This document shows positions 1 through 52,141 of a DNA stretch of 52,141 nt, piece after piece (within the stretch, counting starts at the first letter, position 1; the number at the start of each line of letters is the position of its first letter). The translations under genes were made by a program, and so were the position numbers. The stretch spans positions 1 through 52,141 of the IMG/VR virus record IMGVR_UViG_3300050011_000039, one strand, 5' to 3'. The notes under the pieces were generated by a model. It was not told where the DNA came from and did no database searches. It saw only the letters and a program-made list of their open reading frames with translations. Source of the stretch: a virus.

Positions 1-925
1 CGCCGCTTGCAGCCAGACTCGTTCCTGTCGCCGCCCCAATGTTTGGCGTTACTAGCGTTGGCGACGTATCCACAACAAATTTCGTCCCTGTGCCGGTCTG
101 CGACGCGATAGATGTTGCATTGCCAGATGAGGTTATGACGCCTGTCAAATTAGCATTCGTCGTCACGGTTGAGGCGGCAATGGCTGTGTTGCATCCGAAG
201 CCTGTGCCGCTAGTCCATTTAAGGGCGCTTGCAGAGGTTGAGCACGAAGGCAATGCCAAATCTGAGGGTGTCGTAGCGGTCAATGCGCCAAGAACCGTGT
301 TTGCCGTTTGTGTCGCAAGTGTTGCCGTCAGGGTGCCGGATGTTGTGACTGCACTTGATGGGGTTGAAGATAATACTGTGCCGTCGCCGGTGAAAGTTAC
401 GGAGGTGACAGTGCCGGAGCCGGTACTGGCAGCAACCCACGAGGTATTACCAGAACCATCAGTCTGAAGAACATAAGTATTAGTTCCATTAGTTGCTGGC
501 AGTGTAAAATTAGTTCCCGTTCCTGCTGCTGCTGCGGCTTTCAATGTAACACTGCCGCTAGTAGAACCATTAAAAGTTATCTGTCCGTTGGTTCCTGAAT
601 TAGCCCCCGTTGACATAACGCCGCTTGCAGCCAGACTCGTTCCTGTCGCCGCCCCAATGTTTGGCGTTACTAGCGTTGGCGACGTATCCACAACAAATTT
701 CGTCCCTGTGCCGGTCTGCGACGCGATAGATGTTGCATTGCCAGATGAGGTTATGACGCCTGTCAAATTAGCATTCGTCGTCACGGTTGAGGCGGCAATG
801 GCTGTGTTGCATCCGAAGCCTGTGCCGCTAGTCCATTTAAGGGCGCTTGCAGAGGTTGAGCACGAAGGCAATGCCAAATCTGAGGGTGTCGTAGCGGTCA
901 ATGCGCCAAGAACCGTGTTTGCCGT
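1..925. repeat. Left copy of 925-bp terminal direct repeat
   Basis: This stretch matches 51217-52141 throughout by eye. The copies part exactly where the window begins (base 51216 is g, base 618 is a) and where it ends (base 926 is c, against t at 308). Such boundaries are expected when an assembler reports a circular genome broken at a repeat. Internally it is a 618-bp tandem repeat (1-618, then 619 onward), so the true number of repeat copies in the fibre-like gene is uncertain. Confidence 0.95.
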
Positions 926-1180
926 CTGTGTCGCAAGTGTTGCCGTCAGGGTGCCGGATGTTGTGACTGCACTTGATGGGGTTGAAGATAATACTGTGCC
1001 GTCACCGGTGAAGGTTACGGATGTGACGGAGCCAGAGCCTGCACTAAATGACACACAGCCATATGAGTTAGTAGCTGTGGCGTAATTTAGCCCATAGCCA
1101 GATGTCGTGCAATTTGGTGGTGGAGAATAGGCGAGCGCAGGCGTGGCGATTAGGCAGAGAATGATTATGGCGAGTTTCAT
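1..1180 (-). CDS. Signal-peptide-bearing repetitive fibre-like protein, 5' part (cut by the window edge)
   Basis: This is the N-terminal part of a fibre-like protein that runs off base 1 and continues at the right end of the window. The ATG at 1180 overlaps the stop of the previous gene (ATGA). It begins MKLAIIILCLIATPALA, a Sec-type signal peptide with an AxA cleavage site, then a short Cys-containing stretch. Repeats of 206 residues rich in Thr, Ser, Gly and Ala follow (for example VTSVTFTGDGT). Joined through the 925-bp overlap, the gene spans 1180 to 1 and 51216 to 50327, in frame, about 689 codons. The repeats are typical of phage fibres; a signal peptide is not. Role (adhesin, decoy or side fibre) is unknown. 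Confidence 0.8.
   Translation of the reverse strand, partial: MKLAIIILCLIATPALAYSPPPNCTTSGYGLNYATATNSYGCVSFSAGSGSVTSVTFTGDGTVLSSTPSSAVTTSGTLTATLATQTANTVLGALTATTPSDLALPSCSTSASALKWTSGTGFGCNTAIAASTVTTNANLTGVITSSGNATSIASQTGTGTKFVVDTSPTLVTPNIGAATGTSLAASGVMSTGANSGTNGQITFNGSTSGSVTLKAAAAAGTGTNFTLPATNGTNTYVLQTDGSGNTSWVAASTGSGTVTSVTFTGDGTVLSSTPSSAVTTSGTLTATLATQTANTVLGALTATTPSDLALPSCSTSASALKWTSGTGFGCNTAIAASTVTTNANLTGVITSSGNATSIASQTGTGTKFVVDTSPTLVTPNIGAATGTSLAASG
619..1040. repeat. Second, partial copy of the 618-bp tandem repeat
   Basis: It repeats 1-422 and is identical up to 925. After that it drifts by scattered substitutions until homology fades near 1040. In the protein it is the first 206-residue repeat met after the signal peptide. 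Confidence 0.9.
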
Positions 1181-1464
1181 GTGTTTGCCGGGTACACTGG
1201 TTGCGCAGGTAACGATGTACTGGTTGTGTCCGTGCCATTTGCGATAGCACGTAACGCCACGCCGTTAGTTTTCGTGCAGGTGATCGCTCCACTTGATACT
1301 AAATAGCAATCCCCTGTCAGAGGAACACCTGCTGCGAAGTTGGATGAGCTACCGACAAACAGGTTTCCGCTCGTAAGCGGGAGCTGACTAATGTACTGCC
1401 CGTTTGTCTGAGCGAAAGCCAGTGAGGGGAGAAGCAAGAAAAGGAGAGCTAGGATTTTCTTCAT
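1177..1464 (-). CDS. Small secreted fibre-like protein
   Basis: A 95-aa protein with a clear Sec signal peptide, MKKILALLFLLLPSLAFA, followed by about 77 residues. These resemble one module of a tail-fibre repeat (NLFVGSSSNFAAGVPLTGD, then a Val-Ser-Ser-Gly-Ala strand and a TKTNG turn). I chose the ATG at 1464 because it lies one base after the stop of the fibre gene upstream; the longer frame would overlap that gene. Its stop overlaps the next start. It looks like a fibre module recast as an exported protein. Function unknown. Confidence 0.75.
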   Translation of the reverse strand: MKKILALLFLLLPSLAFAQTNGQYISQLPLTSGNLFVGSSSNFAAGVPLTGDCYLVSSGAITCTKTNGVALRAIANGTDTTSTSLPAQPVYPANT

Positions 1465-1465
1465 G

Positions 1466-3550
1466 TTAATTAGCCGATGAATTCTGGTTAAGTTGTACCT
1501 CACCAAAATCGAATGTGGCATTCGCCAGAACCCATCCTGACGTTCCGGTGAAGATCGTTATCGTCCCGTCGTCCGCAAGGGGTAGCCACCCTTGACCAAC
1601 ATTGACCACACCAGATACTTGAGTCGCAACTTGTGGGCCGAATATCAAAGAATAATCTAAACGACTCCCGGTAAATATCAATGCTCCTGCTGTCGTCGAT
1701 GTCAATTCGATTTTACATTTAACCGCGCTTACAGAATTACGGATTAATCCTAGTGACATAGCTTCTAGGTCTTGCGAGGACCACCCGTATAGCAACCCGC
1801 CCGTCCCGGTAAACGCCACCGCCGGGAATGTAAAGGCCAGCGGGGTTAGCAACGGGGGGTTCCAGTGACCAACCGGCCTAACGAGATCATTAGGCATTTG
1901 ACGTAAATTGTTCGCCGTCATAGAAGGCCCGACGATGGCTGTGGGGAGTGCTACATAGTAAACATCCGCATTCGCGCCATTAAAGTTTACCGCCACCCCG
2001 AAAGTTGTCGCGGTGGAATTGATCGGCGCGGTAACGCTTAAAAACTGGAATCCTGCCAAACTAGAACCAGTGCCGTTAGCCGAGTAGGTCGATCCCGTCA
2101 CGCTGTCTGAAATCGAGATATTCCAAGTTCCCGCTCCCGCTTGGGATTTCTGATAAACGGCGACCCCGAAGGTAACTGTTCGTCCCGCATATAAAGCCAA
2201 TTTGTTGGGAGCGACCGTCCAATTCAGAGATTCCGCTGACGCCGAACCTTTAAGAATCCCCATTGTCCTGTCCGCGCCGGGGTAGGCATTGGCCGTGAAA
2301 TCATCCGCCCATACATTGAGGGTGGTTGCTTTCTTCCAGCCATCAGCAGCTTGCCCTGTAGCCGAAGCGGCCAATGTGCCGGGCACAATGGGCGTAATGG
2401 TCGTTGCAGTAGAGCTGCCAGGGGACGTCCCTCCCAAGGGGGATGGCCCTATTTGAACATTTGTATTTGCGGTCACACCTGTAACACGATTGGCAGTCGC
2501 AGTGGTGATAGCCCCCACCCCGGCGTATCCCCACTTATAAGAATTTCCGCTGATGATAACCAAGTCATTGACTTTAAGCTGTTGGGTATTCGCCGTTAAA
2601 AAGAGCGGGCCGTTATTAGTCGTCTGAAAACTAGTCGAAGAAACGGCTGTTTCGGGGCCAGTCCCGGTCACAAGGGGCTTCGTTATGTAGGCGACGCCGC
2701 TCCATATCTGCCAATTGACGTTCGGGAGGAAATTGTCGTAGCTGACAGGTGCCGAAGTAGTCGTAGCCGCTGTCACATAGGCCGTCGTCGCAATCTTCGT
2801 GCTGTTATCCCCCGGGCTTTGCGTTGTCGCCGTGGAACTGCCGAGCGAAGCCGTGGTCAAGGTTGGACTCGTATCATAAACAAGCTTCCCCGTCCCCGTC
2901 GCCCCCGTCGATGTCACGCCTTCGAAGGTTGTGTGACCACTAACCGTCAAATTCCCCGAAACCGTGCCACTTGATAACGTCGCAGCACCCGTAACCGCCA
3001 ATGTCCCGCCAACAGTCTCGTTCCCCGTAACCGCCAATGTCCCGCCAACAGTCTCGTTCCCCGTAACCGCCAATGTCCCGCCAACAGTCTCGTTCCCCGT
3101 AACCGCCAATGTCGCTACCGTACCGCCCGTGATCGTCGGCAGATATGCCGCGAACGTCAGATTACTAACCGCACCACCGCCAACGCCATCAATCGAAATC
3201 GGGTCAGCCGTCGTTAGCGTCCACAATCCGACATTCGTAGTTCCGCCATTGACGATAATAATCTGCCCGCTAACAACCCCACTCGGCCCCGAAAAATCCT
3301 GCGCCCGATACCATGCGCCAGAGTTGTTAACGACATATATGCCGTTTGTCGTCGTATTAGCTTGGTTTTTGACGAGTACGCGATCAGGCTGTTTGCCCGT
3401 TGAATCGTTCGTATGGTCACTGACAACTACGCCATCAATCGTCTGCGAACCCGTGAGCGCGATAGCACCAGTCGTCGCCGCCACAACAGGCTGCTTGCCA
3501 ATAGTGGCAACAACCGAACCGGCAAACATATCGGTGTATGTTGATGTCAT
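1466..3550 (-). CDS. Tail fibre / receptor-binding protein
   Basis: A 694-aa protein with a conserved-looking N-terminal region (about residues 1-130) of the kind that docks a fibre to the tail. Tandem 12-residue repeats (LAVTGNETVGGT) follow at about 150-190, then Thr/Ser/Gly-rich strands and a larger C-terminal domain that would carry receptor specificity. The ATG at 3550 has AGGAG upstream. A frame start nine bases earlier is a GTG lying inside that ribosome site, so I rejected it. It follows the internal virion genes, as fibre genes do in T7-like order. The receptor cannot be told from sequence. Confidence 0.75.
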   Translation of the reverse strand: MTSTYTDMFAGSVVATIGKQPVVAATTGAIALTGSQTIDGVVVSDHTNDSTGKQPDRVLVKNQANTTTNGIYVVNNSGAWYRAQDFSGPSGVVSGQIIIVNGGTTNVGLWTLTTADPISIDGVGGGAVSNLTFAAYLPTITGGTVATLAVTGNETVGGTLAVTGNETVGGTLAVTGNETVGGTLAVTGAATLSSGTVSGNLTVSGHTTFEGVTSTGATGTGKLVYDTSPTLTTASLGSSTATTQSPGDNSTKIATTAYVTAATTTSAPVSYDNFLPNVNWQIWSGVAYITKPLVTGTGPETAVSSTSFQTTNNGPLFLTANTQQLKVNDLVIISGNSYKWGYAGVGAITTATANRVTGVTANTNVQIGPSPLGGTSPGSSTATTITPIVPGTLAASATGQAADGWKKATTLNVWADDFTANAYPGADRTMGILKGSASAESLNWTVAPNKLALYAGRTVTFGVAVYQKSQAGAGTWNISISDSVTGSTYSANGTGSSLAGFQFLSVTAPINSTATTFGVAVNFNGANADVYYVALPTAIVGPSMTANNLRQMPNDLVRPVGHWNPPLLTPLAFTFPAVAFTGTGGLLYGWSSQDLEAMSLGLIRNSVSAVKCKIELTSTTAGALIFTGSRLDYSLIFGPQVATQVSGVVNVGQGWLPLADDGTITIFTGTSGWVLANATFDFGEVQLNQNSSAN
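2991..3113. repeat. 36-bp tandem repeat in the tail-fibre gene
   Basis: Three perfect 36-bp copies (2991-3026, 3027-3062, 3063-3098) and a partial fourth. Each encodes the 12 residues LAVTGNETVGGT on the minus strand. In-frame copy-number change would lengthen or shorten the shaft without a frameshift. Confidence 0.95.
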
Positions 3551-3611
3551 CGACGGCACTCCTATGTGTGGTGAAGCCTAGCATATATGGTGGAGAAAGT
3601 GAAGAAGGATA

Positions 3612-6600
3612 CTAGCGGTTGTTATTGCGTTGCTGTTGAAGGCGTCCGGCGCGGCGAGCGGCATTGGTGTCCTCACGAGCTTTGTAATAGGCGCGTTGTT
3701 TGATTTGGGCATCGGTAGGAGTTTTTACGCCCAAAAGCCCATATCCCATCTGACTCGCGGTTCCCTTATTCTGCATGACGTTTCCAGCCTGTCCGATATA
3801 TGACAGCTTGCTCCCGACATAATTCAGGGCGTCATAGGCAGCTTGAGGGCGCAGATTGTTAACGTCTGACTGATTAATGATTGGGTCTCCATTCCATGCG
3901 TACCTGCCAGACATATAATCAGAGGCAAGCTGTATGGGGATACCTGTTGGCATAACGGCTTGCGCAGCATCAATAACGCTCTTTTTACCAGTTACCAGAT
4001 CACTTACTATCTGAGGAATTGTTGCCGCACCAGAACGGACAACACTCGCGTTTTTGTCTCCTGTGATTTCCTGCCACATTTTATCCAGAGCAGGATAAAT
4101 GGCATACATATAGACGCCAATCATCGCCATGCGGTCAAAAGACTTTGCGCGATCAGTTAAAGACACGCCGCTTCCGAATCCCTCTTTAAGCAACGCTGCA
4201 TAGCTCTTTAACCGCCCATAATCATACTTACCGAACATTGTCCATAATGGATTTTTAAGCCCTTCTGCCAGCGTCCTAGAACCCAATACCTGTCCGGGTA
4301 CGCGATAGTTAGGCATATGCTTTTCAACATCGGCAATCGCTTCAGGGCGAGACTTGCCAAGCATCTGCTCCTGCTCCATGCGAGCATTCGTCATAACATC
4401 AGAGGCAAACCACATAGCGCGTTGCCCGACACTAGCGAACCGAGACAGCATTGTTCCTGTGTCGTTATACCCAAATGCTCGAGCAAGCCCATCCCATGCT
4501 TTCGGGTCTTTCTGCGCATCAATTCCAAGCTTCTCGATTAACTTCTGGTGCAGGTCACTGGTGAGCATTTCCGAATGTTTCAGTGATGCACCGGCTCGCA
4601 GGTTAGCCATATAATCATCAGAGACATTATAAACGTCCCTGAATGACTTAATCAGGCTCATAACCGTTGAGGGCGAATGATAGATATTCCCGACAAGTCC
4701 GCCCTGCACAATCATATGATTGAAGATGTTGCTAACGTGGGCATAAGGATTAAGAAACATGACGTTCATCATCAATCGCCCAATCCTATTGAGCGACTCA
4801 CCTATGCCATCAAGCTGCGTGTTTTTTGCATAATCATCGAGCGCGTCCGCAAGTTTCGGCTCCATGTAATAATTACGGAACTGCAACATTTTCGGTGTGC
4901 GCCATGCCCTGCCATCAGTTTCAGGTATCACGCTATTATGACCGCCGACGGGAACGGCAACATCATCAAATTCAGGAGAGCCCTTCATCGCCTCAATGAA
5001 CTCGGCATTGCGAACGGCTGATTGTAGTTTCGCCGTAAGATCAAGACGATTAGCCGCTACGTTCTTGAGATAACGCTGATTGGTCTGTCCTTCGATTTCG
5101 CTAGTGAGCGCAGTATCAAGTTTCCATTTGAAACTTTTTCCTACAGGTTTTCCGTTCTCATCTAACGCCCGAAGCTTGACTTCGGAACCCGGCGCAAGTT
5201 TCTGCCCTGCTCCGAACGTCCCGATCTTCGTGCCTTTGCCATTCTCAAAGGCTATGACATTATGTTCCTTGTCAATATAGACAAGTTTCTTCTCGCCAGT
5301 AGCAGGGTCAAATGCGTTATAATAACGACGCGATTTCTGTGCATCGACGGTCTTACGCATCGACCGTCCAGCAGCACCGCCAAATTTAGCAACGACGCCA
5401 TTCTTGGCTTGCTCCAACATCTCGCCAAATGAGCGAGTGCGACCCTTGACATAGCGGGGTGTGTAGCCGCGCTGGAAGAATCCTTCTTCCTCGCCAAGAT
5501 CGACATTGCCAACCAAGCCTTCAAGACGTTGGTATAATTTATCGTCAAGGTCTTTTAGCGGCTTGATATGCTCGTCATATATCGCCTGTTCTTCAGGCGT
5601 GAGTTTTACATTGGGGTCGTTCTCATCATAGGCGTACAGCTTTTCCCAAGTCTCGCTCGGTAAGTCAGGCATAGCCTCGGCGCGTTTCATTATATCAAGT
5701 TTGTCAGCCGTGATGTTTGTGGAAAGCTGATGAAGCTGATCTTCAAACGTGCGCGGGTCTTTTAGCGCAGGCGGTTGAGTTAGGGGACCTTCTTTTGGTT
5801 CACCCGCGCCACCGCCTCTTGGAGGCTCAGAGCCGCGTCCGCCTTGTCCGCCGCCTTCTTGTAAAGCATCCTGATCACCGGCGGTAGGTTCTGGTTCTTC
5901 TGTATTCTGTTTCTCAATCGCCATATTAACTAAATCATTTGCTCGTTTATTAGCAATAGCCTCATTCCTCGAACGATTTCTTTCTTCCCATGCCCTAGAT
6001 TCTTTATCTATTCTATCCTGTAGAGATTTGGCATCAGTCCCGGCACCCGGAAACTTTCTGTTTATATCGGCTACATCTCGCGCTAAAAATCCCCCCGACA
6101 TTTCCCTATCAAGGAAAATATCGCTTATCTTATCTATAATAGCAGACGCGGCCTTATTAACATTTGTATCAGTTATATTCTGCCGTATGAACCCAAGGCG
6201 ATCTGATAGGTCGTGGAATGTGTTGGCTAATTTCTCCTCATTGAAATTGTCGTTTGACCCAAGAGAGTTTACCATCTCCTTAACTTGATCTAATGCCGCC
6301 TGAACTTGGTCAGACACGGCACCCCTTGGCATCTCAGAGAGCAGGTTATTTAAGTCTCCAAGTGAACTTGATATTTTCGCTGCCGAGTCCTGTAATTGTG
6401 CGTCACGCCTAGAAAGAGCAGCATGAACGTTCTCCAATTCGCCAATGTCTGAAGCAGAGATTCCGGGTGCCTCACCACTCTCAACAGGCGTCGCAGGACG
6501 CAGATCATGGTACGCATCTGGAACCTGACCAGCCTGAATATCTGCGGCAATGGCGGGATTGTTTTTAGCGTCCTCCCATACTTGGTCGGGATGGACTCCT

Positions 6601-7736
6601 GTTTCGGCGTAGGTTTGGTGGAGGGTGTCAACAGGAGTGTTCATCACCGTCGCCACATCATGAAAGTCCTGCGCCTTCGGGTTCTGTGGCGTGAACGTCT
6701 TGTCTATAACCTGATTGGTGTCTTGTGGCGTTACGGCATCGACGGGTTTGCCTACGACATCGGCAACAGTTGGAGCCAACGCAGTATGACCGGCAGCATG
6801 AAGCGCGGTTCCGGTCCCGACCATTGACAGCAATCCGGCAGCCTGACTTATGGCTGATTGGGTTAGTGTGTCGCCGGGAAAGTTTGTCTGCGCCCATTGC
6901 TGCGCTTTTTCCTGTGAAAACTGACCACCAGCCCCGACCGCTGCTCCGGTGAATGCGTTCCACGCTTTTAATGCCAGTGTAGGGGCTTTCATTAATCCGC
7001 CAGCACCGCCAAACTGTATGACCTGATCGGCAATGTTTGCTGCGTCGCTATCAGCCGCACCATTTGGGAATAGTTTCGCGCCTATTTTGTCAAACAATTC
7101 CCCAAATGTCGGAACAGAAGGGTGATCTCCAAAAATATCCGGCAACTGTGGTAGGTATTTTGATACGTTATCGAGCATGTTTGGATTAGCGCGTAGTGCG
7201 AACCCCATTCCTAGTGCACCGACATTTAATGGAATATCGAATAGGTGTGCGCCAATGGTGTATGGATTAGACCAAGATGCCATGCCCAACGCATCACGCC
7301 CCGCCTCTTGTGCGTAGTGACTGGAGGGACTTGTTGCAGCGCCAGCCGCCGTTGGCAACACGCTCTGCGCATAATCCCCTGCCGTCGTCGCTGTACTGTT
7401 CTGATAGGCTTGCACAAGTCCAGCACGGGCAGCAGGTGGAAACGTGCCATCGCCGCCCTTCAACGCCGCCGTAACCTGAAAACCTAATCCAGCGTCAATC
7501 TTCTGCGCATCCATTTGTGGTTGTGCATTATCGGCAGGCGCAGGCTGTGCAGCAATGTTCTGTTGCACCTGCGCGACGATTGGCGCGGTATCGGGAAGTT
7601 TTGGCGGCGTAGGTGCGGGTTGAAACCCGACATCATCCGGTGCTGGCGCGGGAGCCGACGCTGGCTGGAAGCCGACATCAGTAGATGTATCTACAGGAGG
7701 ACCACCGATAGTAATGTGCAGCATATCATCAGCCAT
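3612..7736 (-). CDS. Large internal virion / DNA-ejection protein candidate
   Basis: A 1374-aa protein, the longest gene here. It has a Pro/Ala-rich N-terminus (1-100), Gly/Ala-rich possible membrane-active stretches at about 160-320, a charged and partly coiled region (430-640), a Gly/Pro-rich linker near 650-690, and a long C-terminal region. Its size and its place between the 732-aa core protein and the fibre match the gp16-like ejection proteins of T7-type phages. I saw no catalytic motif; the muralytic-like domain is in the neighbour. Its start overlaps the upstream stop (TAATG). Role inferred from position and size. Confidence 0.6.
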   Translation of the reverse strand: MADDMLHITIGGPPVDTSTDVGFQPASAPAPAPDDVGFQPAPTPPKLPDTAPIVAQVQQNIAAQPAPADNAQPQMDAQKIDAGLGFQVTAALKGGDGTFPPAARAGLVQAYQNSTATTAGDYAQSVLPTAAGAATSPSSHYAQEAGRDALGMASWSNPYTIGAHLFDIPLNVGALGMGFALRANPNMLDNVSKYLPQLPDIFGDHPSVPTFGELFDKIGAKLFPNGAADSDAANIADQVIQFGGAGGLMKAPTLALKAWNAFTGAAVGAGGQFSQEKAQQWAQTNFPGDTLTQSAISQAAGLLSMVGTGTALHAAGHTALAPTVADVVGKPVDAVTPQDTNQVIDKTFTPQNPKAQDFHDVATVMNTPVDTLHQTYAETGVHPDQVWEDAKNNPAIAADIQAGQVPDAYHDLRPATPVESGEAPGISASDIGELENVHAALSRRDAQLQDSAAKISSSLGDLNNLLSEMPRGAVSDQVQAALDQVKEMVNSLGSNDNFNEEKLANTFHDLSDRLGFIRQNITDTNVNKAASAIIDKISDIFLDREMSGGFLARDVADINRKFPGAGTDAKSLQDRIDKESRAWEERNRSRNEAIANKRANDLVNMAIEKQNTEEPEPTAGDQDALQEGGGQGGRGSEPPRGGGAGEPKEGPLTQPPALKDPRTFEDQLHQLSTNITADKLDIMKRAEAMPDLPSETWEKLYAYDENDPNVKLTPEEQAIYDEHIKPLKDLDDKLYQRLEGLVGNVDLGEEEGFFQRGYTPRYVKGRTRSFGEMLEQAKNGVVAKFGGAAGRSMRKTVDAQKSRRYYNAFDPATGEKKLVYIDKEHNVIAFENGKGTKIGTFGAGQKLAPGSEVKLRALDENGKPVGKSFKWKLDTALTSEIEGQTNQRYLKNVAANRLDLTAKLQSAVRNAEFIEAMKGSPEFDDVAVPVGGHNSVIPETDGRAWRTPKMLQFRNYYMEPKLADALDDYAKNTQLDGIGESLNRIGRLMMNVMFLNPYAHVSNIFNHMIVQGGLVGNIYHSPSTVMSLIKSFRDVYNVSDDYMANLRAGASLKHSEMLTSDLHQKLIEKLGIDAQKDPKAWDGLARAFGYNDTGTMLSRFASVGQRAMWFASDVMTNARMEQEQMLGKSRPEAIADVEKHMPNYRVPGQVLGSRTLAEGLKNPLWTMFGKYDYGRLKSYAALLKEGFGSGVSLTDRAKSFDRMAMIGVYMYAIYPALDKMWQEITGDKNASVVRSGAATIPQIVSDLVTGKKSVIDAAQAVMPTGIPIQLASDYMSGRYAWNGDPIINQSDVNNLRPQAAYDALNYVGSKLSYIGQAGNVMQNKGTASQMGYGLLGVKTPTDAQIKQRAYYKAREDTNAARRAGRLQQQRNNNR

Positions 7737-9934
7737 TACTGAACCCTCTTATAGCCAAGGGTTAATGCCTTATCGACATTCGCGGCAGGGATTGACCCCA
7801 TGCGTCCATCCGGCGACAGGACGCTGACCATCTCAGGTGCAGGAGCTTGCGCTGGAATTGCAGAAGGCGGAGGCGTTGATGTGCCATTCCAGATTGACTT
7901 TGCCATGTTGGCAATCTGATCCATACGCGATGATACCCAACTCTCAGGTTTCGGCCCTTGTGCGCCGCTATTGAGGCTTGTCACATAAGTCATCGGGTAA
8001 AAATCAGGCTGCTTCGATGCGTTCTGGTATGACTGATTGGCTTGCTGATACCAGCGCATTGCGCGTTGGTTCCCCTGTCCATCGACATTGCCGTTCGCGT
8101 TGGCAATCGCTTTCATATTCTCATGGATATAATCTTTCCATGTCTGGTCGGCATCAGTCAGAGGTTTGGCGTCGTTATAGTCTTTTAGATTAATGCCATT
8201 TCCGTCCTTGCGACCAAGCAGGCTATTAAGCCCGTTTTCGGATTCAATCGCGTCAGGACTTGGCTTCATTGTTGCCGGATCAATAGGCATGCTTGCCCGC
8301 ATAATCGTGTCAAACCCATTTGAGCTATTAGTTGTCGTGTTTCTGCTCGCCACTTCAGCAATCTTATCGGGGATGCTGTTGTAAAAAGCAGGGTCTTGGA
8401 CTGCGACACGCTTCACAACATCAGCAACCTTCGGATCAGCCATAAGTTGCTGATAGGTCTGCGGTGGTGGCGTTTGCCCATTACCTATAATAGCCTGCAT
8501 GACGGAATTATTGTCCTGCTTATACTGCGCCGCCTGACTTTCTGCGGCTGCTGATATGGTCTGGTTAACCTGCGTCCTGAATGACGAAACCATTGCGGGG
8601 TCATTCGGGAATTGCTTTCGCGCTGCTGCTTCTGCGTTGGCGAGCAACGTGTCTCTGTTTGCCACCATTGCATCCGTCATTGTCTGATAGGCAGATGTTG
8701 ACGCTGGTGCATTTGGCTGTGTTGCGGCCTGTTTGCCAGCCAAGGATGCCTGTACACCTTGCGCGATAACATCATCCGTAAATGCAACTTGTTTAGCGGG
8801 GGCGTTCTCGGCAACATTCATGCCCTTTAGAACCGCCTGAAGCTGCGTAGGATCGTTTAGATTAGGAACGGCATTTGGAGCAATCCAAGAGTTTTGACTT
8901 GCCGCCGCTACCCATGCCGCCGTTTTATCAGGTTCTCCCGTCCACTTCGCGCCAATCTGTTGCAGCGTCAACCCCTGATAATTACTGCGCAGATTATTGG
9001 CAGCAAGTATCGCGCCATCAACGGGTGTTGCCGGATTAACAAAATCAGCCGTGTTGTTCGCAGCACCAGCAGCCGTCTTGACGTTTCCTAGATTATTCGC
9101 GCTCACACCAGAACCGCTTGTTCCAGCTAACTGCGCTACCTGTTGCGGCAGCGTATTGAGGTACGAACTTGTCGCGGCATCCTTAACCTGTGGCAATAAC
9201 CACGCCTGTAGCTGAGTTTGAACAGTGCCGGGCAAGGATGACTTATTCGCCATGAAATCATTATATGCCGCTGTAGGGTCTGTCGCTGCCATTGCCTTGT
9301 ATTTAGTTTCAGCCGCCTTCTGCGCGAAATCGTTCTGATGAAACTGTATCTCATCTGGCGATTGTCCGACAGACGGCATCTCACCGTAAGATTTAATGGC
9401 AACCAAACCGTTCTGTAATTCTTGGGAATAAAGATTGGGATTATCCGATATATTTGTCAGATGGTTTGCTAACATCGCAGTCTGTGTATTGGCAGCAAAT
9501 GATGCAGCCTGTTGACCGGCGTGTTGGCTGGCGAATTGCAAGTCGCGCTCAGTGCGATTAACAGCCATTTCGTTAAATAGCATTTTTTGCTGACCAATAA
9601 GGCCCGATCCCACAGTATTCATCAAATCATTTACGCTCTGCTGATATTGCGGAAGCGTATCAACCGCCGCCTTACCAGATGTGCTGTAATAATCAGACGA
9701 TAGTTTTTGGAGGGCGGGCGAAAAAGTATTAACGAATGTATCGTTCACCACGCTCTTATTATACAAATCCTGCATATCCATTGCAGCCTTCAACACCGCC
9801 GCACCCTGTTCCTGCGCAGCCTCAAACGGAGCCTGCACATTCGTAACCTGTGCAATAGGCCGTTCTTCAGGTGTGGCTTCTGGTGTCGGCGTTGGGCCGT
9901 TGGATGCGAATGTTGGGAGGGTGATTTGTGGCAT
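7736..9934 (-). CDS. Internal virion protein with transglycosylase-like domain
   Basis: A 732-aa protein rich in Ala, Gln and Asn, mostly helical by composition, as expected of virion core proteins. Around residues 280-380 is a stretch of NNLGNVK, an ANNL segment, WTGEP and a terminal helix. It resembles the murein-degrading domain in structural proteins that let phage pierce the cell wall. Start and stop overlap the neighbouring genes, so the three core proteins are probably translated together. The enzymatic assignment is tentative because the catalytic residue cannot be fixed by eye. Confidence 0.6.
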   Translation of the reverse strand: MPQITLPTFASNGPTPTPEATPEERPIAQVTNVQAPFEAAQEQGAAVLKAAMDMQDLYNKSVVNDTFVNTFSPALQKLSSDYYSTSGKAAVDTLPQYQQSVNDLMNTVGSGLIGQQKMLFNEMAVNRTERDLQFASQHAGQQAASFAANTQTAMLANHLTNISDNPNLYSQELQNGLVAIKSYGEMPSVGQSPDEIQFHQNDFAQKAAETKYKAMAATDPTAAYNDFMANKSSLPGTVQTQLQAWLLPQVKDAATSSYLNTLPQQVAQLAGTSGSGVSANNLGNVKTAAGAANNTADFVNPATPVDGAILAANNLRSNYQGLTLQQIGAKWTGEPDKTAAWVAAASQNSWIAPNAVPNLNDPTQLQAVLKGMNVAENAPAKQVAFTDDVIAQGVQASLAGKQAATQPNAPASTSAYQTMTDAMVANRDTLLANAEAAARKQFPNDPAMVSSFRTQVNQTISAAAESQAAQYKQDNNSVMQAIIGNGQTPPPQTYQQLMADPKVADVVKRVAVQDPAFYNSIPDKIAEVASRNTTTNSSNGFDTIMRASMPIDPATMKPSPDAIESENGLNSLLGRKDGNGINLKDYNDAKPLTDADQTWKDYIHENMKAIANANGNVDGQGNQRAMRWYQQANQSYQNASKQPDFYPMTYVTSLNSGAQGPKPESWVSSRMDQIANMAKSIWNGTSTPPPSAIPAQAPAPEMVSVLSPDGRMGSIPAANVDKALTLGYKRVQ

Positions 9935-10671
9935 TAGTATAAGCCTCCTGTGCCGGAGCCTAATGGATTAGAGTCCGTTAATAAGTTGGCATTTGTATTA
10001 TTTGTAGGGGTTGCACCGGGAAAACTTCCATACTTATTAAACAACGAACTTGCACCATTCAGCAATGTCGTGTCGGCTTTGGTGTTCGCAGCAGAAGCCG
10101 CATACTGTCCCTCTGCCAACGATGCAGCCGATTGCGCCGATAATCCCGCAGCTTGGTTCTGAAACGCTTGTGCCTTCGATGCGCCATCGTACATTGCAGT
10201 CTGTGTGCGGTAATTTCCTTCTGCGCCGATGATTGCGAGATTAGTGTTTTCGTCCACCGATCCAGATGAACCCGAAGCCGCCATTTCACCAGCAGCATTA
10301 GATTCGTCAATGGCGGTTTGTTGAAGTTGACTCGCCGCCGCACGTTGTCCAGAGCCAGCCGCATTGTTGGCGTTCTGCGTGGCTTCCGTGGCGTTAACGG
10401 CCTGTTGCTGTGAAACATAGGTGTCTTGGGCTTGTTGGGCTTTTCCGGCTGCGGAAGCGGCGTTTGCGCTGGCGAGAGCACCAGCTACAGACAGTCCGGC
10501 CATTCCAATTGAAGCTGCGGTTCCTATACCACTTCCAACCGCCGCTAGTGTCGCCGCAGTATCAGCCGCAGCCCCCATAGCTGCTGCCATTGAAGCTATC
10601 GTCGCCGATGTTCCAGCAGCCGTTGCCGCTGTTGCTGCCGTTGCGCCCGCCGCTGTTGTTCCGCCCGACAT
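9934..10671 (-). CDS. Internal virion protein (T7 gp14-like position)
   Basis: A 245-aa protein with a very Ala/Gly/Thr-rich hydrophobic N-terminal third (about 1-75) and a Gln/Ala-rich helical remainder. This layout fits small internal core proteins such as T7 gp14, which insert in the host envelope on ejection. It sits directly upstream of the two larger core proteins and its stop overlaps the next start. Confidence 0.6.
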   Translation of the reverse strand: MSGGTTAAGATAATAATAAGTSATIASMAAAMGAAADTAATLAAVGSGIGTAASIGMAGLSVAGALASANAASAAGKAQQAQDTYVSQQQAVNATEATQNANNAAGSGQRAAASQLQQTAIDESNAAGEMAASGSSGSVDENTNLAIIGAEGNYRTQTAMYDGASKAQAFQNQAAGLSAQSAASLAEGQYAASAANTKADTTLLNGASSLFNKYGSFPGATPTNNTNANLLTDSNPLGSGTGGLY

Positions 10672-10673
10672 TT

Positions 10674-11129
10674 TTATTCCCCCGTAATAGTAACGTGGTT
10701 TATCGCATCATCATAGCGCGACCAAAGCAAATGAACCTCGTCCGTGAACTCAGCCTCAGCTTCCTCAACTGTCTTTGCGTTAGTCGCAAATATCATCGTC
10801 ACATGCGTATCAGTTATCGCTACGCCAGCCTGTTTGCGCTGTGCGCCACCCGTAAACACATTATATCCATTCAACTCTATCGCCTTTTCACCGGCGAACA
10901 GCAAAAACTTTCCCTGAATAATAAGCAGCGTCGGTATCTTCATCAAAGAGCCAACCAACACAACGCCAGCAGGAATGGTTATCGTGCGTGAGTACATGCC
11001 AGCGTGAAGGATGTGGCTCGTCGCAATCTTAACCTGCGGCAAAGCCAATAGCTCGTCCTCCAAAGCGCGAACCTTGTTAATCTCAAGGGCAGTCATCGTC
11101 GTTATCTTTTTTGTAATCTCATTAGACAT
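10674..11129 (-). CDS. Conserved phage protein, cupin-like fold
   Basis: A 151-aa protein. Residues 35-95 run through HAGMYSRTITIPAGVVLVG, then alternating strands and a GEKAIELNG turn, the pattern of a small beta-barrel (cupin-like) phage protein of unknown function. It overlaps the upstream GNAT gene by 8 bp and precedes the internal virion genes. Confidence 0.6.
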   Translation of the reverse strand: MSNEITKKITTMTALEINKVRALEDELLALPQVKIATSHILHAGMYSRTITIPAGVVLVGSLMKIPTLLIIQGKFLLFAGEKAIELNGYNVFTGGAQRKQAGVAITDTHVTMIFATNAKTVEEAEAEFTDEVHLLWSRYDDAINHVTITGE

Positions 11130-11598
11130 TCCGAAGCCTCTTCAAAAACACATGGTTTGTATCCCGATAATCATGAAGGCTTTCCATGACCCTACATAGA
11201 GTGCTTCCGGTTTGAGTGCAGATTAAGATAATAGGTGCGCCCATTTCCTCAGCATGTTTCTCTGCCGCAAGTCTCAATGCCGTTCCAGCACCAGTCTTGC
11301 GATGATCTTTGGCAACAAAGTAACTCTCAGATACAGCCAACACGACACCAAAATGTGGCATGACAGTACAAAGGACTGTAATAAAGCCGATCAATACATC
11401 TTCAAGATAAGCACCAAAAAACTGAAACACCCCAAGACCCTCTAGGCTGCGGTACTGTTCCTTCTTCACATCAACCGGAGGCATCCCGTCAACATGCGCC
11501 TCAGAAGCGTACTCATCCACCAGCGCAGGGAAATTCGGCGTGTTCTCGATCTCTGCTACTGTGCATTTCCTGACAACTAACACCGATACATCTCCCAT
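11122..11598 (-). CDS. GNAT-family acetyltransferase-like protein
   Basis: A 158-aa protein whose residues 88-125 carry the GNAT core: a strand (YFVAKDHR), the acetyl-CoA loop around KTGAGTAL and the helix after it. GNAT-type proteins occur at this place in many T7-like virion operons. The substrate is unknown. The start overlaps the upstream gene by 22 bp. Confidence 0.7.
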   Translation of the reverse strand: MGDVSVLVVRKCTVAEIENTPNFPALVDEYASEAHVDGMPPVDVKKEQYRSLEGLGVFQFFGAYLEDVLIGFITVLCTVMPHFGVVLAVSESYFVAKDHRKTGAGTALRLAAEKHAEEMGAPIILICTQTGSTLCRVMESLHDYRDTNHVFLKRLRNV

Positions 11599-11927
11599 CC
11601 GTCAACCGTGGCTACATGCCCAAACCCAAGCCTCTCAAGAAACGGGCTACAACGCCCCTCTGTGCCAGTCTCAAGCGGCAATCCCAAATCCTTTATCAAC
11701 CCCCACAATGCCAGAACCGTGCGCCACACTGTCAGTTTTGGGGCATTGTTAGGCTTCACATCAGAGAACGGTACATTCCGCGATTCCTCATGGATAACGC
11801 CAGACAAACACACGACATCGCCCTTGTACAAAGCGACCCATGCCGTGACCTTTGGCGGCGTTAAATCTGGATAGAACAACTTAATATCCTCCACCGTCGC
11901 CACCCTGATTTCTACATCTTTAATCAT
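11577..11927 (-). CDS. Small GNAT-like virion-operon protein (T7 gp13-like position)
   Basis: A 116-aa protein with IRVATVEDI at the start, a central strand (WVALYKGDVVCLSGV) and a C-terminal SPFLERLGFGHV motif. These are shared with the GNAT-type proteins found where T7 has internal protein gp13. The acetyl-CoA loop is poorly preserved, so it may be structural. ATGA overlap with the nozzle gene. Confidence 0.55.
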   Translation of the reverse strand: MIKDVEIRVATVEDIKLFYPDLTPPKVTAWVALYKGDVVCLSGVIHEESRNVPFSDVKPNNAPKLTVWRTVLALWGLIKDLGLPLETGTEGRCSPFLERLGFGHVATVDGWEMYRC

Positions 11928-14900
11928 ATCCTATCCTCAGTTGTCATCCCAATCACCACCGACAAAACATTGCACGGCCTTGGCGACGCAGCCTGCAAAC
12001 ACAAACGCGAATCCGTATCCCAACGTCCACCAAACGCAAACGTGTCATTGTCATACGCTGACCAGACAGTTCCAGTCGCGTAAGTCGTGCCACCCTCTGT
12101 CAACGGCATATTATCCAGATCAGAGAAGTCGGGGCCGTACAGCAAACCCTGCGAATGGGTGTTCGCCAACACAACGCCGATATTGTCGATGCTCTTAATC
12201 ATATTGATTGCGGTTCCAGCTTGTGCAGCGAAGGCGAGTTTAGCGGTCTGGAATTGAGCCGTATAGCCAATCCCGATAACCACATTCGTCGCGGCAACCG
12301 CCAACGTGCCATTACCGCTACCATCCAGCGTCAGCGTTCCAACGTCAGCCCCATCAGCCCAAACAACACAAGTCTCGCCAGCCAGTGACGGCGCTGCAAC
12401 GGAAGTAGAAGGCGAGCCATTTGTAATCACCACATGCGCGTCAATGTTCTTGTTAATCGAACCGCCAACGCACTCGCTCTCCAACGCCCATCTTTCAAAA
12501 TAGGTCACTGTCGAACCATTAATCGTGCGCTGGACGACATAATAAACCTTGTCCTCTACACCGCCCGGCATGACAAACAGATCAATGACGGTGCCTGTCG
12601 TTTCATACATGACGAAGGCTTTCAGATTTTCAACCGGGTCAAACAGGCATATAGCTACCTGACCATTTTGCAGCAGACAGTGAATCCGCGTGTCGATCTT
12701 GCGCTGCACGGCAATCCTTGAAATGCCAACCGCTAAAATCTCAGGTGTCAGGATGCTCAAATCCACAGTGCTATAATCAACAGGTGCATAGATGCCCTGA
12801 TAATTCATCTGGATTAGGCGCGTTCCGTATTGGTTATTTCCCGTATCCACATCGCCGCGCTGTACGAATACGATTGACGAGTCTATCTGACACGCAGCAA
12901 CCTTCGCCGAACCACGGCTTGACGGCGATGTGATAACAAAGTCAGTTGCAGTCAGAAGGCCGATAACAGATGATCGGATGGAAAACTCCTTGTACTCGCC
13001 GCCAAGAACGAGGCTTGAGAAACCCGCGCCCCAACAGATGTTCTGCACGGGGCCAGAGCCGATGTTTGACGAGATCGGCGCACTATCGCCAATGATCGTC
13101 GCATCAAAACTGGCATACGCATCCGATACAGAACCGTTTACAGAGTCGTTGCCATACCACCAAAGACGCCCCTGCAAGAAGTTACACGATGTCGGGTATC
13201 CATTAAGTGGCGACCATTGGCCTTCGCTCCATAGCGATGTTGCGCTGCTTCCCGTTCCCGTGCTGCCGCCAGTCAGATGTGTGCCGCTCGGTGTTGCGGC
13301 AGAAGCCGCCAATGTGTAAGCGTTGCCGCCCGTGCCAGTCGTTTTGTAGTTAATCAAAAGTTTGGTTGATGTAGCGGAATATGTCGCCACAGTCAGGCTG
13401 CTATTTGCAGAAGCGGTCAGATCGTTCGCAAGCTGTGCGAGTGTCGCAACCATAGTACCCTGAATGTTAGTCTGTGCGCCACTCGCGCCACTCGCCACGA
13501 ACGTCCACGCCACGCCATTAAGCGTTATCGTATCAGATGCAGTCGGGTTTACGGAGAACGTGATATAACCGCCAGCGTAAGCATTGCTCGCGCTCGATGA
13601 ACCGAACGATTTCAGAACCTCAGCCTGAACACTCGTATTGCTGCTGAACCCCGTTACGCGACATATGCCGGTGATGCCGCCATTGGGATACTGCATTGCA
13701 ACGCTGGCAGAACCAGAAACATAACCAGCCTCGAAATTGAACCGATAATAAATGATCTGATTATCAAGCCCGTCAAGATATGTCGTGTTTTGGTTGGACG
13801 TATAGGACGCAACAGATACCCATGTACCTGGCGTACCTACAGATCGCTCAAGATAGATTGTGCCAGACCAAGTCCCCGTTATCTGAAAATTAAACGTCCT
13901 GTTCGCTCCAACATCCGTGACCTCGATATATTCCGTGAATTGATTCGCCCCGCCGATAACATCACTTGTATTCTGCGAACTTGATGTAATTTGGAACAAC
14001 GCACCGACATGCCCCGTCTTAAAATATGGATTGCTGCTTACAAGGTTGACATCGCCCGTCAACCCGCTAACCGACATCTGCGTGGAGAGATCAGTATTGA
14101 TAATCTGAAACGGACCATCATCGGACAGATAATTTACAACCGCCCATGAACGGGTTGTCCCTATACGCTCAATTTTGTATTGAGCATAACCGGCGCAGGC
14201 GATAAACAACTCATCCTCAGACTGGTCGAACCTGACGTTAGTTAAATCTGCCGCAAGCCAAGGGGCAGGGATCGTCATCGCGCCAGCCGCCTCAATAGCT
14301 ACAGAATTAATAAGCGACGCATATGAGGTATTCGCCGTGAACTCTATAACGAAATTACCTGTTGGTGTGAACGCGAGAGAGTATGTGCCGGGCGCGAGGG
14401 TCACAGCATTGACGTAGCTATCATCACCCAATGTCGTGCCAACGCGGATTGTCACATAGCCTTTGGATACAACCAATCTAAGCGCATGTTCTTTTCCATG
14501 ATCTCCCGACGCAACGGTAACGGATTGGCTCTCAATAGCGCGACTCCCGTTGCCATTGCCTTTAAGCGACATATAGGTTCCAGAATACCCGACAAATGGC
14601 GCAGATGCCCACGCCGAAGTTGCACCGCCTTCATCAGCATTAGTCCAACCAGTCAGACTGGACGTAAACGTGCCGTTGGTAATTGTGGTTCCAACAGACA
14701 CCCTTGATATAATCGCCTCCGAAACACGAACGCGCATCAACTGGTTTGTCAATTCGATAATCGCCGTGTCGCTGATGGACTTCATAAACGGCACATGAAC
14801 GGCGGTGCCATTGTTGTAGGTGCTATCCAGCCATGCCGTGCCGGGGCGCAACATCATACTGCCAAGTTCACGTGGCATCCAGTTGGTTTGGACTTGTGCG

Positions 14901-14995
14901 GATAGGGCTTGGACTTTGAGATCGGTTCTTGATAGCGCGAGGGGGGAGATAATGCCCCTGTTCATTGCGAATTGTAAACTGTTCTGTTGCGCCAC
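11924..14995 (-). CDS. Tail nozzle protein (tail tubular protein B-like)
   Basis: A 1023-aa beta-rich protein. The N-terminus (RGIISPLALSRTDLKV, then WMPRELGSMMLRPGT) matches the start typical of podoviral nozzle proteins. The middle (about 90-600) holds Thr/Ser/Gly-rich inserted beta domains, and the later part (NFLQGRLWWYGN, VFVQRG, FERW) returns to the conserved family pattern. It follows the adaptor gene directly, the usual gp11-gp12 order. It would form the end of the short tail and bind fibres. It is longer than T7 gp12 (about 790 aa), probably from the insertions. Confidence 0.8.
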   Translation of the reverse strand: MAQQNSLQFAMNRGIISPLALSRTDLKVQALSAQVQTNWMPRELGSMMLRPGTAWLDSTYNNGTAVHVPFMKSISDTAIIELTNQLMRVRVSEAIISRVSVGTTITNGTFTSSLTGWTNADEGGATSAWASAPFVGYSGTYMSLKGNGNGSRAIESQSVTVASGDHGKEHALRLVVSKGYVTIRVGTTLGDDSYVNAVTLAPGTYSLAFTPTGNFVIEFTANTSYASLINSVAIEAAGAMTIPAPWLAADLTNVRFDQSEDELFIACAGYAQYKIERIGTTRSWAVVNYLSDDGPFQIINTDLSTQMSVSGLTGDVNLVSSNPYFKTGHVGALFQITSSSQNTSDVIGGANQFTEYIEVTDVGANRTFNFQITGTWSGTIYLERSVGTPGTWVSVASYTSNQNTTYLDGLDNQIIYYRFNFEAGYVSGSASVAMQYPNGGITGICRVTGFSSNTSVQAEVLKSFGSSSASNAYAGGYITFSVNPTASDTITLNGVAWTFVASGASGAQTNIQGTMVATLAQLANDLTASANSSLTVATYSATSTKLLINYKTTGTGGNAYTLAASAATPSGTHLTGGSTGTGSSATSLWSEGQWSPLNGYPTSCNFLQGRLWWYGNDSVNGSVSDAYASFDATIIGDSAPISSNIGSGPVQNICWGAGFSSLVLGGEYKEFSIRSSVIGLLTATDFVITSPSSRGSAKVAACQIDSSIVFVQRGDVDTGNNQYGTRLIQMNYQGIYAPVDYSTVDLSILTPEILAVGISRIAVQRKIDTRIHCLLQNGQVAICLFDPVENLKAFVMYETTGTVIDLFVMPGGVEDKVYYVVQRTINGSTVTYFERWALESECVGGSINKNIDAHVVITNGSPSTSVAAPSLAGETCVVWADGADVGTLTLDGSGNGTLAVAATNVVIGIGYTAQFQTAKLAFAAQAGTAINMIKSIDNIGVVLANTHSQGLLYGPDFSDLDNMPLTEGGTTYATGTVWSAYDNDTFAFGGRWDTDSRLCLQAASPRPCNVLSVVIGMTTEDRI

Positions 14996-15655
14996 CTAGT
15001 ACCAGCCTTCCCCACCAGCAGGGCTTACGATAAAGCCAGAATACAGCCCACGCCGCGCACGAGACCATTGACCGCGAGTGAAGAATCCAGGCGGTTCGTT
15101 CATCGTGTCCTTACCGCGAGCAGCTAACAACGTGAACTCACGCACGGCTGCGACCTTATCTTGAACCTGCTTGCTGTGCGTCAACGAGCCGATGATCTTG
15201 CTGGCGAAGTGCGCAGCCGCGAACTGCTTAAACGCGCCCGACCATAGATTCTTGTTCTGGCCATAATTCACATCATTGGAAACATACTTGACGTAAATCG
15301 TATCAAGGTTAGCCCACCAATAGCCAGCCTCGTCCTGATATTGCGTCAGGTTGGTATCGAAGTACGGATCGGATGATATGGCCGATGTGCGCAGCCAATC
15401 AGCAGGCTTGCCAAACGCATGCGGGAACCCGAAAGAAGGCTGGATACTCGGATCATAGACAATCATTTCCGAACGTCGTGCGAATATCCAGTCAGCTTCT
15501 TCCAGGCAATCATTGATTCCGCCATTGTTCCAAACTTGGTCTAATAGATACCGTGGCTTACGCGCTTCCGTCAGAGATGCGAGGGTACGTTCTTCGCAAA
15601 TCAGCATCGCGTCGTTATATAGATTGAGTTGGGTCTCCGCCACAGTAGTCATCAA
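14996..15655 (-). CDS. Head-tail adaptor (tail tubular protein A-like)
   Basis: A 219-aa protein with the family pattern: LYNDAMLICEERTLASLTE, then LDQVWNNGGINDCLEEADW, FARRSEM and a later WANLDTIYVKYVSND. It would form the ring between portal and nozzle. It abuts the nozzle gene, as in T7-like phages. Start is MM at 15655; the second ATG at 15652 is equally possible. Confidence 0.85.
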   Translation of the reverse strand: MMTTVAETQLNLYNDAMLICEERTLASLTEARKPRYLLDQVWNNGGINDCLEEADWIFARRSEMIVYDPSIQPSFGFPHAFGKPADWLRTSAISSDPYFDTNLTQYQDEAGYWWANLDTIYVKYVSNDVNYGQNKNLWSGAFKQFAAAHFASKIIGSLTHSKQVQDKVAAVREFTLLAARGKDTMNEPPGFFTRGQWSRARRGLYSGFIVSPAGGEGWY

Positions 15656-15670
15656 AGACCGCCTTTCAGA

Positions 15671-16117
15671 TTAGCCCAAAGACTTCAGATGTCCCGCAAG
15701 CCACTGGTGTCCCAGAAGCCTCGTATCAAATCCAGTTTTCAGATTGGTGCTGTCAGAATTACGAACAACTGCCCATTTCAGTAACGGGCCTTTCCATTTG
15801 ACTTCATGGTTCTGGTCGTCGGTGGCGGGCAAGTCCTTCATATCTTCTTCAAGCGGAACATAGAGAACCTGCTTGACTTTCGCCCACAAACGGTCTGACC
15901 CGATCACGATAAACTCGGCATACCAAGTGCCGTCCTCAGTCGCGGCTTCAATCTTGTCCATCGGCTTCAGCATCTCGCCGTGGTTGCGCCAGTATTCAGG
16001 CACAAGAAGTTCTTCAACCTTCGACGAGGGTGGTACGACAATGAACCATTTGCTGCGTTTTGAGGCAGAAAGGTTCATGCGCTGGTGACTAAGTGGGATG
16101 ACTTTAACGGGTTCCAT
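15671..16117 (-). CDS. Conserved structural-operon protein, function unknown
   Basis: A 148-aa protein rich in Trp, Lys and Val (RSKWFIVVPPSSKVEELL, WKGPLLKWAVVRNSD). It is the first gene of the tail operon, has GGAG before the ATG, and lies just downstream of a candidate promoter and terminator pair. Such genes are common between capsid and adaptor in podoviruses of proteobacteria, but I know no demonstrated role. Confidence 0.65.
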   Translation of the reverse strand: MEPVKVIPLSHQRMNLSASKRSKWFIVVPPSSKVEELLVPEYWRNHGEMLKPMDKIEAATEDGTWYAEFIVIGSDRLWAKVKQVLYVPLEEDMKDLPATDDQNHEVKWKGPLLKWAVVRNSDSTNLKTGFDTRLLGHQWLAGHLKSLG

Positions 16118-16149
16118 GATTTACTCCGGGTAGGGTTAAAAGATAATTA

Positions 16150-16178
16150 AACATACCACATGATGTAGAAAATGAAAA
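16150..16178 (-). promoter_or_regulatory. Candidate promoter for the tail operon
   Basis: On the minus strand, -35 TTTTCA (16173-16178), 17-bp spacer ending GTGG, -10 TATGTT (16150-16155). It lies between the capsid-operon terminator and the gene starting at 16117. The -35 is weak, the -10 reasonable. Confidence 0.45.
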
Positions 16179-16181
16179 CGA

Positions 16182-16217
16182 GGAAAAGGGAGCCGCCATG
16201 TCCTAACGACTCCCTTC
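16182..16217 (-). terminator. Rho-independent terminator after the capsid operon
   Basis: On the minus strand an AAGGGAGTCG arm (upstream) pairs with CGGCTCCCTT (one mismatch) and is followed by TTTTCC. It sits 28 bp past the stop of the 16245-16526 gene and would end capsid transcripts. Confidence 0.7.
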
Positions 16218-16244
16218 CATTACCCTACCCTGAGTAACCTCGGT

Positions 16245-16526
16245 TTAGGTGTTACCAATCGTGACGCCAGTGCTTAACAGTGCGCCTGTGGTCGAAACCG
16301 AAGATACGGTCTTGACACGAGCGATGCTGATAAGCGGCGTGGCGGTATCAATGATAATCACCAGATCGTTAACCGCCATTCCCATATCAACGGGATTGGT
16401 GATGTAATCCTGCGCCACGACCGTCGCAACGGCATCGGCAGAGGTGTACATCCAGAGGTTGCCCGCCAAGCTGTCATCAATGTTGCCATTGACGAACCGG
16501 CGGAGTGATGCGGAATTATAAGCCAT
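16245..16526 (-). CDS. Small capsid-operon protein (possible decoration protein)
   Basis: A 93-aa protein, mostly beta by composition (NDLVIIIDTATPLISIARVKTVSSVSTTG), with a short helical N-terminus. It lies between the major capsid gene and the capsid-operon terminator. Small proteins in this place are often capsid decoration or stabilising proteins, but the sequence alone does not prove it. Confidence 0.65.
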   Translation of the reverse strand: MAYNSASLRRFVNGNIDDSLAGNLWMYTSADAVATVVAQDYITNPVDMGMAVNDLVIIIDTATPLISIARVKTVSSVSTTGALLSTGVTIGNT

Positions 16527-16561
16527 GTTGTTCTCCTTTTAGAGATTTAGGTTATGGGTGA

Positions 16562-17392
16562 TTAGGTTGCAGAGACCATCGAACTACCGTCGTGATACAT
16601 GGTAACGATACCGTTGTTCTGAAGAACCTTGCCGCCCATGAACATTGTCGTGCGAGCATAGCTGTAGTCCTGCTCTTCATCGTAGCCGATGACAGAACTC
16701 AGACCACCGACGTTAGCCGCATGACCGATAGCGTCTTTGTGGTACATGTAGCATTGTTCGCTAGATGTGCCTTTGCCGACGATATTCGGATGCTCGATGA
16801 AGTTCAGACCAAACCAGTTGAACATGATCGGCTGCCCGGAGAAGGGAGTCGTTTTCACATACTGTGCGCTGGTGAACTCTTTCGCTTGCATCAGATAGCC
16901 ATGGAAAGCAGGGCTGATGATGCAGGTGATGCTGCTGTCCATAGGAACTTCGTTGTTCCCAAGGATGGCTTTCGCCTTAGCAACCTGCGACAGAGAGGCG
17001 GTTTGAACCGTCGTGCTGAGAGTCGCAGCCGACAAATCACCAAGAATATCTTGGTCGATCTTACGGTTGACGACGCCAAGCGAGGATTCCTGCATCGCCT
17101 TACGTTGATCGCCCTGCGATTCAAACACGTTGAACGAGGTGATCTTACGCAAATCGTGCCATTCTACGAGCGTCGCGGTATTCTGCGAGTTGTAGTTCGC
17201 ACGAGCCATGATAAGACCGTCAACGCCGCGTGTGGTCGCTGTGGCGTGGTTGGAACCGACGACATCAAATACGGCTTGGTTGCCCTTGATGACGGCTTCG
17301 GTCGTGACGGACTGACGGATGAGGGCAGTACGTTGTTCGAAGAGCTTAACTAGCTCTTGGCGATATTGAATCTGTGGTGCGCTATTTGCCAT
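16562..17392 (-). CDS. Major capsid protein
   Basis: A 276-aa protein beginning MANSAPQIQYRQELVKLFEQ, with helical N-terminal and beta-rich central parts and a C-terminal MFMGGKVLQNNGIVTMYHD. Its length, position after the scaffold gene and strong private promoter with a long leader fit a major capsid subunit of the HK97-fold type found in podoviruses. It is separated from the scaffold only by an endonuclease gene. A 253-aa open frame on the opposite strand is a shadow. Confidence 0.85.
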   Translation of the reverse strand: MANSAPQIQYRQELVKLFEQRTALIRQSVTTEAVIKGNQAVFDVVGSNHATATTRGVDGLIMARANYNSQNTATLVEWHDLRKITSFNVFESQGDQRKAMQESSLGVVNRKIDQDILGDLSAATLSTTVQTASLSQVAKAKAILGNNEVPMDSSITCIISPAFHGYLMQAKEFTSAQYVKTTPFSGQPIMFNWFGLNFIEHPNIVGKGTSSEQCYMYHKDAIGHAANVGGLSSVIGYDEEQDYSYARTTMFMGGKVLQNNGIVTMYHDGSSMVSAT

Positions 17393-17597
17393 TGCAGTGA
17401 TACTCCAAAGGGTTAAGGGGAAACCAGTTTCCCGGAATTTCCGGTCAACTCATTCTGCCTTGGCCATCTGGGGTATCCTTCCGAGAGTCCGCAGGGTGCC
17501 ATTTCTGGGCTGCTATCTCACATCGGGAGCCATATGCTCAGGTTGTTTTTGTTTCACGAGCCGAAAAAATCGGGGTGTCGCTCGACAAAGACGCACC
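17393..17597 (-). other. Long untranslated leader of the capsid gene
   Basis: About 195 nt separate the candidate promoter from the capsid start. Just before the ribosome site (TTTGGAG) are two short hairpins: CCGGAAATTCCGG and GGAAACTGGTTTCC. Farther upstream is CCCCGA, a T-rich loop and TCGG. Leaders like this can stabilise abundant capsid mRNA or tune its translation. I see no gene in it. Confidence 0.5.
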
Positions 17598-17626
17598 ATA
17601 CTAGCATATGGTTAAAATTTAGGCAA
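17598..17626 (-). promoter_or_regulatory. Promoter for the major capsid gene
   Basis: Minus-strand -35 TTGCCT (17621-17626), 17-bp spacer, -10 TAGTAT (17598-17603), preceded by ATGC. It lies just past the stop of the endonuclease gene, so capsid expression need not depend on transcription through that insert. Confidence 0.65.
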
Positions 17627-17635
17627 TAGGGTATT

Positions 17636-18145
17636 TTATGATGCGACAGAGGGAAGATTAAGTTCGCTAAATAATTCACGAGCCTTGAGATCATAGGCAA
17701 TAGCCGCATCTTCTTTGTTCGCATATCTGCCCAAATGAACTGTGCGCCGGTTTAGTGTAATACACGAGAACCACTTTCCAGTTTTGCTATCAAATGAAAC
17801 GCCCTTGATACCACTCCTGTTATGACGAGGGGCATCCATATTATGCATATTTTGTGAACGATTCACCTGACGAAGATTGGAGATTCTGTTGTCCGTCCTT
17901 ATTCTATTTATATGGTCCGTCTGATCTATTGGCCATTCACCATAAACATAGAACCACGCCAAGCGGTGAGATAAATATCTTTTGCGACCAATACGGATAG
18001 CCAAATACCCATCACCCTGCAAAGTTCCAGCAATCATGCCCTCCCTTGCTTTTGGATTCGGGTTACTCGTTTCGCCACGGGTAAACACCCCCGTTTCAGG
18101 ATCATACCGCAAAACCTTACGAAGATGGTCAATATCAAGCGTCAT
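17636..18145 (-). CDS. HNH homing-type endonuclease with AP2 DNA-binding domain
   Basis: A 169-aa protein with an HNH_3-type core at about 55-100 (LSHRLAWFYVYGEWP, then DHINRIRTDNRISNLR, where His and Asn sit in the metal site). An AP2 domain follows at about 111-162 (GIKGVSFDSKTGKWF, LGRYANKEDAAIAYD). These are free-standing selfish endonucleases that spread between phages. It lies between the scaffold and capsid genes, one base after the scaffold stop. The ATG at 18145 has AGAGG upstream; a longer frame extends into the scaffold gene and is rejected. Confidence 0.9.
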   Translation of the reverse strand: MTLDIDHLRKVLRYDPETGVFTRGETSNPNPKAREGMIAGTLQGDGYLAIRIGRKRYLSHRLAWFYVYGEWPIDQTDHINRIRTDNRISNLRQVNRSQNMHNMDAPRHNRSGIKGVSFDSKTGKWFSCITLNRRTVHLGRYANKEDAAIAYDLKARELFSELNLPSVAS

Positions 18146-18146
18146 A

Positions 18147-19157
18147 TTAACCTCTCTTCTTCTGGTTCTCGCGCCAGCCAACCAACTCGATATACCGGGC
18201 ATGCGCACGGGTATCTTTGTAGTATGTTGGATCGGCACCCCCCATGCGTTTCTCAATCTCCGCAATCTCATTATCAATCGACGCAGCCTGCGATGTTCCA
18301 CCGCCAGCGACAACCGTACTTACCGGATTGATGATACGAGCCTGCGCTGCTAAGTCACGGAGGAACGCGGGATTATTCAGCAATGGCGCACCCGTATTGT
18401 CAACGGCACCCTGAATAGCTTCCCTCGATTGCTCGGAATATGTGCTGAGAAGGTTCTCCACGCGGTTAATCTCGCCGCGATACTCACCACCCCATTCCTT
18501 GCGCAATTCATCCTCAGTCGCCATTTTCGCGGCTGCGATCTGCTTCTCACGCTCGACCATAAAATTGCGCTGCTGCTCATAATATGATGCGAGAATGTCT
18601 TTGACCTGACCATTGTTCAGGTTCATTCCGTGCATGGTTTCGAGCATTTTGCCAACAACCGGCTTGTCGTGTTCTGCTATCGTCAGACCATTAGCAAGAT
18701 TCAGGTCATACTTATCGGCGGCTTCAGGGATACCATTCTCTTTGCGATAAGACGTAATCTGTTCTGGCGTCGCATCCTTTGGCAGCGGCTGTTTCGCCAT
18801 ACCTGACGAGATCAGTTTGTCCTGCTCCTTTAGCTTTTTAATCAAGTCTTGCGGTGAGGCATAGCGTTCAAGTTGCTTGACGTAATCTTTATCGGCACCA
18901 GCCATCTGCTGACGCCAATCGGACGGCCATGTTGGGGTGATTACTTTTTCAGGTGTCTTGCCTGCTTCTGTTGCGCCAACGACAGTTCCTGCATCGCCTT
19001 TAGGCGCAGTTTCTGTTGTCGCAGGAGTTGTTGAGGCTCCCGTGGTGGTTCCTGTTGGCTGCGCAGTTGTGCCAGTATCTGTACTGCCGACATTGGTTGC
19101 TGGGGCTGCGGTTCCTGCATCAGATGCTCCTGTGGTTACTACTGTTTCTTCGGCCAT
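18147..19157 (-). CDS. Capsid assembly scaffolding protein
   Basis: A 336-aa protein. Residues 1-75 are a disordered Thr/Ala/Gly-rich tail. The rest is highly charged and helical (DLIKKLKEQDKLIS, EREKQIAAAKMATEDELRKE), with a basic C-terminus (WRENQKKRG) suited to capsid contact. Its place between portal and capsid genes is that of T7 gp9-like scaffolds. Confidence 0.8.
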   Translation of the reverse strand: MAEETVVTTGASDAGTAAPATNVGSTDTGTTAQPTGTTTGASTTPATTETAPKGDAGTVVGATEAGKTPEKVITPTWPSDWRQQMAGADKDYVKQLERYASPQDLIKKLKEQDKLISSGMAKQPLPKDATPEQITSYRKENGIPEAADKYDLNLANGLTIAEHDKPVVGKMLETMHGMNLNNGQVKDILASYYEQQRNFMVEREKQIAAAKMATEDELRKEWGGEYRGEINRVENLLSTYSEQSREAIQGAVDNTGAPLLNNPAFLRDLAAQARIINPVSTVVAGGGTSQAASIDNEIAEIEKRMGGADPTYYKDTRAHARYIELVGWRENQKKRG

Positions 19158-19185
19158 CGGTATTCTCCTTGGGTAGGGTTGCGGG

Positions 19186-19458
19186 TTAGTCTTTCAAGAT
19201 TGTGACGTTGAGGTAGAGTAAGTTCAAAATATACTTCGCAGCCAACCGACGGCCTTCAAATACCGCAGATAGCCGTTCATTGCCCATGTCATCAGAAACA
19301 TCATCCCATCCACATGCTTTCTTCACAATCCAGTTGAGCGCAAGTTTCTGTTGTTCCGCCGTCGCATCGCCGCGATCAAGAGCCTGTATCGCGTAGGCTT
19401 CCGGCTTCTTGAATATCGGCAGAACAATGTCCTGCGGTTTGAGGGTTTTGACGGACAT
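19186..19458 (-). CDS. Conserved small virion-operon protein
   Basis: A 90-aa protein (KPEAYAIQALDRGDATAEQQ, then ALNWIVKKACGW) of a type often seen between portal and scaffold in alphaproteobacterial podophages. No enzymatic motif. Its start overlaps the upstream stop. Function unknown. Confidence 0.65.
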   Translation of the reverse strand: MSVKTLKPQDIVLPIFKKPEAYAIQALDRGDATAEQQKLALNWIVKKACGWDDVSDDMGNERLSAVFEGRRLAAKYILNLLYLNVTILKD

Positions 19459-19712
19459 CAGACCCCACTATCTGGAATCTTGCCGTTAATACCAACCGTT
19501 TCTTCGCGCCGCTTCTTTATCTGATGCTGCAAGGTCTCGACGACTTTTTCCAGTTGATCGTCAGAGAAAATCGCAAACGCCTTATCGTCAGACATATGCC
19601 GCGCCACCAATGTCAGCTTAACGCCAAGCGTGAACATCTTGGCGAGATTGGTCAGCGTGATAAGCGCGACTTCTTGAACGTCGGAGTTTAAACCTCGGTA
19701 GAGTTGGGACAT
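19458..19712 (-). CDS. Small hypothetical virion-operon protein
   Basis: An 84-aa protein, helical, with a hydrophobic stretch near residues 15-37 (VALITLTNLAKMFTLGVKLT) and a charged C-terminal half. It overlaps the next gene by one base. I do not recognise a family. Confidence 0.55.
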   Translation of the reverse strand: MSQLYRGLNSDVQEVALITLTNLAKMFTLGVKLTLVARHMSDDKAFAIFSDDQLEKVVETLQHQIKKRREETVGINGKIPDSGV

Positions 19713-19721
19713 GATTGATAT

Positions 19722-19904
19722 TTACTTTCTAAGATTAATCAAAGTCTTTGCGAGCGCAGCTTCCTTGCCAAGTTTTCCACCAGCACCTGATTCTTTTTTG
19801 GCATAGGCCAGCGTTGACATTCCGGCAGCCTTAGCTTTTGCGGAAAACTTTCCTTTGTTCTTTTTCTTTATGGCACCAGCAATCCAGTGATCTTTCATAG
19901 ACAT
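19722..19904 (-). CDS. Small basic protein
   Basis: A 60-aa Lys/Ala-rich protein (DHWIAGAIKKKNKGKFSAKA) of the short basic kind common near phage portals. The ATG at 19904 has AAAGGA upstream, whereas the longer frame start has none. Possibly nucleic-acid or capsid binding; not demonstrated. Confidence 0.6.
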   Translation of the reverse strand: MSMKDHWIAGAIKKKNKGKFSAKAKAAGMSTLAYAKKESGAGGKLGKEAALAKTLINLRK

Positions 19905-19908
19905 GATT

Positions 19909-20016
19909 TTATCCTTTCTTCCGGTTAGCAAAGTTTTTCTTGGGTTGGATTTTAGGTTGCGGCTTGGGTGGGCTGTAGAAAGGCTGTGGTTTCGGAGTGA
20001 ATTTCTTTTTGTCCAT
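19909..20016 (-). CDS. Very small Lys/Pro-rich protein
   Basis: A 35-aa open frame (MDKKKFTPKPQPFYSPPKPQ, then KIQPKKNFANRKKG) between the portal and the 60-aa basic protein. Five bases separate its stop from the next start, and its ATG follows the portal stop closely (GGG a few bases before). Composition and tight fit support a gene; its role is unknown. Confidence 0.5.
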   Translation of the reverse strand: MDKKKFTPKPQPFYSPPKPQPKIQPKKNFANRKKG

Positions 20017-20020
20017 GATT

Positions 20021-21682
20021 TTACCCTGGGATTGCGGTCGCGGTCGTCCTGGCTGGCATGCCTGACAAAGCTTGTCCAGCAGCACCAATCTTCTGGGCAA
20101 CGTCGGCACCGGCACCCATGTTTGCCAATAACTGCTGTGTCTGCGCTTGCTTGGCTGCAATTTGATCCATATTCTGCATCTGCCCATCACTCCGCATCCA
20201 ACGCACTGGGGTTCCGATGCCTTCGAGCGCATCGCGCAACGCCTTACGAGCATCAACCATATTGACACTTCCAGGATCAAGCGCGGCTGCTTCCGCCAAC
20301 ATCGCTTTGGCATTATTGAACTGTGCGCCCTGCTGCGCTTCCAATGCCTGATGCAGCGGGCTTTGAAACTTGAACTGGATATTCTGACCTTGCAGCGAAC
20401 GAGGCATATCGGTGAACGCGCCGAATGCGCCACCACGATGCAAGAGGTCAAAGTCGATCTCACACAATGCGCCGTTATATTCTACCTCAGTCGGCGCGAA
20501 TATCGGTAGCGCATTGCGCACATACTCCGACACGCGCTGAGAAACTTCAAACGCCGTCATCTCTTTATCAAGTTTCGGCAAATCAATCTTGTCGAGATAG
20601 AACGCCGAATTAATCATCGTCTTGACTTCCTGATGAAGCTGCAAGCCGAAATTAAATCCGGTGTAATCATGCGGCATTACGCGCAGAACTTCGCCCGTCT
20701 TTTCGTCATACGAAGGGTCGTAGGTCGTGATACCACCCGCCATGAGATTAACGTCGGAACGCAGAACACCGCCCGGAGTTATCATCGGTGGCGTCACGGC
20801 CTTCTCACCAGCTTCGAGCAAGCAAAGCGTGATCGCCTGAATCAACCGTGCATCTGGCAATGCACAAACAGACGCAGGGGAATACGAATACTGTGAACCG
20901 GAAACAGTCTGCCATCTCGGAATGACATAACGCTTATTCCAGATGCCGGTTTCTTCGATGACAGTTTTGTAATCGACACATATATAAATCGACACATAAG
21001 GCTGCGGGTATTTCTTTTCGCCATAGCCTTCAGATGGAATAACGATATGGCGAACCTCAATCGTGCTGTACGGTTCTTTTTCCAGCCGCTGCGCGATCTT
21101 GCCATCAGGGTCTTTGTATTTTGGAAATGTCTGGCAGAATTGTTTTATCGTAGGTTTCCATTTACGATGCACTTCATCAATCTGTCCTTTGTAATTTTCA
21201 GCCCACGCCACATCGCGTATATGCCAGCAACGATGCAGTAGTGCATTACCTTCACGATTAAGTTCCGCACTAAGCACAGCTTGACCAAAAGCGATATAGT
21301 CACTGTCTCCCTCCGTAGTTGCGCGAGCCAGCATAGCTTCGGGATCATACATAGCGCGACGCTGGATTCCAGTTGACCATTCGAGCCATTGCTTGCCCTG
21401 CAAATCAACCTTGTCGGGTCGCATAACCGATACGTCAAACCATTCCTTGTCGGTTGGGCGCAGCATGGTTGAGAAAATGTTAGCCAGATTGCGGCGGCAG
21501 AGAACGGGATATGAAGTTGTCAGGATTGCGGCGAAGTCCATGCCGAGCGACCTGTTAACAGTAAAATCAGCCCGCTCAGGGTAAAAATTGTCTGCCGTTT
21601 CTTGAAGCAACGACATTAACGCAATGCGCTGCGTAAAGAGTTGATCGCCCTGCTCGATAAGCGTCTGTGCGCGTGAGTCCAT
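20021..21682 (-). CDS. Portal (head-to-tail connector) protein
   Basis: A 553-aa protein of the Head-tail_con type, similar in size to T7 gp8. Recognisable parts are LLQETADNFYPERADF near the N-terminus, a later TDKEWFDVSV, the basic RRAMYDPEAMLARATTEGD region and EMTAFEVSQRVSEY in the stem region. A dodecameric portal of this family is the DNA channel. Start overlaps the upstream stop (TAATG). The C-terminal 100 residues are Gln/Ala-rich barrel helices. Confidence 0.9.
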   Translation of the reverse strand: MDSRAQTLIEQGDQLFTQRIALMSLLQETADNFYPERADFTVNRSLGMDFAAILTTSYPVLCRRNLANIFSTMLRPTDKEWFDVSVMRPDKVDLQGKQWLEWSTGIQRRAMYDPEAMLARATTEGDSDYIAFGQAVLSAELNREGNALLHRCWHIRDVAWAENYKGQIDEVHRKWKPTIKQFCQTFPKYKDPDGKIAQRLEKEPYSTIEVRHIVIPSEGYGEKKYPQPYVSIYICVDYKTVIEETGIWNKRYVIPRWQTVSGSQYSYSPASVCALPDARLIQAITLCLLEAGEKAVTPPMITPGGVLRSDVNLMAGGITTYDPSYDEKTGEVLRVMPHDYTGFNFGLQLHQEVKTMINSAFYLDKIDLPKLDKEMTAFEVSQRVSEYVRNALPIFAPTEVEYNGALCEIDFDLLHRGGAFGAFTDMPRSLQGQNIQFKFQSPLHQALEAQQGAQFNNAKAMLAEAAALDPGSVNMVDARKALRDALEGIGTPVRWMRSDGQMQNMDQIAAKQAQTQQLLANMGAGADVAQKIGAAGQALSGMPARTTATAIPG

Positions 21683-21915
21683 TAATTCCCGCCAAGCGTT
21701 GAACTCGTGCCTTCTTCTTTAACCAGATTTGTCGAGTTACGACCAGAGGATGCCTGCGCTCCTGCAATCGTTTGAGCCTGTTGCGCTGTTGACGTTGCGT
21801 TATTGGCGCTTGGAGCAACCGGCATTGCCACAGGTGCGGGTGCGGGCGTGGGTGCGGGTGCGGGCGTGGGTGCGGGAATGTTTGGCATTTTGGGGGTTGA
21901 GAACAAGGCGGGCAT
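21682..21915 (-). CDS. Small Pro/Ala-rich protein
   Basis: A 77-aa low-complexity protein. Residues 10-33 repeat Ala-Pro pairs, then an Asn/Ser/Thr/Gln-rich tail ends TSSTLGGN. It is the first gene after the portal-operon promoter and is coupled to the portal start. Such disordered proteins near portals are usually minor virion parts. No family recognised. Confidence 0.55.
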   Translation of the reverse strand: MPALFSTPKMPNIPAPTPAPAPTPAPAPVAMPVAPSANNATSTAQQAQTIAGAQASSGRNSTNLVKEEGTSSTLGGN

Positions 21916-21945
21916 AAAAACACCTTCTGTGGTAGTTTACACGGG

Positions 21946-21974
21946 AGTATGCCACATCATATGGCTGTATTCAA
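21946..21974 (-). promoter_or_regulatory. Candidate promoter of the portal-scaffold operon
   Basis: Minus-strand -35 TTGAAT (21969-21974), 17-bp spacer ending TGTGG, -10 CATACT (21946-21951). It sits in the 73-bp gap between terminase and the Pro/Ala-rich gene. Confidence 0.5.
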
Positions 21975-21988
21975 GTTATGTTATAATA

Positions 21989-23617
21989 TTACCTGCTCCG
22001 ACGCTGACTCGTGTGACCAAGATTTACTTTCGGATTATTTTCGCGGCTCTGCTGATTTTTCCAGCCACCCTCGAAATTGATTCCTTTCACGCCGATACTC
22101 CAAGAAATCGTCACCGCATCAGCCCTGTCTGGCGACCTGCCGAGCCGTGTCTTAACATCTTCCTTCGGTTCCGCTTTTATGCACGACTTGCCGCCCTTGT
22201 TCACAATCTCATACCTCGTCGCGCCAAGTTCTGCCGCCAGCACAGCATCGACCGGCAACGCAACAACCGACCCACCGGGCTGATCTGGATTCAGGGCTTC
22301 CGCGAATTTCCAAATCACTTCGCTGCGTTTATTGAAAAACCCATAGACACCATTCGCGGTTCGCGCCGTCGAACCCTCATTGCCCTTGAACGCCATCGGT
22401 TCAAGTCCATTTTCCTTTAACTGCTGAAATGGTAGGTTCCCATAGCCACCGCCCATATCGAGCGCGATGCGAGCGCCATCCATGCGAATCTTGAGGATAT
22501 GTCCAGCGATGCCATTTCCATTCGGTGTTTCCTTCGCGGGGATTACCGTTAGTTCAGGAAAATACCCATCATAGCGCGGAGCCAACACACTCGGATCGAC
22601 GCCGCCGCCAGAGCAGTCAACTCCCAACGCGCACATCGGAATGTTGTTCGGCTTCGTCGGCCTCCACCGTTCCTGCGCTGCTCGTATCCATGCAGTCGGA
22701 ATAATCTGCATGGCATCGTCCTTGCGATTCGCCATGAAATTACCGTCGCGCAACGACGCCCGGAGTTCAGGCCGCAAGCTGTCCAGTTTCGCCGCGTAGT
22801 CAGTATTCGCTAGAAACGGGTTATCCTCAACAGACGACCGAATGAACGTGCGCGACATCGGCTTCAGTGGGTTGCCATTCTTGCCTAACAACGGTTTCCC
22901 GTTAACAATCGCAACGGAATCCTTATCCTCAAGTTCTACATCATGTCCTTCTTCATCCGACACGAACCAGCGCAACTCGCCGCACTTCGCAGGACGCGGA
23001 TGACCTGGATCGAGCCACGGCGCGAACATCGAGATAACCCATTCGCCCTCAGCAGACAAAGGCGGATTCGTCGCCAATATAACGCGGCATCTTTGATTCG
23101 GCGTGGCAGACCGCAACCAGCCGATCAGGAACCGAACCTGACTCTCAGCAAACGCCACAACCTCATCCAGAAAAATCAGATCATGCGGGCGACCCATCCA
23201 GTTCTCTTCATCACCAATACGCTGACAAGCACCGAACTCAATCAGTCGCCCATCATTCGTGCGCAGCGTCGGTGGAATCGAGCCATTATACCCATCGCGG
23301 CTCCCGTTCAGCTTCAGGACTTCTTCCGTCAATCCTGACAAATCCGTATATTGCCGCCGCATGCAAAGGCTGCGTTCGTGTGCCGTCAGCGCGAGACCAA
23401 GCCCCAAGGCGCTCTTGCCACCACCAGCCTGCCCACCGAACAGCAATATATCAGCCTTCGAGAAATACGCATCCGTCTGCGGCCCAGACGACGGTATGAA
23501 CTTCATCGACTTCTTCGTCGCGGCAAGTTTCTTATACGCCGCCAACTGCGCGGGCGTAGCCTTATTCAGCCGTTCAAGGAATTGTTCTGCCGTAAGTTTT
23601 TGTTGCGGTTCCGGCAT
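21989..23617 (-). CDS. Terminase large subunit
   Basis: A 542-aa packaging motor. The N-terminal ATPase has Walker A GGQAGGGKS (61-69) and Walker B LIFLDE (147-152). Then comes an ATNPP coupling segment, and a C-terminal RNase-H-type nuclease with a first acidic site in GVDCSGGG and a last one in the SPDRADAV motif. Length is normal for the family. Start overlaps the upstream stop (TGATG). Its partner small subunit lies 4 kb away, across minor virion genes and mobile cargo. Confidence 0.95.
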   Translation of the reverse strand: MPEPQQKLTAEQFLERLNKATPAQLAAYKKLAATKKSMKFIPSSGPQTDAYFSKADILLFGGQAGGGKSALGLGLALTAHERSLCMRRQYTDLSGLTEEVLKLNGSRDGYNGSIPPTLRTNDGRLIEFGACQRIGDEENWMGRPHDLIFLDEVVAFAESQVRFLIGWLRSATPNQRCRVILATNPPLSAEGEWVISMFAPWLDPGHPRPAKCGELRWFVSDEEGHDVELEDKDSVAIVNGKPLLGKNGNPLKPMSRTFIRSSVEDNPFLANTDYAAKLDSLRPELRASLRDGNFMANRKDDAMQIIPTAWIRAAQERWRPTKPNNIPMCALGVDCSGGGVDPSVLAPRYDGYFPELTVIPAKETPNGNGIAGHILKIRMDGARIALDMGGGYGNLPFQQLKENGLEPMAFKGNEGSTARTANGVYGFFNKRSEVIWKFAEALNPDQPGGSVVALPVDAVLAAELGATRYEIVNKGGKSCIKAEPKEDVKTRLGRSPDRADAVTISWSIGVKGINFEGGWKNQQSRENNPKVNLGHTSQRRSR

Positions 23618-23946
23618 CAGGAGTGTTCACTCCATGAACTTCCATTGTACGTTATCATCGCGCCTCCGTAATTCGACCCGATCACAGGATTCGTCACGCC
23701 ATCAATCGTACCGTCAACCGTGATGTTATAAGTCGCCGCCGCGCCGGAAATATCTTTTATTAACAACAACTGCTTGGCAATCGGCGACGCAGGCAACGTC
23801 AGCGTCACGGCACCTGCATAATTCACATAAACGATGTTGTCTGTCGGCAGGATCGTGTATGTCGATGCCGCAACGGTTTTCGTATTCAGCGCACCGCTGA
23901 TGCTCGATAATCCGAACTCAAGGCTAAACGCATTGATACCCTGCAT
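23617..23946 (-). CDS. Small beta-rich virion protein
   Basis: A 109-aa protein with regular strands (YTILPTDNIVYVNYAGAVTL, DGTIDGVTNPVIGSNYGGAM). The pattern is that of small phage fibre or decoration proteins that carry a short beta-helix or C-terminal cap. Placed directly before the terminase. Role inferred from composition. Confidence 0.55.
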   Translation of the reverse strand: MQGINAFSLEFGLSSISGALNTKTVAASTYTILPTDNIVYVNYAGAVTLTLPASPIAKQLLLIKDISGAAATYNITVDGTIDGVTNPVIGSNYGGAMITYNGSSWSEHS

Positions 23947-23949
23947 GGG

Positions 23950-24558
23950 TTAACCCCTCAGAGCGTTCTTCTCCGCAGCCGATACTTCCTCATGCCGCGC
24001 TTCGACCTTGGCCGAGAACGCTGTCAACGCATCGTGCCGAGCCTCAAGTTCAGCCTGACGCGCACCAAGCCTGTCGGCGTGTTCGTTGAGTGCCTTTTCA
24101 CGAAGGTCAGATGCCAACTCAGCCCGTCTAACCGAACTCTCACGGGAAGAAACAGCACGTTCCAACTCATCAACCTTCGCCATACGCGACGCATGAACAT
24201 CAGCCAGATACTTCTGATCTTTGGCAATCTTTTCTTCATGCTGCTGCACGAACACGCGATGCGCACCATCCAACTCAGCCGTCCGAGCCACATGCTCTTC
24301 AGCCAGCCTTTTCTCTTGCGCATCGAGAGCAGCCTGACGTTCTTCCAAATCCCTATCACGCAAAGCCTTCTCATTCAGCATCTCATGAACTTCCGCATGC
24401 TTCTTGTCGAAGTTTGACAGCATGCTGCCAACCTGCTTCAAGGCATCCTTGTCCGAGATAACCGTTTGCAAAACCTTCGCATGCTCAACCATGAGAGACA
24501 GGGCTTTAAGCTGCCCTTCCTCAGACTGAATCCGCGATAACGCACTATTGTCGAACAT
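23950..24558 (-). CDS. Coiled-coil protein
   Basis: A 202-aa protein that is almost wholly charged heptads from about residue 55 to the end (RDLEERQAALDAQEKRLAEE, RADRLGARQAELEAR-like segments). It predicts a long alpha-helical rod. Its neighbours are small virion proteins, so it may be a minor structural or assembly factor. No enzymatic motif. Confidence 0.6.
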   Translation of the reverse strand: MFDNSALSRIQSEEGQLKALSLMVEHAKVLQTVISDKDALKQVGSMLSNFDKKHAEVHEMLNEKALRDRDLEERQAALDAQEKRLAEEHVARTAELDGAHRVFVQQHEEKIAKDQKYLADVHASRMAKVDELERAVSSRESSVRRAELASDLREKALNEHADRLGARQAELEARHDALTAFSAKVEARHEEVSAAEKNALRG

Positions 24559-24589
24559 GAATGTACCCTTCTATTCCAACAACAATTAC

Positions 24590-25498
24590 TTACCCGCGCA
24601 ACGCAAGCTGTTCAGCCAGGATATAATCAACCAGCAGCGTCTGCGCATTACCGCCCGCAGCCTGCGAGAAGATACCAACCGACGGAGCCAGCAGCGCAGT
24701 CGTCGCAACCGCGAGCAACTGTGTCGCAACCAACGTGCCGTCGATGTAGTAATTCGCGTTACCCGCATTATCAATATCAACGCGGTAAGCGTGATTACCA
24801 GCCGTATCCAGCGTATAGGTCGAGGGCGCAGGCTGGTTATTCAGAGCCGCGCACTTCGTAATCTGCGCAGTCCCACCAGCATTAATCGACACCGCATACA
24901 GCGTCTTCGCCGTCGCGTTCAGATCATCCAGAACGAAGCAAGCCGCGTTCGTCGATGTCGCCGTAACCGTCACGCCAGAAATCGTAAACGGCACACTCAG
25001 CGTCACAGCGTCAATCAGCCCGAAGTTCGCGTTCACATCCGTAATCGCGGAGATCGTGCCAAGCGCAGCCTCAAACTTCGTTTCGCCATTAGAGACCAGA
25101 AAATTCCGCGCACCCACAAGCTGGCTACCCTGAACCGCCATCGTGTAGGTCGAGCCGCCGCCCGTTTCCAACTGCACGGCACCCTCAGCCGTACCAACCA
25201 AAAGAGCAGGCGTCTGACCCGTACCGCCATTCGAACCAGCCAACGCATGCCACTTATACGCATTCAGCGCATAACCCAGAAAATCATCAAACTGCCGCGC
25301 ATACAAAACCGGATGCGAAACCTTGTACGACGCGCCATCCAGCGTCTTGTTCATCTTGAACAACCGCAATCCACGGAGGCAATCACCCGTCAGAAACGGC
25401 GCATACTGCCCATCCGTTTCCTGCGAATCCGTGTGACCATCCAACCCAAGAAGCCGTCCAACCAGCGACTTCACAATATCCGATGTACCTGCGGTCAT
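24590..25498 (-). CDS. Virion surface-type protein with sandwich-like C-terminus
   Basis: A 302-aa protein. The first 100 residues are mixed (KSLVGRLLGLDGHTD, FDDFLGYALNAYKW). The rest is strand-rich, with a region reminiscent of LamG or concanavalin-type sandwiches (AYRVDIDNAGNANYYIDGTL, then SVGIFSQAAGGN). Such domains bind glycans on phage surfaces. A 322-aa plus-strand frame over it is a shadow. Exact role unknown. Confidence 0.6.
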   Translation of the reverse strand: MTAGTSDIVKSLVGRLLGLDGHTDSQETDGQYAPFLTGDCLRGLRLFKMNKTLDGASYKVSHPVLYARQFDDFLGYALNAYKWHALAGSNGGTGQTPALLVGTAEGAVQLETGGGSTYTMAVQGSQLVGARNFLVSNGETKFEAALGTISAITDVNANFGLIDAVTLSVPFTISGVTVTATSTNAACFVLDDLNATAKTLYAVSINAGGTAQITKCAALNNQPAPSTYTLDTAGNHAYRVDIDNAGNANYYIDGTLVATQLLAVATTALLAPSVGIFSQAAGGNAQTLLVDYILAEQLALRG

Positions 25499-25538
25499 GC
25501 TATTTACTCCATGTGAGTGTTGAAACTAAACCAAGAAA

Positions 25539-25901
25539 CTAAACCAAATAAACCTGTATCGAGATGTTCGTCGTCGCAGTCGCGATGAAACTAATCGCCG
25601 TCACGCTCTCATCAATGTACCGCTGATTAGGCGAAAACTCAGACCCCGTTCCATTCGTCACATTCGCGCTCGGAATAACCGCCGTCCCATGAAAATTAGC
25701 CCAGAACGGACCATCAGCCCCAAAGACCAAAAACACAGTCAGCCCTTTAATCGCACACGCAGCCAGCAACGTCGCTATCGTGTACGACGCCGCCGTATTC
25801 GCGCCCAGGTGCATCGAGTCAACCCACCCAGCCGCAACAGGGAAGTTCTCCGCGCCTTGAAGCTGGATATTTAGGGGGGAAACAGCGGGAGTCCAAGTCA
25901 T
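25539..25901 (-). CDS. Small beta-rich hypothetical virion protein
   Basis: A 120-aa protein with hydrophobic strands (GWVDSMHLGANTAASYTI, LTVFLVFGADGPFW) and a C-terminal FIATATTNISIQVYLV. It is the first gene of this minor-virion group and lies beside a promoter-like region shared with plus-strand cargo. No family recognised. Confidence 0.55.
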   Translation of the reverse strand: MTWTPAVSPLNIQLQGAENFPVAAGWVDSMHLGANTAASYTIATLLAACAIKGLTVFLVFGADGPFWANFHGTAVIPSANVTNGTGSEFSPNQRYIDESVTAISFIATATTNISIQVYLV

Positions 25902-25924
25902 CTGGGGAACCTCAAAGACTGATT

Positions 25925-25994
25925 ACTATAGTGTTATAACACACCACCCATAGACAACAAATAGACTTGTGTTACCATCCATTGTGTGTATAGT
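25925..25994. promoter_or_regulatory. Divergent promoter region with 12-bp palindrome
   Basis: GTGTTATAACAC (25931-25942) is a perfect palindrome. For the plus strand, TTGTGT (25967-25972), 16 bp and TATAGT (25989-25994) form a promoter immediately before the ATG at 25998, so its transcript would be nearly leaderless. For the minus strand, TATAGT lies at 25925-25930 without a good -35. The palindrome may be an operator or a two-way extended -10. Confidence 0.45.
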
Positions 25995-25997
25995 AAC

Positions 25998-26156
25998 ATG
26001 ATGAAGATTTGCAAACACTGTAAGCAGCTACTCGTCCGCATGTGTCAGCAATGCGCCAAGGAATTTTATCCAGAGCACCCAAAGGCGATGTTTTGCTGCC
26101 CAGCTTGTAAGCAAAAGGATTATCGAATCAGGAATGGGGTGAAAAAAAATGATTGA
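25998..26156 (+). CDS. Small zinc-ribbon protein
   Basis: A 52-aa protein with three Cys pairs: CKHC (5-8), CQQC (16-19) and CPAC (34-37), with an extra Cys at 33. This is the pattern of short zinc ribbons. It overlaps the start of the endonuclease VII-like gene by 8 bp, so the two are probably translated together, and its ribbons resemble those in that enzyme's C-terminus. Confidence 0.65.
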   Translation: MMKICKHCKQLLVRMCQQCAKEFYPEHPKAMFCCPACKQKDYRIRNGVKKND

Positions 26157-26859
26157 TAAGTATAAATCACGCCAAAGAATGTATTACTTACAATATCAGC
26201 ATGGCCTCACCATAGAAGATTATAATGGAATTCTTGCACACCAAAATAATGGTTGCGCAATTTGCAGTGAAAGCAAAGAACTTGTTGTCGATCATTGCCA
26301 CGACAAACAATACGTTCGAGGGCTTCTATGCCAAAGATGCAATATAGGTCTTGGATATTTCTATGATAAACCAGAACTTGTAAGGACAGCACTAGATTAC
26401 CTTATAAATCCATCAACTAAAAAGCTTGGAATCGTGGCTGCTGCAAAGCCTAGAATGGAAAAAAAGAATTGGAAGATACCACCATCACCAAAAGATTGGG
26501 GTCTAAAAGATTGTCTCTGCTGCGATACGAAAATCCCTAACAAAGCAAACAGAAAGTATTGTTCCTTTAAATGCCAATCAAAAGTTGCCGCAGTTAAACG
26601 GTTTCCACCCAAAGATCCGATTCATTGTCCTGTATGTTCCGTCATATTTACTCCACTCCAAAACCAACATAAGTGCTGTTCAAGAAAATGCTGGCTGGAA
26701 AATCACAGACACCCGCATCAACTTCAATATACATGCCAACACTGCTCTAGCCGATATAAACCATATAGATACTCACAAAAGTTCTGCTCATCTCAGTGTT
26801 GTAGCCAAAGCAGGGAGATATTGCGACTCGCAAAACAATCCCGACAGGAAACCCCATGA
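26149..26859 (+). CDS. Endonuclease VII-like HNH nuclease with extra zinc fingers
   Basis: A 236-aa protein. Residues 13-90 match the recombination endonuclease VII family: YLQYQHGLTIEDYN, CAIC (36-39), VDHCH with the metal-site histidines (47-51), RGLLCQRCNIGLGY (Cys 61, 64) and a terminal LVRTALDYL helix. T4 endonuclease VII resolves branched DNA. This type of gene in the middle of late operons is usually mobile. Unusually, residues 120-225 add three Cys4 fingers, each CxxC then CxxxC. It lies on the strand opposite to its surroundings and is AT-rich relative to them. Confidence 0.85.
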   Translation: MIDKYKSRQRMYYLQYQHGLTIEDYNGILAHQNNGCAICSESKELVVDHCHDKQYVRGLLCQRCNIGLGYFYDKPELVRTALDYLINPSTKKLGIVAAAKPRMEKKNWKIPPSPKDWGLKDCLCCDTKIPNKANRKYCSFKCQSKVAAVKRFPPKDPIHCPVCSVIFTPLQNQHKCCSRKCWLENHRHPHQLQYTCQHCSSRYKPYRYSQKFCSSQCCSQSREILRLAKQSRQETP

Positions 26860-26999
26860 CCACCCTCGCCATAATCCTCACACCCGCCGCCATTATGCTT
26901 ATTCTCAATCCGCCACTCCATGGTATCCCGCAAATCATTCTCGTGTCAGCGGCCATCGTCGTGGCGTTCGTGGGGGTTGGGGAAATTACGAGTCGATAA
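26856..26999 (+). CDS. Small two-helix membrane protein
   Basis: A 47-aa open frame starting by ATGA overlap with the endonuclease stop. It holds two hydrophobic segments, about 3-17 (LAIILTPAAIMLILN) and 24-41 (IPQIILVSAAIVVAFVGV), with a short turn between them. Its last 14 bases overlap the convergent gene. A holin-like topology is possible, but the position in mobile cargo argues for an unrelated membrane role. Confidence 0.5.
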   Translation: MTTLAIILTPAAIMLILNPPLHGIPQIILVSAAIVVAFVGVGEITSR

Positions 27000-27489
27000 C
27001 CCGTTCGGAAATAAATTTAATCACATCTTCAGGAGACGCCCTCACCCATTCGCCGTGCGCATCTTCTGTGTGGAAAAAAGACAGTGCTGCCGATTCGATG
27101 TCTGTGGCGTCAATCCTAAACATATTATCAGATTTATATTCAAGTCTGGCTGGATACGGGCAATTAACCTTAATTTGTATTAGACGATTCTCAACAAATC
27201 TGGTGACACCTATCTTTACGAAACCTTCGCATGAAATTGCATAAACACAAAATATCTTTTTAGCGTGAGTTATCGGGGTTATTTCAAACTTTCTCTTTTT
27301 ACCCTTAATCTTAGTCAGCCCATTCTTACTATAACGCAATTGCTGACATGCTATACAATACCCGCCCTTGGAATATCTCTTCGATAAATGGCCGGCTGCG
27401 CATGGCTCAGTAGAATAAAAAAAACGCTCTCCTGCCGCGATTGCGTCACGCGCATTAGTCTTTAATTCTGTTTCATTGGTATATTCCAT
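26986..27489 (-). CDS. GIY-YIG-like (T5orf172/Mug113 type) protein with zinc finger
   Basis: A 167-aa protein. Residues 20-60 form a finger-like element (CAAGHLSKRYSKGGYCIACQ). Residues 80-160 match the T5orf172/Mug113 branch of GIY-YIG nucleases: FCVYAISCEGFVKIGVTRF, then RLIQIKVNCPYP, a late glutamate (ESAALSFFHTE) and GEWV. Members are predicted nucleases of mobile elements. The ATG at 27489 is preferred over a TTG 28 codons upstream. AT-rich, and inserted between the terminase small subunit and minor virion genes. Confidence 0.75.
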   Translation of the reverse strand: MEYTNETELKTNARDAIAAGERFFYSTEPCAAGHLSKRYSKGGYCIACQQLRYSKNGLTKIKGKKRKFEITPITHAKKIFCVYAISCEGFVKIGVTRFVENRLIQIKVNCPYPARLEYKSDNMFRIDATDIESAALSFFHTEDAHGEWVRASPEDVIKFISERVIDS

Positions 27490-27886
27490 AAAAAATTTAT
27501 AACTAAAAAAATTTAGATGGTCAACTAAAATTAGCGTTTTGGAATTTTGGAAAAAAAGTGGGCGGAGGTTCAAATAAACTTCCCAGCCCCGATTTCGGGG
27601 GGTACCCCTCGCGCAAAAGTCGCCGCAAGCAAAAACGCGCAGCCAATGGCTCGGCTATCATGCGGATGGATGGTTCGGGCTGGATGGTATGGAAACCGCT
27701 TCGATCTCTGTAGTAGGTATCGAACTAAACGGATAAGGCGTTGATATTGCTATCGAAGTGTGCGGCATGCCTGAACACATACCCCCACAGATACCCCCAG
27801 CACGCTACACTTTCATCATTCGTTACGTTATAACATTACAGGTTAATCAATGCCTTGCGTTGATATTGTGCCTATTTTTTAGGCAA
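27490..27886. other. 397-bp non-coding stretch between GIY-YIG gene and terminase small subunit
   Basis: I see no convincing gene. It holds a GC-rich hairpin (CCCCG, loop, CGGGG) near 27587-27600, a sequence like a tRNA T-arm (GGAGGTTCAAAT near 27564-27575), a 12-bp direct repeat GCGTTGATATTG at 27738 and 27857, an imperfect palindrome around GTTATAAC (27825-27842) that makes an extended -10 on the minus strand, and a TGCCTA/TAGGCA hairpin at 27869-27885. It may be a scar of insertion or recombination. Confidence 0.5.
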
Positions 27887-28327
27887 TCATGGCGATTCTG
27901 GTCGAGCTGGTGACTCTTCGACCGCCTCATTACCCGCCGCATCGACGAGAACAGGCGTTGAATTACCTTCTATAACAATCCCTTGCGCGTCCTGCTCCGC
28001 CATGATGAACGCCAACTGCCTTGCAAGCTGCGCGTTGTCAACCTCATGTGTGACCTTGACGGCTGCGTCAATTGATTGCGTAGACTTGCCGTAAGCACGA
28101 TCACAAATCTCCTGCATATACGCAAGCGATTCACCCGGCTTCCAGTCATCACGCAATGCGCCAGCAATGAGTTTTTGCGCCATTGCATGAGCAACAAGCG
28201 GCTTAGGCGGCAACTCAGGCGCTGAACCTTCCCACGGGCGCGAGATCATGCACTGCAACGCATCCACGAATATTTTGCGTCCAGTTGTTCCCGAAGGGTT
28301 GCCGGATTGACCTGGCAAAAAAGTCAC
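27887..28327 (-). CDS. Terminase small subunit-like protein (DUF5681-type N-terminus)
   Basis: A 146-aa protein starting at a GTG, with FLPGQSGNPSGTTGR at the N-terminus, the signature of the DUF5681 type often found in phage packaging genes. A helical middle follows (MAQKLIAGALRDDW, YMQEICDRAYGK), then an acidic tail. Its place as first gene of the packaging and virion module suggests the DNA-recognition subunit of terminase. The separation from the large subunit by about 4 kb is odd and probably reflects insertions. Confidence 0.7.
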   Translation of the reverse strand: MTFLPGQSGNPSGTTGRKIFVDALQCMISRPWEGSAPELPPKPLVAHAMAQKLIAGALRDDWKPGESLAYMQEICDRAYGKSTQSIDAAVKVTHEVDNAQLARQLAFIMAEQDAQGIVIEGNSTPVLVDAAGNEAVEESPARPESP

Positions 28328-28360
28328 TTGAGCCTACGAGTTAATTATTTGACGTGAAAC

Positions 28361-28389
28361 AATATAACATTACACCGAATTACTTGCAA
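28361..28389 (-). promoter_or_regulatory. Promoter of the terminase small-subunit gene
   Basis: Minus-strand -35 TTGCAA (28384-28389), 17-bp spacer, extended -10 TGT-TATATT (28361-28366), about 35 bp before the GTG start. Confidence 0.65.
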
Positions 28390-28391
28390 GC

Positions 28392-28408
28392 ATGTTATTT
28401 TATAACAT
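28392..28408. repeat. Inverted repeat beside the late promoter
   Basis: ATGTTAT and ATAACAT arms separated by three T. The repeat abuts the -35 of the terminase promoter and shares TATAACA with other sites in the late module, so it could be a repressor or activator site. Confidence 0.5.
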
Positions 28409-28692
28409 CCGTTTCATCTGCACAACACTACTGTTAAGCAGACAACAGCCATTCTTGAAATATAATTACCCACTTTTCAGTTTTACAATTAATTATTTAG
28501 CTTTTTGCCAATATAACGCGCAAAAAACAGGGGTAATTTAATTACTTTATTGTTTTTCGCTCTAGAGTAATAAGAAATAGAAAAACAATGCCTAAAGGGG
28601 GAGGGAGAACGGGGGAACACTATCTTATAAAAAATAAAGAATATATATAGTAATAAGTAGATTCCGTCCTTTGTTTACAGGGGTTAGAATTG

Positions 28693-28710
28693 TTTGCAAT
28701 TGATTGCAAA
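28693..28710. repeat. Inverted repeat upstream of the early promoter
   Basis: TTTGCAAT and ATTGCAAA around a TG centre, perfect over 8-bp arms, 65 bp before the early -35. The form of an operator for a dimeric regulator; the protein is not known. Confidence 0.5.
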
Positions 28711-28774
28711 ACGATGGTTATTAACTGTTTAATAATCTGATAAACATATAAATTGAATTATAAACCATAATTTC

Positions 28775-28802
28775 TTGACATAATACTATAAACGATTATA
28801 TT
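28775..28802 (+). promoter_or_regulatory. Early promoter of the plus-strand module
   Basis: -35 TTGACA (28775-28780), 16-bp spacer, -10 TATATT (28797-28802). It lies 32 bp before the first early gene and near-consensus hexamers suggest use by host sigma70 polymerase. Confidence 0.75.
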
Positions 28803-28834
28803 GATATATCAACCAACCATAGGGAAATATAAAA

Positions 28835-29050
28835 ATGTTCACAGTCACAAAAAACAATCCGATTCCCACCAGCCGAATTGATTGGCCCTTCAAGACAATG
28901 GAAATAGACGAATCAATCGAAATCGAAGACAAGGCTTTTTGGAGCAAGGCGGTTATTTGCGCTCACATCACGGGCCGTCAAAAGAATATGAAATTTTCTA
29001 CACGATGGAATAAAGCCGAAAACAAAGGGATTATATGGCGTATATCATAA
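28835..29050 (+). CDS. Small conserved phage early protein
   Basis: A 71-aa protein (IDWPFKTMEIDESIEI, later WNKAENKGIIWRI) of a kind widespread in phages and plasmids that keeps a WPF-type motif, an acidic turn and a C-terminal WRI strand. Function unknown. First gene after the early promoter, with AGGGA before its ATG. Confidence 0.65.
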   Translation: MFTVTKNNPIPTSRIDWPFKTMEIDESIEIEDKAFWSKAVICAHITGRQKNMKFSTRWNKAENKGIIWRIS

Positions 29051-29112
29051 TATAGTAATATTATTGCTATTTTATAATTTATCAAAATAACTATATACAA
29101 AGGCCTTTCAAT

Positions 29113-29154
29113 ATGAAATACTCCTTATATCGAAACGCTCCTGATTGTTTCGAT
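29113..29154 (+). promoter_or_regulatory. Leader with stem-loop and 14-codon open frame
   Basis: ATCGAAAC (29129-29136) and GTTTCGAT (29147-29154) form a perfect 8-bp stem with a 10-nt loop, without a U-tract. A short open frame of 14 codons starts at 29113 with AAAGG upstream and ends at 29157. The pair could be a translational control element for the gene at 29179. Confidence 0.3.
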
Positions 29155-29178
29155 TAAACCGCAAACCGTAAAGGATTA

Positions 29179-29421
29179 ATGAAAATGAAACCCTGCAATC
29201 AACCCCTACTTGCCGCCTGCTGCGAAGGATTCGCCGGACTGCCTAACCCGCACTTGCGCTCTAGCAACATGGAAGAAATTCACCGGATAGGATCAATAAT
29301 GAAAGCGCAGGGGATGCAATGCCCCGCGCACGTTCACAAGAGTCGGGGATCGACCTATCTGGTCAACGGCAAGAAGTTTTCTATCGTTTACGGACAAGGC
29401 GCAAGCTTTGTTAAGTTTTAA
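29179..29421 (+). CDS. Small early protein, function unknown
   Basis: An 80-aa protein with four Cys and several His (PCNQPLLAACCEGF, MQCPAHVHKS) and a C-terminal VNGKKFSIVYGQGASFVKF. The spacing does not match a known finger. AAAGGATTA precedes the start, a ribosome site repeated before the next gene. Confidence 0.55.
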   Translation: MKMKPCNQPLLAACCEGFAGLPNPHLRSSNMEEIHRIGSIMKAQGMQCPAHVHKSRGSTYLVNGKKFSIVYGQGASFVKF

Positions 29422-29460
29422 CCCAACCAACCGGAATTTCCGGACACATCGAAAGGATTA

Positions 29461-29700
29461 ATGAAAATGAAAACAGCAAAAAGAGATTCCGACCTAATAA
29501 CCAGAGATGAAATGTATGAGCGTTTACGCCTTATCAGGATAAACCGCGATATTGCTAACGATACTCCAGTTAAAACTACACACGTGGACGATATGCGAGC
29601 GAAGCATAAGAAAATCTGCAAGCTAACAGAGAGAGAGGGGAAACTATTGCAGCGAATGGGCGACTTGGCATCAGCAGAACGCAAGGACGAAACAAAATGA
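29461..29700 (+). CDS. Small early protein, function unknown
   Basis: A 79-aa, very charged helical protein (MYERLRLIRINRDIANDTPV, DDMRAKHKKICKLTEREGKL). Its ATGA overlap with the next gene suggests coupled translation. No family recognised. Confidence 0.55.
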   Translation: MKMKTAKRDSDLITRDEMYERLRLIRINRDIANDTPVKTTHVDDMRAKHKKICKLTEREGKLLQRMGDLASAERKDETK

Positions 29701-30035
29701 ACGACGCAGAGACGGTACGGCATTGCATAGAAGTTTTGGCGGTTCAAATTGATTCGCCAACTAAAGGACGCATAAAAGCCGAAGGGATTTCTGCATTGGC
29801 AGACTTGGAAAACGCTGCACTTCCTAGATTGCCTGACGGTTGGCGCATAACAACTATGGATATGTCCATTAAGGGGCGTGTGGCGTGCATGATATGTCGT
29901 GATGGCAAGCCATACGATGACTGGTTCTTGCTAACAGAAGCGCAACAGGAAGAAACACAACTTTATGTTAATGGCCTTGGAAGAACTCCGCGCAGGGCTG
30001 TTCTAAATGCCATAACAAACATCGAAAAGGAATAA
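29697..30035 (+). CDS. Early protein, function unknown
   Basis: A 112-aa protein with an N-terminal helix region and a C-terminal part (LPDGWRITTMDMSIKGRVAC, WFLLTEAQQEETQLYVNGLG) typical of small soluble phage proteins. Coupled by overlap to the preceding gene. I do not recognise it. Confidence 0.55.
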   Translation: MNDAETVRHCIEVLAVQIDSPTKGRIKAEGISALADLENAALPRLPDGWRITTMDMSIKGRVACMICRDGKPYDDWFLLTEAQQEETQLYVNGLGRTPRRAVLNAITNIEKE

Positions 30036-30038
30036 ATC

Positions 30039-30212
30039 ATGACTTGGCTAACCAACATTCCCGAAACGGCTTCCAAACTGAACCAAGCCGATGAGGACTA
30101 CGCAAGAGCAAAACTTGCCGCGCAGGGATTAAACCTTGCCGATAAGATCATAGCTTTGAGAGAAGCTAAAGCCGCGAAGGTTAGGGATTATGGGGAGGCG
30201 GTGAGAGGATGA
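30039..30212 (+). CDS. Small helical early protein
   Basis: A 57-aa open frame (MTWLTNIPETASKLNQADED, then KLAAQGLNLADKIIALRE), Ala/Lys/Glu-rich and helical. It starts three bases after the previous stop and its TGA overlaps the next ATG, the packing seen throughout this operon. Confidence 0.55.
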   Translation: MTWLTNIPETASKLNQADEDYARAKLAAQGLNLADKIIALREAKAAKVRDYGEAVRG

Positions 30213-30406
30213 AATACGCCTTGGTATCCATCTTGTGCTTTTCCTTCGGCATCCTGCTAAACCCAAACTTTACGCCACCAGGGCCGCAGGTAATCGAACG
30301 CGCCACGCCTGTTTATATGCCGATTAAATCCCATTCAAGATATTACGGGGAGCAGATATCAGCTATAGCAGCCGCGATACCAGCCTCAGCCCTAAAGGTG
30401 AAATAA
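30209..30406 (+). CDS. Small membrane-anchored or exported protein
   Basis: A 65-aa protein with a hydrophobic N-terminus (MKYALVSILCFSFGILLN) that could be a signal anchor, then a Pro-rich stretch and a short soluble tail. ATGA/TAATG overlaps on both sides. Function unknown. Confidence 0.5.
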   Translation: MKYALVSILCFSFGILLNPNFTPPGPQVIERATPVYMPIKSHSRYYGEQISAIAAAIPASALKVK

Positions 30407-30621
30407 TGGAACGCTTCGGTTATCTAGTCTGTCACTATCCAGATCAGGGCGGAAACTTCGGATTCGCGGTATATGAAAATGGTTATGATCGCCCGTTCGT
30501 TCGCGTAGTGTCAGGCGCCCATTACGGAACCGAGCAAACCGCCAACCTCGCAGGCGCAAGGGTATGCGAGCGCGTACGGAGAGTTGCGGAGCGGCATGGA
30601 ATGGAGCTTGTAGCAGCATGA
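30406..30621 (+). CDS. Small early protein, function unknown
   Basis: A 71-aa protein with an N-terminal beta part (FGYLVCHYPDQGGNFGFAVY) and a C-terminal helix (AGARVCERVRRVAERHGMEL). The start overlaps the previous stop (TAATG). No family recognised. Confidence 0.55.
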   Translation: MERFGYLVCHYPDQGGNFGFAVYENGYDRPFVRVVSGAHYGTEQTANLAGARVCERVRRVAERHGMELVAA

Positions 30622-30767
30622 AAAATATATCAGCTAAAGAGATTCTCGAACGCATGAAGCGCAACCCCATCCAGAAAGCTTGCGGGAAAAAGCCGATGCA
30701 GATTATCGGGAACAAAAAACGCAAGGCGAAAAGGCTGAAACACCAACAGGAGATTAGCAATGAGTGA
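30618..30767 (+). CDS. Very small basic protein
   Basis: A 49-aa protein, about one third Lys/Arg (RMKRNPIQKACGKKPMQ, NKKRKAKRLKHQQE). The start is fixed by ATGA overlap; a longer frame begins inside the previous gene. May bind nucleic acid. Confidence 0.5.
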   Translation: MKNISAKEILERMKRNPIQKACGKKPMQIIGNKKRKAKRLKHQQEISNE

Positions 30768-30996
30768 TTTACTAAGCGACCGCGCCCGAATCCTCCTAAT
30801 CCTCGACCGCGAACGCGCAGGGGAAGCGAATGAGGCAGTCATTGTCGCATGTCAGGCATCTCTACGCGCTCTTGATATGGATAAGCGCGGATACGGGGCG
30901 CAATTCATAACCGAATCCTTGGGCGACAACAAACACGAATCAGACGCTCGCGTGATTATGGGAGATTATTATTCAGCGCGAGAAGGGAAAGATTAA
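30760..30996 (+). CDS. Small early protein, function unknown
   Basis: A 78-aa helical protein (SDRARILLILDRERAGEANE, VIVACQASLRALDMDKRGYG). Overlaps the preceding gene by 8 bp and the next by one base. Not recognised. Confidence 0.55.
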   Translation: MSDLLSDRARILLILDRERAGEANEAVIVACQASLRALDMDKRGYGAQFITESLGDNKHESDARVIMGDYYSAREGKD

Positions 30997-31178
30997 TGAC
31001 CAATACACAAGAGCTAACCCTCGCCATCTTCACCAAAGCAATCCGAGCCATTGCATCCGGCCTCGATCCCGATTGTAGCAGCGCCGGGCGTCAACACGCT
31101 GTATCAATGCCGAAATGGAAGCTACGCGAGATAGCGCGTAGGGCTTGCATAGATGCGGGGATTAAATGGAACACATGA
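30996..31178 (+). CDS. Small early protein, function unknown
   Basis: A 60-aa helical protein (LAIFTKAIRAIASGLDPDC, KLREIARRACIDAGIKW). Its stop overlaps the start of the HTH gene (ATGA), linking it to that regulator in one transcript. Confidence 0.5.
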   Translation: MTNTQELTLAIFTKAIRAIASGLDPDCSSAGRQHAVSMPKWKLREIARRACIDAGIKWNT

Positions 31179-31372
31179 CACACGATGAAATTCTCTCCCT
31201 ACGCAAGAAATTAGAACTTACACAAGCAGAATTTTGTGATCTAATTGGCGTAAGCTTGACGACCTTATGGCGACTTGAGAAAGGTCATGAGAAGCCGAGC
31301 AAGACACTTGTTAAATTGTTGGAAGTTATTACCGATAATAATAATTCCGCTTACGATATAAAATATTCGTAA
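31175..31372 (+). CDS. Cro/CI-type helix-turn-helix regulator
   Basis: A 65-aa protein that is little more than an HTH_3 (XRE) domain: LRKKLELTQAEFCDLIGVSL holds the first helix and the turn, then TTLWRLEKGHEKPSKTLVKL. It would bind DNA as a dimer. The ATGA overlap with the upstream stop suggests the start at 31175; an ATG at 31166 adds three residues. Three CTTAC-type half sites overlap its own stop codon, just before the primase gene, so it may control that gene or the operon. Confidence 0.8.
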   Translation: MTHDEILSLRKKLELTQAEFCDLIGVSLTTLWRLEKGHEKPSKTLVKLLEVITDNNNSAYDIKYS

Positions 31373-31384
31373 GTTTTGACTTAC
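31350..31384. promoter_or_regulatory. Cluster of inverted CTTAC half-sites (operator candidate)
   Basis: CTTACGA (31350-31356) faces TCGTAAG (31367-31373) across 10 bp, and that second arm also faces CTTAC (31380-31384). The group covers the end of the HTH gene. Half-sites spaced like this are typical of XRE-type repressors. Confidence 0.5.
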
Positions 31385-31419
31385 ATCAAAACGATTATTC
31401 GGGTACGTTTTCGGGAGCT

Positions 31420-31453
31420 GGTCTGGGGGTTTCTTCGCGGTTTCCCTCAGACC
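31420..31453 (+). other. Stem-loop in the leader of the primase gene
   Basis: GGTCTGGGGG and CCCTCAGACC pair over 10 bp with one mismatch, leaving a 14-nt loop. No U-tract follows, so it is not a simple terminator. It could be an mRNA control element or a single-strand origin-type hairpin beside the primase. Confidence 0.45.
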
Positions 31454-31479
31454 CGCGCCAACCGCGAGATCCCCCACAA

Positions 31480-33699
31480 ATGGCATCAAATAATTACGTC
31501 ACCCCGTGGAACAATAAATCCACGCAGAACAAGTTTTTGTTTGCATGGGATGCAGCTTTACCCGCAACGAGAAACAATAGTTATCTTGCGCGAAAGAAAA
31601 TAAAACCATACGGAACCAAACAACAAAACGAAAACCTGCTCATTCCCATTTACAATAAAGATCGTGTTATCTGCGGATTGCAGACGATTGATAAAAACGG
31701 CGCGAAGAAATTCGAATTTGAAAGCAAGGTGGACTCAAACTATTTTGTTCTCAATGAAGAATCCGAAAACACTGTAATTTACATAACCGAAAGTTTTGGC
31801 AACAGCGCATCCATTGCCGAAGCCACAAACGCCACCGTTGTTTGCGCCTTTTCTGCTGGCAACCTTCCCGCCGTAGCAAAGAACATTCGCGCGCAATGCC
31901 AGAACGTCATCGTTATCGCGGCGGATAACGACGAGGCGGGAATTAAATTCGCAGAAAAAGCCGCACTCGCATGTGATGGGTTTGTTTCTATTCCCCCAAA
32001 AGATAGCGACTTCAACGATGCTTTCGTCAATGGCGATGACATCAACAAATTATTGAGCGTTATTTATAAGCCAGAACCAAAAGCTGAAATTGTAAGAGAA
32101 TACAAAGATTATTCCTCTTACGATGAAACATTCGATAAAGAAACAATTCAAGATATGCTTTCGTGTATCTCGGCTGATATAGGCTATCACGAATGGATTG
32201 AAATCGGCATGGCGTTGAAGGCCGGAGGCGCATCGCTGGGCGTTTGGGATGGATGGAGCAAGAACAGCCCGAAGTACAAGAAAAACGGATGTTACGAACA
32301 TTGGAACAGTTTTAAGGGTGGCGCGATAACGATAGGGACGCTTGTTCATCACGCGCAAATGAATGGGTGGACGAGGAAGTATGAGGTTGTGCCACATAAA
32401 AAAATGGCATCCGTTGATATTGGCGCGATTGTTGAGAACAAAAGAAAGATAAAGCCAGCGATAACATCGTCGATAAAGATAGAAGTCATGGAGTTTGACG
32501 GGTTGATTGGCGAAACTGTGAAATGGATTACAGACAGCGCGACATTCAAGCAGCCAGTTCTTGCAACCCTGAACGTGCTGGCGACATTGGGCGCGGTATT
32601 CGGGCGCAAATATCGCACAAGCAAATTAAACACGCGAACGAACATTTACACGGTTGGTGTTGCCGGAACATCAGCAGGTAAAGATCATTCTCGCAAACTC
32701 ATTGCGAATCTCGCAAACGAAGCCGGATTAAAGAATATTCTGGGCGACAATGGAGTACGCTCAGATTCCGGTATTGTTAAATCACTCACGGTTCAGGCAA
32801 GCCAAGTTATGATGATCGACGAATTTGGCGATTTCCTGAAAGGTTTGAAAGATCAGAAAGCAGCCGCGCACATTAAGGCGGTGGGGCGGTTATTGCTTCA
32901 GCTCTATTCTACCAGCAGCAGCCTTTATAAACACGGAACATACGCGACTGAGAAGATGGACTCAATGATTCTCCATTGTCCAAATCTTTGTATTTACGGT
33001 ACGACAACCGAGGATATTTACGCCGCCGCAATATCGAAAGAGGGGATAAAAAGCGGGGAATTAAACCGCTTTATCGTTCTTCCTGGCGATGATGGCGCAA
33101 TGCCATGCCACGACATCGACGACACGACGAGAACCCCACAACATCTTGTTGATGGATGGAGGGCATTAGGAGGTTTGCAGGATGGCAATAGCTTGGCTGC
33201 AAGCACATCAGCGACATTCGAGCCAGAGCCGGAAAATATCGAGTGGGGTGATTGCTGGAAGGATGCTTGCGATCTTCTCGACTTGCAATGCAAGAAGCGT
33301 GACGAACCCAACGGCGCATTGTGGGGAAGGTATCGGGAAAATATTATCAAGATCGCACTCATTTATTGTTTGTCGGAAAAGAAGAAAATCATAGAAAAGA
33401 AACATATCGAGACAGCGCGGCATTATGTTGATTTATCCGTTCAGTACATGAACAAGCTGGCAAACAGCCACATGGCTGATAACCAATGGGAAGAACTGCA
33501 TAACGAGTTTGTACGACTTCTCGAAAAGAACAAAGGCGAGATGAGAAAGTTTGAACTCGCACGAGCCATGAAGAAAGTTAAACGGCGCGACTTCGATGAA
33601 ATGTTGGGCGGCATGAAGGAGGCCGAGATTATAGCCATTGAGAGCCGGAATAATAACGGCAATGTGGGGAGGCCAACGGTATATGTCAAACTTCTCTGA
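31480..33699 (+). CDS. Toprim primase-helicase
   Basis: A 739-aa replication protein. Residues 98-165 form a Toprim domain (ITESFGNSASIAEATN with the catalytic Glu104, then IAADND 146-151). About 225-297 is a PriCT_2-like linker (WIEIGMALKAGG, later GGAITIGTLVHHAQ). The C-terminal half is a DUF3987-like helicase, with Walker A GTSAGKD (396-402) and an acidic MMIDEFGDF (444-452). It would prime and unwind DNA for host polymerase, since no phage polymerase is seen. There is no N-terminal zinc finger, and the start lacks a good ribosome site. Confidence 0.85.
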   Translation: MASNNYVTPWNNKSTQNKFLFAWDAALPATRNNSYLARKKIKPYGTKQQNENLLIPIYNKDRVICGLQTIDKNGAKKFEFESKVDSNYFVLNEESENTVIYITESFGNSASIAEATNATVVCAFSAGNLPAVAKNIRAQCQNVIVIAADNDEAGIKFAEKAALACDGFVSIPPKDSDFNDAFVNGDDINKLLSVIYKPEPKAEIVREYKDYSSYDETFDKETIQDMLSCISADIGYHEWIEIGMALKAGGASLGVWDGWSKNSPKYKKNGCYEHWNSFKGGAITIGTLVHHAQMNGWTRKYEVVPHKKMASVDIGAIVENKRKIKPAITSSIKIEVMEFDGLIGETVKWITDSATFKQPVLATLNVLATLGAVFGRKYRTSKLNTRTNIYTVGVAGTSAGKDHSRKLIANLANEAGLKNILGDNGVRSDSGIVKSLTVQASQVMMIDEFGDFLKGLKDQKAAAHIKAVGRLLLQLYSTSSSLYKHGTYATEKMDSMILHCPNLCIYGTTTEDIYAAAISKEGIKSGELNRFIVLPGDDGAMPCHDIDDTTRTPQHLVDGWRALGGLQDGNSLAASTSATFEPEPENIEWGDCWKDACDLLDLQCKKRDEPNGALWGRYRENIIKIALIYCLSEKKKIIEKKHIETARHYVDLSVQYMNKLANSHMADNQWEELHNEFVRLLEKNKGEMRKFELARAMKKVKRRDFDEMLGGMKEAEIIAIESRNNNGNVGRPTVYVKLL

Positions 33700-33895
33700 A
33701 CAAAAAGCCGATATCATTCAAAAGATGGAATGGTGCTTCGAGGCGATCAAGTATCTCAATGAGAACCTGGACGAAACGCACGATTTATATGAGCCGGTTA
33801 ATGATGCTTATTGGTTGGTGCAAATAGCTAAAAAGGAACTCCGTCTTTTGTTGGAGTCCCTTGAAGCCGAGCAATCTCCCCCAAATATGAGCTAA
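33683..33895 (+). CDS. Small helical protein, function unknown
   Basis: A 70-aa protein (MSNFSEQKADIIQKMEWCFE, then AIKYLNENLDETHDLYE) overlapping the primase stop by 17 bp. The ATG at 33683 has GGGGAGG about 9 bases upstream. Its last 68 bases are antisense to the 33828-34034 gene. Not recognised. Confidence 0.55.
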   Translation: MSNFSEQKADIIQKMEWCFEAIKYLNENLDETHDLYEPVNDAYWLVQIAKKELRLLLESLEAEQSPPNMS

Positions 33896-34034
33896 CGATG
33901 CAGCGCACATAAACCGAGTATTGCCCCATTGTGAGGCGAGACAGATCGGTAATGCGTAATTCGTCAAGGTATTCGCCTCCAACCTGCCCGGCTTTAGTTA
34001 TTGCCCATGCTTCGGTTTCCGTCATATCAACCAT
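33828..34034 (-). CDS. Antisense-strand small protein
   Basis: A 68-aa protein (MTETEAWAITKAGQVGGEYL, DELRITDLSRLTMGQYSVYV) resembling short phage proteins with a GEYLD/TDLA-L pattern whose role is unknown. AGGGT precedes the ATG. Its 3' end overlaps the plus-strand gene. It is a lone minus-strand gene inside the early module. Confidence 0.55.
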   Translation of the reverse strand: MVDMTETEAWAITKAGQVGGEYLDELRITDLSRLTMGQYSVYVRCIVSSYLGEIARLQGTPTKDGVPF

Positions 34035-34069
34035 TTTTTAACCCTATAACAGAAATGTGATAAATTGTC

Positions 34070-34099
34070 TTGACGCGCTCTTTTATACCGTGGTAACAT
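34070..34099 (+). promoter_or_regulatory. Candidate internal promoter of the recombination operon
   Basis: TTGACG (34070-34075), an 18-bp spacer and TAACAT form a plausible sigma70 promoter before the gene at 34158. The gap also carries a possible minus-strand promoter for the 68-aa gene. Confidence 0.45.
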
Positions 34100-34157
34100 C
34101 TCAATATCAAGTGATGGTTTTATTCCATCCAGCAAAACGAACGAAAAGGAACTGAAA

Positions 34158-34589
34158 ATGAGCAACCACGATACCGATTACCAAAAATTCACCGATGAGA
34201 TGCTCGAAACATCGCTCTCTCAGGTTGAAAAAGAACTCTCCGAACTCTCCAAACAGAAAAAACGCATTGTTGAGACTTTTGTCGCGCGCAAGCATGATGA
34301 ACTCGAAGCGTTGCTTGCCGCGAAGGACGAACCATACGGAACGGTTCACGTCGGCAACTTTGAAGTCGCGTACGGGAAAAAAGTTTCTTACGATCAAGAG
34401 AAGCTTGCCGTGATAGCAAAAGAAATCGCTGATGCTGGCGAGAAGGTTTCCGACTATATAAAAATTGAATATGATATTTCGGAAAGTAAGTTCAAAGCTT
34501 GGCCTGAACCCATCAAGGCTCAATTCATTCCTGCAAGGACAGTTGCAAGAGGGAATCCGACTGTAAAAGTTAAGGGAGAAAAGGAATGA
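34158..34589 (+). CDS. Recombination-operon protein, function unknown
   Basis: A 143-aa protein. The N-terminal half is a charged coiled coil (VEKELSELSKQKKRIVETF). The C-terminal half reads YGTVHVGNFEVAYGKKVSYD and ends in a beta region. Proteins of this shape often precede Sak4-like and ssDNA-binding genes in phage recombination operons, but their job is not known to me. Overlaps the next gene by 4 bp. Confidence 0.6.
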   Translation: MSNHDTDYQKFTDEMLETSLSQVEKELSELSKQKKRIVETFVARKHDELEALLAAKDEPYGTVHVGNFEVAYGKKVSYDQEKLAVIAKEIADAGEKVSDYIKIEYDISESKFKAWPEPIKAQFIPARTVARGNPTVKVKGEKE

Positions 34590-35230
34590 GCAAACTTATC
34601 CGTTTGGTAGATATAGAGGACGTAAATCTCAAAACCCTTTCAGTTGAGATTAAGGCATTGGCGGTTTCTGGAAAACAGATGACTTTATCTGTTTTTCGGC
34701 AACTTCCTAATGAGCCTATCCTTAATGATAACATTGATCTACGCGGCACAGCATGGGGGCATGTAAATTATTTTTGGAAGGAAAATGAGGGGGATTTACA
34801 TCTTGTCTGGCAAATTAACGACAAACTTTGTCGTTCTCCCATAAAGAAAAGGGAGATATATCAATATCAAGAGAAGTTGAGAGATTTATCCCGTGAACGA
34901 AAAGGTCTTGCTGATGCAATTAAAGATGTCAAGGAGCATCTTCCAAAGACCATAACAACATGGACGAACCATATTTGCAATGAAAGAGAACCAATAGACG
35001 ACGATAAAATTAACATGACTTTTTATAATGAGACCGCTTTTTGGATAAAAGAAAAAAGCCCTTATACATTCGGCTTTTTAAGAAAATTTATCGCAAGCGG
35101 GGAGGATAGATTGCTGGAAATGAAAAAAGAAATAGAGCAAGAACACGCTAGTTCTATTGATCGTCATAAGAAATACATGGCTCACTTCAATTCTTTTGCA
35201 CAGCTTCCGCAACTTTTTATCGCAATGTAA
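34586..35230 (+). CDS. Hypothetical protein in the recombination operon
   Basis: A 214-aa protein with a beta-rich N-terminal third (DVNLKTLSVEIKALAVSGKQ, LSVFRQLPNEP), a long charged helix (YQEKLRDLSRERKGLADAIK) and a mixed C-terminus. More AT-rich than its neighbours, which suggests later gain. ATGA overlap with the gene before. No family recognised. Confidence 0.55.
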   Translation: MSKLIRLVDIEDVNLKTLSVEIKALAVSGKQMTLSVFRQLPNEPILNDNIDLRGTAWGHVNYFWKENEGDLHLVWQINDKLCRSPIKKREIYQYQEKLRDLSRERKGLADAIKDVKEHLPKTITTWTNHICNEREPIDDDKINMTFYNETAFWIKEKSPYTFGFLRKFIASGEDRLLEMKKEIEQEHASSIDRHKKYMAHFNSFAQLPQLFIAM

Positions 35231-35254
35231 CGATCAACCAAGGAGTAAACTAAC

Positions 35255-36043
35255 ATGATCTCACTCGAAACCCTAAAAACCGGTGTATCAAAAGCACCAC
35301 CTCGTATCTTGCTTTATGGGGAAGAAAAAATCGGCAAGACGACCTTCGCCGCGAACGCACCTAACCCCGTGTTTCTCCGCACCGAGGACGGCGAAGGCAA
35401 GCTTGACCTGACCAGTTGGGACATCAAATCATTCGAGGACTTCCTTGATGCGATTGGTGTCTTAGCAACCCAAAAGCACGACTTCCAAACAGTTGTCATC
35501 GACACACTAGATTGGTTTGAGCCAATTGTTTGGAAACAGCTTATCAGGGATCGTCCGAAGAGCGAGAAGGGCGCAGTTATCGAAAACATTGATGACTATG
35601 GATTTGGCAAGGGATACGGATTTGCGATGGATTACTGGGTGCAAATCATTGATTGCCTCAACGCACTACGCAATGAGCGCAATATGATGGTTATCATGCT
35701 GGCTCACTCGCATATCAAATCCTATAGCCCGCCAGATGGCAGCAGCTATGACCGCTTTACCCTCAAGATGAACGAGAAAGCTTCAGAGAAGTTTATGGAG
35801 TTCTCGGATGCAATCTTTTTCGCCAAGAAAAAGATGTTTCTCGCTGATGACGAGGGCAAGAAGGGAGACAAGAACGCCAAGAAGAAGGCCGTAGGATCGT
35901 CGGACGGACGCGAGATCATGACAGAAAGCCTCCCAAGCTTCCGCGCTGGCAATCGCTATAATCTTCCGGCTTCCCTTCCGTTCGATGCGAATGTATGGAA
36001 TCTCATAAGCAAGGATATTCCTTATTTCGAGAAGTTTAAATAA
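35255..36043 (+). CDS. Sak4-like RecA-fold ATPase
   Basis: A 262-aa protein of the AAA_24 type: Walker A GEEKIGKT (22-29), Walker B TVVIDTLDW with Asp83, then VIMLAHSHIK and a regulatory loop. Such proteins (Sak4) act in phage single-strand annealing and homologous recombination together with an ssDNA-binding protein, which is encoded two genes downstream. AAGGAG precedes the start. Length is usual for the family. Confidence 0.85.
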   Translation: MISLETLKTGVSKAPPRILLYGEEKIGKTTFAANAPNPVFLRTEDGEGKLDLTSWDIKSFEDFLDAIGVLATQKHDFQTVVIDTLDWFEPIVWKQLIRDRPKSEKGAVIENIDDYGFGKGYGFAMDYWVQIIDCLNALRNERNMMVIMLAHSHIKSYSPPDGSSYDRFTLKMNEKASEKFMEFSDAIFFAKKKMFLADDEGKKGDKNAKKKAVGSSDGREIMTESLPSFRAGNRYNLPASLPFDANVWNLISKDIPYFEKFK

Positions 36044-36213
36044 TGGAAACCATCGATATCATTATTGAGGTGCTGGAAAAGTCAGTCAAAAAGAATGGCG
36101 AAATACAGCTAACCAATAGGCATTTGCTCAACATTCTTAAAATGGCGGTAGATGTTGAACAACAAAGATCAAAGGATAGGTGGATGGAATCATCTATCTT
36201 TTGTAACGACTAA
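36043..36213 (+). CDS. Small protein between recombinase and ssDNA-binding genes
   Basis: A 56-aa helical protein (IDIIIEVLEKSVKKNGEIQL, then TNRHLLNILKMAVDV). The ATG overlaps the recombinase stop (TAATG). Not recognised; its position suggests an accessory role in recombination or a filler gene. Confidence 0.5.
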   Translation: METIDIIIEVLEKSVKKNGEIQLTNRHLLNILKMAVDVEQQRSKDRWMESSIFCND

Positions 36214-36233
36214 CAACCAAAGGAGTAACTAAA

Positions 36234-36779
36234 ATGGCCGATCTATCATCCCTAAACATCCAAGCCCAGGACCACAGCGCACCCGAATACACGCTGTTGC
36301 CAAAAGGCTACTACAAGATCGTCGCGCTCAAGGAGGAACTGAAAGACACGAAGTCGGGCGGGAAGTACATTTCCATCGAGTTCGAGGCCATCGAATCCAA
36401 GCGCAAGCTATGGGAGGGCTACAACATCGTTAATGAGAACGCCACCACCGTTAAAATCGCCACAGAGCAGCTTGAAAGCTTCGCATGGGCTGTCGGGCTG
36501 ACGACGCTGCGAAACAGCGAAGAACTGCTGTTTAAGGAGGTTCAGGCATATGTTGATATTGATCCTGAATCCACAAAAAATGGAGTGACTTATAAAGCCA
36601 AGAACAAGGTTAAGGGCTATTACCCCGTAGCTTGGACGGTTGAGCAGATTGAGGCTCACCGTAAGAGCAAATCCAAGGATACCGGATCGGCAGGGGCTAG
36701 TGTTCCGCCCACTCCTGTCGTGGCGACACCCGCAGTTGGCGCTGCTGGTTCACCGTGGGCGCGGAAGGCTGCTACCTAG
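36234..36779 (+). CDS. DUF669-type single-strand DNA-binding protein
   Basis: A 181-aa protein. Residues 18-130 show the DUF669 pattern (LPKGYYKIVALKEELKDTKS, KYISIEFEAI, WEGYNIVNEN, then TYKAKNKVKGYYPV), which is an OB-like fold. It is followed by a flexible Pro/Ala-rich tail such as ssDNA-binding proteins use for partner contact. It pairs with the Sak4-like recombinase. AAGGAG before the start. Confidence 0.8.
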   Translation: MADLSSLNIQAQDHSAPEYTLLPKGYYKIVALKEELKDTKSGGKYISIEFEAIESKRKLWEGYNIVNENATTVKIATEQLESFAWAVGLTTLRNSEELLFKEVQAYVDIDPESTKNGVTYKAKNKVKGYYPVAWTVEQIEAHRKSKSKDTGSAGASVPPTPVVATPAVGAAGSPWARKAAT

Positions 36780-36787
36780 CAGAAGAA

Positions 36788-36842
36788 CCCCCTCGTTGTC
36801 TTTGAGTAGAGCGATGGCGAGGGGGATTCTTATACCATAAAA
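36788..36842 (+). terminator. Weak terminator or attenuator
   Basis: CCCCCTCG (36788-36795) pairs with CGAGGGGG (36828-36835), a 32-nt loop between, followed by ATTCTTAT rather than a full U-tract. Partial termination here would lower expression of the nuclease and helicase genes. Confidence 0.5.
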
Positions 36843-36858
36843 TGGGGATAATAACAAA

Positions 36859-37806
36859 ATGGTTGATTTAACCTCGCTTTTCGACGCAGATAAAACGCTT
36901 AAAGCTTGTGACGATGCGCTGGTTGAGCAATCGAAGAAAGAGCCGCCTCGGCCTTATTTGGGGGCTTCTTCGATTGGCGAGTCATGCAGTCGGAAGCTCT
37001 GGTATCGGTTTCGTTTCCTCAAAGAGACATTTGACGCCCCCACACTCAAGCGGTTCAGGGATGGGCATATCACCGAGAATACGGTTATTGAGCAAATTAA
37101 ACTTGTTCCCCACATAAAACTAGAAGGAGCCGGAAAAGAGCAGATCGAGATCGTCGATGTTGATGGGCATTTTGCCGGACACCTGGATGGAGAAATCGAA
37201 GGCTTAATCGAAGCCCCAAAAACGGTTCACGTTTTCGAGGCGAAGGCAGTTGGTGAGAAAAAGTTTAACGAGCTGAAAAAATATAAGCTAGAACTTGGCG
37301 AAAAGTTGGCATTAAGAAAATACAGTCCAGTTTATTACGCCCAGATCGTGCTTTATATGTTCAAGCGAAAGCGAGAAAGAGCGTTCCATGTTTTCGCCAC
37401 GCCAGGGGCGAGGGATTGGTTAAGCGTAAGAACAGAAGCGGATAACGGATTCGCTAAGAGCCTAATCGAAAAAGCCCGTCGCATAATTTATGCAAACGAT
37501 GCGCCCGAAGGCATCTCACGCGATCCTGCGTTCTTCGATTGCAAGTTTTGTGGGATGCACGATGTTTGTCACAACAAAAAGCTGCCGGAAAGGAATTGCA
37601 GAACGTGCGTACATTCGTCGCCCGTAGCGGATGGGAAATGGGAATGTAATTTCCATAAGAAAGAAATCAGTTATGAGGAACAACTCAAGGGATGCGCGAA
37701 TCATCTTTTCATACCCAGTTTCGTAGCTGGTGAGATTAAGGAGGTTTTGGGGAATACGATTACCTACAACATGAAGGATAAGAGCGTTTGGGTGGACGGG
37801 AAATAG
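36859..37806 (+). CDS. PD-(D/E)XK exonuclease (Cas4/RecB-like)
   Basis: A 315-aa nuclease. LGASSIGESCSRKLWYRFR (34-52) opens the fold, and the active site is GHLDGE with Asp110 and FEAKA with Glu127 and Lys129. The C-terminal third holds a Cys-rich region (CKFCGMHDVCH, then RNCRTCV and later single Cys) that probably binds zinc or an iron-sulphur cluster. With the Sak4-like and ssDNA-binding proteins it would make a complete phage recombination set, end resection being its part. Confidence 0.85.
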   Translation: MVDLTSLFDADKTLKACDDALVEQSKKEPPRPYLGASSIGESCSRKLWYRFRFLKETFDAPTLKRFRDGHITENTVIEQIKLVPHIKLEGAGKEQIEIVDVDGHFAGHLDGEIEGLIEAPKTVHVFEAKAVGEKKFNELKKYKLELGEKLALRKYSPVYYAQIVLYMFKRKRERAFHVFATPGARDWLSVRTEADNGFAKSLIEKARRIIYANDAPEGISRDPAFFDCKFCGMHDVCHNKKLPERNCRTCVHSSPVADGKWECNFHKKEISYEEQLKGCANHLFIPSFVAGEIKEVLGNTITYNMKDKSVWVDGK

Positions 37807-37854
37807 TTGGATTGACAGCCCTATATTTTTTAGTATAGTGTCTGTTAGTCCAAC
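37806..37854 (+). promoter_or_regulatory. Promoter of the HNH gene inside an inverted repeat
   Basis: TTGACA (37812-37817), 16 bp and TATAGT (37834-37839) form a strong promoter. GTTGGATTGACAG (37806-37818) and CTGTTAGTCCAAC (37842-37854) are inverted with 11 of 13 matches and flank it, so a dimeric regulator could cover it. Confidence 0.6.
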
Positions 37855-37869
37855 TACAGGAGTTTAATT

Positions 37870-38499
37870 ATGAATAAAAATCTTCGATCATTGCCTAAAA
37901 TGAAAAAAGGTAAAACGAAAGATAAAAAGAAAGTATGTTCAATAAAAGATTGTGGGCGACCAGCCATATGCCGATGGATGTGCGAGAAACATTATTCAAG
38001 AATGAAGAAACACGGGACACTGGATGTATCTCGACTTGTAATAGATGATGTTATGGAAAGCTTTTGGGCGCGAACCAATAAAAAGGGCAAAGACGATTGC
38101 TGGAACTGGACTGGTTCTACAAGGGGAAGCGATCCAAAAAGGCAGTATGCTAGACATTGGAATGGTTCTGCATCCGAAAATGGACACCGATTCTCATATA
38201 GAAAATTTGTTGGAGAAATCCCAAAAGGTTTATGTGTATGTCACCATTGCGACAATCCATTGTGCGTAAACCCGCATCATTTATTTATTGGTACGCATAA
38301 AGATAATATGGCTGATATGAAAAAAAAGGGTAGGGCTTATGATGGATATGGAGAAGATAGGCCAATATCAGTCCTGACAAACAAACAAGCTGATGAAATC
38401 AGAAAATCCAGTCTTACAAGGAAGCAATTAAGAGAAAAGTATCAAGTTTCAGACTCAACAATAGGCCGCGTTCTTCGCGGAGAAAGCTATGTTGATTAA
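37870..38499 (+). CDS. HNH endonuclease with N-terminal basic and C-terminal HTH-like parts
   Basis: A 209-aa protein. Residues 1-50 are basic with a Cys/His cluster ([18 protein letters not shown]). Residues 80-150 are HNH_3: [45 protein letters not shown]. The last 50 residues read [19 protein letters not shown], a DNA-binding helix-turn-helix of the NUMOD kind. It is a selfish homing-type nuclease with its own promoter, between exonuclease and helicase; its stop overlaps the helicase start. Confidence 0.9.
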
Positions 38500-40166
38500 T
38501 GTCATATACTTTAAGACCCTACCAAGAAGCCGCCACACAAGCGACGCTTGACTACCTGATGACGAAATCAGGCAATCCAGTAATCTCTGCTGCGCCTGGC
38601 TCCGGTAAATCTATCCTCATTGCAGAATTATGCCGCCGCGCCATAGAAATCCATCCAGCGACAAACATTATTATTGCCGTGAGCGCGAAGGAATTGGTCA
38701 GACAGAATTATGAGAAGCTAAAGGCAATCTGGCCGGAAGGAGACACAGGAATCTATTCGGCTGGATTAAACAAAAAGCAGATTCGCAAGGTAACTTTTGT
38801 TTCCATACAATCGGTCTTTCGCAAAGCGTTCAAGTTCCCATCAACAGCAATTCTTATCTGTGATGAGTGCCATCACATTAACAAGCGTCAGGTTGGTATC
38901 TGGCACAAGTTCATCGGAGACTTGCGAATCGCCAATCCGGAGCTTCGTGTAGTTGGCTATTCTGGAACCCCGTTTCGTTTGACGCAGGGATTGATTACGG
39001 AAGGCGAAGGAACGCTTTTTGACGAAGTGGTTTATGACATAGACATTATTAGCCTGATTGATGCTGGTTGGTTGTCGCCCCTATTCAGTCACAGAACTGT
39101 TACGAAGCTAGATGTTTCTAAAGTGGGGAAAAGGAACGGAGATTATATCGAAAGCCAACTACAGGCTGCTGTGAACATCGACAGCATAACACAGAATTGT
39201 GTGACCGAGATTGTTGCACAAGGAGAAGATAGAAAATGCTGGCTGGCCTTCTGCTCCGGCATAGAACACGCTTTTGCTGTGCGTGATGCGATAAGGGCGC
39301 GAGGGTATAGTTGCGAGACAGTAACGGGCGAAACACCGCGAATTGAGCGCGACAAAATAATTGAGGATTATAAGAACGGTTTAATTCGTTGCGTCACCAA
39401 TAATGCAGTTATGATTACTGGCGTTGATATTCCCCAAATCGACTTAATAGCTTTCCTAAGACCAACTCAAAGCCCCATTATATGGACGCAAGGTCTTGGT
39501 CGTGGCTTACGTCTTGCTGATGGCAAGAAGGACTGCAAGGTACTCGACTTCCCCGATAATGGCTCTTTTTTTGGGCCGCTAGATAAGATCAGGGTAAAAG
39601 CAAAAGAAAGCAGCGGGTTGGGCGAAGCCCCTGTTAAAATGTGCGGGAATTGCATGAGCGTAGTACCAGCAAGCGCGAGAGAGTGCAAAGAATGTGGATA
39701 TGTATTCCCCATTGATACATCACTAAAAATATCTGACAAAGCATCCGGTTCAATTCTACTCTCCAACCAACTCGACATTCGCACCCTAACCGTTCGTTCC
39801 GTTCACTATTCGCGTCATCGCAAAGAAGGACGCCCCGACACGTTCAAGGCTACATATATCGTAAACGAGGAAATAAAAACCTTTCCAGAATGGACTTCTC
39901 CGGAATCCGATAAGCGATCACGCTTTGAGGCATGGTGGCGCAAACGCTCTAATCAGTTGCCGCCAAAGGACGTAACGGGTTGTTTAGAGTTGCAGAAAAC
40001 ATTGCGGAACCCAACGACGATAACGGTTAGGGCGAATGGGAAGTATCACGACATTTTAGGTTACACGTTTGAAGAAACTCCAAAATGTCACGAAGCGTTC
40101 GACAAACTTTTCCAAGGTGAGAAGCCGTGGTTAAATACCCCCCAAATTCCTTCTGTGCAGGACTAG
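38499..40166 (+). CDS. Superfamily-2 DEAD/DEAH-type helicase
   Basis: A 555-aa helicase: LRPYQ near the N-terminus, Walker A APGSGKS (32-38), DECH box (122-125), GYSGTP (motif III area), and motif VI QGLGRGLRL. Residues about 383-407 hold CGNC and CKEC pairs, a zinc ribbon. The C-terminal 140 residues are specific to phage members. It probably remodels DNA in replication or recombination. Its last 140 bases are antisense to the VRR-NUC gene, and its start follows the HNH gene by one-base overlap. Confidence 0.9.
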   Translation: MSYTLRPYQEAATQATLDYLMTKSGNPVISAAPGSGKSILIAELCRRAIEIHPATNIIIAVSAKELVRQNYEKLKAIWPEGDTGIYSAGLNKKQIRKVTFVSIQSVFRKAFKFPSTAILICDECHHINKRQVGIWHKFIGDLRIANPELRVVGYSGTPFRLTQGLITEGEGTLFDEVVYDIDIISLIDAGWLSPLFSHRTVTKLDVSKVGKRNGDYIESQLQAAVNIDSITQNCVTEIVAQGEDRKCWLAFCSGIEHAFAVRDAIRARGYSCETVTGETPRIERDKIIEDYKNGLIRCVTNNAVMITGVDIPQIDLIAFLRPTQSPIIWTQGLGRGLRLADGKKDCKVLDFPDNGSFFGPLDKIRVKAKESSGLGEAPVKMCGNCMSVVPASARECKECGYVFPIDTSLKISDKASGSILLSNQLDIRTLTVRSVHYSRHRKEGRPDTFKATYIVNEEIKTFPEWTSPESDKRSRFEAWWRKRSNQLPPKDVTGCLELQKTLRNPTTITVRANGKYHDILGYTFEETPKCHEAFDKLFQGEKPWLNTPQIPSVQD

Positions 40167-40473
40167 GGGAGCTACCAGCCTTCAACTCAATAAATGCCAC
40201 CCCACGATTGCGCCACAAGAGCATAATGTCATATACGCCCGACCGGACGCCCATAACCTTCAAATCAGCCCCTCCGCGTCTGCCAACCCTTGCAGAACCG
40301 CCAGGAATTGCGAGGCACTCAATTAACTCTACGGGATCAACAAGGCAATAGATGAATCTGAGAGCCTCGCATTGGAATGGCGTTTCATCATCCCAACGCG
40401 CATCCAACTCCTCATCCGTGTATTTCTTTATTACTTTGAGGGGCTCACGGCGGAAATGCGAAACCTTTTTCAC
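40027..40473 (-). CDS. VRR-NUC family nuclease
   Basis: A 148-aa protein with the compact VRR-NUC (PD-(D/E)XK) core at about 78-113: GVYDIMLLWRNRGVAFIELK holds the Asp and the ELK catalytic pair, then SPAQKEFGGYL. A helical end follows (HLGKVCRTLRDILEFLQ). Such phage nucleases are predicted to cut branched DNA. The GTG start overlaps the stop of the Arc-like gene. The 3' end overlaps the helicase coding sequence by 140 bp on the other strand. Confidence 0.8.
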   Translation of the reverse strand: MKKVSHFRREPLKVIKKYTDEELDARWDDETPFQCEALRFIYCLVDPVELIECLAIPGGSARVGRRGGADLKVMGVRSGVYDIMLLWRNRGVAFIELKAGSSPSPAQKEFGGYLTTASHLGKVCRTLRDILEFLQTCNLKCRDTSHSP

Positions 40474-40610
40474 TTTACTAACTTATTCAACATGATGCGA
40501 ATTTGCGACGCGAGTGTACGCCCGTTTTTCTCCGCAAGCGCCTCGATGAAATCATGCGTTTGTTTCGGTATCGCAATGTATAGCGACATGTGATTCTTCA
40601 AGCGTTTCAT
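40470..40610 (-). CDS. Arc-like ribbon-helix-helix repressor
   Basis: A 46-aa protein: MSLYIAIPKQTHDFIEALAE forms the strand and first helix, then KNGRTLASQIRIMLNKLVK the second, with the usual N-G/R turn. Arc-type proteins bind operators as dimers of dimers. The ATG at 40610 has GGAG six bases before; a longer frame is rejected. It is divergent from the GcrA-like gene, and the 66 bp between them contain a TATCA/TGATA inverted repeat. Confidence 0.8.
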   Translation of the reverse strand: MKRLKNHMSLYIAIPKQTHDFIEALAEKNGRTLASQIRIMLNKLVK

Positions 40611-40620
40611 TTTTTTCTCC

Positions 40621-40656
40621 CTTGCATTATCTTGTATCACATGTATGATAATTGTC
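40621..40656. promoter_or_regulatory. Divergent promoter with inverted repeat between Arc-like and GcrA-like genes
   Basis: Plus strand: TTGCAT (40621-40626), 16 bp, TATGAT (40643-40648). Minus strand: a TTGACA lies at the other end of the gap. TATCA, 6 bp, TGATA is an inverted repeat covering the plus -10, so an autoregulating repressor could control both directions. Confidence 0.5.
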
Positions 40657-40676
40657 AACCTAAGGAATGAATCAGT

Positions 40677-41180
40677 ATGCCACCTACCTCAAAATATCTC
40701 CACCTTCTACCCCGCATCCGAACCTTGGCAAAAACCATGACAGCCCAACAGCTTGCATTTGAATTTGGCACGACCAAAAACGCGATGATCGGCCTATGCC
40801 GACGCGAGAGCATACCGTTGACGGCGTTTGCCAATAGGGTGCATCCGCAGGGCGTGGCGGCTGTGAGGCATCGGCGCAAGAAGGCGCTGGCGAAGGTGGT
40901 GTTGCCAGTTAAGCCCAAGCCGATTGCCCTTCAACGTGGCATCATCCCCAATACGGATTCAAAACCTGTCCTCGAATCCAAAGTAAAGACCTCCTGCAAG
41001 CCAATAGCGTGGCCGCCAGCGCACGGAAAATGTGGCTACATTATCGGCGAAGCGCGAGAATTAACGTGCTGTGGGGATGATACGGGAGGGCGGTATTATT
41101 GTCCGGCTCACCATGCGGCTTGCTATGTGCCGACCGTTAGGAAGCCTACGGCGATGTACGATTGCTCTAGCAAGCAATAA
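40677..41180 (+). CDS. GcrA-like cell-cycle regulator
   Basis: A 167-aa protein. Residues 10-50 are an HTH (RTLAKTMTAQQLAFEFGTTK, then NAMIGLCRRESIPLT), as in the DNA-binding part of GcrA. A variable linker follows, then residues 108-152 match the C-terminal GcrA signature: IAWPPAHGKCGYIIGEARE, a Cys-Cys pair, GRYYCPAHHAACYVP. In Caulobacter GcrA works with sigma70 RNA polymerase and methylated GANTC sites. A phage copy could redirect host cell-cycle transcription or drive phage promoters. The sequence cannot say which. Confidence 0.8.
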   Translation: MPPTSKYLHLLPRIRTLAKTMTAQQLAFEFGTTKNAMIGLCRRESIPLTAFANRVHPQGVAAVRHRRKKALAKVVLPVKPKPIALQRGIIPNTDSKPVLESKVKTSCKPIAWPPAHGKCGYIIGEARELTCCGDDTGGRYYCPAHHAACYVPTVRKPTAMYDCSSKQ

Positions 41181-41187
41181 TATTGCT
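41173..41187. promoter_or_regulatory. 15-bp perfect palindrome before the second ribbon-helix-helix gene
   Basis: AGCAATAATATTGCT is symmetrical around one base. It covers the GcrA-like stop and lies about 20 bp before TAAAAT, the likely -10 for the gene at 41250. It is probably an operator. Confidence 0.5.
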
Positions 41188-41249
41188 AATTGCCGAATGA
41201 TATAAAATACCTGTTGCACAGTGTGAAACAGTTTGATAGGGTCAAAGTC

Positions 41250-41387
41250 ATGGAAACGAAAATCACCGCTGTAAGGATTCCCCAACCGCTTCTGACTCGG
41301 CTTATTGCCGACGCAGAAAAGCACAACAGGACACTTTCCGGTGAAATAATCGACCGCCTAACCCAATCCTTCAGGAGAGCAAAATGA
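41250..41387 (+). CDS. Second ribbon-helix-helix protein
   Basis: A 45-aa protein: METKITAVRIPQPLLTRLIA, then DAEKHNRTLSGEIIDRLTQ, the strand-helix-helix arrangement of Arc/CopG regulators. The start at 41250 is preferred; a longer frame from 41190 adds 20 residues without a ribosome site. It overlaps the next gene by 4 bp (ATGA). Confidence 0.75.
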   Translation: METKITAVRIPQPLLTRLIADAEKHNRTLSGEIIDRLTQSFRRAK

Positions 41388-41587
41388 TCTCAGCCAGCAT
41401 CACAATCATTCGCAATGACGAGGAAATAGACGTTGAGGTATCCGGACAAACCGAATACGAGGTCTCGCCCAATCGTTTCGAGACAGGTGAGCATATCTCG
41501 GATTGGTCAGTTGATAGCCCTAAAGGAATTGACCTGACGAAAGAAGAATCTGCCAGGGCACTAGAAGCACTTGAACGCAACATCTAA
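41384..41587 (+). CDS. Small acidic protein
   Basis: A 67-aa protein with beta start (SASITIIRNDEEIDVEVSGQ) and helical acidic end (LTKEESARALEALERNI). Overlaps the ribbon-helix-helix stop. Small size and charge are compatible with an inhibitor or antitoxin-like role, but nothing proves that. Confidence 0.55.
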   Translation: MISASITIIRNDEEIDVEVSGQTEYEVSPNRFETGEHISDWSVDSPKGIDLTKEESARALEALERNI

Positions 41588-41605
41588 CAACTAAAGGAAT
41601 CTACC

Positions 41606-42250
41606 ATGAAGATAAGTTTTGAACGTCGCTTCTCATCCGAAATCGCTTTTGAGGTTGAGATCGATGATAGGCACAAGACAGACACGCTTCGCACTCAACG
41701 AGGTGAAGCCATCAAGCAAGCCTTAAAAGAAAAACGCAACCTGCGCGGCAGCAACCTGAGCGACAGCGACCTGAGCGGCAGCAACCTGAGCGGCAGCAAC
41801 CTGAGCGACAGCAACCTGAGCGGCAGCAACCTGAGCGACAGCGACCTGAGCGGCAGCAACCTGAGCGGCAGCAACCTGCGCGGCAGCGACCTGCGCGGCA
41901 GCAACCTGAGCGACAGCGACCTGAGCGGCAGCGACCTGAGCGGTGTGCCATTCATCAAGAATATTCATCAAACGCTCTACAATGCCGCCTCTGTGCCTCC
42001 TGAAGCTTTGGATATGTCAACATGGCATCACTCTTGTGGAACCACTCATTGCCGTGCAGGTTGGATTGTTAAGCTTGCTGGTGAAGGCGGCGCAGCTCTT
42101 GAATGGGCAATTGGTACACCAGCCGCAGCCGCGATGATTTACATCAAAAGCGATCCAAAGATCGAGCGGATACCTAATTTCTATGCCTCGAATGAGGACG
42201 CACTGGCTGATATGAAGCGGTTGGCAGATTTGGAAAAGGCCGCCGCATGA
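41606..42250 (+). CDS. Pentapeptide-repeat protein
   Basis: A 214-aa protein. Residues 45-114 are fourteen near-perfect pentapeptides (NLSGS, DLSGS, NLRGS types), which fold as a right-handed square beta-helix of about 3.5 coils. The C-terminal domain (HHSCGTTHCRAGWIVKLAGE, later PNFYASNEDALADMKRLAD) occurs in other phage pentapeptide proteins. Roles of this class include DNA mimicry, such as gyrase protection, but no specific target is evident. The central Ser/Gly content is unusually uniform. Confidence 0.85.
   Translation: MKISFERRFSSEIAFEVEIDDRHKTDTLRTQRGEAIKQALKEKRNLRGSNLSDSDLSGSNLSGSNLSDSNLSGSNLSDSDLSGSNLSGSNLRGSDLRGSNLSDSDLSGSDLSGVPFIKNIHQTLYNAASVPPEALDMSTWHHSCGTTHCRAGWIVKLAGEGGAALEWAIGTPAAAAMIYIKSDPKIERIPNFYASNEDALADMKRLADLEKAAA
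41738..41947. repeat. 15-bp tandem repeats encoding pentapeptides
   Basis: Fourteen 15-bp units built from AACCTGAGCGGCAGC and close variants (GAC for AAC, CGC for AGC, GAC for GGC). The near-identity at DNA level suggests recent expansion or gene-conversion-like spread. Confidence 0.95.
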
Positions 42251-42420
42251 TCTACCTCATCAAACAATTCGGCCTAACCATGATAGCCCTCGCGCTAATC
42301 TTCCTCAGTATGAGCATAGACAACTTCACCGCGCAGCTTCACGCCAACACCTCAAAGGTCGCAGCCATGTCAGCCTGTCAGGTTCAACTGGCTGATTTAA
42401 CCCCAGGATGGAAGAAATGA
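42247..42420 (+). CDS. Small membrane protein
   Basis: A 57-aa open frame with a hydrophobic N-terminus (LIKQFGLTMIALALIFLSMS) and a short soluble C-terminus with one Cys. ATGA overlaps on both sides place it in the operon. Function unknown. Confidence 0.5.
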   Translation: MIYLIKQFGLTMIALALIFLSMSIDNFTAQLHANTSKVAAMSACQVQLADLTPGWKK

Positions 42421-42587
42421 ACCTAATCCGCACAACCAAATATACCAAACACGGCGTTGCCGTAGGATTCAAGAACGTAGGGTTTGTCCCGTGGGTGTTG
42501 AGTAAGGTGTTTCCATATCGCTTGCCGCCCACATTCGGGATGCTTCTGGCGATCAGAGGAAGCGTTAAGCGTGGGTATTCAAGGTGA
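42417..42587 (+). CDS. Small basic protein, function unknown
   Basis: A 56-aa open frame (MNLIRTTKYTKHGVAVGFKN, then VPWVLSKVFPYRLPPTFGM) with aromatic and basic residues and no Cys. Coupled by ATGA at both ends. Not recognised. Confidence 0.45.
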   Translation: MNLIRTTKYTKHGVAVGFKNVGFVPWVLSKVFPYRLPPTFGMLLAIRGSVKRGYSR

Positions 42588-42721
42588 AGAACCTTCTGGG
42601 TCTTATACTGGTTATCGTGTTTGTGACAGTGGCAACCCATGAATGGAATGTTTACGGTGCAGTCAAGAAGAAAGTACCGGATAGCTGTGGGTATTCATTC
42701 AATGTTTATAACTGTTATTGA
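42584..42721 (+). CDS. Small exported or membrane protein
   Basis: A 45-aa frame with a GTG start (GTGA overlap). The hydrophobic segment MKNLLGLILVIVFVTVA is followed by a short tail with two Cys (DSCGYSFNVYNCY) that could form a disulphide outside the cytoplasm. Last gene of the plus operon. Confidence 0.45.
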   Translation: MKNLLGLILVIVFVTVATHEWNVYGAVKKKVPDSCGYSFNVYNCY

Positions 42722-42727
42722 AACAGT

Positions 42728-42910
42728 TCATCTGTTGTCGTTTGAAAACTCTTCCCCACTATAGAATGCTTTATGTAGTAAAGCGTCTAATTCACACATA
42801 ATCTCAGCCTCATTAAAAACAGTGTTTCCATCAGCATCTGTAGTGCTATGGCCTTTAATGTAGCCCATGAAGTCTTTTGCGCGTTGTGAGGGCATCGTTA
42901 CTGTTTTCAT
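42728..42910 (-). CDS. Small hypothetical protein
   Basis: A 60-aa protein (SQRAKDFMGYIKGHSTTDAD, then FNEAEIMCELDALLHKAFY). AGGG lies before the ATG. It is the last gene of the minus accessory block and faces the plus operon across 6 bp. Not recognised. Confidence 0.5.
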   Translation of the reverse strand: MKTVTMPSQRAKDFMGYIKGHSTTDADGNTVFNEAEIMCELDALLHKAFYSGEEFSNDNR

Positions 42911-42996
42911 ATTTCCCTATCAGCTATTTTCTTACAAGTTACGGAGATACTTATTTCAACATCTATATCGTTGCGTTTCGCACCGATTGTCGATGA

Positions 42997-43125
42997 TCAA
43001 GTTATCTTCCCATCGCGGCTGCGGTAGGCAGATTCACTATGGTTGAGTTCTTTCTGCCCATAATCAACATAGTCAGCGATCAACTTCGTCACTTCACTCA
43101 GAGTCGTTACTGTCTTGTCAGCCAT
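42997..43125 (-). CDS. Very small hypothetical protein
   Basis: A 42-aa open frame (MADKTVTTLSEVTKLIADYV, then DYGQKELNHSESAYRSRDGK), with GAAAGGT six bases before the ATG. It overlaps the upstream frame by 19 bp. Its MADK start resembles the MTDK start of that neighbour, a hint of a duplicated short leader. Confidence 0.45.
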   Translation of the reverse strand: MADKTVTTLSEVTKLIADYVDYGQKELNHSESAYRSRDGKIT

Positions 43126-43268
43126 TTTTTGACCTTTCTAAATGCCATTTGAAGATCGTAAATCATCTCGCATTGAATGGCGAAATGAGATGCGCCGTGA
43201 TCCCATGCGACTTGCGCCATATCTGATTTGAATAGACGACTAGGCGTGGTTACTGGTTTGTCAGTCAT
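43107..43268 (-). CDS. Very small hypothetical protein
   Basis: A 53-aa open frame (MTDKPVTTPSRLFKSDMAQV, then HFAIQCEMIYDLQMAFRK) with AAGGAAAAAAG before its ATG. Overlaps genes on both sides by a few bases. Not recognised. Confidence 0.45.
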   Translation of the reverse strand: MTDKPVTTPSRLFKSDMAQVAWDHGASHFAIQCEMIYDLQMAFRKVKKWLTRQ

Positions 43269-43404
43269 TTCTTTTTTCCTTTATGTAAGCAAGAATGGCT
43301 CTTTCCATTTTGGAAGATGTATCTGTGTGCAGATTTCTGTCTCTGCGCTTTATGGCGTTTTCTAGCCATGCGATCATTTCTTGCGGCGTAATTTTAGTCA
43401 TCAT
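43261..43404 (-). CDS. Very small hypothetical protein
   Basis: A 47-aa open frame (MMTKITPQEMIAWLENAIKR, then RDRNLHTDTSSKMERAILAY). It starts by overlap with the adenine methyltransferase stop and is helical. Part of the minus accessory operon. Confidence 0.45.
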   Translation of the reverse strand: MMTKITPQEMIAWLENAIKRRDRNLHTDTSSKMERAILAYIKEKRND

Positions 43405-43817
43405 GGCTTTGCTCTAAAGATCACTATTGCAGAAGGAAATTTTGCTCCATCCCCTGCACCCTGAAATCGTAGCCGTCCTTTCACGAACCGGATCTCGTCT
43501 GCCATCATTACCCATTGATGCCACCACTTGTTGTCTGTCCGAGAGGGAACAAGGCACACCACAGTCGCATGGCTTTCGTATGCTTTCTTGAGCCAAGTAC
43601 CTATGGCGGCTCCATAAGGAGGATTCATCCAACATGTTTCGCCCGTCCAATCCTGTTTTAATCCGTCTATTTCTTTATCGTAATAGCGCGCACATTTTGC
43701 CAATTCTTTGTTGGCGCAAACATCCACCGTGAACTCAAATTCTTTATTGAGTTCATCGAATAATCGTTGTGGCGTTCCCCATTCAAACTTTCCGGTTGTG
43801 TTGTCTGTGAAGCTCAT
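43401..43817 (-). CDS. Phage N-6-adenine DNA methyltransferase (Dam-like)
   Basis: A 138-aa protein of the phage Dam type: FEWGTPQRLFDELN, FTVDVCAN, CARYYDKEIDGLKQDW and the catalytic NPPY (65-68) in WMNPPYG. Compact but complete for this family. It would methylate adenine in phage DNA and may protect it from host restriction or affect methylation-dependent host promoters. The recognition sequence is not evident. Confidence 0.9.
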   Translation of the reverse strand: MSFTDNTTGKFEWGTPQRLFDELNKEFEFTVDVCANKELAKCARYYDKEIDGLKQDWTGETCWMNPPYGAAIGTWLKKAYESHATVVCLVPSRTDNKWWHQWVMMADEIRFVKGRLRFQGAGDGAKFPSAIVIFRAKP

Positions 43818-43842
43818 GACTGACCCGTTGTGGTTTCAGTTT

Positions 43843-44076
43843 TCATGGATAACTCCTGCGGTTCCATCTTTTAGTTAAATCAGCGTCCAACTTATCCATC
43901 GTTTCCAAGCGTGTGTGAGCATCATCAATCCAGCATTGACTGCGATGAAGAAATACATTGCACCGGCATTCTAGCGTCCGTCCTATAATTGTTCCTGCAT
44001 CATATCGGTCGCTTATAGGGTAAGGGTTTTCACCGCAGAACGGGCATGGCAAAAGCGTGGTTTTAGATTCTTGCAC
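43843..44076 (-). CDS. Lar-like restriction-alleviation protein
   Basis: A 77-aa protein with LLPCPFCGENPYP near the start, a second Cys pair (ECRC), a further Cys (SQCW) and the terminal KRWNRR: the Lar-type zinc-ribbon layout. Rac prophage Lar alleviates type I restriction; for this homologue it is inference. I chose the GTG at 44076, which has GGGAGGA just upstream. Two ATGs farther out overlap the previous gene. Confidence 0.65.
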   Translation of the reverse strand: MQESKTTLLPCPFCGENPYPISDRYDAGTIIGRTLECRCNVFLHRSQCWIDDAHTRLETMDKLDADLTKRWNRRSYP

Positions 44077-44242
44077 GAATGTCCTCCCTCTCATGCTCTC
44101 TTGCCATGTCATAAACGCGCTGGGCAAAATCCATGACGGCGCTTACTTTGCTGCCATGGCTCATGTCGCCTTCTAGGTAATTCACAAGTCCTTCGGCGGC
44201 GGCATATTTCTGCTCGTAGGTCGTCGTTTGTGGATTAGACAT
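44063..44242 (-). CDS. Small hypothetical protein
   Basis: A 59-aa protein (MSNPQTTTYEQKYAAAEGLV, then NYLEGDMSHGSKVSAVMDFA) with GGAAGGGG before the ATG at 44242, which favours this start. Helical, no known motif. Overlaps both neighbours. Confidence 0.5.
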   Translation of the reverse strand: MSNPQTTTYEQKYAAAEGLVNYLEGDMSHGSKVSAVMDFAQRVYDMAREHEREDIRARI

Positions 44243-44420
44243 TCTGCTTCCCCTTCCATTCGATATAGTCATCCAACCATTCCGATAGATCGTCGCCATC
44301 ATTAAATGCGATTAGAAATTCCAAGCGATCATAATGATCGTCAATCTCAATGGCGAACGCGATGGCCTGCCGCGAGTTTGGCGGCGCAGGAATCGTCTTG
44401 GGAGTCGTTTGAGTTGTCAT
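44235..44420 (-). CDS. Small acidic hypothetical protein
   Basis: A 61-aa protein, Pro-rich at the start and strongly acidic after (FAIEIDDHYDRLEFLIAFND, GDDLSEWLDDYIEW). Acidic small phage proteins can be DNA mimics that block host nucleases, but here that is only a composition-based thought. Overlaps the DUF551-like gene by one base. Confidence 0.5.
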   Translation of the reverse strand: MTTQTTPKTIPAPPNSRQAIAFAIEIDDHYDRLEFLIAFNDGDDLSEWLDDYIEWKGKQNV

Positions 44421-44677
44421 TATTTCTCCCCCACAAGGATTGGCCTGTTCGCATTTTTCTTATTCTTGGGGAATGGAGGCTCATCTGGAAGGTGTTGCCA
44501 GTGGGTCAAGCCATCATCATCGTATGAATTTACATCATCTGAAATAACCCCTGATTCTCCCATCATGGCGATAACCATTCGACCCCAACCCTCGCCAAAC
44601 AGAACCCAAATGTTTTTTGGGCAAGACGCTATTGGCCTCCATTTGCTTTTCGTCGTTTGTGTTTTCTGATCGCTCAT
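44420..44677 (-). CDS. DUF551-like protein
   Basis: An 85-aa protein with KWRPIASCPKNIWVLFGEGW at the start and THWQHLPDEPPFPKN near the end, the framing motifs of the DUF551 group of small phage proteins. Function unknown. Coupled to the cytosine methyltransferase stop by overlap. Confidence 0.75.
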   Translation of the reverse strand: MSDQKTQTTKSKWRPIASCPKNIWVLFGEGWGRMVIAMMGESGVISDDVNSYDDDGLTHWQHLPDEPPFPKNKKNANRPILVGEK

Positions 44678-45417
44678 GGTCTTACCTCCATAAAGGCAGT
44701 TATAAATTCTGCGGCTACTTGCGGCACAATCGCGTTCCCATAGGCTCGCACTGATCCCATTGGGAAGGAAACCCCATAAGCCAACGGAGATGTTCCCTGC
44801 TCAATACGCCGCGCTCTTTTATCGGGACTGTCGAATTTTTGGAATTGCTCCCAGCTTCCCCCTGTAGATTCAGCTTGTCGCTGCACTTTCTCCCACTCGA
44901 TGACATGTGAGCCGATGGCGTCTGCCACCCAGAAAATTCTTTGTCGCTTGTGAGGCGCACCGACGCTCGCAGCGCACAGATCGGCTCCCCCGCTTTCATA
45001 TCCCAATGCTTCCATGTTGTTTCGTACTCCCGCGAACCAGTCTCTCCCAGCCTTGCTCTCAACCTGTTCTCCAAAGACGATTGGAGGCTTGCATTGCGCG
45101 ATGAGGCAATAGAAATCCGGCCACAGGTGCCGTTCGTCGTTTTCGCCTTTGCCGAGGCCGCCTGCGCTGAAAGGTTGGCAGGGGCATGATCCTGTCCACA
45201 CTCGCCTGTCGTCATCCCATCCAGCGAGACGCAGAGCGTAAGACCATCCACCGATCCCTGCGAAGAAGTGGCATTGGGTATATCCTTTGAGGTCATCGGC
45301 TTTTACATCCTTTATACTGCGTTCATCTACATCGCCGGGGGCGATCAATCCGGCTTTGATTAGGTTGCGAAGCCATTGCGCGGGGTAAGCTTCCCATTCG
45401 TTGTAATATGCGCTCAT
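44674..45417 (-). CDS. DNA cytosine-5 methyltransferase
   Basis: A 247-aa protein. After a 45-residue leader come motif I (FFAGIGGWS, 51-59), motif IV with the catalytic Cys80 (PCQPFS), motif VI as GEQV instead of the usual ENV, motif VIII (APHKRQRIFWV) and motif X (AYGNAIVPQVAAEFI). The region for target recognition is short. It probably modifies phage DNA against restriction. A 193-aa frame in the same strand is a shadow. Confidence 0.9.
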   Translation of the reverse strand: MSAYYNEWEAYPAQWLRNLIKAGLIAPGDVDERSIKDVKADDLKGYTQCHFFAGIGGWSYALRLAGWDDDRRVWTGSCPCQPFSAGGLGKGENDERHLWPDFYCLIAQCKPPIVFGEQVESKAGRDWFAGVRNNMEALGYESGGADLCAASVGAPHKRQRIFWVADAIGSHVIEWEKVQRQAESTGGSWEQFQKFDSPDKRARRIEQGTSPLAYGVSFPMGSVRAYGNAIVPQVAAEFITAFMEVRP

Positions 45418-46097
45418 TTCCTGCTGCCCTTCTTGCCTACATCAAGTTGCAGGACACGGCCTTCTTCCCACATCTCTCGCCTACGCTTGATAGTGATAGG
45501 CTTGCAGCCGACAATCCTAGCCGCGCCCTTGTCCGAGCCAGCCTTCTTTAATGCGGCCTTGATTTCTTCATCTGTATAATCCGAAGGCTTGCCGCCTATC
45601 ACGCCGCGCTCACGCGCTGAGTTCAAGCCATGCTTTGTACGTTCCCAATTCCATTCACGCTCCCATTGCGCCAATGCCCCGAGAATGTGAAAGATCATGC
45701 GGCCAGAGGCGTTTGTCGTGTCTATGTCCTGGGCAATAACTTTTAGGCGAACGCCTTTTTCAAAAAGATGTTTTTCAATATCAATTAAATCTTTGAGATT
45801 TCGGCCAAGGCGATCAAGCGTATATATCACCAGCAAGTCGCCTTTTTGCAAATCGCGGAAGCAGGCTTGCCATGCCGCACGATCAACAGTCTTGCCGCTT
45901 TGCTTGTCCTGAAAAATATCTTCGGGGGCTACACCATATTTTACCAGCTCATCTACTTGCCGCTGATTATTTTGGTCGTTGGTAGAAACACGGGCATAGC
46001 CGAGCATCATTTGACCGTCCTTCGGGCGTTTCCATTTCACGGTTGTTTTTGCAACAACGTGAATGTAGTGCTTCTTTTTGGGGCCGCGTTTCTTCAT
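45414..46097 (-). CDS. Small serine recombinase (resolvase/invertase type)
   Basis: A 227-aa protein with the catalytic Ser38 in GYARVSTNDQ, arginines in DRLGRN (96, 99), and the long E-helix (ERTKHGLNSARERG). A C-terminal HTH is suggested by EEIKAALKKAGSDKGAARIV. The first 29 residues are a basic addition; an ATG at 46010 with AAGGA upstream would give the usual MLGYARVS start. Size fits resolvases and invertases, not large serine integrases. It could resolve multimers, flip a segment, or be a passenger. Confidence 0.85.
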   Translation of the reverse strand: MKKRGPKKKHYIHVVAKTTVKWKRPKDGQMMLGYARVSTNDQNNQRQVDELVKYGVAPEDIFQDKQSGKTVDRAAWQACFRDLQKGDLLVIYTLDRLGRNLKDLIDIEKHLFEKGVRLKVIAQDIDTTNASGRMIFHILGALAQWEREWNWERTKHGLNSARERGVIGGKPSDYTDEEIKAALKKAGSDKGAARIVGCKPITIKRRREMWEEGRVLQLDVGKKGSRK

Positions 46098-46109
46098 TTT
46101 AGACCAGTA

Positions 46110-46180
46110 TTTGACAAGGGGGTTGACAGACCGTTACAGAACCCGTATACAGTAACCCTAGGCACCAAGTCAAGTGTCAA
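46110..46180. promoter_or_regulatory. Overlapping divergent promoters with symmetric TTGACA boxes
   Basis: Plus strand: TTGACA (46123-46128), 17 bp, TATACA (46146-46151). Minus strand: TTGACT (46168-46173), 17 bp, GTATAC (46145-46150). The -10 elements share bases, so the two directions should exclude each other. A second TTGACA lies left of the first, a second TGTCAA right of the other, and GTTAC/GTAAC arms flank the centre. Confidence 0.65.
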
Positions 46181-46216
46181 ACACAAAATAGAAACTCAAT
46201 CCCCCAAAAAAAAGCC

Positions 46217-46396
46217 ATGAGAACTGACAATATAACTGTTCACTTTGTTCACCCTCCCATTCCGGCACGACAGTTTGATTGGTGTGCGAAATTCGACAAT
46301 GACGAACCGGATGACGATGGGAATATGCTGATGGGTTACGGCAAGACGCCACAGGAAGCCGTTGCCGATCTAATTGAAAATGCCGACAATCTATAA
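46217..46396 (+). CDS. Small conserved phage protein
   Basis: A 59-aa protein (RQFDWCAKFDNDEPDDDGNM, then GYGKTPQEAVADLIENA) of a widespread phage type with a DWCA strand, an acidic loop and a GYG-T-EA helix. Role unknown. First gene after the plus promoter. Confidence 0.7.
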   Translation: MRTDNITVHFVHPPIPARQFDWCAKFDNDEPDDDGNMLMGYGKTPQEAVADLIENADNL

Positions 46397-46442
46397 CCCC
46401 AAAATATGACCATGAACAAATCTGACGAAATGAGGACACCTA

Positions 46443-46718
46443 ATGGATAACGCAGTTCTGAATATCAAAAAAGGCCAAGGCATTACTTTGGTTATCGAGG
46501 GATACGAAGATCATGCCGCATCGTTTGAACACGATGACGTTTTGCAAGTCATTCTCACACAAGCGCAAACTGATCTAAATAAACGCCGGAGCGAACGCCA
46601 GCGCCTTGCGTATGAAAAAGATTGTGTTGAACAAAAATATAATGCTGCTAACCAATGCGCCACCGGAACTGCCATAGACGGACCGTCCGGTCTTGGTTTA
46701 TATCCTCGCAACCACTAA
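46443..46718 (+). CDS. Hypothetical protein
   Basis: A 91-aa protein with a beta start (VLNIKKGQGITLVIEGYEDH) and a charged helix (LTQAQTDLNKRRSERQRLAY). GAGGA precedes the ATG. Not recognised. Confidence 0.55.
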   Translation: MDNAVLNIKKGQGITLVIEGYEDHAASFEHDDVLQVILTQAQTDLNKRRSERQRLAYEKDCVEQKYNAANQCATGTAIDGPSGLGLYPRNH

Positions 46719-46776
46719 CCCCCATCGCCCCAGTCGCACGGCGATCAAAGCTGCGACGAATGAAGGAGAACTACCG

Positions 46777-47070
46777 ATGACCGATGAACAAACCCAAGCG
46801 ACCCTACAAGACACCCCCGATCCCGCGCTGATAAACGAGCAGGTGCGCGCGCAGGCAATGGCGAACATGGCAGGGCAGACTCTCGGGCAGATCACGCAGG
46901 CCGCGATGCAGTTGCTCACGACGGCGACCTGTAATAACCCGCGCCTGTGCCTGGCTGTGGCGAACGAATTGTCTCTGATATACGCGGAGGCGTTGCGGCG
47001 CGGTCTGATGGTTAATCAGGCGACCGAGAAGGCCGACGAGGCGCCAGCACCGGAGGCCGCAAATGGCTGA
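46777..47070 (+). CDS. Hypothetical Ala/Gln-rich protein upstream of the GapR homologue
   Basis: A 97-aa helical protein (INEQVRAQAMANMAGQTLGQ, LAVANELSLIYAEALRRGLM). AAGGAG before the ATG at 46777 supports this start over one 28 codons earlier. It overlaps the GapR-like start by 8 bp, so the two are probably co-translated. Confidence 0.6.
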   Translation: MTDEQTQATLQDTPDPALINEQVRAQAMANMAGQTLGQITQAAMQLLTTATCNNPRLCLAVANELSLIYAEALRRGLMVNQATEKADEAPAPEAANG

Positions 47071-47311
47071 GGTCGGGGGCGTATCTGGTGAACGGCTGAT
47101 GTCGTTTATCAAAAGGATTGAAAAACTGAATGAAGATAAGGACGCCGTTACGTCTGATTTGACCGAGGTGTACGCGGAAAGCAAGTCGGTAGGATTCGAC
47201 GTTAAAATCCTGCGCCAGATCGTGAAGCTGCGTAAACAAGAGGTTGAGAAGCGGCGCGAGGAGTCCGAATTATTAGAACTCTACGCGAGTGCAATCGGCC
47301 TCGAAACCTAA
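47063..47311 (+). CDS. GapR-like (DUF2312) nucleoid protein
   Basis: An 82-aa protein matching GapR over its whole length: SGERLMSFIKRIEKLNEDKD, LTEVYAESKSVGFDVKILRQ, IVKLRKQEVEKRREESELLE, then LYASAIGL. In Caulobacter GapR binds AT-rich, overtwisted DNA and supports replication and segregation. A phage copy could coat phage DNA, aid replication or displace the host protein. The family is largely alphaproteobacterial and is the clearest host clue here. Confidence 0.85.
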   Translation: MAEVGGVSGERLMSFIKRIEKLNEDKDAVTSDLTEVYAESKSVGFDVKILRQIVKLRKQEVEKRREESELLELYASAIGLET

Positions 47312-47366
47312 CGGGAGTTAGTCATTTAATCATTCAATTATTTTCTTACTTAACAGGAGCCACCCC

Positions 47367-47666
47367 ATGCCCAAAAAGAAATGCCCCTTTCCCAAACGCG
47401 CAGACGCAGGCCGTGAGATATTCGAGGGAGGCGCGACGATCATGCAGAAGCCGGTGCGGAAGCATACGAAGAAGCCAACCGTCACTCCTGTGGACATAGA
47501 CCCGCCACCGTCCGATACATGGACGCGCATCGCGGAAGCCAACCGGATTGGGTTTGAGGCTGGTGTGCAATCTGTAAAGTGTGAGAGAATCGATTGGTTC
47601 TTTATGGGTGTTATGGCAGTTGTAATAGCGCATCTTGTGATTTATTTCTTACAACGATGGATGTGA
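47367..47666 (+). CDS. Small C-terminally anchored membrane protein
   Basis: A 99-aa protein. Basic Lys/Pro-rich N-terminal half, then a soluble helix, then one transmembrane segment at about 78-95 (FFMGVMAVVIAHLVIYFL). GGAG precedes the start. Function unknown. Confidence 0.55.
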   Translation: MPKKKCPFPKRADAGREIFEGGATIMQKPVRKHTKKPTVTPVDIDPPPSDTWTRIAEANRIGFEAGVQSVKCERIDWFFMGVMAVVIAHLVIYFLQRWM

Positions 47667-47941
47667 CCGTTGCCGACCGCCAGAAAGCGCGTCGCATAAT
47701 CGAGGACTTGCGCCGCGACTACACCCCCACCTACATCGCCGAGCTATTCGGTGTACGCCGTTTGTACATACAATATGCTTGTGGAATGATTAAGCACTCC
47801 AAGAAGAACGCCGAGCATACGAGGTGTTATGCTTGTCCGAAGAAAGTTATTCGGAAGATACTGGAATACGGGGCGATGTTAGGATATAGAAATACGCCAC
47901 ACCGAACGGCGTTCAATGTTCGGGAGAATGAGGGAGATTGA
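47657..47941 (+). CDS. Small HTH-like basic protein
   Basis: A 94-aa protein. DYTPTYIAELFGVRRLYIQY near residues 19-38 looks like a helix-turn-helix, followed by a basic region and Cys (RCYACPKK). It overlaps the membrane-protein gene by 10 bp. A DNA-binding role is likely but unproven. Confidence 0.55.
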   Translation: MDVTVADRQKARRIIEDLRRDYTPTYIAELFGVRRLYIQYACGMIKHSKKNAEHTRCYACPKKVIRKILEYGAMLGYRNTPHRTAFNVRENEGD

Positions 47942-47942
47942 T

Positions 47943-48149
47943 ATGATGGAATTTGTAAAAGATGTTGAAGCCTTCGCTATGGAGATCGGCAGCGATCTGA
48001 CTGCATTGTGGGATGAGTTCAAGGCGTTCGTGCGGAATAAGCCGGTTGAGGTAGCTACTGTTGCTGCGGAGGCACCTACTATGGCAACTGAGCCTGTTAC
48101 TTCGGTTGTAGAACCAGTTGCCGAAGCCGCGCCGCCTGTGGTATCATAA
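47943..48149 (+). CDS. Small hypothetical protein with Val/Ala-rich tail
   Basis: A 68-aa protein: an acidic helix (FVKDVEAFAMEIGSDLTALW), then a low-complexity Glu/Val/Ala/Pro tail. GAGGGAG before the ATG. Last gene of the plus operon. Confidence 0.5.
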   Translation: MMEFVKDVEAFAMEIGSDLTALWDEFKAFVRNKPVEVATVAAEAPTMATEPVTSVVEPVAEAAPPVVS

Positions 48150-48193
48150 TACCAATTTACGACCTAAAAGCCTGATCGGGTGTCGTAGATGTG

Positions 48194-48232
48194 ACCAGCC
48201 CCTCTTTGCGAAAGCATACGGGCTGGTTTTCT
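48194..48232 (+). terminator. Rho-independent terminator of the plus-strand operon
   Basis: ACCAGCCC (48194-48201) pairs with GGGCTGGT (48220-48227), 18-nt loop, then TTTTCT. It lies between convergent operons; the U-tract favours the plus strand only. Confidence 0.75.
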
Positions 48233-48476
48233 ATATCCGCTTCGCCCACCCCGCCACATCCCCCAATGCCTTCTTACACCCATCCCACGCCCCGTAAAGC
48301 TTCGTGACGTACAGCGCAACGTCTTTCTGGGTATAACCGCCCATCGGAACCGCAGGCGCGTCAGGACACGTTAGGAGAGCCGCAGGGGGGCGTTCCTTCT
48401 GGATTTCAATGACTGGCGGGGGCGACGCGCAGCCTATTAAGAGCGTTAACAAGAACAGGGGCGGTAGGCGCATCAT
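48231..48476 (-). CDS. Rz1-like outer-membrane spanin lipoprotein
   Basis: An 81-aa protein with an N-terminal signal and lipobox (FLLTLLIGC, Cys being the lipidated residue), a Pro-rich segment right after it (PPPVIEIQKERPPAALL) and a short helical tail. This is the o-spanin layout. Its start lies inside the Rz-like gene in another frame, 71 bp of overlap, as in lambda Rz/Rz1. It would join inner and outer membranes in the last lysis step. Confidence 0.8.
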   Translation of the reverse strand: MMRLPPLFLLTLLIGCASPPPVIEIQKERPPAALLTCPDAPAVPMGGYTQKDVALYVTKLYGAWDGCKKALGDVAGWAKRI

Positions 48477-48747
48477 CGCCTTTAGGTGCGTTTTGTATGG
48501 CATTGATGTTCTCCAGTTGCTTCTGTAAGTCTGCATTCGCCTGTGTGAGCTTGGTAACAATTGCCGTTTGGTTAATCGTATCGGCTTTAACCGCCTGTTT
48601 CTCAGCCGCTACGTCCAGGCCGGATGTTATTTGGGCGACTTGAAGCTGATAGGTAAGGGCTTGCATACGGTAGTGGTAAATCAGGATGCCCTCTATCGCC
48701 ATAATAGCGAGGCATGCGATCAGGAGATATTTTGTTAGTCCGGTCAT
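48406..48747 (-). CDS. Rz-like inner-membrane spanin
   Basis: A 113-aa protein: one N-terminal transmembrane helix (YLLIACLAIMAIEGILIYHY, 6-25) and a periplasmic coiled coil (VTKLTQANADLQKQLENINA). The layout is that of an i-spanin. It overlaps the SleB-type hydrolase by 4 bp and contains the start of the Rz1-like gene. Confidence 0.8.
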   Translation of the reverse strand: MTGLTKYLLIACLAIMAIEGILIYHYRMQALTYQLQVAQITSGLDVAAEKQAVKADTINQTAIVTKLTQANADLQKQLENINAIQNAPKGDDAPTAPVLVNALNRLRVAPASH

Positions 48748-49187
48748 CGTATAGCCTCCAAGTCAAAATAGTACCTATCCCCGTCAACTAGACACGGATT
48801 CTTGCCTTTTGACCAGTACGGGGGCGCACATGCCTTGCTATCGAAATACGATACCCCTCCGTTTGTCCAGTCCGGTATATCCAGCATCATTGCGTTTTTG
48901 GCGATTTCCATAGCCTCGACATAGGCAGGATATGAAGGGTCGTTCTGCCCGATGTTGATTACGCGGTCACGATTAGCGCCAGGATCCCAGACTTGATATT
49001 GCGCTGGTCTTAGGCATACCCCGCGAACCGTAATGCCGCCGAGCCAGTGAAGGTTGGCGTTGGCGCGGTTCATAATCGTTAATGCTGTGCCTGTCATGCC
49101 ACGGGTTCCGAGGGATTCGGACTCACCTAGGCAGGTAAGCGCGAGGATTTGGAGGGCGTTAAATTGTGCTAGTGGGTCGTCTGCCAT
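48744..49187 (-). CDS. SleB-type cell-wall hydrolase (endolysin)
   Basis: A 147-aa protein of the Hydrolase_2/SleB family: LTCLGESES with the likely catalytic Glu22, GTALTIMNRANANLHW, then CLRPAQYQVWDPGANRD, and a C-terminal GVSYFDSKACAPPYW region. It has no signal peptide, so it needs a holin. It would cut peptidoglycan glycan strands or stem bonds in lysis. It lies between holin-like genes and spanins. Confidence 0.85.
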   Translation of the reverse strand: MADDPLAQFNALQILALTCLGESESLGTRGMTGTALTIMNRANANLHWLGGITVRGVCLRPAQYQVWDPGANRDRVINIGQNDPSYPAYVEAMEIAKNAMMLDIPDWTNGGVSYFDSKACAPPYWSKGKNPCLVDGDRYYFDLEAIR

Positions 49188-49218
49188 TACAAGCCCCTGC
49201 GTTAAGTGTTACAAGCCC

Positions 49219-49812
49219 TCACGTTAACATTGATAAGGCCACGCCATAGACTAAACCCACCCCAAACTCAGACCACTCAGTTGACTTCTTAGCCAACGAC
49301 GGCAAGGAAAATGGCACATATTGGCCTAAAACGTAAGCAATTGGTTGGCCAACCATTAGCACACCAATAGCCCTAATCACGCCGTCCAGCGCGTTAACGT
49401 GGTGAAAGCCATATTGGGTAGCCGCATACGGCGCGAACACCACAAGGCCGCGAAATAGCCCCACGCCCTGCATACCGCAGAAGTCATACAATGCACGGAG
49501 GAAGCTACCAGCAGAAGTCCATTCGGCATCCGTGAGCGTTGGGAGCCAAAATGCAGGCCAAGCCTTTTGCGGAGTAGGCCATTTGCCGGAGTTCTGGAAC
49601 GCGGCATGCGGTATCCAAGCCATTGACGCATACGCCAACGGCAGAATCATAAACGCGTATGCCAGATCAGGGTGTGCCGCATTCATGAGGATGTACGCCA
49701 GCGCGAGAGCCGAACCCCAAAGGATGCGGTATTCCCAGTCAAAGAGCCGGATAAAGCCACCGCCACGAATCCGGTAAGCGAGGCCGAGCGCGAGTGTGAT
49801 TAGGATGTTCAT
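49219..49812 (-). CDS. Multi-pass membrane protein in the lysis operon
   Basis: A 197-aa protein with four to five hydrophobic segments, including residues 1-13, 30-44, 48-66 and 118-130, and a later one near 145-165. Longer than ordinary holins. Phages of proteobacteria sometimes carry such a protein here; its job is unknown. ATGA overlap with the 56-aa gene before it. Confidence 0.6.
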   Translation of the reverse strand: MNILITLALGLAYRIRGGGFIRLFDWEYRILWGSALALAYILMNAAHPDLAYAFMILPLAYASMAWIPHAAFQNSGKWPTPQKAWPAFWLPTLTDAEWTSAGSFLRALYDFCGMQGVGLFRGLVVFAPYAATQYGFHHVNALDGVIRAIGVLMVGQPIAYVLGQYVPFSLPSLAKKSTEWSEFGVGLVYGVALSMLT

Positions 49813-49979
49813 CGGTGAAGTGCCCCATAAGCTGCGATTGCAATAAGAAGAATGATAATACCCCGCCAGACGATACCCCAGAACCCGCGCCCCAAATCCA
49901 TGAAGAACTCGCTTCTCAGTTTAGCGATGACGGCATCGATGTCGGCATCTGTGAGGTTCCGCTTAGGTTCATCTGTCAT
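49809..49979 (-). CDS. Small single-helix membrane protein (holin or antiholin candidate)
   Basis: A 56-aa open frame: acidic soluble N-terminus (DEPKRNLTDADIDAVIAKLR), then one C-terminal hydrophobic helix (GFWGIVWRGIIILLIAIAAY). It follows a larger holin-like gene, so an antiholin or class III holin role is plausible. Confidence 0.55.
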   Translation of the reverse strand: MTDEPKRNLTDADIDAVIAKLRSEFFMDLGRGFWGIVWRGIIILLIAIAAYGALHR

Positions 49980-49983
49980 GGTG

Positions 49984-50325
49984 TCACTCCATTGGCGTTA
50001 CGGTTATGTTTGTTACGTCTGGTTGCTTGCCTTTCGTGATGCTTTCAATGTCTTCCGTCGCTCCATCTGGTTCCGTCGTGCGTTTAAAGAAGATCGCAGC
50101 CGCGCCAGAGGTGAGCAATGCGCTCACACCGCCGACATAAGTCAAGACAGATGTGAAAAGCTCTTGCGTGGGAAATGGCTTTTCGCGCCAATAGCCGACA
50201 ATATCCATGCCTACGCCGAGAATTAGGACAACTGCCAGCATCGTTGCGTTGACGAGCATTACCCAACGGGCGATGTCGTGGGTTTTGTTGTCCTTGCCGG
50301 TGGTAAGGTTGGATAGGATGGTCAT
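49984..50325 (-). CDS. Holin-like membrane protein
   Basis: A 113-aa protein with two hydrophobic segments (WVMLVNATMLAVVLILGVGM, 20-39; LTYVGGVSALLTSGAAAIFF, 60-79) and a charged C-terminal tail. The ATG at 50325 comes one base after the fibre-like stop; a longer frame lies inside that gene. Topology, size and place before the hydrolase fit a holin. Confidence 0.65.
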   Translation of the reverse strand: MTILSNLTTGKDNKTHDIARWVMLVNATMLAVVLILGVGMDIVGYWREKPFPTQELFTSVLTYVGGVSALLTSGAAAIFFKRTTEPDGATEDIESITKGKQPDVTNITVTPME

Positions 50326-50326
50326 A

Positions 50327-52141
50327 TTAAAGCCCTGTGCAAGTACATGCGCCCGTTGCTCCGACAACTGTTGTGCAATATCCAGCCGCCCCGCCCGTTG
50401 TCCAGCAAGCAGCCTGACCTGCATGAGCAGAGGCATTTTGAAGTGTAAATTCTCCGGGCGTGGCTGATGAAGTCCCAACAGCAACCGACCCCTGAACAAT
50501 CATCCCATTCGTCGGAGCTGCCGTCACACCAGCGTAGCTTGTGCCGATTGCGACATTGCCGTACACATCGAGTTCGGATGCTGGTGATGTCGTCCCAATC
50601 CCGACGTTGCCGCTATTCGAAATTCGCATATACTCGGACCAGGTAGCTGAATTATTCCTCTCTAGGAATAGCAGGCTGCCATTGTCAGAACCGCTGGAGA
50701 AGTTAGGCGAAGCCAGTTTCCAGCCGTACCCGCCGCCTGCAGGCGAGAAGTTGAATTCAATGCCCCCAGATTGCGCGGTTGCGGTACGTCCAAGAACGAT
50801 TTGTGCATCGTCAATTGTCGGCCTGCCTGTAGAGAGATTACCGGCCGCGAAAGCCGCGCCGGATATATAAAGGCGGCTCGAGGTGCTGGCGGCTCCGACT
50901 TGAAGAGGCGCTTCCGGCGAGGTTGTCCCGATCCCGACACTGCCTGCTGTCGTGAGTGTCATCAACGCGCCGTAAGCGCCGCCATTGATCGAGCTGCTCC
51001 AGGTAAGGTTCCCCGAAGGGTTGGCTGCGCCCTGTACGGGTTGCAGTTCCTCGATCATATCGACTGCTTGGCTGGCGGACGTGTTTGTCTCCCAGCCGCG
51101 TCCGTCAAAGTGGAGGCGCGGTGACCATTGTTGGGCGCCTAAAGCCGCCGCCGTCGTGTTGGTTAGCACGAGACCGTTGGTGCTGGTCACGCCGATGGAT
51201 TGGGTGTCGGTAACCGCGCCGCTTGCAGCCAGACTCGTTCCTGTCGCCGCCCCAATGTTTGGCGTTACTAGCGTTGGCGACGTATCCACAACAAATTTCG
51301 TCCCTGTGCCGGTCTGCGACGCGATAGATGTTGCATTGCCAGATGAGGTTATGACGCCTGTCAAATTAGCATTCGTCGTCACGGTTGAGGCGGCAATGGC
51401 TGTGTTGCATCCGAAGCCTGTGCCGCTAGTCCATTTAAGGGCGCTTGCAGAGGTTGAGCACGAAGGCAATGCCAAATCTGAGGGTGTCGTAGCGGTCAAT
51501 GCGCCAAGAACCGTGTTTGCCGTTTGTGTCGCAAGTGTTGCCGTCAGGGTGCCGGATGTTGTGACTGCACTTGATGGGGTTGAAGATAATACTGTGCCGT
51601 CGCCGGTGAAAGTTACGGAGGTGACAGTGCCGGAGCCGGTACTGGCAGCAACCCACGAGGTATTACCAGAACCATCAGTCTGAAGAACATAAGTATTAGT
51701 TCCATTAGTTGCTGGCAGTGTAAAATTAGTTCCCGTTCCTGCTGCTGCTGCGGCTTTCAATGTAACACTGCCGCTAGTAGAACCATTAAAAGTTATCTGT
51801 CCGTTGGTTCCTGAATTAGCCCCCGTTGACATAACGCCGCTTGCAGCCAGACTCGTTCCTGTCGCCGCCCCAATGTTTGGCGTTACTAGCGTTGGCGACG
51901 TATCCACAACAAATTTCGTCCCTGTGCCGGTCTGCGACGCGATAGATGTTGCATTGCCAGATGAGGTTATGACGCCTGTCAAATTAGCATTCGTCGTCAC
52001 GGTTGAGGCGGCAATGGCTGTGTTGCATCCGAAGCCTGTGCCGCTAGTCCATTTAAGGGCGCTTGCAGAGGTTGAGCACGAAGGCAATGCCAAATCTGAG
52101 GGTGTCGTAGCGGTCAATGCGCCAAGAACCGTGTTTGCCGT
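50327..52141 (-). CDS. Signal-peptide-bearing repetitive fibre-like protein, 3' part (cut by the window edge)
   Basis: This is the C-terminal part of the gene that begins at 1180. Reading in from the right edge it repeats the 206-residue unit, then leaves it after LAASG and runs into a region with GSVGIGTTSPEAPLQVG and GNVGIGTTSPASELDVYG, the repeated GIGTTSP turns found in phage fibres and chaperone-capped tails. A Cys-rich end follows (CWTTGGAAGYCTTVVGATGA, then CTCTGL). The open frame has no true start here; the first in-frame ATG at 52117 lies inside the repeat. The stop at 50327 is one base before the holin-like start. Confidence 0.8.
   Translation of the reverse strand, partial: TANTVLGALTATTPSDLALPSCSTSASALKWTSGTGFGCNTAIAASTVTTNANLTGVITSSGNATSIASQTGTGTKFVVDTSPTLVTPNIGAATGTSLAASGVMSTGANSGTNGQITFNGSTSGSVTLKAAAAAGTGTNFTLPATNGTNTYVLQTDGSGNTSWVAASTGSGTVTSVTFTGDGTVLSSTPSSAVTTSGTLTATLATQTANTVLGALTATTPSDLALPSCSTSASALKWTSGTGFGCNTAIAASTVTTNANLTGVITSSGNATSIASQTGTGTKFVVDTSPTLVTPNIGAATGTSLAASGAVTDTQSIGVTSTNGLVLTNTTAAALGAQQWSPRLHFDGRGWETNTSASQAVDMIEELQPVQGAANPSGNLTWSSSINGGAYGALMTLTTAGSVGIGTTSPEAPLQVGAASTSSRLYISGAAFAAGNLSTGRPTIDDAQIVLGRTATAQSGGIEFNFSPAGGGYGWKLASPNFSSGSDNGSLLFLERNNSATWSEYMRISNSGNVGIGTTSPASELDVYGNVAIGTSYAGVTAAPTNGMIVQGSVAVGTSSATPGEFTLQNASAHAGQAACWTTGGAAGYCTTVVGATGACTCTGL
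51217..52141. repeat. Right copy of 925-bp terminal direct repeat
   Basis: It equals bases 1-925 throughout by eye. One and a half copies of the 618-bp unit (51217-51834 and 51835-52141) make it up. The left border is sharp: 51216 is g, whereas the base before the second unit is a. Confidence 0.95.

Follow-up and report, generated by a model that had tools for sequence, protein, structure and literature searches.

The window analyzed here is the whole of virus record IMGVR_UViG_3300050011_000039, a stretch of 52,141 nucleotides that carries portal, tail, and lysis genes. One of its genes, ORF3, is best read as a member of a class of phage late genes that have the virion tail genes on one side and the lysis cassette on the other, and that encode fibre-shaped proteins predicted from sequence to be exported by the Sec route. 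We lean toward a more specific account of these proteins, as late, Sec-exported, disulphide-stapled fibre adhesins that are probably not part of the virion and would be freed at lysis. The features on which the analysis draws are as follows.

1–1180, minus strand: ORF3, N-terminal part (signal peptide, Cys hairpin, A module, B spacer, start of second A module)
1130–1180, minus strand: predicted Sec signal peptide of ORF3, MKLAIIILCLIATPALA (rule-based; predicted cleavage before Y18)
1055–1111, minus strand: C24-x17-C42 hairpin-like motif just past the signal peptide
809–862, minus strand: C107-x16-C124 pair of the A module (predicted β-hairpin)
191–244, minus strand: Cys pair of the second A module
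50327–52141, minus strand: ORF3, C-terminal part by circular joining (GIGTTSP fibre region, then Cys-rich tail)
50915–50935, minus strand: GIGTTSP motif 1
50582–50602, minus strand: GIGTTSP motif 2 (surrounding stretch matches Bd2133, 8OND, and tail-fibre PHROGs)
1177–1464, minus strand: ORF2, 95 amino acids (predicted signal MKKILALLFLLLPSLAFA cleaved before Q; one fibre module, GDCYLVSSGAITC)
1466–3559, minus strand: fibre1, a 697-amino acid tail-fibre-type protein (no signal peptide, one Cys; candidate virion fibre)
49984–50325, minus strand: holin-like small membrane protein, ATG at 50325 (one nucleotide past ORF3; no family confirmation)
48744–49187, minus strand: endolysin, a cell-wall hydrolase of the SleB type (PF07486)
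48406–48747, minus strand: Rz-like inner-membrane spanin (weak PHROG match)
48231–48560: Rz1-like lipoprotein frame, overlapping the Rz-like gene

Organization of ORF3

The ATG of ORF3 is at position 1180 on the minus strand, and its reading frame leaves the contig at position 1. The contig ends are identical over 925 nucleotides (51217–52141 equals 1–925), and owing to a 618-nucleotide repeat, a terminal overlap of 307 nucleotides is compatible as well. Once joined, ORF3 is a single open frame with its stop at 50327, encoding 689 amino acids for the 925-nucleotide overlap or 895 amino acids for the 307-nucleotide overlap. An earlier note, made from the window's sequence, had described 206-residue repeats and GIGTTSP motifs like those of tail fibres, following a clean signal peptide with an AxA site. 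The repeats are real, with a period of 618 nucleotides or 206 amino acids, though in the minimal reading they amount to just A-B-A, in which two ~137-amino acid A modules flank a ~69-amino acid B spacer. Because the contig break falls within the repeat, the A modules of ORF3 number two or three. Structure prediction of the A module as a monomer gave a poor model (mean pLDDT of 56.5) except at the hairpin (local pLDDT about 80).

Both GIGTTSP motifs fall in the C-terminal half of ORF3, which also has a four-cysteine tail. The likeness of this half to tail fibres is borne out by matches to two tail-fibre families (phrog_18345, 2.9e-8; phrog_9942, 1.3e-5). Searches of ORF3 against Pfam and NCBIfam returned no family, and a domain search showed the Peptidase_S74 domain to be absent. 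No direct relatives of the whole of ORF3 were found in IMG/VR through exact peptides, and annotated phage records had only the GIGTTSP region in common with it.

Gene neighborhood

The genes for fibre1, ORF2, and ORF3 are consecutive with almost no gaps, and the stop codon of ORF2 overlaps the start codon of ORF3 (ATGA). These are followed by the holin-like ORF, the SleB endolysin, and the Rz/Rz1-like genes, in that order. The suggestion that ORF3 is expressed just before the lysis genes thus holds for gene position, the holin-like ORF beginning one nucleotide on; as for expression, gene order is all that can be read. The presence of spanin-like genes suggests that the host is a diderm, in which case export would end in the periplasm. 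No tRNAs were found, and genome contigs scanned for prophages, using the internal virion protein (A2) and module A3 as queries, gave no matches.

Predicted signal peptides

Signal peptides were called with a rule-based Sec test, for which the E. coli signals of OmpA, PhoA, MalE, and DsbA served as positive controls and were accepted, whereas LacI was rejected. The ORF3 signal opens with positive charge and continues with a hydrophobic core and the AxA site that the earlier note had described, and its score by this rule groups with those of the four E. coli controls. The mature protein is predicted to begin with YSPPPNC. At a cut-off of 4.6, ORF3 and the upstream ORF2 are the sole positives among all genes of the window, and the positive rate of the test was at most 1.5% among 268 genes of at least 200 amino acids from other phages.

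Fibre modules compared with ordinary fibres

A scan of IMG/VR with module A yielded 41 loci. Among 35 non-redundant module A genes, the rule calls a signal peptide in 25, and inspection by eye adds L022, L025, and L028, bringing the number to 28 of 35. A second, Cys-bearing module, with the query taken from ORF2, occurred at 11 loci, all 11 signal-positive, a few of them with imperfect cleavage sites. The control was provided by fibres that share the adaptor domain of fibre1. Only one of 70 non-redundant fibres was positive by rule, that of a relative of the window phage (G001, discussed below), and one additional control fibre, L149, was positive by eye. The premise that virion fibres should be signal-less, on which the earlier note relied, fits by rule 69 of the 70 ordinary adaptor-domain fibres. 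The difference in signal frequency between module carriers and ordinary fibres is large (Fisher p = 4e-15), with the counts not fully independent, as the carriers share modules and come from related phages. In seven annotated phage records, none of the fibre genes and their neighbors were signal-positive. At the level of sequence, this comparison of module carriers with ordinary fibres strongly supports the suggestion of an exported-type phage protein with fibre architecture that is unlike the ordinary fibres put together in the cytoplasm.

The carriers are dozens of phages of different kinds, known almost solely from environmental DNA; the record name of one, L159, hints at the genome of an isolate instead of a metagenome. 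Phage records and plasmids searched by tblastn with several of the signal-bearing fibres gave almost no matches. At L003:15258-17450 (L019), a single frame joins the beginning of an internal virion protein with ORF3-like fibre repeats, a fusion that arose either by recombination or through chimeric assembly.

Paired cysteines

Both cysteines of module A are invariant across 16 phage sequences and frame the predicted hairpin. Signal-bearing fibres contain 1.84 Cys per 100 amino acids versus 0.73 for ordinary fibres, a 2.5-fold difference, and have even Cys counts in 43 of 49 cases versus 22 of 59 (Fisher p = 6e-8), figures subject to ascertainment, since Cys pairs are part of each module query. 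Three module A carriers that have complete starts and lack a signal (L049, L054, and L059) are Cys-poor. Disulphides are not normally formed in the cytoplasm, and the paired cysteines therefore support export independently of the signal prediction.

Relatives of the window phage

Phage G001 (IMGVR 3300037187_000021) matches the window at 66% in the tail tube protein and at 66–67% in the internal virion protein. Its orthologue of fibre1 carries a signal peptide and eight cysteines, whereas fibre1 of the window has no signal and a single Cys. Downstream of this orthologue is a string of signal-bearing genes. This array includes a syntenic 671-amino acid fibre-like protein with a signal, a Cys pair, a glycine-rich linker, and repeats, and also a 472-amino acid signal-bearing fibre with a Peptidase_S74 chaperone domain (L012:4872-6290). 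No signal-less fibre was seen adjoining the array.

The tail tube protein has no match in G006 (57,960 nucleotides), which is therefore a different phage. G006 encodes three consecutive signal-bearing proteins composed partly of the same modules. A small signal-bearing family, A1/A5, is common to G001 and G006; its model is a β-rich domain (pLDDT 69) that resembles a tail fibre of an Agrobacterium phage as well as capsid cement proteins.

Two side observations concern these genomes. The small exported-type family A5 (L012:892-1386, L012:4369-4872, and L015:1067-1552) has two conserved cysteines and is without a PHROG or Pfam match. In G006, a 443-amino acid protein (L015:4855-6186) contains a long ATRAATDDATDDAT repeat.

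Virion or non-virion location

The chief alternative to a non-virion product is that the exported fibres serve the virion itself as adhesins, which would fold and form disulphides in the periplasm during cytoplasmic assembly of heads and tails, and attach to the virion once lysis mixes the compartments. Gene order bears on both accounts. In several phages, signal-bearing fibre genes lie 3' of a signal-less tail fibre and 5' of the lysis genes. L159 has, in sequence, genes for a baseplate wedge, a structural protein, a canonical tail fibre that lacks a signal, a fibre assembly protein, a signal-bearing fibre, and an endolysin, and L040 is similar. Because L159, L040, and the window each have a separate signal-less fibre, an extra, non-virion product is favored. 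On the other side, the signal-bearing fibre occupies the tail-fibre slot in two phages, directly after a baseplate wedge gene in L044 and after an internal virion protein in L037. G001 likewise argues for an exported virion fibre, at least in that phage, as its fibre1 orthologue bears a signal with no signal-less fibre nearby, and its S74-bearing fibre and the resemblance of the A1/A5 fold to tail fibre and cement proteins point the same way. No precedent for a Sec-exported virion fibre was found in the open-access literature, and we consider virion attachment unlikely overall, though it is the strongest of the alternatives.

It is improbable that the hydrophobic N-termini are uncleaved anchors or accidents rather than functional signals, with the proteins staying in the cytoplasm or virion. 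This would fit with the rule-based nature of the prediction and with the poor or lipobox-like sites of some members (L154 and L161). However, positively charged n-regions and AxA|Q-like sites are retained while the signal sequences diverge, and the signals coincide with even Cys numbers against a control rate of about 1.5%.

That joined ORF3 is an artefact of the contig ends or of a frameshift, its signal belonging to another gene, is very improbable: the break in the repeat leaves the copy number uncertain, but positions 1–1180 hold, in a single frame and before any joining, the signal, the Cys hairpin, one complete A module, and the beginning of another, intact genes of relatives show the same order, and the upstream gene, with its ATGA overlap, has a signal of its own. 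A frameshift, raised in the earlier note, and a mis-joined signal were both rejected.

Comparison with known systems

The best solved relative of ORF3 is Bd2133 (8OND; phmmer E of 4.7e-7 over the C-terminal GIGTTSP-type region). Bd2133 is one of the mosaic adhesive trimer (MAT) proteins, exported fibre-like adhesins of Bdellovibrio bacteriovorus that include S74 members, such as Bd3182, as well as non-S74 members (PMC10769870). MATs have a conserved β-rich domain of ~130 amino acids straight after the signal and form a trimeric β-helical fibre; tips are exchanged between members, and some tips have disulphides (PMC10769870). ORF3 is similar to these in having a Sec signal, by rule, and a phage-tail-fibre-like β-region with GIGTTSP-type repeats, and the signal-bearing phage fibres also comprise S74 (in G001) and non-S74 members. 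However, MATs are encoded in the predator's chromosome and act on prey, whereas ORF3 is a late phage gene beside a lysis cassette, and the ORF3 protein starts, past its signal, with a short Cys hairpin. We do not classify the phage proteins as MATs, since they are phage genes and the comparison covered the signal and the fibre region.

Ordinary tail fibres (phrog_18345, phrog_9942, and phrog_11518; GIGTTSP and S74) have modules, repeats, and genome position in common with the ORF3 class. They differ in being without a signal peptide (1 of 70 positive by rule) and Cys-poor, with no excess of even counts.

T5 Llp, Cor, and Lom-type proteins are exported phage superinfection factors that are small lipoproteins or outer-membrane barrels. 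Like these, ORF3 is predicted to be exported from the infected cell and would act on receptors or the envelope. Unlike these, ORF3 encodes a fibre-shaped mosaic protein, and the likeness drawn here is one of description.

Possible function

In the preferred reading, that of a non-virion adhesin, the ORF3 protein would cross the inner membrane and have its signal removed, and would then form intramolecular disulphides and trimerize in the periplasm. Lysis would free it. With least certainty, its tip might bind host envelope glycans or the phage receptor, and this might mask receptors on the infected cell and on debris, as an anti-superinfection factor or decoy, or the protein might have some other late role at the envelope. 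The late position, release at lysis, and fibre architecture are what suggest masking or a decoy; the analysis of ORF3 identified no lectin or enzyme tip and no receptor or decoy activity. The roles put forward in the earlier note (surface coat, receptor decoy, or factor against superinfection) are at this stage guesses.

A broader proposal is plausible, but we hold it more tentatively. The window phage and others with such genes may represent an unrecognized, widespread class of phages, mostly of uncultured hosts, that make a second, outside-cell set of fibres. These would be mosaic adhesins, Sec-exported and disulphide-stapled, that form no part of the virion and are made just before lysis to control binding at the host surface. 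They might also be a phage counterpart of the bacterial MAT adhesins, or the source from which those arose. The Bdellovibrio link suggests a route from phage fibres to bacterial adhesins, or the reverse. In the literature covered, which was open access with few subscription journals or preprints, we found no report of signal-bearing phage fibres or of a phage use for them, and this silence is limited evidence of novelty.

Phage fibres are commonly viewed as cytoplasmic virion parts, and 'tail fibre' is the label that gene finders give to proteins like ORF3. Should a sizeable class of them prove to be exported, predicting host range from their genes would give wrong results for that class. Either of two ideas could then be tested: that phages secrete adhesins as a further layer of their interaction with the host, or that virions can be assembled by a new route, with fibres made in the periplasm.

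Other genes of the window

Beside the terminase of the window (23620–24558) lie two genes, one of coiled-coil type and the other small and of structural type, that have apparent relatives within the G001 array (L012:1402-2361); the two look like a movable pair. Also adjoining the terminase region is a 302-amino acid, signal-less structural-type protein (24590–25498) without a PHROG match. As read from the sequence, two HNH-type homing endonuclease-like genes occur, one (17636–18313) a frame overlapping the gene that precedes the major capsid region, and the other at 37870–38499. A pentapeptide-like protein (41606–42250; also L061:6899-7741) has many SNLSGSDLS repeats after a conserved start, MKISFERRFSSEIAFEVE, and a relative of it occurs in G001.

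Follow-up and report, generated by a model that had tools for sequence, protein, structure and literature searches.

The open reading frame at positions 40,677 to 41,180 of the viral record IMGVR_UViG_3300050011_000039 (the window, 52,141 nucleotides in full) encodes a divergent member of the GcrA family, as its sequence, its arrangement of domains, and its fold all indicate. The protein probably acts as a small, phage-encoded, sigma70-directed co-activator that steers the host RNA polymerase, a functional reading to which a probability of about 0.65 can be assigned. The features discussed below are collected in Table 1.

Table 1. Features of the GcrA-like gene, its product, and its surroundings (window coordinates)
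Feature	Position	Strand	Basis
SF2 helicase, replication module	38499..40166	+	phrog_16, E 2.2e-83
Endonuclease-like gene (VRR-NUC-like by eye)	40027..40473	-	phrog_93 endonuclease, E 1e-7; phrog_824, E 6e-12
46-aa ribbon-helix-helix (RHH)-like ORF, divergent from the GcrA gene	40470..40610	-	Arc-like by eye; no significant family match
Palindrome TATCA-CATGTA-TGATA between the RHH-like and GcrA genes; possible operator	40635..40650	.	Sequence
GcrA-family protein, 167 aa	40677..41180	+	Pfam GcrA, family HMM, jackhmmer, fold
N-terminal three-helix HTH, residues 5-46; counterpart of the GcrA DNA-binding domain	40689..40814	+	pLDDT ~93; PDB matches; N-half 14 bits
C-terminal Cys/His domain, residues 110-152; counterpart of the GcrA sigma-interacting domain	41004..41132	+	Kept residues; PDB matches; C-half 24.6 bits
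Arc-like DNA-binding protein, directly downstream of the GcrA gene	41250..41387	+	PF03869, E 5e-5
Dam-type N6-adenine methyltransferase, not of the CcrM class	43401..43817	-	PF05869, E 1.6e-28
GapR nucleoid protein	47063..47311	+	PF10073, E 6.5e-27

An in-frame stop codon (TGA, 40668-40670) lies just 5′ of the open reading frame, making an earlier start impossible, and AAGGA at 40662-40666, before the ATG, is a plausible ribosome-binding site. Promoter and terminator scans around the gene stayed at chance level. The preliminary description had recognized an N-terminal helix-turn-helix (HTH) and a C-terminal Cys/His signature in the product, and both are indeed present: the motif TKNAMIGLCRR occupies residues 33-43 and the signature CGYIIGE...CCG...YYCPAHHAACYVP residues 119-151.

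The Pfam GcrA profile (PF07750) aligns with the protein from end to end (residues 19-155 against profile positions 17-150), with a score of 22.7 bits and an E-value of 1.4e-4. This score does not reach the curated cut-off of 26.9 bits, which is a curation threshold and not a biological feature, and a six-frame family search of the whole record consequently reports no GcrA; NCBIfam gave no match to the protein. With the Pfam score sub-threshold and the six-frame search empty, the family assignment rests on a larger profile, an iterative search, and structure. GcrA homologues were gathered from viral contigs with Caulobacter GcrA as the query, its sequence having been checked against PDB 7ye1, and 60 GcrA proteins, most of them from viruses, went into a family profile, with Caulobacter GcrA included and the window protein left out. 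The window protein matched this profile with an E-value of 1.4e-13 (47 bits), as the sole match among 960 open reading frames of the window, whereas the best of 5000 shuffled versions of it scored 11.8 bits. An iterative jackhmmer search started from the window protein likewise recovered the GcrA family. The profile check that the preliminary description had suggested thus came out below the Pfam cut-off but significant with the broader viral profile, and the GcrA-like identity that it had claimed is borne out. Of the two findings that it had named as speaking against this identity, neither is clearly seen, given a significant family match and a C-terminal framework that appears to be kept on alignment.

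The distance of the protein from its relatives is nonetheless considerable. Direct searches with the window protein, the helicase, or the terminase gave no close viral relatives; the search of phage records with the window protein returned nothing but a Vibrio phage HTH, and the sequence search of the PDB gave no match. Of 385 whole genomes belonging to the same class as a rhodobacteral genome (G049), only three match the protein at E ≤ 1e-4. The tree gives the protein no firm placement, its row having a long branch that pairs with another one (L110); no recent descent from a sampled host gcrA is visible. Forms with an HTH only were also seen: a Vibrio phage protein in L006 (1971-2294) has a GcrA-like HTH without a sigma-interacting domain, and another such form lies after a helicase in L130 (5832-6221).

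The two-domain architecture—HTH, linker, and Cys/His domain—is supported by the full-length alignment, by both halves, and by both solved folds. In an AlphaFold model computed from a 41-row alignment, the HTH is predicted with the confidence listed in Table 1 and the C-terminal domain with a pLDDT of ~80-85, and the linker is disordered. When the model was compared with 350,542 PDB chains using Foldseek, the top three matches were all GcrA, each with an E-value above 0.4 and thus not significant alone. In VIA-align, the GcrA DNA-binding domain took ranks 1 and 2 (5yiv_A, Z 5.7; 5yiu, Z 5.6), superposing with an rmsd of 1.7-2.0 Å over 42-44 residues. The chains of the sigma-interacting domain scored lower (5yix_B, Z 3.5 over 41 residues at 3.3 Å; 7ye2_G, Z 3.7), values no better than those of some unrelated rows. 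These modest Z values support the GcrA assignment without carrying it. The weak structural match of the sigma-interacting domain, the Pfam score under the cut-off, and the tail-less Vibrio phage protein in L006 with its similar HTH would all suit a simple DNA-binding HTH protein whose zinc-binding tail is unrelated and which does not act as a sigma partner. Such a protein is very improbable, however, as against the GcrA profile the C-terminal half on its own outscores the N-terminal one and the order and spacing of its C, C, YC, and H residues fit the GcrA family.

More detailed comparison of the positions conserved in at least 80% of the GcrA family showed that the window protein retains 11 of 21, the fewest among the 61 sequences compared. 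The comparison carries some bias, since resemblance to Caulobacter GcrA was how the other sequences had been collected. The losses are unevenly distributed between the domains. The C-terminal domain keeps five of its six conserved positions, including all four Cys/His residues and the Tyr: Caulobacter C118, C133, Y142, C143, and H146, invariant or nearly so in the 60 GcrA members, correspond to C119, C132, Y141, C142, and H145 of the window protein. The Cys/His positions presumably form a metal site. In the CxWPxG motif, W-P is replaced by Y-I, and the W is a Y or F in 14 of the 60 members. The HTH, on the other hand, retains only 5 of 14 conserved positions, the joint lowest value in the set together with a Rhizobium phage protein. 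W3 is absent, and the recognition helix reads KNAMIGLCRR where the family has RNAVIGKVHR, with N, A, I, G, and the last R the same and K39, V40, and H41 different (K39 to L, H41 to R).

Since drift has affected the recognition helix and spared the C-terminal framework, the protein probably reads DNA that differs from methylated GANTC, or reads it less specifically. The same imbalance could be expected of an inhibitor or decoy that keeps the sigma-binding domain, does not recognize promoters in a useful way, and lowers the activity of host GcrA or of host transcription. This alternative is unlikely: the prediction of the HTH fold remains confident, and G38, N34, and R42 are kept, so DNA binding has probably not been lost.

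GcrA is a sigma70 partner that binds domain 2 of the sigma factor together with methylated DNA (review PMC7403470), and the preliminary description had proposed that the phage protein and a phage-encoded adenine methyltransferase could together reprogram host transcription or mark phage promoters. A faithful mimic of this kind, binding m6A-methylated GANTC with sigma70, would be in keeping with membership of the GcrA family, with the adenine methylase 2.2 kb away, and with a GANTC site at 40669, 8 bp ahead of the start codon; in addition, a host CcrM could supply the methylation. The methyltransferase that had been described does exist, but it belongs to PF05869 and not to the PF01555 class expected for CcrM; no PF01555 enzyme was found in the record, although the Caulobacter control did match, and of 48 viral records with GcrA only 6 also have PF05869. 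The window holds 135 GANTC sites, and the count in phage promoters that had been suggested gave no enrichment: 13 of 31 regions upstream of a transcription unit contain a site, where the random mean is 9.9, and 22 sites lie between genes, with 19.7 expected. YGAKTCK, which has been reported as the extended activation motif in Caulobacter (PMC7987155), occurs between genes once against 2.2 expected, and GANTC and GATC are mildly under-represented, as many palindromes are. With K39 and H41 also changed, joint action with the phage methylase is not borne out and a faithful mimic is quite unlikely, while host CcrM could still methylate a few relevant GANTC sites.

A broader proposal is that of a methylation-independent GcrA, in which the sigma70-docking domain was kept and the recognition of m6A-GANTC gave way to a different specificity; what had been a cell-cycle regulator would then provide phage promoters with a general means of engaging the host RNA polymerase. 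This can be put forward only tentatively, as a possible but rather doubtful extension. If the conserved sigma domain is truly separate from the drifted DNA-binding domain, the protein would offer a naturally occurring way to find out which part of GcrA depends on methylated DNA.

Other sequence words are depleted more than GANTC in the window, namely GGNCC (28, against 67-162 expected) and CCNGG (61, against 140-161 expected), both strongly; this depletion may stem from host restriction or from the phage's own cytosine methylase (44674-45417). A gene for the restriction-alleviation protein Lar (PF14354, E 7.8e-7; 43843-44100, minus strand) lies beside the two methyltransferase genes, with which it likely forms an anti-restriction cluster.

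The co-activator reading can be formulated in steps. Within the RNA polymerase holoenzyme, the C-terminal Cys/His domain would dock on the housekeeping sigma70 of the host, at its domain 2, the N-terminal HTH would contact promoter DNA, and open-complex formation would thereby be favored in the replication phase at chosen promoters of the phage (or of the host). The gene lies in a setting of replication and small DNA-binding genes: an upstream replication module (primase, Sak4-like ATPase, SSB-like protein, Cas4-like exonuclease, HNH, and helicase) is followed by the divergent endonuclease-like and small RHH-like genes, by the GcrA gene, and by the Arc-like gene. The neighboring small Arc-like DNA-binding proteins may control the GcrA-like gene. 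The palindrome in front of it is the only exact copy in the window, but its one-mismatch count is at chance level, so it does not constitute functional evidence. A search for a single-subunit RNA polymerase (PF00940) gave no match in the phage, nor did any control match. The third gene after GcrA encodes a pentapeptide-repeat protein (PF00805; 41606-42250, plus strand) in which SDLSGSNLSGSNL-type repeats follow one another over a long stretch. The record carries an exact direct terminal repeat of 925 bases (1-925 = 51217-52141), located within a tail-fiber-like gene bearing 618-base internal repeats; either the record is complete, or it was closed by way of the terminal repeat.

Helicases 33-39% identical to that of the window adjoin GcrA in at least seven other viral contigs (L043, L063, L065, L067, L075, L079, and L081). 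Among the helicase relatives collected first, a GcrA-like open reading frame was nearby in 5 of 160 loci, one of which (L142) has a poor GcrA match without the C-terminal part; GcrA is thus an occasional passenger of the helicase module and not a fixed part of it.

An alphaproteobacterial host is likely, because the phage encodes GapR and GcrA was found in none of 143 gammaproteobacterial genomes. Phage homologues of GapR occur almost all in alphaproteobacterial phages. The best matches of the window helicase are mostly from Rhodobacterales and relatives of acetic-acid bacteria, and 9 of 11 genomes carrying the helicase also have GcrA, which is absent from the Magnetococcales genome and from the gammaproteobacterial genome; matches of the resolvase are scattered and uninformative on the host. 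GapR was found over the cut-off in 8 of 48 GcrA-bearing viral records versus 0 of 29 helicase-bearing records, a comparison confounded by host class and with two GcrA-containing records in the helicase control set. In L064 and in Caulobacter phage DMCA (L001), GapR and GcrA lie close together. That GcrA, in some cases accompanied by GapR, recurs in phages of Alphaproteobacteria suggests that such phages commonly target host transcription and nucleoid functions.

Phage-borne GcrA is already known, having been in the literature since 2012, and its homologues occur in at least 83 viral contigs and in 34 deposited phage records. GcrA was reported in that year to be encoded by phiCbK-like phages, with the idea that it alters the replicative state of the host (PMC3556154), and Agrobacterium phage Atu_ph08 also encodes it (PMC6630229). 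The window gives an unusually diverged form, extending phage-borne GcrA to a phage of short-tailed type and indicating that curated thresholds miss members as diverged as this one. Caulobacter crescentus GcrA (PDB 5yiu, 5yiv, 5yix, and 7ye1) shares with it the HTH, the disordered linker, and the C-terminal pattern of Cys, Cys, Tyr-Cys, and His, and the AlphaFold model matches both of its solved domains; the window protein is, however, phage-encoded, only 25% identical, and without W3, W15, K39, H41, W120, and P121. The GcrA proteins of phiCbK-like and other phages are, like the window protein, phage-borne and full-length, but that of phiCbK scores 89 bits and, as other phage GcrAs do, lies above the Pfam cut-off, and the window phage itself belongs to a different lineage from the phiCbK-like phages, being of short-tailed type, as judged from its proteins of the head, the tail, and the head-tail connector. 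The closest full-length relative is the GcrA of L066 (IMG/VR 3300034111_001091; phmmer E 1.6e-6), which has a similar SCC...YCPAH C-terminus and, as in the window, a nuclease-like gene directly upstream (by eye), in a record that also carries GapR; unlike the window protein, it keeps 21 of 21 conserved positions and scores 69 bits in Pfam.
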